Shown here: positions 1-35,234 of the stretch, in pieces
How positions within the stretch are numbered: the stretch's first letter is position 1
Layout of the letters: every line of letters starts with the position of its first letter
Notes under the pieces: generated by a model
What the model saw: the letters and a program-made list of their open reading frames with translations, nothing else
Told to the model about the DNA's origin: nothing
Database searches by the model: none
Program-made: the position numbers and the translations under genes
Assembly (NCBI GenBank): GCA_021781655.1
Contig: JAJXWJ010000033.1
Location: 1-35,234, forward strand
DNA from: Bacillota bacterium
GTDB taxonomy: Bacteria; Bacillota; Clostridia; Clostridiales; Clostridiaceae
Reading direction: 5' to 3'
Length of the DNA: 35,234 nucleotides

Positions 1-2
1 TA

Positions 3-524
3 AGAAATAAAATAATACAATATAAGGCTAAAAATGTGATTGATATTGGGTGTGGTACAGGAAATTTATGTGGGGAGTTAAGCGGCTCAATACAAGTTTT
101 AGGTATAGATCAAAGTTTAGAAATGTTGTTACAAGCAAAGAATAAGTATAGCAAAATGAACCTAAAATTAGGAAATTTTTTGGACGAACCATTTATAAAA
201 AATAGTGCTGATATTGTAGTAACTACATATGCTTTTCATAGTTTAAATGATGAAGAAAAGAAAATAGCAATTAATAATATGACACAATATTTAAAGGATA
301 GTGGAAAAATTATTATTGTAGATTTTATGTTTAATAACGAAAAAGAGAGAGAGCTGTGTAAAAAGAATTTACTTTCAAAGGGAAAAGATGATTTATGGGA
401 AGTAATTAATAATAAATTTTACACTAACATATATAATCTAAAAAATTATATTTCATCACTAGGTCTTAAAATAAAAGCACAGCATATTGTAAATTTCACA
501 TGGATTGTAGAAATTGAAAAATAG
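3..524 (+). CDS. Class I SAM-dependent methyltransferase, YrrT-like (5' end outside window)
   Basis: The reading frame is open from the first base of the window, so the N-terminus is missing. A GTG at 36 is inside the SAM-binding strand and is not the start. Motif I is VIDIGCGTGN (from about base 36), followed by an acidic end of strand 2 (GIDQS) and the post-motif YAFHSLNDEEK. The YAFH..DEEK stretch and the WIVEIEK end resemble B. subtilis YrrT, a small methyltransferase of about 210 residues linked to the methionine-to-cysteine pathway. The visible part is 174 codons, so some 30-40 residues are probably missing. No mtnN or cysK/mccB partner is visible here, so the pathway link is unproven. 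The substrate is unknown. Confidence 0.8.
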   Translation, partial: RNKIIQYKAKNVIDIGCGTGNLCGELSGSIQVLGIDQSLEMLLQAKNKYSKMNLKLGNFLDEPFIKNSADIVVTTYAFHSLNDEEKKIAINNMTQYLKDSGKIIIVDFMFNNEKERELCKKNLLSKGKDDLWEVINNKFYTNIYNLKNYISSLGLKIKAQHIVNFTWIVEIEK

Positions 525-558
525 CGTAAATAAAAAATTCATCATTAAAGACACGGTG

Positions 559-585
559 TTGAAAATTTGAAAATTATGTTATAAT
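559..585 (+). promoter_or_regulatory. Sigma-A-like promoter of the immunity-type gene
   Basis: TTGAAA at 559-564 and a perfect TATAAT at 580-585 are separated by 15 bp, which is shorter than optimal. The -10 box overlaps an in-frame ATG at 584, so that ATG cannot be the translation start. Confidence 0.5.
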
Positions 586-610
586 GACTACAAATAAGGA
601 GATGTTTACA

Positions 611-937
611 ATGGGAAAAATTTTTGGTCGTAAAAAAACAGAAATGAATAGATCTAAAGAGTTAGTACATTCTTTATATAATAGTATTTCACAAACGCAT
701 AAAAACAATTTTGAAGATATTAAAGAAGTATTATTAAAAGTTTATGCAAAGCTAGATGAACAAGATAAAAAAAATATTGGGTTGTTAAGTAGATTGGTAA
801 ATTATATATGGTTTACTGCGTATACCGAGAAACTACATCTTTCATCTGAAGAAGAAAATATTGTAATAGAGTTATCTGCAATATGTAAACATGCAGGTAT
901 GAATATTCTAGGTTGTTATGATAAATCCCAGTTTTAA
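611..937 (+). CDS. Enterocin A immunity-family protein (class IIa bacteriocin immunity homologue)
   Basis: This is a 108-residue cytosolic protein with no signal peptide or membrane segment. The start at 611 is chosen because AAGGAG (596-601) lies 9 bases upstream; an upstream ATG at 584 lies in the -10 box. The sequence matches what I recall of the enterocin A immunity protein: KELVHSLYNSIS near the N-terminus, EVLLKVYAKLDEQ, then SRLVNYIWFTAYTEKLHL, and the identical C-terminus DKSQF. Proteins of this family are four-helix bundles. They protect producer cells by binding the mannose-PTS/bacteriocin complex at the inner membrane face. No bacteriocin precursor (YGNGV motif, double-glycine leader), transporter or induction gene lies nearby, so this looks like an orphan immunity gene. 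The family call is confident; actual protective activity is inference. Confidence 0.78.
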   Translation: MGKIFGRKKTEMNRSKELVHSLYNSISQTHKNNFEDIKEVLLKVYAKLDEQDKKNIGLLSRLVNYIWFTAYTEKLHLSSEEENIVIELSAICKHAGMNILGCYDKSQF

Positions 938-948
938 GTGTCATATAG

Positions 949-1065
949 TTAAGAAGAGGGAAAACTTTAAGTGAACTTGGAGAGAGCTTTATTCCTGTTC
1001 TAAACACTATGATGCATTGGAGTGAGAGTCATTTATTGCCGAGTTTTAGAAATATGACGGTTTGA
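949..1065 (+). pseudogene. C-terminal remnant of an HxlR-family regulator
   Basis: After a stop at 946-948 the frame reads LSELGESFIPVLNTMMHWSE and ends with TGA at 1063-1065. That is the typical end of HxlR/YodB-type winged-helix regulators (LTELGxSLIPVLxxMxxWG). There is no start codon, RBS or DNA-binding domain, so only the tail survives. Its end overlaps the 3' end of the minus-strand LysR gene. The call rests on this one motif. Confidence 0.5.
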
Positions 1066-1893
1066 TATTTCTACAAAACTATTAATTAATGAGTTTATGG
1101 GTATATCTTTATTTACAATAAAGCGGATTTCTAGTTCGCTAAATTTTCCTTTTAAATCATACATATATAAATTTTTATTTTCGTGAATAATACTCTTCGG
1201 TAAAAGAGATATGCCCAAGCCTTCGGTTATGCCATTAATAATAGATTCTAGTGAATCAAACTCAATAATTGAAACAGGCTTATATTTATTTTTAATCATA
1301 AGTTTTTGAAGCAGTTTACGATAAGGACAATTTGTATCTGAATTTACGATTATTGGGGCATTTAAATTGTCAATATTATTAATGGGTACAGAATATATTA
1401 GTGCAAGCTCTTCTTTAAAAGTAAAAAGCTCTTTGATTTTATTAGACGTAATTTTACCGGAAACAAAAGCACCATCTAACCCTCCTTGTACTACCATATC
1501 AACAAGTACTTTTTGCCTTTCTGTTTTTAATACTAAGGATGTTTCTGGATTTTGTTCATGAAATAAAGAAAATAATTTAGGCAAAATAGAAGCAGAAAGA
1601 GTCTGAGTTGCACCAATTTTAATTGAAGGAGCAGTTTTAGAAGGAAGAAATTCTTCATTGACTGTATCTATTAGCTCAAGAATTTTAATTGTGTATTCAA
1701 GTAACCTTTCTCCATTTGAGGTGATTGCAGTTCCTTTATTATTTCTTATAAATAAAATAGTGTTCAAATCATGTTCTAACAACTTTATTCTCATTGTTAT
1801 ATTCGATTGTGCATAACCAAGCTTTATTGCAGCTTTGGATATAGATTTTTCATAGGCTACTGTTTGAAATATTCTCAAATCGTTAATTTCCAT
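1033..1893 (-). CDS. LysR-family transcriptional regulator
   Basis: This is a 286-residue protein with the LysR layout. The winged HTH covers residues 1-60 (MEINDLRIFQTVAYEKSISKAA, then LGYAQSNITMRIKLLEHDL), followed by a linker helix and a periplasmic-binding-protein-like effector domain from about 85 to 280. The CPYRKLLQKL motif near residue 195 is typical of the YwbI-type branch. The ATG at 1893 is preferred over one six codons upstream because AAAGGA sits 9 bases before it. The gene diverges from the DUF4865 gene at 2043 across about 150 bp. By the usual LysR arrangement it may control that gene and itself. The effector is unknown. Confidence 0.88.
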   Translation of the reverse strand: MEINDLRIFQTVAYEKSISKAAIKLGYAQSNITMRIKLLEHDLNTILFIRNNKGTAITSNGERLLEYTIKILELIDTVNEEFLPSKTAPSIKIGATQTLSASILPKLFSLFHEQNPETSLVLKTERQKVLVDMVVQGGLDGAFVSGKITSNKIKELFTFKEELALIYSVPINNIDNLNAPIIVNSDTNCPYRKLLQKLMIKNKYKPVSIIEFDSLESIINGITEGLGISLLPKSIIHENKNLYMYDLKGKFSELEIRFIVNKDIPINSLINSFVEISNRHISKTRQ

Positions 1894-2042
1894 AGTATAA
1901 AATCCTTTCATCCAAACTAATTTTATATTTTAATATCAGTAATAATGATAATACATATAATTTATAAGTATTATACAGCTTTTATATAAACAATTAAACT
2001 GTAAATATGAAAATCATTAAATTAGTAGGAGGATGAAAGTGA

Positions 2043-2579
2043 ATGATAGCAATGCAATACAAGATTATATTACCAAGTGACTATGATATGAACATAATAA
2101 AAAATAGGGTGAAAAATAATGGGTATAAAACTGATGGATTTGAAGATTTAAAGTTTAAGTTATATCTAATTTCAGAAAAAGGTATAAACAATAATTTGCA
2201 GAATAGTTATTGTCCATTATATCTTTGGGAAAGTAATAAAGGCTTGAACAAATTTTTATTCACTGGATTTTATGACAATATAATTACTTCTTTTGGTTGG
2301 CAAAAAGTAAATGTTGGAATACCGTTAATTGATACAACTACAGAAAAGCTTAAAGAAAGCAAGTTTGTATTTGAAATAGTAAAAGAAATACAGCCTCAAG
2401 AAAGTCTCAATAATTTAAAAGAAAGTATAGAGATGAATATTAATAAAAGTGAAAATGAGGAATATATAGTTATTTACAATCCTGATAAATGGAAATATCA
2501 TGTGTTCTATTTCATAAAGGAATTAAGTAAAGTTAATTTAGAAGAGGGAGTAGTATATGATATACGCCACATATCTTAG
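2043..2579 (+). CDS. DUF4865 family protein
   Basis: This 178-residue soluble protein begins MIAMQYKIILPSDYDMNIIK and continues with KTDGFEDLKFKLYL and CPLYLWESNKGLNKFLF. That is the conserved opening of the DUF4865 family as I recall it, and YDIRHIS fits the family's C-terminal end. The start is supported by AGGAGG at 2027-2032, 10 bases upstream, and by the conserved MIAMQYK. The family has no known function; I recall it often lying beside LysR regulators, as here, but cannot check. Residues 120-145 are rich in Asn, Glu and Lys and probably form a linker. A regulatory pairing with the divergent LysR gene is inference. Confidence 0.75.
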   Translation: MIAMQYKIILPSDYDMNIIKNRVKNNGYKTDGFEDLKFKLYLISEKGINNNLQNSYCPLYLWESNKGLNKFLFTGFYDNIITSFGWQKVNVGIPLIDTTTEKLKESKFVFEIVKEIQPQESLNNLKESIEMNINKSENEEYIVIYNPDKWKYHVFYFIKELSKVNLEEGVVYDIRHIS

Positions 2580-2670
2580 TCTCGGGAAGGTACTAGGATT
2601 TGCTGATTCAGGATATTGTGCATTTAAAATATTACAACAAATAGCAATAAAGTACAATAAAGTACAATAA
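2557..2670 (+). CDS. Possible 37-residue small protein (uncertain)
   Basis: An ATG at 2557 follows GAGGGAG with about 7 bases of spacing and opens a frame reading MIYATYLSLGKVLGFADSGY onward to a stop at 2668-2670. It overlaps the last 23 bases of the DUF4865 gene in another frame, so it could be translationally coupled. Its end runs into the 10-bp tandem repeats. I do not recognise it. It may be a real small peptide, a remnant, or chance. Confidence 0.22.
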   Translation: MIYATYLSLGKVLGFADSGYCAFKILQQIAIKYNKVQ

Positions 2671-2680
2671 AATACAATAA
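2641..2680 (+). repeat. Four 10-bp tandem repeats directly upstream of a promoter
   Basis: The unit AGTACAATAA occurs twice exactly (2651-2660, 2661-2670). It is flanked by degenerate copies ATAGCAATAA (2641-2650) and AATACAATAA (2671-2680). The spacing equals about one helical turn, and the array ends 5 bp before the -35 box. It could be an iteron-like operator for the HTH protein at 2749 or a phased A-rich upstream promoter element. Confidence 0.75.
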
Positions 2681-2685
2681 AATTC

Positions 2686-2714
2686 TTGACAATAGTAAAA
2701 GTCGCTATTATAAT
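2686..2714 (+). promoter_or_regulatory. Consensus sigma-A promoter of the HTH/DUF4180 operon
   Basis: TTGACA at 2686-2691 and TATAAT at 2709-2714 are both perfect and are separated by the optimal 17 bp. Transcription would start near 2721, about 28 bases before the ATG at 2749. Confidence 0.88.
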
Positions 2715-2748
2715 TTGACCATAGATTAAGTTAGGAAGGGTAGTTTTT

Positions 2749-3234
2749 ATGGAAGATCAATTTTATACAGTAGATAAAGTCGCAGAAATTTTAGGTATGC
2801 ATCATAAAACTATAAGAAAGTTTATAGTTGAAGGAAAGCTGTCAGCAAGTAAAGTTGGGAAGCAGTGGAGAATTTCAGGGCATGATTTAAGTGTTTTTGT
2901 AGAAAAAAATAGTGGAAATACAAGTGACAAAAATGCTAGTGAGGAGTCAAATATTGATTTTTTTACTAATGGGGAAGTTAAAGATGCTACAAAGCAAAAG
3001 GTAAATATATCCACTGTCGCAGATATTAGTGACGTAAATAGTGAACAATATTTTAGAATATCAAATACTCTTATAGCACTAATGAATAGCAAAGATTCCA
3101 AAATGGAAAAATCCACAATTAATATGAAATATGATGAAAAGATGTGCAGACTAAAGGTTTTATTGTGGGGAAACATAAGCTTTATAGAAGAGATGTTAAG
3201 TTGTATTTCTATCCTTGTGGAACAAACTAATTGA
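2749..3234 (+). CDS. Excisionase-family (MerR-type HTH_17) DNA-binding protein
   Basis: This is a 161-residue protein. Residues 4-53 form a helix-turn-helix of the excisionase type (YTVDKVAEILGMHHKTIRKF, then EGKLSASKVGKQWRISGHDL). An Asn/Ser-rich linker spans about 54-95, and an uncharacterised C-terminal domain follows at about 97-161. AGGAAGGG lies ahead of the ATG, behind a perfect promoter. The gene almost abuts the DUF4180 gene, so the two form an operon. The protein is too long for a phage Xis, and no integrase or att site is near, so a chromosomal regulator is more likely. It may bind the 10-bp repeats upstream of its own promoter (inference). Confidence 0.82.
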   Translation: MEDQFYTVDKVAEILGMHHKTIRKFIVEGKLSASKVGKQWRISGHDLSVFVEKNSGNTSDKNASEESNIDFFTNGEVKDATKQKVNISTVADISDVNSEQYFRISNTLIALMNSKDSKMEKSTINMKYDEKMCRLKVLLWGNISFIEEMLSCISILVEQTN

Positions 3235-3251
3235 TAAGGAGAGTGAATACT

Positions 3252-3614
3252 TTGAATTACAAAATAATTAATAAAAATAACAACAAGTATATTGAGTTTC
3301 TTCCTGATTTTAAGAAACTTTCTTCAGAGCAGGACGCTACACACAATATATCTATATGTATGGAAAATGATGTTTATACTATAATGATTCATTCAAATTT
3401 ATTAAGTGAGGATTTCTTTAATCTTAAAACTGGACTCGCAGGAATGTCACTTCAAAAATTTATAAATTACCATGTAAAGGTTGCTATTATTATCGAAGAG
3501 GATAAAAAGCTTAATGATAGATTTAAAGAAATGATTATGGAAGCTAACAAAGGAAATAATTTCAGAACCTTTAGTAATACTAAGGATGCTGAAGCATGGA
3601 TTTCAAAATTGTGA
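3252..3614 (+). CDS. DUF4180 domain protein
   Basis: The protein has 120 residues from a TTG start at 3252. AAGGAG at 3236-3241 lies 10 bases upstream of it; a TTG at 3231 lies before that site and is less likely. The DUF4180 hallmarks are visible: LSSEQDATHNISICM in the N-terminal part, then DFFNLKTGLAGMSLQKFINY, a hydrophobic strand VAIIIEED, and near the end EANKGNNFRTFSNTKDAEAW. The fold and function are unknown to me. The SD site starts within a few bases of the HTH gene's stop, indicating co-transcription and perhaps translational coupling. A functional partnership with that regulator is plausible but unproven. Confidence 0.78.
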   Translation: MNYKIINKNNNKYIEFLPDFKKLSSEQDATHNISICMENDVYTIMIHSNLLSEDFFNLKTGLAGMSLQKFINYHVKVAIIIEEDKKLNDRFKEMIMEANKGNNFRTFSNTKDAEAWISKL

Positions 3615-3633
3615 TGCCAAGGAGAAAGTAAAA

Positions 3634-4276
3634 ATGGAAAAAAATATTGTATTTAAAACTGAAGAGGGAAAAAGTAATGTTATAAACAATTACGATTCAT
3701 TTCTTCAAAAGTGGGCATTAGCTTATGAAAAAAATTATGTAAATACGAGATATGGAAAAACATTTATTTGATGATTTATCATTGGAAAAAGTAAATGTTG
3801 TTGGAATTTCATTAGGTGCATGGCTTGCAATAAAGTTTTCTGTTAGTTATCCAGAAAAAGTAGCTAAGCTTGTATTACCTTGTCCATCTGGCGTAGGAGA
3901 ACAAAGGAAGTCTTTTATTTTTAAGGCTATATTTTATGCATTTTTAGGAGAGAAGGGTACAGATAAGTTATATTACAAAATTAATGGGAATAAGCCTATA
4001 CCAGAAGAAATGTTAAAATATCAGAAGCTTATAGGAAAGAACTTCAAATATAGGAGAGAGACAATTCCTATATTTTCTGATAATGAATTAAAATTGTTAA
4101 CTATGCCAACGGCATTATTTGTAGGAGCAAAAGATATAATGCTATATTCAGAAAAGACTGCAAGACGGATAGAAGGACTACTTTCAAATGCAAAAATAAA
4201 TATTATAGCAGAGGCCGGTCACTCTAATGTTAATGATGTAAATAAAATAATATCGTGGTTAAATTTGAATAAGTAG
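3634..4276 (+). pseudogene. Alpha/beta hydrolase disrupted by an internal deletion
   Basis: Two fragments of one hydrolase abut out of frame. The N-terminal piece starts at ATG 3634 (AAGGAG upstream) and runs MEKNIVFKTEEGKSNVINNY to RYGKTFI, stopping near 3771. The C-terminal piece, in the frame of 3752, begins LFDDLSLEKVNVVG. It holds the nucleophile elbow GISLGAW, the acid region FVGAKDIMLY and the catalytic His in EAGHSN. In intact relatives the two are separated by roughly 70 residues carrying the strand with the oxyanion HG motif; these are absent. The junction lies near 3755-3775. An ATG at 3752 could give a 174-residue product, but it would lack half the core fold. Confidence 0.75.
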
Positions 4277-4329
4277 TTTATTTAGAAAAGTTTTATGCAC
4301 TAATTCTTAAGCTTAAATTGATTAAAAAT

Positions 4330-4402
4330 TGAAACGCATTACTAATTAAATGACATTTGACAATGATGGTAGATTTTCCTACGCTACTCTACAGAAAATC
4401 TT
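4330..4402 (+). repeat. Partial copy of the 11.8-kb palindromic repeat (left arm)
   Basis: This stretch resembles 11832-11920 of the large palindrome. Shared blocks in order are TGAAACGCA, TTGACAATGATGGT, GATTTTCCTACGCTA and GAAAATCT. The inner hairpin GATTTTC/GAAAATC is kept although its loop differs. The right arm is absent. It lies between the broken hydrolase and the TetR terminator. Confidence 0.65.
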
Positions 4403-4407
4403 TAAAC

Positions 4408-4440
4408 AAAAAGAGACTTCGTTTATTGGAGTCTCTTTTT
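4408..4440. terminator. Bidirectional intrinsic terminator
   Basis: AAAAAGAGACT (4408-4418) and AGTCTCTTTTT (4430-4440) form an 11-bp stem with an 11-base loop. It ends in a T-run on the plus strand and an A-run on the other side. It lies between the convergent broken hydrolase and TetR genes. Confidence 0.8.
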
Positions 4441-4458
4441 TAGACGAATAAATATTTG

Positions 4459-5043
4459 TTACATATCTAAAGTATGCTGGAAGGTTGGAAGCAATATATC
4501 ATCAATTATATGAATAACTACTTTTTTATTTAAAGCGCCAAGCAATACAGCATTTATTAACAAGTTAATCGGCAAAATTTTTGTTGTAACTGTAAGTTTT
4601 GTTTTATCTATTTCATTACGGTCATGGGCGAAGGTGTACAATTGCTCAAGAATTGGAGTTAAAGCATTTTCAGAGCTTATTGTGCACAACATATCAATTA
4701 AAGAGATTTTTTGAAGTTGATCCCGTAAAATCCCTTGAACTGTATCAGTGCCTAATAATTCAATAAAAGCGACAGAAGGTGAAAATAACTCAAGCAAGTC
4801 CTCTCTCAAGGAGCCGGTATTAGGTACTGTAAGTTTGAAATCAGGTAGATTGAGCTTTGCGGCAGCTATTATTATTTGGGGTTTTCCGCTCCAACGGCGG
4901 TAAAGAACTGTTTTAGTTGTGCCTGAATTCTCTGCAATGCTATCCATAGTAAGATTCTCATAGCCTTGTTCTTTTAATAGTTTCCAAGTACTGCTTAGAA
5001 TAGCTTCCTCTAACTCTTTTCCTCTGCGTCTTGTTTTTTTCAT
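4459..5043 (-). CDS. TetR/AcrR-family repressor, next to a DHA2 efflux pump
   Basis: This is a 194-residue protein. The N-terminal TetR HTH covers about residues 10-58 (EEAILSSTWKLLKEQGYENL, then AENSGTTKTVLYRRWSGKP); the YRRW ending marks a common TetR subgroup. The C-terminal ligand domain is divergent. AAGGG precedes the ATG. The gene is divergent from the DHA2-type MFS transporter at 5151, with 107 bp between them that contain a strong promoter and a clear inverted repeat. The classic reading is a drug-sensing repressor of the pump and of itself. The ligand is unknown. Confidence 0.88.
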   Translation of the reverse strand: MKKTRRRGKELEEAILSSTWKLLKEQGYENLTMDSIAENSGTTKTVLYRRWSGKPQIIIAAAKLNLPDFKLTVPNTGSLREDLLELFSPSVAFIELLGTDTVQGILRDQLQKISLIDMLCTISSENALTPILEQLYTFAHDRNEIDKTKLTVTTKILPINLLINAVLLGALNKKVVIHIIDDILLPTFQHTLDM

Positions 5044-5071
5044 CTAATATCCCTTCAATCCAATTTATCTA

Positions 5072-5100
5072 TTGACAATTATATCATATGAGAATATTAT
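5072..5100 (+). promoter_or_regulatory. Promoter of the DHA2 MFS gene
   Basis: TTGACA (5072-5077) and TATTAT (5095-5100) are separated by 17 bp. The palindromic operator at 5115-5134 lies just downstream, covering the initially transcribed region. Confidence 0.7.
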
Positions 5101-5134
5101 ATACCATATAAGAATAAGATACTAGAGTATCTTA
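5085..5134. promoter_or_regulatory. Probable TetR operator region
   Basis: An inverted repeat TAAGATACT-AG-AGTATCTTA occupies 5115-5134 (9-bp arms, 2-bp centre). Upstream, a direct repeat CATAT(G/A)AGAAT occurs at 5085-5095 and 5105-5115, exactly 20 bp apart, i.e. two helical turns. This is a typical layout for a TetR-type repressor controlling divergent genes. The assignment to the adjacent repressor is inference. Confidence 0.6.
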
Positions 5135-5150
5135 AAGAGGAGGCTATTTC

Positions 5151-6569
5151 ATGATTAAAGAAGAAAAAAAGCCTAAATCTACAATTGGAATTACATTATT
5201 ATTAGTTTTAGGCGCAATTGCTCCAATGCTTGATTCCACAATGACAAACGTTGCAGTAAATACAATTATGAAAGACTTAGGTGCTGATGTTGGTAGTATT
5301 CAATGGGTAAGCACAGCATTTATTCTAGCTTTAGGAATAATTGTTCCTATTGCTGGTTGGGCTATGGAATGGTTTGATGGTAAAAAAATATATATAGTTG
5401 GATTATTGTTTTTCTTAATTGGATCTATTGTGGCAGCAATGTCTTCCTCAATATATGTATTGATTATAGGACGTGTGCTTCAAGGAATTGGAAGTGGTAT
5501 TATAATCCCATTACTTACAACTTTAATAGTAAGATCGGCTGGTGCTGAAAATTTAGGTAGAGTAATGTCCATTGTTAGTATTCCAGCAGTTCTTGCACCA
5601 ATTCTTGGACCAACCTTTGGTGGTTTTATAGTAAACTCTCTTGACTGGCACTGGATTTTTTATATTAATATACCGATTGTCATATTTTCCGGGTTAGTAA
5701 TTATATTTGCTTTGCCAAGCTTTAAACCAAATAAGAAGGGAAAAGGATTGGATATACCAAGTATTATATTTTTAGGCGGATCCTTTACCAGTTTTATTTT
5801 AGGAATTTCAAAAGTAAGTGAATTGGTAGCAGGAATTTCAAAGGAGGCTATATTGCCATTGGTATTAAGTGTTTTATTAATGATAGCTTATGTAATATAC
5901 GCTAGTTTAAAGCCCAACTTAGCATTGGTAAGTTTAAAATTGTTTAAAATTAAAAATTTCACTGCTTCAACAATTCTTTTAGTAATGTCAGGGTTAACAG
6001 TAAATGGTGTAATGTTCTTATTACCACTTTATCTTCAAAATATACGAGGACTAAGTGTTGAGTGGTCAGGGATTTACTTAATTAGTCAAGGTGTAGGATT
6101 ATTGGTTTCCAGAAGTTTAGTTGGAAAGATGACAGATAAATTGGGTGCTCGAATTGTTGTTCAGGTTTCAGCTTTTATTGGGCTTATTGGTACAGTACCA
6201 TTTATAGTATTTACAGCAGCTACAAGTAATGTATTAATTCTTTTAGTTCTATTTATTCGTGGTATTGCACAAGGAGGATTAACCATACCTGTTATGACAG
6301 ATTCGTACATCAATGTTCCAAAAGATTTGATTTCTGAAGCAACTACAGCAACTCGTATGTTGCAAAATATTGGCGGTGCAATCGGAACTGCTATATTAGC
6401 TGTTGTTATCGAGCATACTATGGGTTCAGCTTTGCCAACTAAAGCTTTGCTTTTAACTTCATATCATTATGCTTTCATTGTTACTGTTATTAGTTTGGTT
6501 CTAGTATTGCTTCCAGTATTTTTCCTTACTAATAGTCGTAAAAAAGAAGCGCTTAGAAAAGCTTCATAG
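5151..6569 (+). CDS. DHA2-family (EmrB/QacA type) MFS efflux transporter
   Basis: This 472-residue integral membrane protein fits the 14-helix DHA2 family in length. The first helix holds LDSTMTNVAVNTI, the DHA2 motif D1 (LDxTxxNVALP). WVSTAFILALGIIVPIAGW follows, then the loop 2-3 motif region, then RVLQGIGSGIIIPL and a GPTFGGFIV stretch in the antiporter motif C region. AGAGGAGG lies ahead of the ATG. The C-terminus is short and basic. Members export lipophilic drugs or cationic biocides by proton antiport. There is no HlyD/EmrA-type partner, as expected for a single-membrane bacterium. The gene is likely repressed by the divergent TetR protein. Confidence 0.88.
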   Translation: MIKEEKKPKSTIGITLLLVLGAIAPMLDSTMTNVAVNTIMKDLGADVGSIQWVSTAFILALGIIVPIAGWAMEWFDGKKIYIVGLLFFLIGSIVAAMSSSIYVLIIGRVLQGIGSGIIIPLLTTLIVRSAGAENLGRVMSIVSIPAVLAPILGPTFGGFIVNSLDWHWIFYINIPIVIFSGLVIIFALPSFKPNKKGKGLDIPSIIFLGGSFTSFILGISKVSELVAGISKEAILPLVLSVLLMIAYVIYASLKPNLALVSLKLFKIKNFTASTILLVMSGLTVNGVMFLLPLYLQNIRGLSVEWSGIYLISQGVGLLVSRSLVGKMTDKLGARIVVQVSAFIGLIGTVPFIVFTAATSNVLILLVLFIRGIAQGGLTIPVMTDSYINVPKDLISEATTATRMLQNIGGAIGTAILAVVIEHTMGSALPTKALLLTSYHYAFIVTVISLVLVLLPVFFLTNSRKKEALRKAS

Positions 6570-6605
6570 CTTGGTTTATACTATATTTACGGTTGATGTG
6601 TGAAA

Positions 6606-7496
6606 TTATTTGCTATATTTTAATATGTCATCCGTAATTACCCTTTTAAGTTTCTTTATCTCATATAAATATTCAATATATGATTTTAAAAGCCTCTGAA
6701 TAAAAATATATCTGTTTTCATTAGAAATATTCAAATTAAAATTAATAGAAACAGCTTTTGTAATTTCATCTAAAGTCATAGGGTTAATAATTAAGTCATA
6801 TATTTTAAGGGATACATTTTCGTAAAAGTCGATGTTGCTATCTATTAAGTCTTGTATATTATCGTAAACTCCTTTATGGGCTACAATGTACTTACTAGAG
6901 GTCAAGTCGTATAACTTTGCCTTACTCTTTATATCTTCACTTAAAATATAGGAATAAGGAAGTTTTGCAGTTTTCATTAATTCACTGCTTATGAGGCAGT
7001 CTCCAATATAAGCAACATCATCTGGAGTTATGATACAAAGATGAGAAGGACTGTGACCAGGTGTATGGAGAAGCTTAAAAGTAGTGCCGCATACACAAAT
7101 TTCGTCCTCATTATCTTTTATTAATGTATCTGTATTGCAAACCATATGTGAATACTGTTGATTTACAGTTTTTAATGTTTCTGTTGAATAATAGAGCTTG
7201 AGATTTACTTCAGAACTGCAAATAATAGCTTCATAAGCGCCCATAGCTATAGTGCAATTGTATTTATTTTTAAAATATGCGTTATTTCCTATATGATCGA
7301 TGTGAAAATGGCTGTTTATTATAGCGGCAACAGTAAAGTTATTGCTATCAAGGAGCTCATCAATACCTTTACGATTTTCTTTTTTTAAACCGGTATCCAG
7401 CATTATAATTTTATTGTTTTCTATTTTATAAAATGGAATGTAACATATTCCTGTATCTATACAATAAGTATTGCCTTTAACATTAAAAATATTCAA
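6606..7496 (-). CDS. MBL-fold metallo-hydrolase
   Basis: The protein has 296 residues from a TTG start at 7496, placed 6 bases after AGAGGTG; a GTG at 7505 lies inside that SD site. The metal-binding set of the metallo-beta-lactamase superfamily is complete: HFHIDH (residues 63-68), H148 in HTPGH, D166 in YIGDC and H207 in IVAHKG. The domain fills the first 215 residues. The C-terminal 80 residues are helical and may be a winged-helix-like extension as in other MBL hydrolases. The substrate is not evident (thioester, lactone and persulfide dioxygenase classes all share the motif). It diverges from the MarR gene with overlapping -35 boxes, suggesting common control. Confidence 0.85.
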   Translation of the reverse strand: MNIFNVKGNTYCIDTGICYIPFYKIENNKIIMLDTGLKKENRKGIDELLDSNNFTVAAIINSHFHIDHIGNNAYFKNKYNCTIAMGAYEAIICSSEVNLKLYYSTETLKTVNQQYSHMVCNTDTLIKDNEDEICVCGTTFKLLHTPGHSPSHLCIITPDDVAYIGDCLISSELMKTAKLPYSYILSEDIKSKAKLYDLTSSKYIVAHKGVYDNIQDLIDSNIDFYENVSLKIYDLIINPMTLDEITKAVSINFNLNISNENRYIFIQRLLKSYIEYLYEIKKLKRVITDDILKYSK

Positions 7497-7527
7497 TGAA
7501 ATCACCTCTAATAATTCGATAAATTAA

Positions 7528-7556
7528 TTATTATTCTACACCAAATTCATTGACAA
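7528..7556 (-). promoter_or_regulatory. Divergent promoter of the MBL hydrolase gene
   Basis: On the minus strand TTGTCA (7551-7556) and TAATAA (7528-7533) are separated by 17 bp. The -35 box shares five base pairs with the -35 box of the plus-strand MarR promoter, so the two promoters are back to back. Confidence 0.5.
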
Positions 7557-7579
7557 GGTAAGTATAAAAATAATATAAT
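7550..7579 (+). promoter_or_regulatory. Promoter of the marR/ABC operon
   Basis: TTGACA (7550-7555) and TATAAT (7574-7579) are separated by 18 bp. A MarR-type operator begins 2 bp after the -10 box, so a bound repressor would block RNA polymerase. Confidence 0.8.
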
Positions 7580-7581
7580 TA

Positions 7582-7595
7582 GTTAGAAATCTAAC
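7582..7595. promoter_or_regulatory. MarR operator copy 1
   Basis: This is the perfect inverted repeat GTTAGA-AA-TCTAAC within the wider context TAATTAGTTAGAAATCTAAC. The same element recurs at 8068-8081 with one central base changed. Two copies flanking the regulator gene make it the likely target of the MarR protein. Confidence 0.75.
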
Positions 7596-7614
7596 ATAAT
7601 TACGAGGTTGAAGT

Positions 7615-8046
7615 ATGGATAAAGAAATACATATAGGAAAAGAAATAAGTATATGTGCTAAAAGAATTCATAGAAAAATAGATAAAGAAGCAGCCAAATA
7701 TGGATTAACAGATGTTCAATCAAGGATTATTGGATTCATATATAATAATTCTAAAAATAGGGATATATTTCAAAGAGATATAGAGACGGAACTTGATATT
7801 AGAAGGTCTTCTGTAACTAGCGTTCTTAAGCTAATGGAAAAAAAAGAATATATAAAAAGAATTAGTGTTTGTGAAGATGCTAGATTAAAAAAGATAGTAC
7901 TGACAGAAAAAGGTGAGGAAGTTCAAAAAAATGTTTTCGATTTTATATTAGATTTTGAAAAGTCTTTAAGAGAAGAATTAACTGGAGAAGAAATGGATAC
8001 GTTATTAAAATTAATTAATAAGTTATCTGAAAAAATTGCAGAGTGA
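7615..8046 (+). CDS. MarR-family repressor of an ABC exporter
   Basis: This 143-residue protein has the MarR winged-helix layout: dimerisation helix at 1-25, recognition region IETELDIRRSSVTSVLKLME (about 57-76), wing with ISVCEDARLKKIVLTEKGEE (about 81-102), and a C-terminal dimerisation helix. It is first in an operon with two ABC exporter half-transporters. Its promoter carries an operator just after the -10 box, and a second copy follows the gene. The intrinsic hairpin at its stop codon could limit read-through into the exporter genes. Autorepression relieved by a drug ligand is the usual mode and is inferred here. Confidence 0.88.
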   Translation: MDKEIHIGKEISICAKRIHRKIDKEAAKYGLTDVQSRIIGFIYNNSKNRDIFQRDIETELDIRRSSVTSVLKLMEKKEYIKRISVCEDARLKKIVLTEKGEEVQKNVFDFILDFEKSLREELTGEEMDTLLKLINKLSEKIAE

Positions 8047-8058
8047 TGCAATTTTTTT
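8030..8058 (+). terminator. Terminator/attenuator overlapping the marR stop codon
   Basis: AAAAAATTGCA (8030-8040) pairs with TGCAATTTTTT (from 8047). The 6-base loop contains the TGA stop, and seven T follow the short TGCAA arm. It would give partial termination between the repressor and exporter genes. Ribosomes finishing marR would cover the left arm, so translation may favour read-through. Confidence 0.6.
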
Positions 8059-8067
8059 GCGTAATTA

Positions 8068-8081
8068 GTTAGAAGTCTAAC
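8068..8081. promoter_or_regulatory. MarR operator copy 2 (inside the operon)
   Basis: The inverted repeat GTTAGA-AG-TCTAAC is nearly identical to 7582-7595 and is also preceded by TAATTA. It lies 15 bp before the exporter ATG and just before the SD sequence TGGAGGG. It suggests a second repressible promoter or a roadblock; I see no convincing -35/-10 pair for it. Confidence 0.7.
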
Positions 8082-8096
8082 ATATGGAGGGAATTT

Positions 8097-9836
8097 ATGG
8101 TAAAAAGATTAGCTATTTATATTGGAGAATTTAAGCGTGATTCTATTTTGACGCCGACTTTTGTTGCATTAGAAGCGGCTATGGAAACTATTATTCCGCT
8201 TTTAATGTCTATGATTATAGACAATGGGGTAGGGAAAGGAAATGTAGGTTATGTATGCATTATGGGAGCTTTAATGCTTTGTGTAGCATTTTTATCTCTT
8301 ACCTTTGGAACATTAAATGGAATATTTGCAGCAAGTGCATCTACAGGTTTTGCTAGAAATTTGAGGAGGGGAATTTATTATAACATTCAAAAATATTCCT
8401 TTAGTAATATAGATAAATATTCAACAGCAGGATTAGTTACTAGATTAACTACAGATATTACAAATGTTCAAAATGCTTATCAAATGATTATAAGAATACT
8501 TGTTAGGGCACCACTTATGCTAATATTTTCTATGTGTATGTGCTTTTATATAAATTCAAAGTTATCACTTATATTTTTAGGAGCAATAATATTTCTTGGA
8601 GTTGTATTATATTTTATTATGACTGGAGTTCACCCATACTTTGTAAGAGTATTTAAAAAATATGATGAATTAAATGCAAGTGTACAAGAAAATCTAACTG
8701 CAATTCGTACAGTAAAGGCGTATGTTAGGGAAGATCATGAGACAGATAAATTTTATAAGGCTTCTTATAAGCTATATCAATACTTTTTAAAGGCTGAAAA
8801 GATTATAGTTGTCAATGGGCCTGTAATGCAATTTACTGTTTATACATGTATTTTACTTTTATCTTGGCTTGGTGCAAAAATGATAGTATCAAATTCCCTT
8901 ACTACTGGCGAACTTATGAGCTTATTTACTTATACAGTAAATATTCTAATGAGTCTTATGATAATGTCTATGGTTTTTGTTATGGTAATTATGGCAAAGT
9001 CATCAGCGGAGAGAATAATTGAGGTATTAGATGAAAAGAGCGACCTTGTAAATAGCGAAAACCCTGTTTATGATGTTCAAAATGGAGCTATAAATTTTAA
9101 AAATGTAAACTTTAGCTATAGTAAGGATGAAGCTTCTTTAGTTTTAGAAAATATCAATATAAGTATAAAATCAGGAGAAACTATAGGTATTATTGGAGGA
9201 ACGGGAAGTGCAAAATCATCTCTAGTCCAGCTTATTCCAAGACTTTATGATACAACGACTGGAACAGTGGAGGTTGGAGGTATCGATGTTAAAAAATATG
9301 ATATTGAAACCTTAAGAAATGAGGTTTCTATGGTACTTCAAAAGAATGTATTGTTCTCAGGAACAATAAAAGAAAATTTAAGATGGGGAAATAAGGATGC
9401 ATCCGATGAAGAATTGATGGAAGCTGCTAAAAGAGCACAAGCAGATGAATTTATACAAGCTCTTCCAAATAAATATGATACATTTATAGAACAAGGTGGT
9501 ACAAATGTTTCTGGTGGTCAAAAGCAAAGATTATGTATTGCAAGAGCCCTTTTAAAAAAGCCAAAAATATTGATTTTAGATGATTCTACTAGTGCAGTAG
9601 ATACAAAAACAGATGCACTTATAAGACAAGCATTTAGAGAAGATATACCAAATACTACAAAAATAATTATTGCTCAACGTATTTCTTCTGTGCAAGATGC
9701 TGATAGAATTATTGTATTAAATGATGGAAAAATAGATGGTTTTGGAACTCATGAAGAACTTTTGGAGACTAATGCTATATATAAGGATGTTTACCAGTCT
9801 CAAATGAAGGGAGATGATGATAATGAGTCAAAATAA
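8097..9836 (+). CDS. Heterodimeric ABC exporter half-transporter, BmrC/YheI-like (degenerate-site subunit)
   Basis: This 579-residue protein has an N-terminal six-helix exporter domain (about 10-305) and an ABC ATPase domain (about 330-575). Walker A is GGTGSAKSS (367-375), with Ala instead of the last glycine. The signature VSGGQ (471-475) is canonical. Walker B ILILDD (491-496) has Asp in place of the catalytic Glu, and the switch residue is Gln (AQR, about 527) instead of His. These substitutions are known from the degenerate half of BmrCD/LmrCD/TM287-288-type exporters. The gene overlaps the next subunit by 14 bp. The pair probably exports drugs or lipids from the plasma membrane. Regulation is by the upstream MarR protein. 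Confidence 0.9.
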   Translation: MVKRLAIYIGEFKRDSILTPTFVALEAAMETIIPLLMSMIIDNGVGKGNVGYVCIMGALMLCVAFLSLTFGTLNGIFAASASTGFARNLRRGIYYNIQKYSFSNIDKYSTAGLVTRLTTDITNVQNAYQMIIRILVRAPLMLIFSMCMCFYINSKLSLIFLGAIIFLGVVLYFIMTGVHPYFVRVFKKYDELNASVQENLTAIRTVKAYVREDHETDKFYKASYKLYQYFLKAEKIIVVNGPVMQFTVYTCILLLSWLGAKMIVSNSLTTGELMSLFTYTVNILMSLMIMSMVFVMVIMAKSSAERIIEVLDEKSDLVNSENPVYDVQNGAINFKNVNFSYSKDEASLVLENINISIKSGETIGIIGGTGSAKSSLVQLIPRLYDTTTGTVEVGGIDVKKYDIETLRNEVSMVLQKNVLFSGTIKENLRWGNKDASDEELMEAAKRAQADEFIQALPNKYDTFIEQGGTNVSGGQKQRLCIARALLKKPKILILDDSTSAVDTKTDALIRQAFREDIPNTTKIIIAQRISSVQDADRIIVLNDGKIDGFGTHEELLETNAIYKDVYQSQMKGDDDNESK

Positions 9837-11739
9837 TAGGGAAATAAATAATCGCAAGGCACACTCTGGTAAAAAATTTGATAAGAATTCGCTAAAAACT
9901 TTAAAAAGGCTAATTATATTTATATTTAAAGATTATAAGTTTAGATTTTTTATTGTAATCTTAACTATAATTATAAGTTCGCTTGCAAATGTAGTAGGAA
10001 CACTATTTATTAAGCAGCTCATAGATACCTATATAACGCCACTTTTAAAAACACATAGTAATGATTTTAGCCCATTATTAAAAATGATAGCTACAATGGG
10101 AGCAATTTACGCTGTGGGAGTAATTTCTACGTATGTCTACAGTCGAGTAATGATAGGTGTATCCCATGGTTCTCTTAAAAAAATAAGAGATAATATGTTT
10201 TTTCATATGGAGTTACTGCCTATAAGTTTTTTTGATACACATGCTCATGGTGATTTAATGAGTCTATATACAAATGATACTGATACTTTAAGGCAGATGA
10301 TTAGTCAAAGTATACCTCAACTGCTTGCAGGGATAATAACTGTAGTTAGCATATTTATTTCAATGATTTACTTAAGTCCAGTATTAATATTAGTCCAATT
10401 AGCGATTTTAGCAGCTATGTTTTTAGTAACAAAATATATAGGTGGAAAGAGCAGTGAATATTTTAAAAAGCAGCAAAAATCACTTGGTGAGTTAAATGGA
10501 TATATTGAAGAAATGATGGAAGGCCAAAAGGTAGTAAAAGTATTTTGCCATGAAAAAGAAGCAGAAAAAGATTTCGATAACCTCAATGATATACTTTGTA
10601 AAAGCTCTAACAAGGCTAATAGATATGCCAATATATTGATGCCTGTAATGGGAAATATAGGCTATATAAATTACGTTTGCATAGCTATTTTAGGGTCAAT
10701 TTTGGCTATCGGTGATTTTGCAGGCTTTACGCTAGGCTCGCTTGCTTCATTCCTTCAACTAACTAGAAGCTTTAGTCAGACGATTAACCAAATGTCACAG
10801 CAATTTAATTTTATAATAATGGCACTTGCTGGAGCTGAACGTATTTTTAAAATTATTGATGAAGAAGTAGAAGTTGATACTGGTTATGTAAGCTTAGTTA
10901 ATGCTGAGGAAAGTGAAACAGGTGAAATTTTAGAAACAAAAAAACGTACTGGAGTTTGGGCTTGGAAGCATCCTCATGAAGATGGTACTGTAACATATAC
11001 AAAAGTAAATGGTGAAGTAGTTTTTGATGATGTTGATTTTGGATATAATAGCGAAAAGATGATACTTCACAATATAAAGCTTTATGCAAAGAGAGGTCAA
11101 AAAATAGCATTTGTAGGTTCAACTGGAGCAGGAAAAACTACAATTACTAATTTAATTAATAGATTTTATGATATACAAGACGGAAAGATAAGATATGATG
11201 GAATAAATATAAATAAGATTAAAAAAGATGATCTTAGAAGATCCCTTGGAATGGTGCTTCAAGACCCACATTTGTTCACAGGAACTATTGCAGATAATAT
11301 AAGATATGGAAAGCTTGATGCTACAGAGGAAGAAGTAATTGCTGCAGCAAAACTCGCTAATGCTCATAGCTTTATAAAACATTTGCCAAAGGGTTACGAT
11401 ACAGTAATCACAGGAGATGGAGGAAATTTATCTCAAGGACAAAGACAACTCTTAACTATTGCCAGGGCTGCTATAGCTGATCCACCAGTTTTAATACTTG
11501 ATGAAGCTACATCAAGTATAGATACTAGAACAGAAGCAATTGTGCAAGAAGGAATGGATAAGCTTATGAAGGGAAGAACGGTATTTGTAATAGCTCATAG
11601 ATTATCTACTGTTCAAAATTCAGATGTTATTATGGTACTTGAACAAGGGAGAATTATTGAAAGAGGAAACCATGACGAACTAATAGAACAGAGAGGAAAA
11701 TATTATCAACTTTATACAGGAGCTTTTGAGCTTTCATAG
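9823..11739 (+). CDS. Heterodimeric ABC exporter half-transporter, BmrD/YheH-like (catalytic subunit)
   Basis: The protein has 638 residues from the ATG at 9823, 9 bases after AAGGGAG; the ATGs at 9814 and 9817 are too close to it. A six-helix domain spans about 35-335. An inserted charged segment (about 350-395, containing TGVWAWKHPHEDGT) precedes the ATPase domain. Walker A GSTGAGKTT (432-440), Walker B VLILDE with catalytic Glu561, and His592 in the switch are intact, while the signature is LSQGQ (536-540) instead of LSGGQ. The changes complement those in the partner: this subunit supplies the good Walker B and the poor signature, so the dimer has one active and one degenerate ATP site. 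The insert makes it longer than its partner, as in BmrD. Confidence 0.9.
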   Translation: MSQNNREINNRKAHSGKKFDKNSLKTLKRLIIFIFKDYKFRFFIVILTIIISSLANVVGTLFIKQLIDTYITPLLKTHSNDFSPLLKMIATMGAIYAVGVISTYVYSRVMIGVSHGSLKKIRDNMFFHMELLPISFFDTHAHGDLMSLYTNDTDTLRQMISQSIPQLLAGIITVVSIFISMIYLSPVLILVQLAILAAMFLVTKYIGGKSSEYFKKQQKSLGELNGYIEEMMEGQKVVKVFCHEKEAEKDFDNLNDILCKSSNKANRYANILMPVMGNIGYINYVCIAILGSILAIGDFAGFTLGSLASFLQLTRSFSQTINQMSQQFNFIIMALAGAERIFKIIDEEVEVDTGYVSLVNAEESETGEILETKKRTGVWAWKHPHEDGTVTYTKVNGEVVFDDVDFGYNSEKMILHNIKLYAKRGQKIAFVGSTGAGKTTITNLINRFYDIQDGKIRYDGININKIKKDDLRRSLGMVLQDPHLFTGTIADNIRYGKLDATEEEVIAAAKLANAHSFIKHLPKGYDTVITGDGGNLSQGQRQLLTIARAAIADPPVLILDEATSSIDTRTEAIVQEGMDKLMKGRTVFVIAHRLSTVQNSDVIMVLEQGRIIERGNHDELIEQRGKYYQLYTGAFELS

Positions 11740-11784
11740 GTTAACAAAAATATATAATACTATTTAAAGGGCTACTACACAATC

Positions 11785-12100
11785 GAAAAAAGATGCGACG
11801 CACATTGTTAAGCTATAAAAAGTTTAAAAGTGAAACGCAGGGAGTTTTAATTGACAGTTGACAATGGACAATGGACAATGATGGTGGATTTTCCTACGCT
11901 AAGCTACGGAAAATCTATAATTTATTTAAGTTGGCTAAAGCCAATGGAAACCTAAAAATAATAATTTGTAGTTTTTCTGACTGAAAGGAAGAAAAACCTC
12001 CTTCATTGTCAACTATCAATTGTCCATTGTCAATTAAAACCCTATGCGTTGCACTTTCCTAGGATTTTTATAGAGGCAACTTGCGTCTCATCTTTATTTT
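11785..12100. repeat. MITE-like imperfect 0.3-kb palindrome
   Basis: The segment between the ABC exporter and the TylF-type gene folds on itself. The left arm from about 11785 (AAAGATGCGACGCA, then AGTGAAACGCA and TTTTAATTGACA) matches the reverse complement of the right arm (AAAGATGAGACGCA, AGTGCAACGCA, TTTTAATTGACA), with indels, out to about 12100. The apex is a perfect hairpin TTGGCT-AA-AGCCAA at 11931-11944. Each arm carries tandem TTGACAATGGACAA-type units, and the left arm has an inner hairpin GATTTTCC/GGAAAATC. No protein is encoded. A partial copy occurs at 4330-4402. It may be a non-autonomous mobile element or a repeat family; the transcribed hairpin could also end the convergent flanking transcripts. 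Confidence 0.75.
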
Positions 12101-13082
12101 AATGAAGTAGACCACTTTTAATAATCACCGCTGTTCCTGCTGTATCGCTTAAAGGGAAATAGTAAATAGAATTTTCTTGGCAATATTTTTTTACAGCTTC
12201 TTTTACCCCCTTGTACCTCAAATTGTTATAGTCATGTATAAAAATATAACCTCCTTCAGTCATTCTAGGATAAAAGAATTTCAGACCAGAATATGTGGGA
12301 TTAAATAAATCAGCATCTATGCTGACAAAGGCAAATTGCTCGTCAACATTTTCAGTTGTATGTGGGAAGTATCCTTTTTTTATTATACAGTTTTCAGGAT
12401 ATTTCATCTTTCTTAATACTATGTCTATGCTTGTATCGGAAAAATCCGTTGTACTGGAAATAGATAAATTACTTTTTTCATCAGCTTCAATATCATTCTC
12501 ATTAAAGCCTTCAAAGGTATCGAAAAGAAATAGTTTCCTGTCATAAAAAACGTCATTTAAGGCGGCGGCAAAATCTCCTTTGTAAACACCAAGTTCCGCT
12601 ATGCTTCCATTAATGGTTTTGTCGTATATTTCTTTTGCAGCAAGTTCAAGTGAAGAAAATCTTACATAATCTCCATTAATAGAAACATCAATTGATCGAG
12701 TTCGTCCTAATAGTAACATGCTACAAGCCGAATAATTTTCAGTTTTATATAGACAAAGGTTATTCAATATATTAATATGCCTTTCTGAATATGTTAAAAG
12801 GTTACTTTTATAAAACTTGAAGCCTATTATTTTATCTTTTTTTACACCTAGGTCAATTAATTGTTCAAAAATTTCATCAAAATATAAATTTGTAATAACA
12901 ATGTAGTCATATTGAAATTTATGAATTTCTTTTGGACAAATCACTATTATATTATTTATAAAGGTATGCTGTAGTAAAGTGTTATTATCAACAAAAGCTA
13001 ATATATTAATCTTGCTATTATCCAGTTTTATTAATAAATCCTTACACCCCACGCCAGCACCAAAGAGTATTAGATTGTACAT
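12099..13082 (-). CDS. Rossmann domain fused to a TylF/MycF-type methyltransferase
   Basis: The protein has 327 residues from the ATG at 13082, 6 bases after AAAGGGG. Residues 1-100 look like a small nucleotide-binding fold (YNLILFGAGVGCKDLLIKL, AFVDNN, YDYIVITNLYF), as found at the N-terminus of sugar-modifying enzymes. Residues about 145-325 match the TylF family of SAM-dependent O-methyltransferases: AELGVYKGDFAAALN (SAM site), LFLFDTFEGFNEND, VSIDADLFNPTYSGLKFF (metal/catalytic Asp region) and GGYIFIHDY. TylF enzymes methylate sugars of antibiotics or surface polymers. No polysaccharide or antibiotic locus is adjacent, so the substrate is unknown. The SD lies in a strong hairpin. Confidence 0.82.
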   Translation of the reverse strand: MYNLILFGAGVGCKDLLIKLDNSKINILAFVDNNTLLQHTFINNIIVICPKEIHKFQYDYIVITNLYFDEIFEQLIDLGVKKDKIIGFKFYKSNLLTYSERHINILNNLCLYKTENYSACSMLLLGRTRSIDVSINGDYVRFSSLELAAKEIYDKTINGSIAELGVYKGDFAAALNDVFYDRKLFLFDTFEGFNENDIEADEKSNLSISSTTDFSDTSIDIVLRKMKYPENCIIKKGYFPHTTENVDEQFAFVSIDADLFNPTYSGLKFFYPRMTEGGYIFIHDYNNLRYKGVKEAVKKYCQENSIYYFPLSDTAGTAVIIKSGLLH

Positions 13083-13090
13083 AAAAAACC

Positions 13091-13150
13091 CCTTTCTTTT
13101 ACTTGGTATCATTATATGCTTATAACTAAATGATATGAGTAAAAGAAAGG
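13091..13150 (-). promoter_or_regulatory. Long hairpin covering the SD of the TylF-type gene
   Basis: CCTTTCTTTTACT (13091-13103) is fully complementary to 13138-13150. After a small bulge, TATCATT (13107-13113) pairs with 13129-13135, leaving a 15-base loop. In the minus-strand transcript the 3' arm contains the AAAGG part of the SD and is followed by GGTTTTTT and then the ATG. It could act as a terminator for the upstream yoaK-type gene, an attenuator, or an SD-sequestering switch. Confidence 0.7.
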
Positions 13151-13163
13151 AGTAATTAGTAAA

Positions 13164-13877
13164 TTACAGCTCGGTAGCTAAAGTTTTATTTTTACTAGAA
13201 CTTTCATTTAAAACAAAAGAAAGGATTAAGGCTATTGTAAGTACCAAAGCACCAGTCCATATTGTTTTTTCATGAAAAAAGGTCGTTTCGATAGCTCCTA
13301 TTGCAGCACCAGAAAAGTAAGAGATTAAAATGCAACTGTAGCTGAAGGCTTTTTTTAAGGCCCCTTTATCTTTTCTTATTAGTCCTTTATAGTAATTATC
13401 TGCACAAGAGCGCATATTACCACTACAAAATATAGTAGCAAAGTTTTCGCTTGTACCAAATTTTCTAAATGCACAGTATTGAAGAGCTGCTGCAAAGGCT
13501 ACAAGTGAATCCGATATTAAATCAGGATAAGAAATAGGAATTAGTCCTGTGATGAATAATATAATTATGGAAATAGCTAATATTGTTCGTTTCCATAAAA
13601 GTTGCTTTTCTTTAGCAATCAAATAAAATATATGCCAAGCTGCAAAAATGGCTACCCAGAAAGATAATATAGGAACAAAGGGATGGAGCATACCCACATA
13701 GTTTTTATTTGCAAGATTAGCAGCAACAAGAACAAAATTACCAGTTTGGCCTGTGGCGAATACCTTTCCTCTAACGACATAAGAATAAACATCCATTAAT
13801 CCGCCTACAGATGCAAGTAGCATTCCAAAGGCTAGTTTTTCAGTAATTGCTATAGTATTTCTTTTGTTTTCCAACAT
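13164..13877 (-). CDS. YoaK/DUF1275 family membrane protein
   Basis: This 237-residue protein is mostly hydrophobic with six to seven predicted helices. The DUF1275 signature is clear at the N-terminus: LLASVGGLMDVYSYV-type sequence followed by GKVFATGQTGNFVLVAANLA. A second family landmark is the middle region LQYCAFRKFGTSENFATIFCSGNMRS, quoted here in part. The function of the family is unknown. The start is 23 bases downstream of the TetR-family gene at 13901-14461 and in the same direction, so the two form an operon, probably autoregulated. The cytosolic tail is Ser/Lys-rich. Confidence 0.85.
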   Translation of the reverse strand: MLENKRNTIAITEKLAFGMLLASVGGLMDVYSYVVRGKVFATGQTGNFVLVAANLANKNYVGMLHPFVPILSFWVAIFAAWHIFYLIAKEKQLLWKRTILAISIIILFITGLIPISYPDLISDSLVAFAAALQYCAFRKFGTSENFATIFCSGNMRSCADNYYKGLIRKDKGALKKAFSYSCILISYFSGAAIGAIETTFFHEKTIWTGALVLTIALILSFVLNESSSKNKTLATEL

Positions 13878-13900
13878 AATACACCTTGATTCTTTATAAT

Positions 13901-14461
13901 TTATTTTCTTGAAAGAGATAAAATAAAGTCATTTATCATAACTGCAAAGCTTTCTTCAGGGTCTATCTCTCCATGAAAATATCCAGCAAAAACCATAGAA
14001 ATGAAACCGTGAATAATACTTCTTAATTCCCTACTTTTATGAATAACTTCTATTTCATCTGAAGTATAAAAATCTAAAATTTGACGAAGAATAGCAGTAG
14101 TCTCTTTAGCTAAAAGTTGTGCTTCTTCATTATTAGTTCGAGGGATGCTCATAAAAAGCCCATAAGCAGTTTTATTTTTAAAAGCAAAATCTTTGTAGGC
14201 AAAAGCAAATTCCAAAACTGCCTCATTGCCGCTTTTTCCTATTAATCTTTTCATAAGCATAGAATTTAAGTCGTTAAAAAGGTATATAGTCATTCCCGCC
14301 TTAAGATCCTCCATATTACTAAAATGATTGTATAAGGATGGATATTTTATATCTAATCTTTCTGCAATTTTTTGGAAGGTAACTTTATTGAGGCCAATCT
14401 CATCAGACAATGAGAAAGCAACCTGAATAATTTTTTCTTTTGTTAGATTCCGTTTTTGCAT
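13901..14461 (-). CDS. TetR-family repressor (WHG-domain type)
   Basis: This is a 186-residue protein. The HTH lies at about 8-52 (KEKIIQVAFSLSDEIGLNKV, then AERLDIKYPSLYNHFSNMED). The C-terminal domain contains FAYKDFAFKNKTAYGLFMS and ELRSIIHGFISMVFAGYF, matching the TetR WHG/TetR_C_33-type ligand domain. AGGGAGTGAT precedes the ATG. The gene is divergent from the MFS transporter at 14603, and the region between them holds a near-palindrome lying inside that transporter's promoter. It leads an operon with the YoaK-type gene. A pump-plus-repressor unit is inferred. Confidence 0.88.
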   Translation of the reverse strand: MQKRNLTKEKIIQVAFSLSDEIGLNKVTFQKIAERLDIKYPSLYNHFSNMEDLKAGMTIYLFNDLNSMLMKRLIGKSGNEAVLEFAFAYKDFAFKNKTAYGLFMSIPRTNNEEAQLLAKETTAILRQILDFYTSDEIEVIHKSRELRSIIHGFISMVFAGYFHGEIDPEESFAVMINDFILSLSRK

Positions 14462-14539
14462 TTATTTATCACTCCCTGTAAAATTACCTTTTATAATAGT
14501 TTAACATGGAATTAATTGATTATCAAACTAAAATTATAA

Positions 14540-14568
14540 TTTACAAACTATATATTATAGTTTATAAT
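14540..14568 (+). promoter_or_regulatory. MFS promoter with an operator in its spacer
   Basis: TTTACA (14540-14545) and TATAAT (14563-14568) are separated by 17 bp. The spacer holds the inverted repeat AAACTATA-TAT-TATAGTTT (14545-14563), extendable with one mismatch to 14541-14567. A dimeric repressor there would sit directly on the promoter. The likely ligand is the divergent TetR protein. Confidence 0.7.
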
Positions 14569-14602
14569 TATTATATAAAGTTACGAAAGAAGGAAAATGC
14601 AA

Positions 14603-15793
14603 ATGAAAATGTGGAAAAGAAATTTGATTGTTTGTTGGTTTGGAATGTTTGTAACAGGAATTGGGATAAGTCAGATTGCTCCCGTAATGCCTCTTTATAT
14701 AAAACATCTAGGTGTTGCTAATAATTCAGCTATTGCAGAGTATTCAGGTATAGCCTTTGGAATTACATATATAATTTCAGCTATTTTTTCACCTATTTGG
14801 GGAAATGCTGCAGATAGGATTGGTAGAAAACCAATGCTTTTAAGAGCTAGTTTAGGAATGTCAATTGTTATATCAATAATGGGATTTGCTCCAAATGTAT
14901 ATGTACTAATAGCTTTAAGAATGTTACAAGGAACAATTACAGGATATAGTACAGCCTGCACTACGCTTATTGCTACTCAAACAGATAAAAAAAATGCAGG
15001 TTATGCATTAGGAACTCTATCTACTGCAAGTATTGCAGGATCTCTTTTAGGACCAACTATAGGAGGTTTTATAGAAGATACAATTGGGCTAGAACCAGTA
15101 TTTTATATAACAGGAGCAATGCTTTTTATAGCTTTTATAGCTACAGCTCTTTTTGTAAAAGAAAATTTTGTAAAGGAAGAAAAAAAAGTTTTTACTACTA
15201 AAGAAATATGGAATAGTGTTCCGGAGAAAAATTTGACTATAGGTTTATCAGTTACTTTTTTTATAATAAGCTTGGCGCTTTATACTATTGAACCTATAAT
15301 AACAGTTTATGTTGCACAATTAAATAAAAGTACAGCGCATGTTGCTATTATAGCTGGTTTAGCTTTTTCTGCTTCTGGATTTGCTAATATTATCGCAGCT
15401 CCAAGGCTTGGAAAGCTTTCGGATAAAATTGGAGCACATAAGGTTATGCTTTTTTCTTTAATCGCTGCAGGAGTTATATATATTCCACAAGCTTTTGTTA
15501 CAAATCCTTGGCAGCTTATGGGTCTTAGATTTTTATTAGGACTTACCCTTGGAGGGCTAAATCCATCTGTAAATACACTAATAAAAAAAATAACACCTAA
15601 TTCTATTACCGGAAGAATTTTTGGCTTTACTATTTCAGCTGGTTATTTAGGTATATTTGGAGGCTCTGTTTTGGGAGGACAAATTGCCGCTAGGTTTGGA
15701 ATCAGCTGTATATTTTTTGTTACAAGTGGGTTACTATTATTAAATGCATTGTGGGTGTACTTTAATGTATATAAGAAACTTAATGCAAATTAG
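14603..15793 (+). CDS. DHA1-type MFS multidrug/tetracycline-like efflux transporter
   Basis: The protein has 396 residues from the ATG at 14603, 9 bases after AAGAAGG; an ATG at 14597 is too close. It is a twelve-helix MFS protein with motif A GNAADRIGRKPMLLRASLGM in loop 2-3 and motif B RMLQGTITGYSTACTTL. The motif C region is GSLLGPTIGGFIEDTIG at the end of helix 5, the mark of drug:H+ antiporters. A second loop A-like GKLSDKIGAHKVML follows between helices 8 and 9. The substrate is not predictable. It is likely repressed by the divergent TetR regulator through the operator in its promoter. It ends 27 bp from the convergent MATE gene. Confidence 0.88.
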   Translation: MKMWKRNLIVCWFGMFVTGIGISQIAPVMPLYIKHLGVANNSAIAEYSGIAFGITYIISAIFSPIWGNAADRIGRKPMLLRASLGMSIVISIMGFAPNVYVLIALRMLQGTITGYSTACTTLIATQTDKKNAGYALGTLSTASIAGSLLGPTIGGFIEDTIGLEPVFYITGAMLFIAFIATALFVKENFVKEEKKVFTTKEIWNSVPEKNLTIGLSVTFFIISLALYTIEPIITVYVAQLNKSTAHVAIIAGLAFSASGFANIIAAPRLGKLSDKIGAHKVMLFSLIAAGVIYIPQAFVTNPWQLMGLRFLLGLTLGGLNPSVNTLIKKITPNSITGRIFGFTISAGYLGIFGGSVLGGQIAARFGISCIFFVTSGLLLLNALWVYFNVYKKLNAN

Positions 15794-15820
15794 TATAAGG
15801 ATGATTTTAGCTTAATAAAA

Positions 15821-17158
15821 TTAACAGTGGAATTTATTGGTGTTCTTTATGTGTATAAAATAATAAGGGATTTCAAAAGCTAACATAAAAATCCATCCAA
15901 TTAGACTAGAAATAGCTACGCTTTCCATTCCCATTATTGGGACAAGCATAAAAACAAATAAAACTCTTATTGATATTTGAATAACAGAAGAAATTAAAGT
16001 AACTTTCATGTTGCCTAGTCCTCTAAAGAAACCTTGAATACCATTGGTTAGTGAAGGTAAAATATAAAAAAAAGACATAAGACTTAAGTATTTAACTCCA
16101 AGTTCTATCATTTGGGAATCTTTTGAGGAAGCAAAGAGATTCATAATTGGGGTTTTAAATAAAAAAGTTACTGAACAAATAAATATCCAATATAAAAATT
16201 CTATGAGTAAACCTACTTTAAAACCAGCACTAACCCTATCTTCATTTTTTGCACCACGATTTTGAGCTACGAAGGTCATAATTGACGAAGCTATACTTTG
16301 TTGAGGTGTAAAAGCAAAATCATCAACTCTGTTTACAGCATTAAAGGCAGCAATTGTAGTTACCCCTAAAGGGTTAATAATTCCTTGAACTAGCAATTTT
16401 CCTAAAGGAGGTGCACATTGTTGCAGAGCAGTGATGGAGCCATATCTAAGTGTTAATTTTAAAAGGTGTCTGTCTAAAACAAGTTCCTTTTTAGTAAGTT
16501 TTAAAAATGAAACATATCTATAAATATATAATATACAAAATATTGCAGAACATGCTTCAGCTATGTCCGTTGAAATAGCTGAGCCAACTACACCCATCTT
16601 GAAATATCCTACAAAAACTATGTCGAGGCAACCATTTAATATAGCTGAAACCGCTAAAAATCTTATGGGAGTTTTAGAATCACCAGTGCTTCTCATAGCA
16701 GCAGCTACTGCATTATACAAAAATGTAAATGGCATGGCCAAAAATATAATTCTCAAGTAAAGTGATGAAGCACCAATAATTTTAGATGGTACATTAAGCA
16801 AACTTAAAATTTCTTTAGAAAAAATAAATCCGAGGAGTGCCACAAATAAAGAAAATAGACATCCAAATATTATTGTGGTAGATATTTGTTTTTTCAGCAA
16901 GGTAAAATTTTTAGAGCCGAAAAATTCGCTCATAAGAACAGAAGCACCTATGCATAAACCTATTATACCTAGAATTAGAATATTCATTACAGGATTAGCT
17001 GTTCCAACAGCCGCTAAAGCATCAGTACCTGCAAAATGACCTACTACTATAGAATCAACTGCATTATAGGTAAGTTGCAATAGGTTTCCGAGTATTAAAG
17101 GTATAGAAAATTTAATTAGTAGTTCAATTATGTTGCCCTTGGTCATGTCTTTTGTCAT
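15821..17158 (-). CDS. MATE-family multidrug efflux transporter
   Basis: This 445-residue, twelve-helix protein follows the clostridial MATE pattern. The N-terminus MTKDMTKGNIIELLIKFSIP leads to LILGNLLQLTYNAVDSIVVG and an ADALAAVG-like segment (TDALAAVGTANP). The second half repeats this layout (AAFNAVNRVDDFAFTPQQSI). The start at 17158 matches the usual MTKDMTKG opening; ten extra codons are open upstream to 17188, and the SD (GAAGTG) is weak. MATE proteins extrude cationic drugs with Na+ or H+. It is convergent with the MFS gene. It has no adjacent regulator gene, although an inverted repeat TATGTT-n7-AACATA lies upstream at 17193-17211. Confidence 0.87.
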   Translation of the reverse strand: MTKDMTKGNIIELLIKFSIPLILGNLLQLTYNAVDSIVVGHFAGTDALAAVGTANPVMNILILGIIGLCIGASVLMSEFFGSKNFTLLKKQISTTIIFGCLFSLFVALLGFIFSKEILSLLNVPSKIIGASSLYLRIIFLAMPFTFLYNAVAAAMRSTGDSKTPIRFLAVSAILNGCLDIVFVGYFKMGVVGSAISTDIAEACSAIFCILYIYRYVSFLKLTKKELVLDRHLLKLTLRYGSITALQQCAPPLGKLLVQGIINPLGVTTIAAFNAVNRVDDFAFTPQQSIASSIMTFVAQNRGAKNEDRVSAGFKVGLLIEFLYWIFICSVTFLFKTPIMNLFASSKDSQMIELGVKYLSLMSFFYILPSLTNGIQGFFRGLGNMKVTLISSVIQISIRVLFVFMLVPIMGMESVAISSLIGWIFMLAFEIPYYFIHIKNTNKFHC

Positions 17159-17192
17159 TTGTTTCACTTCTTTCATTGTATGGTGCATGTAC

Positions 17193-17284
17193 TATGTTCA
17201 ATTGTAACATATTTTATAAAGTATAAAAATGCTATGTATATATGCCAAAGTAAATGAAATTTGTGAAAAAGCATATGCCAAAAG
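17193..17284. promoter_or_regulatory. Intergenic repeats between the MATE and AttH-like genes
   Basis: The inverted repeat TATGTT-CAATTGT-AACATA (17193-17211) is followed by a direct repeat, ATATGCCAAAG (17240-17250) and ATATGCCAAAAG (17273-17284), whose starts are 33 bp apart. These may be regulator sites for the divergent genes. No clean promoter was identified. Confidence 0.3.
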
Positions 17285-17364
17285 TTTTATATTAAAAAAA
17301 TGATGCGGTTTTTGAAATTCATGATAAAATAGGAAATATAGTAAATAAAAGTGGCTTAAAATTT

Positions 17365-17372
17365 GGGGGGGG
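17365..17372 (+). repeat. G8 homopolymer at a Shine-Dalgarno site
   Basis: Eight consecutive G occur in an otherwise very AT-rich region, ending 6 bases before the TTG start at 17379. They form the only plausible SD. Slippage would change SD strength and spacing rather than reading frame. Confidence 0.7.
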
Positions 17373-17378
17373 ATAGTT

Positions 17379-18521
17379 TTGGATAAAAGTGATGTTAAAC
17401 GAGACTTATTTATGCTAAAAGGTTCTCTTTCTAAAAAGGGATATGATTGGTGGTGGCATAACTTTACGGCATATAATAGAAAAACTGGTGAGGAGAAAGT
17501 TTTTTTTATAGAGTATTTTGTTATTAATCCTGCATTAGGTGGTAAAAAGGCAATATTAGGACAACTACCTGAAAATCAAAGGAATAACATTAAACCATCT
17601 TATGCTTTAATTAAGGTTGGAACCTGGGGAAAAAATGCAAAACAACTACATAATTTCTATCCAATTGATCAGTTTTCATGTCCTAAAAACTCACTGAATG
17701 TGAAGATAGGAGAATGTATTTTAACTGAAAAGCATATGAAAGGACAATGCAATGTTACAGAGAAAGAAATAAAGGAGCATCCAGAATATATGTGTGATTC
17801 AGGAACTATGAGCTGGGAGCTTAAGATAGATAAAAAAATTGCTTATAATGTAGGTTATGGTGCTTCAAAGCTTTTAAGAAGTATAAATGCTTTTGAAATG
17901 TTTTGGCATGCAGAGGGTATAAAAACAGAATATAGTGGAACAGTAGTTTTTGATGGGGAAGTTTATGATGTTATTCCTGATAAATCTTATGGTTATGCAG
18001 ATAAAAACTGGGGAAAGGATTTTACATCTCCATGGTTATGGTTAAGTAGTTGTAATCTAAAAAGCTTAAAAACAGGGGAAAAGTTATATAATTCTGCCAT
18101 TGAAGTTGGTGGAGGGAGACCCAAGGTTTTTGGAATGCCATTAGATAGAAAACTGTTGATTGGAATGTATTATGAAGGTAGAATGTATGAATATAATTTT
18201 TCAAAAATTTTTAGTAAATCAGAGGTTGATTATAGTTTTCAAGAAGGTGAAGAATATAATTTGTGGAAAGTGAAGGCACAAAATAGAAATTCTTCTATGA
18301 GTCTCAAGCTAAAATGTCCAAAGGATGAGATGCTATTAATAAATTACGAAGCCCCTAACGGAAAAAAGCTTCACAACAGGCTTTGGAATGGTGGAACAGG
18401 TTTTGGAGAAATTAAGCTATTTAGGAGAAAGGGTTCAATTCATGTACCCATAGATCATATAGAAATAAAAAATGTAGGCTGTGAGTATGGAGAATATGTT
18501 AGTGATAGTATAGATACATAA
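17379..18521 (+). CDS. Tocopherol cyclase-like / AttH (CrtC-type) lipocalin-fold protein
   Basis: The protein has 380 residues and starts with TTG just after a G8 run. No signal peptide or membrane helix is seen. The motif SYGYADKNWGKDFTSPWLWL (about 206-225) is the mark of the tocopherol cyclase/CrtC/AttH-Svf1 group, and many paired Trp residues (YDWWWHNF, MFWHAEG, RLWNGGTGFGEIKLF) fit its beta-rich lipocalin-like barrels. Known members cyclise tocopherol precursors or hydrate carotenoids; others have no known reaction. No isoprenoid genes are nearby. The gene sits between a MATE pump and a TetR/ABC-2 transporter operon, which suggests a lipophilic-compound role, but this is conjecture. The alternative is a structural lipocalin with no catalysis. 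Confidence 0.6.
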   Translation: MDKSDVKRDLFMLKGSLSKKGYDWWWHNFTAYNRKTGEEKVFFIEYFVINPALGGKKAILGQLPENQRNNIKPSYALIKVGTWGKNAKQLHNFYPIDQFSCPKNSLNVKIGECILTEKHMKGQCNVTEKEIKEHPEYMCDSGTMSWELKIDKKIAYNVGYGASKLLRSINAFEMFWHAEGIKTEYSGTVVFDGEVYDVIPDKSYGYADKNWGKDFTSPWLWLSSCNLKSLKTGEKLYNSAIEVGGGRPKVFGMPLDRKLLIGMYYEGRMYEYNFSKIFSKSEVDYSFQEGEEYNLWKVKAQNRNSSMSLKLKCPKDEMLLINYEAPNGKKLHNRLWNGGTGFGEIKLFRRKGSIHVPIDHIEIKNVGCEYGEYVSDSIDT

Positions 18522-18540
18522 AAATATTAATTATATATAG

Positions 18541-18591
18541 ACCGAATCGGTTAATTGTGTTATCATAATATAAACCGATTCGGTTTATATT
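18541..18591. promoter_or_regulatory. Twin TetR operators ahead of the tetR/ABC-2 operon
   Basis: A perfect 25-bp palindrome occupies 18567-18591: arms AATATAAACCGA and its complement around one central T. A second, shorter copy ACCGA-A-TCGGT lies at 18541-18551. The centres are 33 bp apart, about three turns. ACCGAnTCGGT is a common core for TetR-type repressors. The probable binder is the adjacent TetR protein. Confidence 0.78.
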
Positions 18592-18608
18592 ATTAAGAGG
18601 TGAGAAAT

Positions 18609-19226
18609 TTGGAAAGGTTTTTAAAGTTACCGTTTGAAAAACAAAGTTTTATTATTGATGCAGCACTAAAAACTTTTAGTAAAAATGGTTATAAAAAGAC
18701 TTCTGTAAGCGACATTGCTGCTGCTGCTGGGATTTCTAAAGCTATGATATTCCATTATTTTGGTACAAAAAAGGCACTTTACATTTTTTTAATTTATTAC
18801 TGCAGAAATCTCATTACGAAAGAGGTGGATAATAAGCTGGACCATGCTAATCATGATTTTTTTGAGAGGATAAGGTTTGCTACTACAATTAAAATATCAA
18901 TTTTAAAAAAACATCCAGCCATGTCTGCTTTTTTAACTAATATGTATTTTGAGGAAGCTGAAGATGTAAAGGAGGATATAAAAACAATTTTAGCAGAAGG
19001 TGAGGTTTTTCGAAACAATATTGTTTTTGAAAGTATGGACTATTCGAAATTTAAGGAAGGAATAGATTTAAAGGTTTTAATGAAAATGTTTAGCTGGATA
19101 TCTGATGGTTTTGCAAAGCAAATGCAGAACAATGAGACAGTGGACTTTGATGCCTTAAACAAGGAATTTGAGGACTGTTTAGAATTGCTTGAAAACAATT
19201 TTTATAAAGAGGAATATGTAAAATAA
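18609..19226 (+). CDS. TetR-family repressor of the ABC-2 transporter operon
   Basis: The protein has 205 residues from TTG at 18609, about 7 bases after the SD GAGGTGA; a GTG at 18600 falls in the SD itself. The N-terminal HTH covers about residues 10-55 (KQSFIIDAALKTFSKNGYKK, then IAAAAGISKAMIFHYFGTKK). The C-terminal domain is helical. The gene is first in a four-gene operon with an ABC ATPase (50 bp downstream) and two ABC-2 permeases. The 25-bp palindrome 18 bp before the start supports autoregulation. This layout is common in clostridia for transporters that respond to antimicrobial compounds. Confidence 0.88.
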   Translation: MERFLKLPFEKQSFIIDAALKTFSKNGYKKTSVSDIAAAAGISKAMIFHYFGTKKALYIFLIYYCRNLITKEVDNKLDHANHDFFERIRFATTIKISILKKHPAMSAFLTNMYFEEAEDVKEDIKTILAEGEVFRNNIVFESMDYSKFKEGIDLKVLMKMFSWISDGFAKQMQNNETVDFDALNKEFEDCLELLENNFYKEEYVK

Positions 19227-19275
19227 GTTGTTTGGGTATAACAATAATATAAAGTAAAACAAGGAGGGACAAGTC

Positions 19276-20157
19276 ATGAATGTTATAGAAATTAATAACC
19301 TTACAAAGCAATATGGAAAGGCACGAGGAATTGTAGATGTCAACTTAAATGTAGAAGAAGGAGAAGTTTTTGGATTTATCGGTCCCAATGGAGCTGGAAA
19401 GTCAACTACCATAAGAACTTTGCTTGGATTAATCTATCCTTCTAGTGGCACTGCTACGATTTTTGGTGAGAGCTGTACTAAGAATCCAGAAGTGAGAAAG
19501 GAATTAGGCTATCTTCCGTCAGAAGTTTTTTATTATGACAATATGAGAGTTATAGATTTATTAAAGTATTCTGCAAGCTTTTATAAAAAAGATTGTACAA
19601 AGAGAATAAACGAATTAGCAGAAATAATGGATTTAGACCTAAAAAAGAAGATAGATGATCTTTCTTTTGGAAATAAAAAGAAAGTAGGTATTGTACAAGG
19701 ACTTTTACATGAACCAAAATTAATTATTCTTGATGAGCCAACAAGTGGGCTTGACCCTTTAATGCAGCAAAGATTTTTTGAACTAATTGAATCGGAAAAT
19801 AAGAGAGGAGCTACAATATTTTTTTCTTCTCATATTTTAAGCGAAGTACAAAGATTGTGCAATAGGGTTGCCTTTATAAAAGAAGGAAAGATAATTAAGC
19901 TTGAAAAGGTAAGCACTCTTCAAGAAAATAGTTATAAAAAAATAAATATTGAAACTAAAGAAGCTATTGATGGTGAAAGCTTCAACATTGATGGTGTTAG
20001 TAATCTTAAGGTTAAAGGAACTACTACAAGTTTTATTTATAAAGGAAACATTAATATTATTATGAAAACAATATCGAAAATGGAGCTTATAAATATTTCA
20101 ATTGTTGAACCAGACCTTGAAGAAATCTTCATGCATTATTATACAAAGGAGGAATAG
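19276..20157 (+). CDS. ABC-2 type transporter, ATP-binding subunit
   Basis: This 293-residue cytosolic ATPase has Walker A GPNGAGKST (36-44), Q-loop region GYLPSEVFYYDNMRV, signature LSFGNKKK (129-136, with FGN instead of GGQ), Walker B LIILDE with Glu154, D-loop SGLDP and switch His186. The C-terminal 75 residues form the extra domain seen in drug/lantibiotic-type ABC ATPases such as BcrA. AAGGAGGG precedes the ATG. It is followed 2 bp later by the first permease, so the subunits are tightly co-expressed. The transporter probably exports or relieves stress from a membrane-active or peptide compound; the substrate is not predictable. Confidence 0.9.
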   Translation: MNVIEINNLTKQYGKARGIVDVNLNVEEGEVFGFIGPNGAGKSTTIRTLLGLIYPSSGTATIFGESCTKNPEVRKELGYLPSEVFYYDNMRVIDLLKYSASFYKKDCTKRINELAEIMDLDLKKKIDDLSFGNKKKVGIVQGLLHEPKLIILDEPTSGLDPLMQQRFFELIESENKRGATIFFSSHILSEVQRLCNRVAFIKEGKIIKLEKVSTLQENSYKKINIETKEAIDGESFNIDGVSNLKVKGTTTSFIYKGNINIIMKTISKMELINISIVEPDLEEIFMHYYTKEE

Positions 20158-20159
20158 TT

Positions 20160-20963
20160 ATGAACATGTATTTACATGAAGTTAAAGCTATGCGTAAATC
20201 AGCCATTATTTGGGCCTTTGCATTAATAGCTCTTGCCACTTTGTATCTTATGATTTTCCCTAGCATGGCAAATAATGCAGCTGATTATAAAAAGTTGCTT
20301 GAAGGATATCCTCCACAAATTAGAGCAATACTTAATATTAATTTAAATTACATTTCTTCAGTTGTAGGTTTTTATTCTATGGTATTTTCCTTCATAATAT
20401 TAAGTGGTGCAATTCAAGCTATGAATATTGGAGTTTCTCTTCTTTCAAAGGAAAATAGAGAAAGAACTGCAGACTTCCTTTTAGTTAAGCCTGTATCACG
20501 CTCTAAAATAGTTACGGAAAAAATTTTAGCAGCATTAACTATTTTAGTTTTGACTAATATTGTTTTTAATGCAGTAACAATAATAATAGCAAATAGTGTA
20601 AAAACATCAAGCTTTGACGTGAAACTATTTTTTATGATAAATCTTTCTATGTTTTTTGTACAGTTAATCTTCCTAGCACTTGGGCTTTGTATTTCTGTAT
20701 TTTTTAAAAAGCTAAAATCGGTACTTCCTATATCTCTTGGAGTAGTTTTTGGATTTTACATGATAGGAGCGTTAGTTGTTGCAGGCAGTAATTCGGATGT
20801 TGCAAGATACATTTCTCCCTTTGAATATTTTAACTTAAACTACATTATTAAAAATGGAAGCTATGAAGTATCTTATTTGATAGCCAGTGTAATAATTATT
20901 TTAATTGCATTAGTTGCAAGTTATAGTATTTATATAAAAAAGGATATACATTCAGTTAGCTAG
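20160..20963 (+). CDS. ABC-2 permease subunit 1
   Basis: This 267-residue protein has about six membrane helices and begins with a cytosolic start and first helix (MNMYLHEVKAMRKSAIIWAF). The loop after helix 2 contains LLSKENRERTADFLLVKPVS, the hallmark of this ABC-2 permease subfamily, in which the charged loop contacts the ATPase. It is clearly a paralogue of the next gene, with matching positions throughout, so the two probably form a heterodimeric channel. It starts 2 bp after the ATPase stop codon. Confidence 0.87.
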   Translation: MNMYLHEVKAMRKSAIIWAFALIALATLYLMIFPSMANNAADYKKLLEGYPPQIRAILNINLNYISSVVGFYSMVFSFIILSGAIQAMNIGVSLLSKENRERTADFLLVKPVSRSKIVTEKILAALTILVLTNIVFNAVTIIIANSVKTSSFDVKLFFMINLSMFFVQLIFLALGLCISVFFKKLKSVLPISLGVVFGFYMIGALVVAGSNSDVARYISPFEYFNLNYIIKNGSYEVSYLIASVIIILIALVASYSIYIKKDIHSVS

Positions 20964-20981
20964 TTATAAAGGAGGGTTACT

Positions 20982-21773
20982 ATGAATATTTTTTTTAGAG
21001 AATTAAAAGCTAATAGAAAAGCTTTAATCATATGGAGTATATGCATCTTTTTATATGTATTGGCTGGCATGAGCAAGTATACAGCATATTCTTCTGGTGC
21101 AAATAGCGATGTCTTTAGTAAGATGCCATCCACAATGAGGGCACTTCTTGGAATAGGTACTTTTGATGTAACTAAAATATCTGGTTTTTTTGCCTTTTTG
21201 TTTCCATATGTTGCTATAATAACGGCTATTCATGCGGCTCTAATTGGAAGTGGCATCATTGCAAAAGAGGAAAGAGATAAAACTACTGAATTTTTGATGG
21301 TAAAACCTGTATCAAGAACTATTGTAATAACTTCAAAACTATTAGCAGCACTTTTTAATATTGTAGTCGTAAATATAGTTACCCTTATTTCTTCAATAGC
21401 TTTTGCAGAAGTATATAATAAAGGGAAATCTATAAATCATGAAATTATTATGTTTTTATTAAGTATGTTTATTATGCAGCTAATATTCATGTCTATTGGG
21501 GCATTTTTAGCTGCCTATATGAAAAATGCCAAAAGTTCAGGCTCTATGGCAGCTATTATAGTGATAGTTTCATATGTAATATCAAAGATTACTGATGTAA
21601 CAAATAAATTAAATGGGCTCAATATATTGTCACCTTTTAAATACTTTGATTATCAAGGTATTGTAAATGGAGATAACTTAAATTTTTTAATAGCTCTATT
21701 GTCTTTATTGATAGTTTTGGTTTTCTCTGCCTCAACTTATTATTTTTACTTAAGAAGAGACTTAAGAGTATGA
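20982..21773 (+). CDS. ABC-2 permease subunit 2 (paralogue of subunit 1)
   Basis: This 263-residue protein has about six helices. The opening MNIFFRELKANRKALIIWSI and the loop IIAKEERDKTTEFLMVKPVS parallel subunit 1 almost position for position, indicating an old tandem duplication with divergence rather than a recent copy. AAAGGAGGG lies before the ATG and 18 bp separate the genes. It is last in the tetR/ABC-2 operon and convergent with the serine hydrolase gene 37 bp further on; no obvious terminator hairpin lies between them. Confidence 0.87.
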   Translation: MNIFFRELKANRKALIIWSICIFLYVLAGMSKYTAYSSGANSDVFSKMPSTMRALLGIGTFDVTKISGFFAFLFPYVAIITAIHAALIGSGIIAKEERDKTTEFLMVKPVSRTIVITSKLLAALFNIVVVNIVTLISSIAFAEVYNKGKSINHEIIMFLLSMFIMQLIFMSIGAFLAAYMKNAKSSGSMAAIIVIVSYVISKITDVTNKLNGLNILSPFKYFDYQGIVNGDNLNFLIALLSLLIVLVFSASTYYFYLRRDLRV

Positions 21774-21810
21774 GGGAAAAAGGATAATATTTTTCTATTA
21801 TGAAACACTA

Positions 21811-22992
21811 TCAATTACAGCATGAACTTAGTATAATATTGCGAAGCTTTCTAGTAACGGAGTTTGTACCAGCATCAGTTTTTTGCATCATGAATAAAAT
21901 CGTAAGATTGTCTGAAGGGCAATTGCATAAATATGAACCTAGCCAACCATCCCAACCATATTCACCTAGGGGTGCAAAATCACCAGCTTTTGTGCAGTCA
22001 GTCATTACTCGCATTAAGTTTCCGTAGCTGAAACCACAAAAGGTAGACCAAAGATTAAGACCTTTTTGCTGAGAAGTTGTTAGGGTTGCTGAAGTCAGGT
22101 ATTTTACTGTTTTAGGACGTAAAATTTGAGTGCCATTTAAGCTTCCATTATTAATAAGCATTGTTGCAAATTTTGCGTAATCATCTATAGTTGAAACAAG
22201 ACCAGCACCACCAGATTCGAAAGCAGGCTTTCTATCCATTTTATGATTAATGGCTAAATGATTGGTAGTGTATTCATTAAGTTTTCCATTTTCATCCGCT
22301 TCATAGGTTTTAACAAGGCGATTTCTTTTATCTTTTGGAAGCCAAAAATCAGTTTCAAGCATCTCTAAAGGTTCAAAGATTTCGTCTTTTAAAAATTGAC
22401 CAAAGCTTTTATTACTGACAACTTCTATTACCGCACCTAAAACATCAGCAGAAAGCCCATATTCCCAAACAAAACCAGGTTGAAAAGCAAGAGCACATTT
22501 TCCTAACTTATTCATTGCATCTATTGTGCTCATAGGTGAATTACTAAATAGTCTTTCATCTAATTCCTTAAGCAAATTTTCTGTATCCTTTCCAGCTATA
22601 CCATTACCTCCATATACAATTCCAGAAGTCATGGAAAGTAAATCCTTTAATGTTACAGCTCTTTCTACTGGAACTAATGTACCATTAGTGTCTACCATTT
22701 GATCTCTAAAGCCAGGAAGGAACTTACTGACTGGTTCATATAAGTCAATTAATCCACGTTCTAAAAGTATCATAACAGCAGCTGCAGTAACAGGTTTAGT
22801 CATAGAATATAATTTGAAGAAGGAGTCTCTTTTGATTTTGGCACCAGTAAGTTTGTCTGCAAAACCATCTTCATGGTAGAAAATTTCTTTACCATCCTTC
22901 ATGACTAGCAGGTTTCCACCAGCTATAAAATTGCTTTCAATATTATCTTTAAACACCTTTTTAATTTGATTAATTTCAATTTCGCCTAACAT
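21811..22992 (-). CDS. Serine hydrolase of the beta-lactamase/AmpC-esterase family
   Basis: This 393-residue protein has no signal peptide or lipobox, so it is probably cytosolic. The active-site Ser63-x-x-Lys66 is in LYSMTKPVTAAAVMILLERG. Tyr178 in WEYGLSADVLG is the catalytic Tyr of the YxN-like motif. WDGWLGS near the C-terminus fills the place of the KTG/HxG box. This pattern fits class C-like esterases and EstB/LovD-type acyltransferases rather than a true beta-lactamase. The minus-strand SD is GGGGG. It is a single gene between the convergent ABC-2 operon and the divergent oxidoreductase. The substrate is unknown. Confidence 0.85.
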   Translation of the reverse strand: MLGEIEINQIKKVFKDNIESNFIAGGNLLVMKDGKEIFYHEDGFADKLTGAKIKRDSFFKLYSMTKPVTAAAVMILLERGLIDLYEPVSKFLPGFRDQMVDTNGTLVPVERAVTLKDLLSMTSGIVYGGNGIAGKDTENLLKELDERLFSNSPMSTIDAMNKLGKCALAFQPGFVWEYGLSADVLGAVIEVVSNKSFGQFLKDEIFEPLEMLETDFWLPKDKRNRLVKTYEADENGKLNEYTTNHLAINHKMDRKPAFESGGAGLVSTIDDYAKFATMLINNGSLNGTQILRPKTVKYLTSATLTTSQQKGLNLWSTFCGFSYGNLMRVMTDCTKAGDFAPLGEYGWDGWLGSYLCNCPSDNLTILFMMQKTDAGTNSVTRKLRNIILSSCCN

Positions 22993-23077
22993 ATAAATAC
23001 CCCCAAGAAATATAATAAAAGCATTATATCATAAAAAATAAATAGACTTTTAGTGTTATTTACCCCTAAAAAATTGT

Positions 23078-23083
23078 TATAAT
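23078..23083 (+). promoter_or_regulatory. -10 box of the Gfo/Idh/MocA gene
   Basis: A perfect TATAAT lies 36 bp before the ATG at 23119. No good -35 box is at the right distance (best TTATTT at 23056-23061), so the promoter may be weak or need an activator. Confidence 0.4.
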
Positions 23084-23118
23084 GTACTTAAAATAACTTT
23101 TTGAGGAGGGGCTACAAT

Positions 23119-24135
23119 ATGCTTAATATTGGTTACATTGGAAATGGGAAAAGTACTAACAGATACCATCTGCCTTTTGTTTTACAAAGAGAAAACTTAA
23201 AGGTGAAAACAATTTATCAAAGAAATTCAAATAATGAAAAGTGGAATAGAATAGAAGGAGTAAAATATACTTCTGATTTAGATGAGTTATTAAAGGATAA
23301 AGACATAGATTTAATAGTGGTTTGTACAGGAAATGATAGCCATTACAAGTATGCAAAGCAAGTTTTAGAAAGTAATAAGCATTGCCTAGTTGAGAAGCCT
23401 TTTATGGAAAACTCAGAGCAGGCAAAAGAAATATTTGCTTTTGCAAAGAAGAAAGGGTTAATAGTGCAGTCATATCAAAATAGACGCTTTGACAGCGATT
23501 TTTTGACCGTTCAAAAAGTAATCGAAGATGGAAAACTTGGCGATTTATTAGAAGTTACTATGCATTTCGATTATTTTCGCCCAGAAGAGCCAGAGGCATG
23601 TACTTACTTTGATGCAGCAAGGTCCTTTTTATATAGTCATGCCTGCCATACTATAGATCAGGTACTAAGTTATTTTGGGAAACCAGATAATATTCATTAC
23701 GATGTAAGACAGCTTCTCGGTGATGGCAGGATGAATGATTATTTTGATTTGGATTTGTATTATGGAACTTTAAAAGTATCTGTAAAATCAAGCTATTTTA
23801 GAATAAAAGAAAGACCAAGCTTTATACTATATGGCAAAAAAGGATGCTTCGTAAAGGAAACAAAAGATAGACAAGAAGAGCATTTAAAGTTGTTTTACAT
23901 GCCAGAAAATAAAGATTTTGGAGTGGATACATTAAAGCATTATGGCATTTTAACATATGTGGATGATGAAGGAATAGTGCACGAAGAAAAAGTAAAATCT
24001 GTAGATGGAGATTATGGAAGAGTATATGATGATTTATATGAAGCTATCGTAAAAGGGAAAGATAAAACTATTACGGATGATGAGATTATATGGCAAATGG
24101 AAATATTAGAAACAGGGATAAAGGGTTTGAGATAG
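23119..24135 (+). CDS. Gfo/Idh/MocA-family NAD(P)-dependent oxidoreductase
   Basis: The protein has 338 residues from the ATG at 23119, placed after GAGGAGGGG; a TTG six codons upstream overlaps that SD. The N-terminal Rossmann domain has MLNIGYIGNGKSTNRYHLPF, where the GxGxxG is altered to GNGKST. The conserved VEKPF follows near residue 93, then QNRRFDSDFLTVQKVIEDGK of the C-terminal sheet domain. The catalytic His/Asp pair lies in HACHTIDQV. The order fits the YdgJ/YvaA branch, which oxidises or reduces sugars or inositols. It is a single gene ended by a hairpin. The exact sugar substrate is unknown. Confidence 0.85.
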   Translation: MLNIGYIGNGKSTNRYHLPFVLQRENLKVKTIYQRNSNNEKWNRIEGVKYTSDLDELLKDKDIDLIVVCTGNDSHYKYAKQVLESNKHCLVEKPFMENSEQAKEIFAFAKKKGLIVQSYQNRRFDSDFLTVQKVIEDGKLGDLLEVTMHFDYFRPEEPEACTYFDAARSFLYSHACHTIDQVLSYFGKPDNIHYDVRQLLGDGRMNDYFDLDLYYGTLKVSVKSSYFRIKERPSFILYGKKGCFVKETKDRQEEHLKLFYMPENKDFGVDTLKHYGILTYVDDEGIVHEEKVKSVDGDYGRVYDDLYEAIVKGKDKTITDDEIIWQMEILETGIKGLR

Positions 24136-24147
24136 TATAGAGATAAA

Positions 24148-24179
24148 GGGGCTGTTGAAAAAGAAAGTGCGACAGCCCT
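24148..24179. terminator. Probable intrinsic terminator
   Basis: GGGGCTGT (24148-24155) pairs with ACAGCCCT (24172-24179), an 8-bp stem with a 16-base loop. It lies between the convergent oxidoreductase and AEC transporter genes. Neither side has a long T-run; on the minus strand the stem is followed by TTTATCT, so termination may be modest. Confidence 0.55.
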
Positions 24180-24192
24180 AACATAACATAAA

Positions 24193-25116
24193 TCATAAAA
24201 ATACTGCTACAATAAGAGGAATAGTAAAAACAGAAATTAAGGTAGTAATAAAAACTGATTTAGCAGCTAAGTCAATATCAGCTTCATATTTAGTTGCAAA
24301 TTGAACTGCACTATTTCCTACAGGCATTGCCAAAACAATTAGTGTTACACCTAAAATTAGAGGATTAGAAATAAAAAATTTTAATATAGGATAAAAAACA
24401 GCTGGTATTAAAATTTGTCTAACCAAGGTATAAGGATAAATTCTAAATTCAGTAAAAACCTCCTTTATATCTATATTTGCTAAAGTGGAGCCTATTAGCA
24501 TCATGGCTATCGGAGTGGTGATGTTACCAACTGAATTAAGAGTGGAGCCTAATACTGAAGGTATTGGTATTTTTAAAAAATATATGACAATAGCACCAAA
24601 GGAACTTACAATACCAGGTGATAATAAGGTTTTTATATTGAAATCAGCTTTGTTTTCTGTGCCGTAATTAATTAAAAATATGCCTAAGGTAAAAACTAAT
24701 AAGCTAAAAACCATATTGAAAATTGCTGTGTAAAATACAGCCTGACTTCCAAATATAGATTTAATAACAGGAAAGCCCATGAAGCCTATATTTGAAAACA
24801 CCGTCATAAACATATATATACCTTCTTGATGTTTTGGAACTCTCATAATTTTCACTAATATAAAGCTTAATATCGGTAAAATGACAAATATTGCAATTGC
24901 AACCAATAAAACCTTTAAAACAACCCCAGTATTGCTGCTTTGGTTATTAGAACTTACAGAAGCAAGTATCATAGCAGGGGTTGTTACGTTTAAAATTAAA
25001 AGATTTAATTTTTGATTTATGGCTGTATCAAAAAGCTTGATTTTATTTAAAAAATAGCCTAAACCTAAAATTAAAAATAATTGAAGCATTTGATTGATTA
25101 CAACGTTAATATTCAT
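24193..25116 (-). CDS. AEC (auxin efflux carrier-like) family transporter
   Basis: This 307-residue, ten-helix protein has the AEC pattern: MNINVVINQMLQLFLILGLG, then FLNKIKLFDTAINQKLNLLI and NVTTPAMILASV in the first repeat. The second repeat holds ITTPIAMMLIGSTLANID and MPVGNSAVQFATKYEAD, containing the conserved P and N residues of the crossover region. Bacterial members carry organic acids such as malate, or amino acids. AAGGAG lies 7 bases before the ATG. It starts 18 bp after the GH1 gene and is probably its operon partner under the RpiR regulator. Export of a sugar acid or fermentation acid is possible, but unproven. Confidence 0.85.
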   Translation of the reverse strand: MNINVVINQMLQLFLILGLGYFLNKIKLFDTAINQKLNLLILNVTTPAMILASVSSNNQSSNTGVVLKVLLVAIAIFVILPILSFILVKIMRVPKHQEGIYMFMTVFSNIGFMGFPVIKSIFGSQAVFYTAIFNMVFSLLVFTLGIFLINYGTENKADFNIKTLLSPGIVSSFGAIVIYFLKIPIPSVLGSTLNSVGNITTPIAMMLIGSTLANIDIKEVFTEFRIYPYTLVRQILIPAVFYPILKFFISNPLILGVTLIVLAMPVGNSAVQFATKYEADIDLAAKSVFITTLISVFTIPLIVAVFL

Positions 25117-25134
25117 CCAAGTTCTCCTTATGTT

Positions 25135-26634
<1,500 letters not shown>

Positions 26635-26742
26635 CTACATTATAAGATAGATTTTTTATTAATATATAATTTAGAAGTAATATGGTGCTAATATCCAAAG
26701 AAACATTTTATCAAAAATAAGTTTTGAAAAAAAATACCGAAG

Positions 26743-27600
26743 TTATAATGTGTTTCTTTGCCATTCATACCGTTCATCCTTTAAAGCGTCGATGTCCTTT
26801 TCAATAATAGTGTATCTGTCAACTAATAGTGAAGCAACTATTATATCAAGTATATATTGAGTAGATACCGTAAAAATTACGTTGGAAAATTCCAAGGTGT
26901 TTTTAGAAGTCATTATATGAATATGATAATCTGTAATCTTTGCAAGTCGCTGGTCTATATTTCCGCTAATTGACAGCGTAGTAATACCGCATTTTTTTAA
27001 TCTTCTTGCAGTATCGGTTATGTTAGGATTTTTCCCGGTGTGAGAAATTAGTATGGAAAATGCAGCTGCTTTCTCCAGTTGTAAAAGTTTACAATAATTC
27101 CAGTTCGCACTATCATGAGCAACAGCACGAACGCCTATTTCCTCTAGCTTATAGCAAAACATTTTTGCCACATCATAATTTATTCCATCACCATAAATAT
27201 CGATTATGTTAGAAGCTTTGATAGAAGAAATAACGTTAATTATTGTATCACGATCTAAAAAACTTCTCGTGTGCTCGATTGCCCTTGAATAAATTAGGGG
27301 CATTGTATGCATAATATCATCTATGGTACTGTCTTTATTATAAGGTTTTGTTTTTAAGGCTTCTTTGAATTTTATCATTTCAGGATATTCAGAAGCATAA
27401 ATATATTTTAAGTCTGCGTAGCCTTTTGTACCTAGCTTTTTACATAGCCTTATAACGGTGGAGGGACTAGTAAAGCTTGCTTCTGCTAGTTCAGTTACAT
27501 TCATATTTAATAAATCCTTTGGATGGCCTATAATATATTCTACAACAGCAAATTCTTGTGATGTGAGATTATTTAAATTTTGCATTTTATCTATTATCAT
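26743..27600 (-). CDS. RpiR/MurR-family regulator with SIS domain
   Basis: The protein has 285 residues from the ATG at 27600 after GGAGGTGG; a start 6 codons upstream would lie across that SD. The N-terminal HTH_6 domain covers about 1-75 (LTSQEFAVVEYIIGHPKDLL, then AEASFTSPSTVIRLCKKLGT, KGYADLK). A SIS sugar-phosphate-binding domain follows at about 105-245 (IIDIYGDGINYDVAKMFCYK, ILISHTGKNPNITDTARRLK). Such proteins sense phosphosugars. The gene lies 132 bp upstream of the GH1 gene in the same direction and is divergent from the sulfhydrylase gene. Control of the GH1/AEC genes is likely. Confidence 0.87.
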   Translation of the reverse strand: MIIDKMQNLNNLTSQEFAVVEYIIGHPKDLLNMNVTELAEASFTSPSTVIRLCKKLGTKGYADLKYIYASEYPEMIKFKEALKTKPYNKDSTIDDIMHTMPLIYSRAIEHTRSFLDRDTIINVISSIKASNIIDIYGDGINYDVAKMFCYKLEEIGVRAVAHDSANWNYCKLLQLEKAAAFSILISHTGKNPNITDTARRLKKCGITTLSISGNIDQRLAKITDYHIHIMTSKNTLEFSNVIFTVSTQYILDIIVASLLVDRYTIIEKDIDALKDERYEWQRNTL

Positions 27601-27615
27601 TAAATTCCACCTCCG

Positions 27616-27641
27616 CATATAATACTATTTTATATTATATG
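27616..27641. promoter_or_regulatory. Inverted repeat between RpiR and sulfhydrylase genes
   Basis: CATATAATA (27616-27624) and TATTATATG (27633-27641) form 9-bp arms around 8 bases, just ahead of the RpiR SD. The left arm contains a TATAAT. A second, weaker inverted repeat TGCAAC...GTTGCG lies near 27652-27685. These are candidate operators; which protein binds is unknown. Confidence 0.4.
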
Positions 27642-27743
27642 TATGTTTTAGTGCAACAAAGATATAGTATAAAACTTAGTTGCGTGGTATAATATTCCTA
27701 ATATTTCAAATTAACTATATAATTATTAAGGAGATGGAACAAC

Positions 27744-29012
27744 ATGAAAGATGAAACAAAATGTCTTCATTCGGGATATACACCAGAGAACGGTGCACCT
27801 AGAGTAATGCCGATAGTTCAAAGCACTACATATGTTTTTGACTCCACTGAGCATATTGGACAATTATTTGATATGCCAACAGCACATATGTATTCAAGGT
27901 TTTCAAATCCAACTGTTGAAGCTGTTGAAAAGAAAATTGCAGATTTAGAAGGTGGAATAGGGGCAATGTGTACTTCTTCTGGTCAGGCGGCCTCCCTTTT
28001 TTCTATATTAAACTTATGTAATAGCGGTGATAGCTTCATTAGCACTTCAACAATATATGGAGGAACAGTAAATTTGTTTTCAACTACTCTTAAAAAGTTA
28101 GGAATAGAATGCATTTTTGTAGATGCAGATGCTGATGAAGAAACAATAAAAAATGCTTTTAAACCAAATACAAGAGCTGTATTTGGTGAAACTTTAGCAA
28201 ATCCTGCACTAGCTGTTTTAGATATAGAAAAATTAGCTAGAGTTGCTCATAATAATAATGTACCACTTATAATAGATAATACCTTTGCAACACCTCTTTT
28301 GTGCAAACCAATAAATTTTGGTGCTGATATTGTTGTTCATTCGACATCAAAATATATGGATGGACACGCTCTCCAAGTTGGAGGCGTTATTGTTGACAGT
28401 GGGAACTTTAATTGGGATAATGGCAAATATCCTGAATTTACTATGCCAGATGAATCTTATCATGGAGTGGTATATACTAAGGATTTTGGGAAATTGGCGT
28501 ATATTGTTAAAGCTAGAATGCAGCTTATGAGGGATTTCGGAGCCTATCCAGCAGCACACTCTGCTTTTTTGCTTAACCTTGGGCTTGAAACCTTACCAAT
28601 CCGAATGAAGCAGTATTGCCAAAACGCTATGGCTGTTGCAATATTTTTAAGAAATAGTGATATGGTTGAGAGAGTCAGCTACCCTGGACTAGAAGGTGAT
28701 AAGTACTATGATTTAGCACGAAAATATTTACCAGATGGAACAAGCGGAGTTATTTCGTTTATAATAAAAGGTGGAAAGAAGGCAGCAATCAAGTTTATGG
28801 ATGGTCTTAAGCTTGCATCAAATGAGGTTCATGTAGCCGACATAAGGACCTGTGTACTTCATCCAGCCAGTGCTACTCACAGGCAGTTAACAGATGAGCA
28901 GCTTATTGCTGCAGGAGTTAATCCTGGAATGATTAGGCTTTCTGTTGGTCTAGAAAATATTGAAGATATAATAAATGATATTAAACAAAGTTTAGAAAAA
29001 CTTGAAGACTAA
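27744..29012 (+). CDS. O-acetylhomoserine sulfhydrylase (Cys/Met metabolism PLP enzyme)
   Basis: This is a 422-residue member of the Cys/Met metabolism PLP family. The PLP lysine is Lys203 in HSTSKYMDGH. Other landmarks are MYSRFSNPTVEAVEKKIADL, TSSGQAASLF (phosphate-cradle region), IIDNTFATP with the PLP-ring Asp, and IRLSVGLENIEDI near the C-terminus. Length and NGAPRVMPIVQSTTYVF favour the MetY type (O-acetylhomoserine plus sulfide to homocysteine, or plus methanethiol to methionine); methionine gamma-lyase is the alternative. AAGGAG precedes the ATG. I see no S-box or T-box leader in the 140 bp upstream. A strong terminator follows. Confidence 0.87.
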   Translation: MKDETKCLHSGYTPENGAPRVMPIVQSTTYVFDSTEHIGQLFDMPTAHMYSRFSNPTVEAVEKKIADLEGGIGAMCTSSGQAASLFSILNLCNSGDSFISTSTIYGGTVNLFSTTLKKLGIECIFVDADADEETIKNAFKPNTRAVFGETLANPALAVLDIEKLARVAHNNNVPLIIDNTFATPLLCKPINFGADIVVHSTSKYMDGHALQVGGVIVDSGNFNWDNGKYPEFTMPDESYHGVVYTKDFGKLAYIVKARMQLMRDFGAYPAAHSAFLLNLGLETLPIRMKQYCQNAMAVAIFLRNSDMVERVSYPGLEGDKYYDLARKYLPDGTSGVISFIIKGGKKAAIKFMDGLKLASNEVHVADIRTCVLHPASATHRQLTDEQLIAAGVNPGMIRLSVGLENIEDIINDIKQSLEKLED

Positions 29013-29027
29013 TAAAATTAAGCGAGG

Positions 29028-29073
29028 TTTATAAAAAGGAGTTAGATTATTAAATCTAACTCCTTTTTATAAA
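29028..29073. terminator. Strong intrinsic terminator after the sulfhydrylase gene
   Basis: A perfect 21-bp stem pairs 29028-29048 with 29053-29073 around the 4-base loop ATTA. The core is AAGGAGTTAGATT and its complement, followed by CCTTTTT. It looks effective in both directions. Confidence 0.92.
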
Positions 29074-29156
29074 GTTCGTCAAAGTTAGCTAAAATTTGAC
29101 TATATAATGGATAATAAAAGCCAATACGGACTAATAAAAGTGTTTTATAATAATTA

Positions 29157-29170
29157 AGTAAACGTTTATA
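29157..29170. promoter_or_regulatory. LacI-type/cre-like site upstream of the glycoside operon
   Basis: AGTAAACGTTTATA contains the perfect palindrome TAAACGTTTA around a central CG, the core of LacI/CcpA-family operators. It resembles the extended form TGTAAACGTTTACA at 12 of 14 bases. It lies 70 bp before the MFS start. Catabolite control by CcpA is the simplest reading; no LacI gene is in the window. Confidence 0.45.
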
Positions 29171-29239
29171 TGAGTTTAAGTTATACCGTGCGGGGGTTAT
29201 ATAAGTAAATGATAGTAAGTATAAAATGGGAGGTATATT

Positions 29240-30508
29240 ATGGAGATTGTTAAAACACCTTTTAAAAGACTAGCTGCTGGTATTGTAATTGGCTATGGAT
29301 TTATGATAATGGGTTTCATGACTACGGCATCCTTATTAATTCCGCTTAAGGTAATGTCTATTGATCCAAAAAATTATGCTACCTCATATGGCTTAGTGGC
29401 TGGTATTAGTGCCATTTTTGCGTTAGTAGGAAATCCAATTGGAGGTGCTATTAGTGATAGAAGCACTATATCTTTTGGAAGACGACGTATATGGATTTTA
29501 TTGGGGTCACTTATTGGCTCATTGTGTATAATTTCAATTTTATTTTCTAAAACAGTTATGGCTATAGTAATAGCTTGGTCTGCAGCACAGTTTTTTTATA
29601 ATTTCAGCTGGGCAGCATATACGGCATTGATTCCAGAACAAGTTGAAGAATCAAAGCGTGGTACTATGTCGGGTATATTTGGAATTATAATACCTGTATT
29701 TATGACTTTAGGAATGTTATTGATAAATATATTTGTTAATGCTAGTGATACCTTTAAATTTGTAACTTTTGCGCTTATTTCAGTTATAGGACCAATTATT
29801 AGCTTGTTTATAATACAAGAAGGTAAGGTAGAGTTCGTGAAAAAAGCTGATAATATTTCTTTGTCTGAGAAAATTAAAAAAATTGTACCGAGTCCTAAAA
29901 AATATCCTGAATTTAGTTGGGCATGGATATCGAAATTTTTGTTAATGCTTGGAGGATGTGCTTCGCTATACACAACCGTTATGCTTGGAAGTCGTATGCA
30001 TATGAATCAAGCACAAATTACAGCTACTTATTCTTTGTTATCCATTGCAGGATTAGGCTTTTCAGCTATCACTAGCCTTTTTGGTGGGGTTTTATCAGAT
30101 AAAGCAAAAAAACAAAAAATCTTTCTTTATATTTCAAGTGTTATTATGGCAATTGGTGTAGTCATGTATATAATTCCAAGTGTACAGATTTTCTTTATTG
30201 CATCTATAGTTGGTAGTCTAGGTAGTGGATGCTTTGGCGCTGTAGATACAGCATTAGTTTCTCGAATATTACCAAATAAAGAGGATACAGCTAAAGATTT
30301 CGGAATAATGAATGTAGCTAATTGTTTGCCACAATCTATAGTTCCTGCAGTTGCACCAGTATTATTAGCTATAGGCGGATGGAATTTCTTCTACTTAACA
30401 CTTGCATTGATGCCTATACTTGGAATATTAACAACTATACCTATACCAGATATAGGGCATAAGTTGAAAAATGAAAGAGAAGCAGAATTATCTTTGGGAC
30501 ATGAATAA
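29240..30508 (+). CDS. MFS transporter, probable glycoside/sugar importer
   Basis: This 422-residue, twelve-helix protein starts with KTPFKRLAAGIVIGYGFMIM. Loop 2-3 contains GGAISDRSTISFGRRRIWIL, the motif A form typical of sugar carriers of the GPH/SLC45-like group rather than drug pumps. The second half repeats it weakly (GGVLSDKAKKQKIFLYISSV). GGGAGGT lies 7 bases before the ATG. It is the first gene of a three-gene operon with an esterase (22 bp downstream) and a GH3 glycosidase (23 bp after that), which strongly suggests uptake of an acylated oligosaccharide or glycoside. Substrate identity is inferred from context only. Confidence 0.83.
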   Translation: MEIVKTPFKRLAAGIVIGYGFMIMGFMTTASLLIPLKVMSIDPKNYATSYGLVAGISAIFALVGNPIGGAISDRSTISFGRRRIWILLGSLIGSLCIISILFSKTVMAIVIAWSAAQFFYNFSWAAYTALIPEQVEESKRGTMSGIFGIIIPVFMTLGMLLINIFVNASDTFKFVTFALISVIGPIISLFIIQEGKVEFVKKADNISLSEKIKKIVPSPKKYPEFSWAWISKFLLMLGGCASLYTTVMLGSRMHMNQAQITATYSLLSIAGLGFSAITSLFGGVLSDKAKKQKIFLYISSVIMAIGVVMYIIPSVQIFFIASIVGSLGSGCFGAVDTALVSRILPNKEDTAKDFGIMNVANCLPQSIVPAVAPVLLAIGGWNFFYLTLALMPILGILTTIPIPDIGHKLKNEREAELSLGHE

Positions 30509-30530
30509 AATAAAGAAATGAGGAATAAAA

Positions 30531-31325
30531 ATGGCAAAATTTAATTGCAATGTGATTTCATATACGTTAAGAAGGGCTGTAGATATTACTGTAGTAATAC
30601 CAACACCATCCATTCCAGAATCATTAGGGTTAAATGATAATAAACCTTCGCACAAGCCCATTGAAAAATATCCGGTATTATATTTGTTACATGGTATGGG
30701 AAACAATCATGCTACATGGTGTGGATACAGCAATGTGGAATTTTTTGCAGAGGAACGTAATATTGCAGTAGTAATGATATCAGGAGAAAATAAAGCTTAT
30801 ATAAACAATTCGGCAAGTGGAGATAATTTTTACGATTTTATAAAAAGTGAACTTCCTGAATTTGTAGAAGCTATGTTCCCTATTTCAAACAAACCAGAGG
30901 ATACTTACATAGCAGGATTATCTATGGGTGGGTATGGAACTTTAGTACATGCATTGAGCTATCCTGAAAAATTTTGTGCATTTGGAGCATTCTCAGCTGC
31001 TGTAGAACTTAATCCATCAGTTATAAGTGGTGGTGAGGATAGAGGTATAGATTCCAATTATGATCCACTTACCCTTGCTAACAATATAGCTGGAGAAGGC
31101 AAAAAATTTCCGAAGGCTTACATTGCTTGCGGGGAAGAAGATTTTCTGTATAAGGCAAATGTACAATTTGTAAAACAATTATCGGATTTAGGAGCTGATG
31201 TTAATTGGGTATCGGTTCCAAACTATCAACATGAATGGAGATTTTGGAATATTCAAATTGAAGCCTTTTTAGATTGGATTCCACGTACTGATTATTACGC
31301 AAAGCTCGGAAGACGTAAGATATAG
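30531..31325 (+). CDS. Esterase D-like alpha/beta hydrolase (acetyl-xylan/feruloyl esterase type)
   Basis: This 264-residue protein belongs to the putative esterase family (PF00756 type). Landmarks are YPVLYLLHGMGNNHATWCGY with the oxyanion region, nucleophile Ser131 in AGLSMGGYG, acid candidate Asp204 in CGEEDF and His234 in NYQHEWRFW. No signal peptide is present, so it acts in the cytoplasm. The closest characterised activities in this family are acetyl-xylan, feruloyl and S-formylglutathione esterases. Its place between a sugar transporter and a GH3 enzyme favours removal of acetyl or aromatic esters from imported sugar chains, rather than formaldehyde detoxification. ATGAGG serves as the SD. 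Confidence 0.85.
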   Translation: MAKFNCNVISYTLRRAVDITVVIPTPSIPESLGLNDNKPSHKPIEKYPVLYLLHGMGNNHATWCGYSNVEFFAEERNIAVVMISGENKAYINNSASGDNFYDFIKSELPEFVEAMFPISNKPEDTYIAGLSMGGYGTLVHALSYPEKFCAFGAFSAAVELNPSVISGGEDRGIDSNYDPLTLANNIAGEGKKFPKAYIACGEEDFLYKANVQFVKQLSDLGADVNWVSVPNYQHEWRFWNIQIEAFLDWIPRTDYYAKLGRRKI

Positions 31326-31348
31326 TTAAAATAAAGAGGTGTATGTAT

Positions 31349-33982
31349 ATGACTAAATATTGTGGTGTAACAAATGCTGAAATAAGTAACAGGGAAATTG
31401 AACATGAAAAGGTTATTAGAAAGTTAGCTGGAGAGTGCATGGTACTACTTGAAAATGATGGTACACTTCCGATTTTAAAAGGAGAAAAGAAGCTTGCTCT
31501 TTACGGCAATGGTGCACGAAGAACAGTAAAAGGAGGAACGGGTTCTGGTGATGTGAATTCAAGGCGAGTTATAAATATAGAACAAGGACTTGAAGCAGCA
31601 GGATTTGAAATTACAACAAAGGCTTGGCTAGATAATTATGACAAACTATTAGATAAGGAACATGAAAGGTATATTGCAAAGCTTGAAGCAATATCAAAAG
31701 AAAAGGGTACATCAACTTTTATAGCAGCTTTTGATAATCCTTTTAAAGAACCATTTCCAAATCTAATTTCAAAAGAGGATATTCATAACTCTAAAACAGC
31801 TACAGCCATTTATGTTATTGCTAGAAATTCTGGTGAAGGTGCTGATAGATATAACACTGAAGGAGATTATTTACTAGCTAAAGAAGAAATAAACAACATT
31901 ACTCTACTTGCAAAAGAATATGAAAAATTCATTCTTGTTTTAAATGTTGGTGGAATTATTGATACTACTGCAATTAAAAGCATTAATGGAATAAATGCAA
32001 TAATCCTTGCAGGTCAAACTGGCAGTATTGGAGGGCATGCAGTAGCTGATGTATTGACAGGAGATACTGTGCCATCAGGAAAGTTAGCAGATACTTGGGC
32101 AAAGGATTATGAAGACTATCCATCAGCAAAAACCTATAGTCATAATAATGGAAATACTGATGATGAATATTATACTGAAGGTATATACGTAGGATATAGA
32201 TATTTTGATACCTTTAATATAAGTCCTAATTATTGTTTTGGCTATGGGCTTTCATATACAAGTTTTGATATTAAAGTATGTGAAGTTATGGCAAATGAAA
32301 ATCAAGTATCAGTTATTGTCAAGGTAAAAAATATAGGTGAAAAATATTCAGGAAAAGAAGTTGTTCAAATTTATTATTCTGCACCAGAAGGGAATATAGA
32401 TAAACCATATCAAGAGCTTGCTGCATTTGGAAAGACAAAAATATTAGCTCCAGCAGAAGAAGAGCAATTAAAAATATCCTTTAAAATAACTTCAATGGCA
32501 TCTTATAGTGAAGAGGAAGCAGCCTGGATAATTGAAAAAGGCAGTTATATAATACGTGTTGGAAATAGTTCTAGAAACACAAAGGTAGCAGCTGTTATAC
32601 AATTAGATAAAGATGCTGTAACAGAGAGGCTTAAAAATACCTTTAAAGATTCAGAAAAATTAGAATTAATTTCTAATATATCAAATAAAGTGTACAAGTA
32701 CAAGGAAGAACCAACGGAAATTGTAAAAGCTAAAAAAATTAATATTGATGCGTCTAAAATAAACGCTATAGAAATAAAATATAAAAGCAAAATTGAAAAG
32801 CTTCATAATAATATTTCGGATAAGAAACTTACAATGGAAGATGTTTTAGAAAAAAGAGCTAAAATTGAAGATCTCATTTCCCAACTAACAGTAGAAGAAA
32901 TGGCAGCATTATGTGTTGGTACTATGAGGATAAATGCAAATGCTGATGATATTATAGGCTCTTCATCTATAAGCGTTCCTGGGGCAGCAGGAGATACAAC
33001 ATCTTTAATGAATGATGATAGAAAGATAGGCAATTTAATTATGGCAGATGGTCCTGCAGGACTTAGGCTTACACCTCATTTTCAAACAACTTTAGATGGA
33101 GAAATAATCCCCACTAAACATGCAATGCCAGGTTTTATAGGTGGTGAAGAAGTAAAGTCTCCTGATACAATAGATTATTATCAATATTGTACCGCTATTC
33201 CTATAGCATGGATGTTATCGCAGTCATGGGACATGAAGTTAATTGAGGACATAGGTAAGATTGTGGGAAAAGAAATGTTAGAATTTAATGTGTCACTTTG
33301 GCTTGCACCAGGAATGAACATTCATAGAAATCCTTTATGTGGTCGTAATTTTGAATATTATTCAGAAGATCCATTACTTACAGGTATGTGTGCTGCAGCT
33401 GATACAAGAGGTATTCAATCTTTTCCTGGAATTGGAACGACGATAAAGCATTTTGCAGCAAATTCGCAAGAAGATAATCGTATGTTTAATAATGCACATA
33501 TTAGTGAGAGGGCTCTTCGAGAGATTTATTTAAAAGGGTTTGAAATTGCAGTTAAATCTTCTCAACCAATGTCGATTATGACTTCCTATAACCTTATTAA
33601 TGGAATTCATTCAGCAAACAATTATGATCTTCTGACTTTAGTTTTAAGAGATGAGTGGGGTTTTGAAGGATTTGTTATGACAGACTGGTTTTCTTCTCAG
33701 GATGTTACACTTCTATTTGGAGACAGCAAGCATAAGTACCCCATTGCTTCCTCTAAATTATGCATTAAGGCTGGAAATGAATTGCAAATGCCTGGCTCAA
33801 AAGAAAATGTTGATGATATAGTTGCAGCTGTAAAGGAAGGAGTTATTTTACTTGAGGAGCTTCAAAATTGTTCAAAAAATATCTTAAAGGTTATTTCAAA
33901 GTCAAATTATTATGATGGAGTTGAGCCATACACGGAGCAATTTGATAATTTAAATTGGTATTTCAAAGTAGAAAATGAATAG
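31349..33982 (+). CDS. GH3 glycoside hydrolase with permuted domain order
   Basis: The protein has 877 residues from the ATG at 31349, 7-8 bases after AAGAGGTG; an ATG at 31343 is too close. The domain order is reversed relative to most GH3 enzymes. The alpha/beta sandwich domain (GH3_C) comes first (about 20-255) with acid/base candidate Glu163 in NSGEGADRYN. The fibronectin-III-like domain follows (about 310-415, GKEVVQIYYSAPEG), then a Lys-rich linker, then the TIM barrel (about 508-850). The barrel holds MADGPAGLRL, LWLAPGMNIHRNPLCGRNFE, KH in TTIKHFAANS (about 700-701) and nucleophile Asp779 in VMTDWFSSQD. Permuted GH3 beta-glucosidases are known from Ruminococcus and relatives. There is no signal peptide, so action is intracellular. 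Confidence 0.9.
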   Translation: MTKYCGVTNAEISNREIEHEKVIRKLAGECMVLLENDGTLPILKGEKKLALYGNGARRTVKGGTGSGDVNSRRVINIEQGLEAAGFEITTKAWLDNYDKLLDKEHERYIAKLEAISKEKGTSTFIAAFDNPFKEPFPNLISKEDIHNSKTATAIYVIARNSGEGADRYNTEGDYLLAKEEINNITLLAKEYEKFILVLNVGGIIDTTAIKSINGINAIILAGQTGSIGGHAVADVLTGDTVPSGKLADTWAKDYEDYPSAKTYSHNNGNTDDEYYTEGIYVGYRYFDTFNISPNYCFGYGLSYTSFDIKVCEVMANENQVSVIVKVKNIGEKYSGKEVVQIYYSAPEGNIDKPYQELAAFGKTKILAPAEEEQLKISFKITSMASYSEEEAAWIIEKGSYIIRVGNSSRNTKVAAVIQLDKDAVTERLKNTFKDSEKLELISNISNKVYKYKEEPTEIVKAKKINIDASKINAIEIKYKSKIEKLHNNISDKKLTMEDVLEKRAKIEDLISQLTVEEMAALCVGTMRINANADDIIGSSSISVPGAAGDTTSLMNDDRKIGNLIMADGPAGLRLTPHFQTTLDGEIIPTKHAMPGFIGGEEVKSPDTIDYYQYCTAIPIAWMLSQSWDMKLIEDIGKIVGKEMLEFNVSLWLAPGMNIHRNPLCGRNFEYYSEDPLLTGMCAAADTRGIQSFPGIGTTIKHFAANSQEDNRMFNNAHISERALREIYLKGFEIAVKSSQPMSIMTSYNLINGIHSANNYDLLTLVLRDEWGFEGFVMTDWFSSQDVTLLFGDSKHKYPIASSKLCIKAGNELQMPGSKENVDDIVAAVKEGVILLEELQNCSKNILKVISKSNYYDGVEPYTEQFDNLNWYFKVENE

Positions 33983-33994
33983 CAAATTCATAAC

Positions 33995-34023
33995 AGAAAA
34001 GCCAGTAATATACTGGCTTTTCT
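33995..34023. terminator. Intrinsic terminator after the GH3 gene
   Basis: AGAAAAGCCAGTA (33995-34007) pairs with 34011-34023 around ATA, a perfect 13-bp stem. The downstream T-run is broken (TCTCCTTTAT). It separates the glycoside operon from the AraC gene. Confidence 0.8.
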
Positions 34024-34081
34024 CCTTTATATATGCTTATATATTTATATAATACCAAAGCAAAATAAAGGGGATAATAAT

Positions 34082-34945
34082 ATGGAGTACACTTATGAGA
34101 ACGTTATAAAGGATGAAAAAATACCTTTCAAAGTCATAGTACATAATTATGACATAAAATCTATTTCAATTAAAAGTCACTGGCATGAGGAATTTGAATT
34201 AACTTATATAATATCGGATAGTGAGGGTGAAGTATATATTGATGGACAAAAGTATATTATAAATCAAGGCGATATTTTTTTGATTAATTCTAACTGCATA
34301 CATTCTATTTTTGTTGAAAGCTGTATAAATCAGGTTGCAGTAACACTTTTGATACCTTATGAATTTATAGAAAGTTTATATCCAGACTTAAAAAATATTG
34401 AATTTGATTGTATGGCGATTGGTCTCAAAAAAAACGATTATGATAAGAATATCATAAAAAAACTTCAACAAAATATTATGGAAATAGCAGAATGTTATGA
34501 TAAAAAATATAGTTTTTGGAATATTAAGATAGCAAGTTTAAGCTATGATACTGTGTATTTGCTATTAAAATATTTTAAAAAAGAAAGAAATATAGAAGAT
34601 ATAATACATCAAAAAGAAAAATTAAAGATAATATCAGAAATTGTAGTTTTCATAAAGAAAAATTATAATGAAGCTTTATATATAGATCAAATAGCTAAAC
34701 AATTTGGATTTTCACCTCAATATCTTTGTCGATACTTTAAAAAGCATATGGGTATAACAATTTTGAAATATATCAATAATGTAAGGCTTATCAATGCCTA
34801 TAGAGAACTTATGAATACAGATAAATTAATAGTTACAATATCACTTGAAAATGGATTTGCAAATGAAAAATCCTTTATTAATTCATTTAAACAAGTGTAT
34901 AACACAACTCCTCATGAATATAGACATTCTTTGCTAAAGAAATAA
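34082..34945 (+). CDS. AraC-family regulator with N-terminal cupin domain
   Basis: This is a 287-residue protein. The N-terminal cupin-like sensor domain (about 20-110) has SHWHEEFELTYI, GEVYIDGQKYIINQGDIFLI and NSNCIHS. The C-terminal double HTH (about 188-285) has DQIAKQFGFSPQYLCRYFKK and the AraC signature end FANEKSFINSFKQVYNTTPH followed by EYRHSLLKK. AAAGGGG precedes the ATG by about 8 bases. The cupin-HTH order is typical of regulators of plant-cell-wall sugar genes. Its position right after the MFS/esterase/GH3 operon makes that operon the likely target. The inducer is unknown. Confidence 0.88.
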   Translation: MEYTYENVIKDEKIPFKVIVHNYDIKSISIKSHWHEEFELTYIISDSEGEVYIDGQKYIINQGDIFLINSNCIHSIFVESCINQVAVTLLIPYEFIESLYPDLKNIEFDCMAIGLKKNDYDKNIIKKLQQNIMEIAECYDKKYSFWNIKIASLSYDTVYLLLKYFKKERNIEDIIHQKEKLKIISEIVVFIKKNYNEALYIDQIAKQFGFSPQYLCRYFKKHMGITILKYINNVRLINAYRELMNTDKLIVTISLENGFANEKSFINSFKQVYNTTPHEYRHSLLKK

Positions 34946-35141
34946 TATTATAAAACAAAGCATAATTAGAAATCAGGATAGTTTTCAAACTTTTGCTAAA
35001 GCATATGCTGCAGCATGGATTGTAAAATGAATTCATCAAAAATCTCCTAAAAATAAATTAATACTATTATAATATGCATTTTACATATAGTAGCCACCAT
35101 AGTAAATATGATATAATCTCGTTTTCGACACTTAAAAAATA
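34946..35141. other. Non-coding stretch with a possible gene remnant
   Basis: No complete gene with a start and RBS is seen. One frame (34938 to about 35029) reads RNQDSFQTFAKAYAAAWIVK before a stop; it looks protein-like but has no start and I cannot place it. TATAAT occurs at 35112-35117 without a -35 box at proper spacing. The rest is AT-rich spacer. Confidence 0.3.
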
Positions 35142-35188
35142 AAAAAGAGAAGAAAACCCATATAAATAGAGGTTTTTCTTCTCTTTTT
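35142..35188. terminator. Bidirectional terminator hairpin at the window end
   Basis: 35142-35158 (AAAAAGAGAAGAAAACC) pairs with 35171-35188 (GGTTTTTCTTCTCTTTTT) with one bulged T and a 12-base loop. It has an A-run before and a T-run after, so it can stop transcripts from the AraC side and from genes beyond the right edge. Confidence 0.85.
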
Positions 35189-35234
35189 CTATTTCAAAAA
35201 TGTTGTATGGAATTTTTAATTTGAAATTTTTTTA

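Follow-up and report, generated by a model that had tools for sequence, protein, structure and literature searches.

Which role does a bacteriocin immunity gene play in a genome in which no bacteriocin gene of the corresponding class was found? This question was raised by an open reading frame on a contig of a member of the Clostridiaceae (JAJXWJ010000033.1, assembly GCA_021781655.1), which was analysed over its whole length of 35,234 nucleotides and is called the window in the following. An initial annotation had regarded the gene as an orphan homologue of the enterocin A immunity gene that could give resistance to the bacteriocins of competitors or be the remainder of a lost bacteriocin locus. 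Orphan immunity genes are a kind already known; in streptococci and lactic acid bacteria, resistance to foreign bacteriocins has been suggested for them (PMC2806384, citing Fimland 2002). Their origin and use have largely been a matter of suggestion so far.

The gene at 611-937 and its product

The open reading frame was found at 611-937 on the + strand and encodes 108 amino acids, in agreement with the position and length given before. Reading the sequence, we preferred the ATG at 611 to those at 584 and 644, which stand in the same frame, because a ribosome-binding site, AAGGAG (596-601, + strand), stands nine bases 5' of it. Further upstream (559-585, + strand), a candidate promoter was read, consisting of TTGAAA (559-564), a spacer of 15 nt and TATAAT (580-585) with a TG at 577-578 in the arrangement TGN before TATAAT. 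A promoter of its own, as claimed for the gene, is plausible from these motifs, but a consensus scan that required a spacer of 16-18 nt did not list the candidate and gave 5 sites in total compared to 6.2 in shuffled sequences and thus no excess.

The protein matched the EntA_Immun family (PF08951) with an E-value of 4.6e-15 and 56.1 bits, 34 bits above the cut-off of 22.1; the match covers residues 16-88 of the protein and positions 2-73 of the 73 positions of the profile. Among the PDB sequences, 2bl8 (EntA-im) and 2bl7 were matched with E-values of 8e-18 and 2.9e-17, the alignment with EntA-im extending from residue 14 through the last residue, and in NCBIfam zero families scored above their own cut-off. 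The assignment as an enterocin A immunity homologue was therefore confirmed. With EntA-im of Enterococcus faecium the window protein shares the PF08951 domain, the four-helix bundle and the DKSQF end, and a plasmid copy of EntA-im is 43.6% identical over residues 6-108 of the window protein; in contrast to EntA-im, it has a longer N-terminus and a shorter stretch ahead of DKSQF. In alignment A1, the N-terminal extension MGKIFGRKKTE (611-643, + strand) precedes the MNRSK stretch common to the relatives, and the C-terminal end (899-934, + strand) retains DKSQF and is three residues shorter than in most close relatives.

An antiparallel four-helix bundle had been predicted and was indeed obtained. 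The AlphaFold model (mean pLDDT 78, pTM 0.70, alignment of 12 rows) has four predicted helices at residues 3-27, 32-50, 55-72 and 79-94 and a poorly defined C-terminal end. Foldseek with this model ranked EntA-im first, and all four matches with E ≤ 0.001 were EntA-im. VIA-align gave a Z of 14.1 with PedB (rmsd 1.5, 86 residues aligned), 13.2 with EntA-im (rmsd 1.1, 79 residues aligned) and 10.3 with the best unrelated bundle. Since a Z of 13-14 for a helical bundle is barely above the range that unrelated bundles can reach, the case for the family is carried by the sequence matches more than by the structural Z.

Relatives of the immunity gene

PF08951 was found in 25 of the 206 Clostridiaceae genomes (38 matches), a count that does not support the view of PF08951 as foreign to bacteria other than lactic acid bacteria. 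A search with the window protein itself detected 13 close relatives in 11 of the 206 genomes, the own genome included; they come from 6 genera, and the window genome is the sole representative of its genus in the set. The members of this clade include Clostridium akagii (G147), C. acidisoli (G146), C. hydrogenum (G162) and Clostridium sp. C8-1-8 (G107), as well as the metagenome-assembled genomes G197, G200 and G064. With alignment A1, at least 2 of 391 genomes of the class had matches, the own genome and one weak match (6.7e-4), a lower bound since at most 12 candidates were scored per genome. In a scan of genome_contigs, the single protein confirmed none of 52 candidates and alignment A1 confirmed 7 of 292. 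Matching plasmid records numbered 166; each stayed below 60% identity and belonged to a lactic acid bacterial genus. Next to one relative each on plasmids of L. salivarius and E. faecalis no bacteriocin was annotated in the incomplete gene table. As for carriage by phages, 0 of 119 candidates from viral_contigs were confirmed as relatives. Two unannotated records named "Listeria phage" (OR849312.1 and OR846865.1) hold an EntA-im-like gene whose identity equals that of the plasmid copies from E. faecium; these records may be plasmid-derived contigs. A literature search, mostly of journals without subscription, gave no such orphan clade in Clostridium in the titles and opening lines of the matches listed.

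In a tree of 43 rows, built without the short and broken row G066:C54:193, the window gene and nine other clostridial genes grouped at 99/96, and the close clade grouped with EntA-im, G200 and G064 at 89/99, below the starred level. By this grouping and its DKSQF end, the window protein is assigned to the EntA-im group, which is group A of the class IIa immunity proteins (PMC2806384). The window branch is the longest in the close clade after those of G163b and the truncated G066 copy. The frame is full-length in 12 of the 13 clade genes, and 11 have a related C-terminal end, the exceptions being the short copy of G066 and G163b with its changed end; in the alignments, the close relatives retain the DYGDKSQF end of EntA-im.

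Pairwise dN/dS values (NG86) were below 1 in all 36 clade pairs compared (0.06-0.85) and amounted to 0.24-0.54 in the eight pairs with the window gene; the comparison excluded G200, G064a and G064b for their differing lengths and G066 for its missing C-terminus, and NG86 is crude in AT-rich genomes. These values speak for constraint on the clade gene, perhaps relaxed in the window.

Search for a bacteriocin in the genome

The plasmid copy of EntA-im lies one base 3' of a class II bacteriocin gene and is followed by the gene for an induction factor. Unlike there, no bacteriocin gene was found with the window gene: a scan of up to 2.5 kb on each side, less at the contig end, revealed no class IIa peptide gene within reach. 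A complete class IIa system is present in Clostridium: the clesteriocin A locus of Candidatus Clostridium mucoides comprises precursor, exporter and immunity genes (PMC12947273), of which the window has the immunity gene only. Profile searches of the own genome (G000) gave a single PF08951 match and zero matches to PF01721, the profile for class IIa precursors, which matched 0 of 14 control genomes and 4 of the 206 genomes of the family. YGNGV was encoded at four sites on two contigs, C106 and C120, and none of them is a precursor; all lie inside two long proteins of repeated modules (L058, L062, L064), whose YGNGV stretches mimic the pediocin box and are a trap for pattern searches. The same pattern also picked up the intact precursor of G004. 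Matches in further genomes were rejected as precursors, since the translated L055-L057, L059-L061 and L063 turned out to be short frames or another long protein.

As for an exporter, the ABC transporters at 8097-11739 have no C39 domain, nor was one found anywhere else in the window. The search of the own genome gave no whole C39 exporter, only one fragment of a C39 peptidase (55-68 codons, 42-43% identity by tblastn) on another contig. In the positive controls, G004 and one of the two G023 loci, precursor, immunity gene and C39 exporter are located together. Judged by precursor and C39 exporter, the window does not hold a class IIa bacteriocin locus, which supports the initial annotation, where both genes were described as absent. 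The C39 fragment (G000:C108:46234-46428, L075) lacks the remainder of an exporter and is flanked by polysaccharide-deacetylase-like and DedA-like genes, named by eye; it is possibly the remnant of a lost class II exporter of this genome.

Could the genome nevertheless encode a bacteriocin of its own that was missed, either a class II peptide outside PF01721 or one in an assembly gap? The window is a whole contig in which the gene lies 610 bases from the end, and the assembly consists of 168 contigs and is 97.7% complete. The genome-wide search for precursors comprised PF01721 and the exact YGNGV pattern, and the latter misses YANGV as in clesteriocin A (PMC12947273) and YPNGL as in G023. Furthermore, a PF08951 gene of another subfamily in G025 lies less than 8 kb from C39 exporters and near a double-glycine peptide, yet without PF01721, so other partners are possible, and a whole C39 exporter occurs elsewhere in the genome of 3 of the 8 clade relatives searched (G107, G160 and G163). 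However, PF01721 does detect the YPNGL variant in G023 and found nothing in the own genome, which has the C39 fragment only. No C39 domain was seen in the stretches of up to ~10 kb beside the clade genes, and an intact class IIa peptide was found beside 0 of the 13 clade genes within 2.5 kb or to the contig end. In view of these results, a missed bacteriocin is rather improbable.

Decayed bacteriocin genes and a shared promoter in relatives

To see what stands beside related immunity genes, both flanks of all 38 PF08951 matches were scanned for class IIa peptides over 2.5 kb, or less where the contig ended earlier, with stops read as X. An intact class IIa peptide was found beside three of them, two in G023 and one in G004, and a class IIa peptide with in-frame stops beside two, one in G066 and one in G107. 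One more match in G023 is accompanied by an apparent C-terminal peptide scrap (E 0.27), and for the remaining 32 no class IIa peptide was counted, which leaves room for partners outside the class IIa profile. The broken gene of G066 (C42; L044, 1770-1952) and the weak scrap of G023 (C1; L110, 9305-9355) are located directly upstream of PF08951 genes of another subfamily.

The decayed gene of G107 stands beside a member of the window's clade. It matches PF01721 with 25.5 bits (cut-off 24.5), contains three in-frame stops and ends 40 bp upstream of an intact immunity gene; the outline of a leader is still discernible in another frame, and a promoter (TTGACA/TATAAT) and a ribosome site (GGGAGG) are present. 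In G107 the bacteriocin has thus been lost and the immunity gene kept. The stretch of 67 bases from G107 with this promoter and ribosome site was then compared with the upstream regions of the clade genes and of 273 control genes from the fetched loci. G146, G160, G162 and G163a scored 40, 37, 28 and 27, higher than the best control (24; 0 of 273 as high). G197 and G147 scored 24 and 21, and 5 and 17 of the 273 controls were as high; no signal was seen for G064a, the window, G200 and G163b, with 30, 162, 192 and 192 of the 273 controls as high, respectively. With G197 as query, no clade member scored above the controls. Since the upstream stretch of G146, G160, G162 and G163a resembles the promoter and ribosome site of the decayed gene, the immunity gene appears to occupy the former place of the bacteriocin gene, and the shared promoter thereby supports a loss of the bacteriocin in these four relatives as well.

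The window itself retains no remnant of a bacteriocin. The region upstream of its immunity gene scored 33 against that of C. akagii (G147; best control 30, 0 of 275 as high), the N-terminal extension forming part of the stretch compared, and G147 scored 42 against G146 (best control 29); compared directly with G146, the window was matched by 215 of 275 controls. The window's own copy would therefore be linked to the decayed gene of G107 at one remove, via G147 and then G146, and by this path it, too, may have lost a bacteriocin. When the comparison with G107 was extended from the ribosome site into the leader, 1 of 286 controls scored as high as G147 and 149 of 286 as high as the window; that the N-terminal extension might be a leader remnant is speculation.

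Taken for the clade, the immunity gene has probably been retained after loss of the bacteriocin. Like the orphans of streptococci and lactic acid bacteria, these are immunity genes without a cognate bacteriocin; unlike them, the clostridial clade still shows a decayed bacteriocin gene and its promoter in relatives. One clade thus holds the steps side by side: a wrecked bacteriocin gene with an intact immunity gene, immunity genes behind a similar promoter and with no bacteriocin gene, and free-standing copies elsewhere.

Genomic site of the gene

The immunity gene adjoins a gene for a LysR regulator (1033-1911, − strand), which is followed by a gene for a DUF4865 protein (2043-2579, + strand), both identified by Pfam. 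This pair is kept in all 15 loci of relatives compared, the best 15 of a longer list, and in none of these 15 were the immunity gene or the methyltransferase gene (3-524 of the window) found within ~1.5 kb of the pair. The absence of the immunity gene from the conserved pair in 15 of 15 relatives makes its import more likely than its persistence at this place, and its arrival at the present spot would be the simplest explanation. Within the contig, which begins at base 1, no mobile element was seen beside the gene. In ten clade genes (G064a, G064b and G066 left out) compared with 3 kb on each side, homology ends near the promoter and no more than ~50 bases 3' of the gene, except for short within-gene repeats and two matches below 30 bases. 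Among 12 clade loci with up to ~10 kb on each side, shared frames (at least 150 codons, at least 50% identity) were confined to two neighbours common to G160 and G163a. A recent horizontal transfer, to be recognised by low dS, was considered and rejected: dS within the clade (0.13-0.81, 36 pairs) overlaps with that of the Man-PTS IIC genes (0.26-0.89, 21 pairs from seven clade genomes, the IIC genes of G146 and G147 left out).

A more general route may be sketched tentatively. In clostridia, a class of stand-alone resistance genes could have arisen by removal of the bacteriocin gene, the immunity gene taking over the ribosome site and promoter of the bacteriocin, together perhaps with the first leader codons in some species, and then moving between chromosomal sites and being kept mainly where a vulnerable Man-PTS is present. 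The odds of this are slightly lowered because G160 and G163 share two neighbour genes.

Another explanation is that the gene is a non-functional leftover, drifting towards loss after the bacteriocin locus had gone. Its orphan state, the long branch and the loss of three C-terminal residues would fit, as would the broken PF08951 copies that occur in G066. The intact frame, the ribosome site and the plausible promoter argue against it, as do the dN/dS values below 1 in 36 of 36 pairs, the preservation of length and C-terminal end in most of the clade and the absence of the gene from the conserved pair in the best 15 relatives, which makes import more likely. A drifting leftover is therefore unlikely. 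As the better explanation we regard an EntA-im-type, stand-alone resistance gene for class IIa bacteriocins, in a clade that would go back to pairs of bacteriocin and immunity gene in which decay or deletion removed the former; we consider this probable.

The putative receptor and the role of the protein

Class IIa bacteriocins use the IIC and IID proteins of the mannose phosphotransferase system (Man-PTS) as receptor, and it is the complex of this receptor with the bacteriocin to which immunity proteins bind (PMC5077127). Pediocins are described to act on bacteria whose Man-PTS has the regions alpha and gamma, Clostridium included (PMC11403280). Clostridia can be targets of class IIa bacteriocins since enterocin A inhibited 20 of 20 isolates of C. 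perfringens; the MICs of enterocin P and SEK4 were very high (PMC10855908).

Man-PTS IIC is encoded twice in the own genome. One system is of the right receptor type: its IIC and IID are identical to the chains of PDB 7XNO, the sakacin A complex (PMC11403280), in 214 of 268 and 244 of 303 residues (~80%), and its IID has a long loop of 61 residues compared to 31 in the other own system. The IIC reads SGQGKAG and thereby differs in one residue from GGQGxxG, the motif as printed (PMC11403280), which is taken here as region alpha. Nine of the 11 clade genomes were examined further: the long IID loop is present in 9 of 9 and GGQGxxG in 6 of 9, the window genome having SGQGxxG and G197 and G200 neither. 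Among the matches listed, this type of IIC occurs in all 11 genomes of the clade and in 22 of 25 genomes with PF08951 compared to 45 of 181 others (Fisher 1.2e-9; 22 of 25 compared to 41 of 181 without four genomes with a 64-65% identical IIC); in shuffles within genera, with genus borders taken from the order of the genomes in the set, the mean was 14.3 and 22 was never reached in 20,000 shuffles. Genomes with PF08951 and without this Man-PTS type, again among the matches listed, were G057, G067 and G150.

This co-occurrence fits a protection of the target; a shared habitat or gene content could add to the signal. It would also fit, among the matches listed, if the protein had turned to another task unrelated to bacteriocins, such as setting the activity of the Man-PTS, and the orphan state in many species would agree with that. 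Against such a task stand the DYGDKSQF end of EntA-im kept in close relatives and the decayed bacteriocin gene beside one of them. To our knowledge, there is no precedent for another task of such an immunity protein, Man-PTS control for instance, and we consider it very improbable.

Judging from the sequence data, the most likely role of the window protein is thus stand-alone resistance to class IIa bacteriocins, guarding the Man-PTS. According to this model, the protein would be a cytoplasmic immunity protein of the EntA-im group; a class IIa bacteriocin from outside would bind to IIC/IID of the cell's Man-PTS, and the immunity protein would bind to the bacteriocin-receptor complex from the cytoplasmic side and stop the pore. 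The clade would descend from bacteriocin-immunity pairs, and after decay or deletion of the bacteriocin gene the immunity gene would have been retained for resistance. Family, fold, receptor type, the wreck in G107 and the promoter shared by four relatives were seen by computation, and no class IIa precursor was found; protection by the window copy, the bacteriocin it would be directed against, the exact way in which the pore would be blocked and the same evolutionary route for this gene are inferred. Several observations count against this model. The C-terminus, said to recognise the bacteriocin (PMC5077127), is three residues shorter in the window protein, the window branch is long, its pairs have a dN/dS of 0.24-0.54, the upstream region is unlike that of the G107 wreck and of G146, and region alpha is off by one residue. 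Immunity proteins are reportedly highly specific, with cross-immunity in some (PMC5077127), and in one system MunC was protective without the receptor, an argument for a direct effect on bacteriocin or pore (PMC8538875). Both roles proposed in the initial annotation, resistance to competitors and remainder of a lost locus, are compatible with each other and are indirectly backed by the wreck in G107, the promoter in relatives and the receptor type in the genome. If these genes are protective, clostridia would possess a resistance, already in place and readable from the genome, to food preservatives that resemble enterocin A or pediocin.

Two further observations were made in the loci of relatives. 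The clade gene of G160 (L039, 8062-8373) lacks an ATG in the usual position; its start may be an unusual codon. In G163, four PF08951 genes of three subfamilies are located within a span of ~155 kb on one contig of 191 kb (C2).
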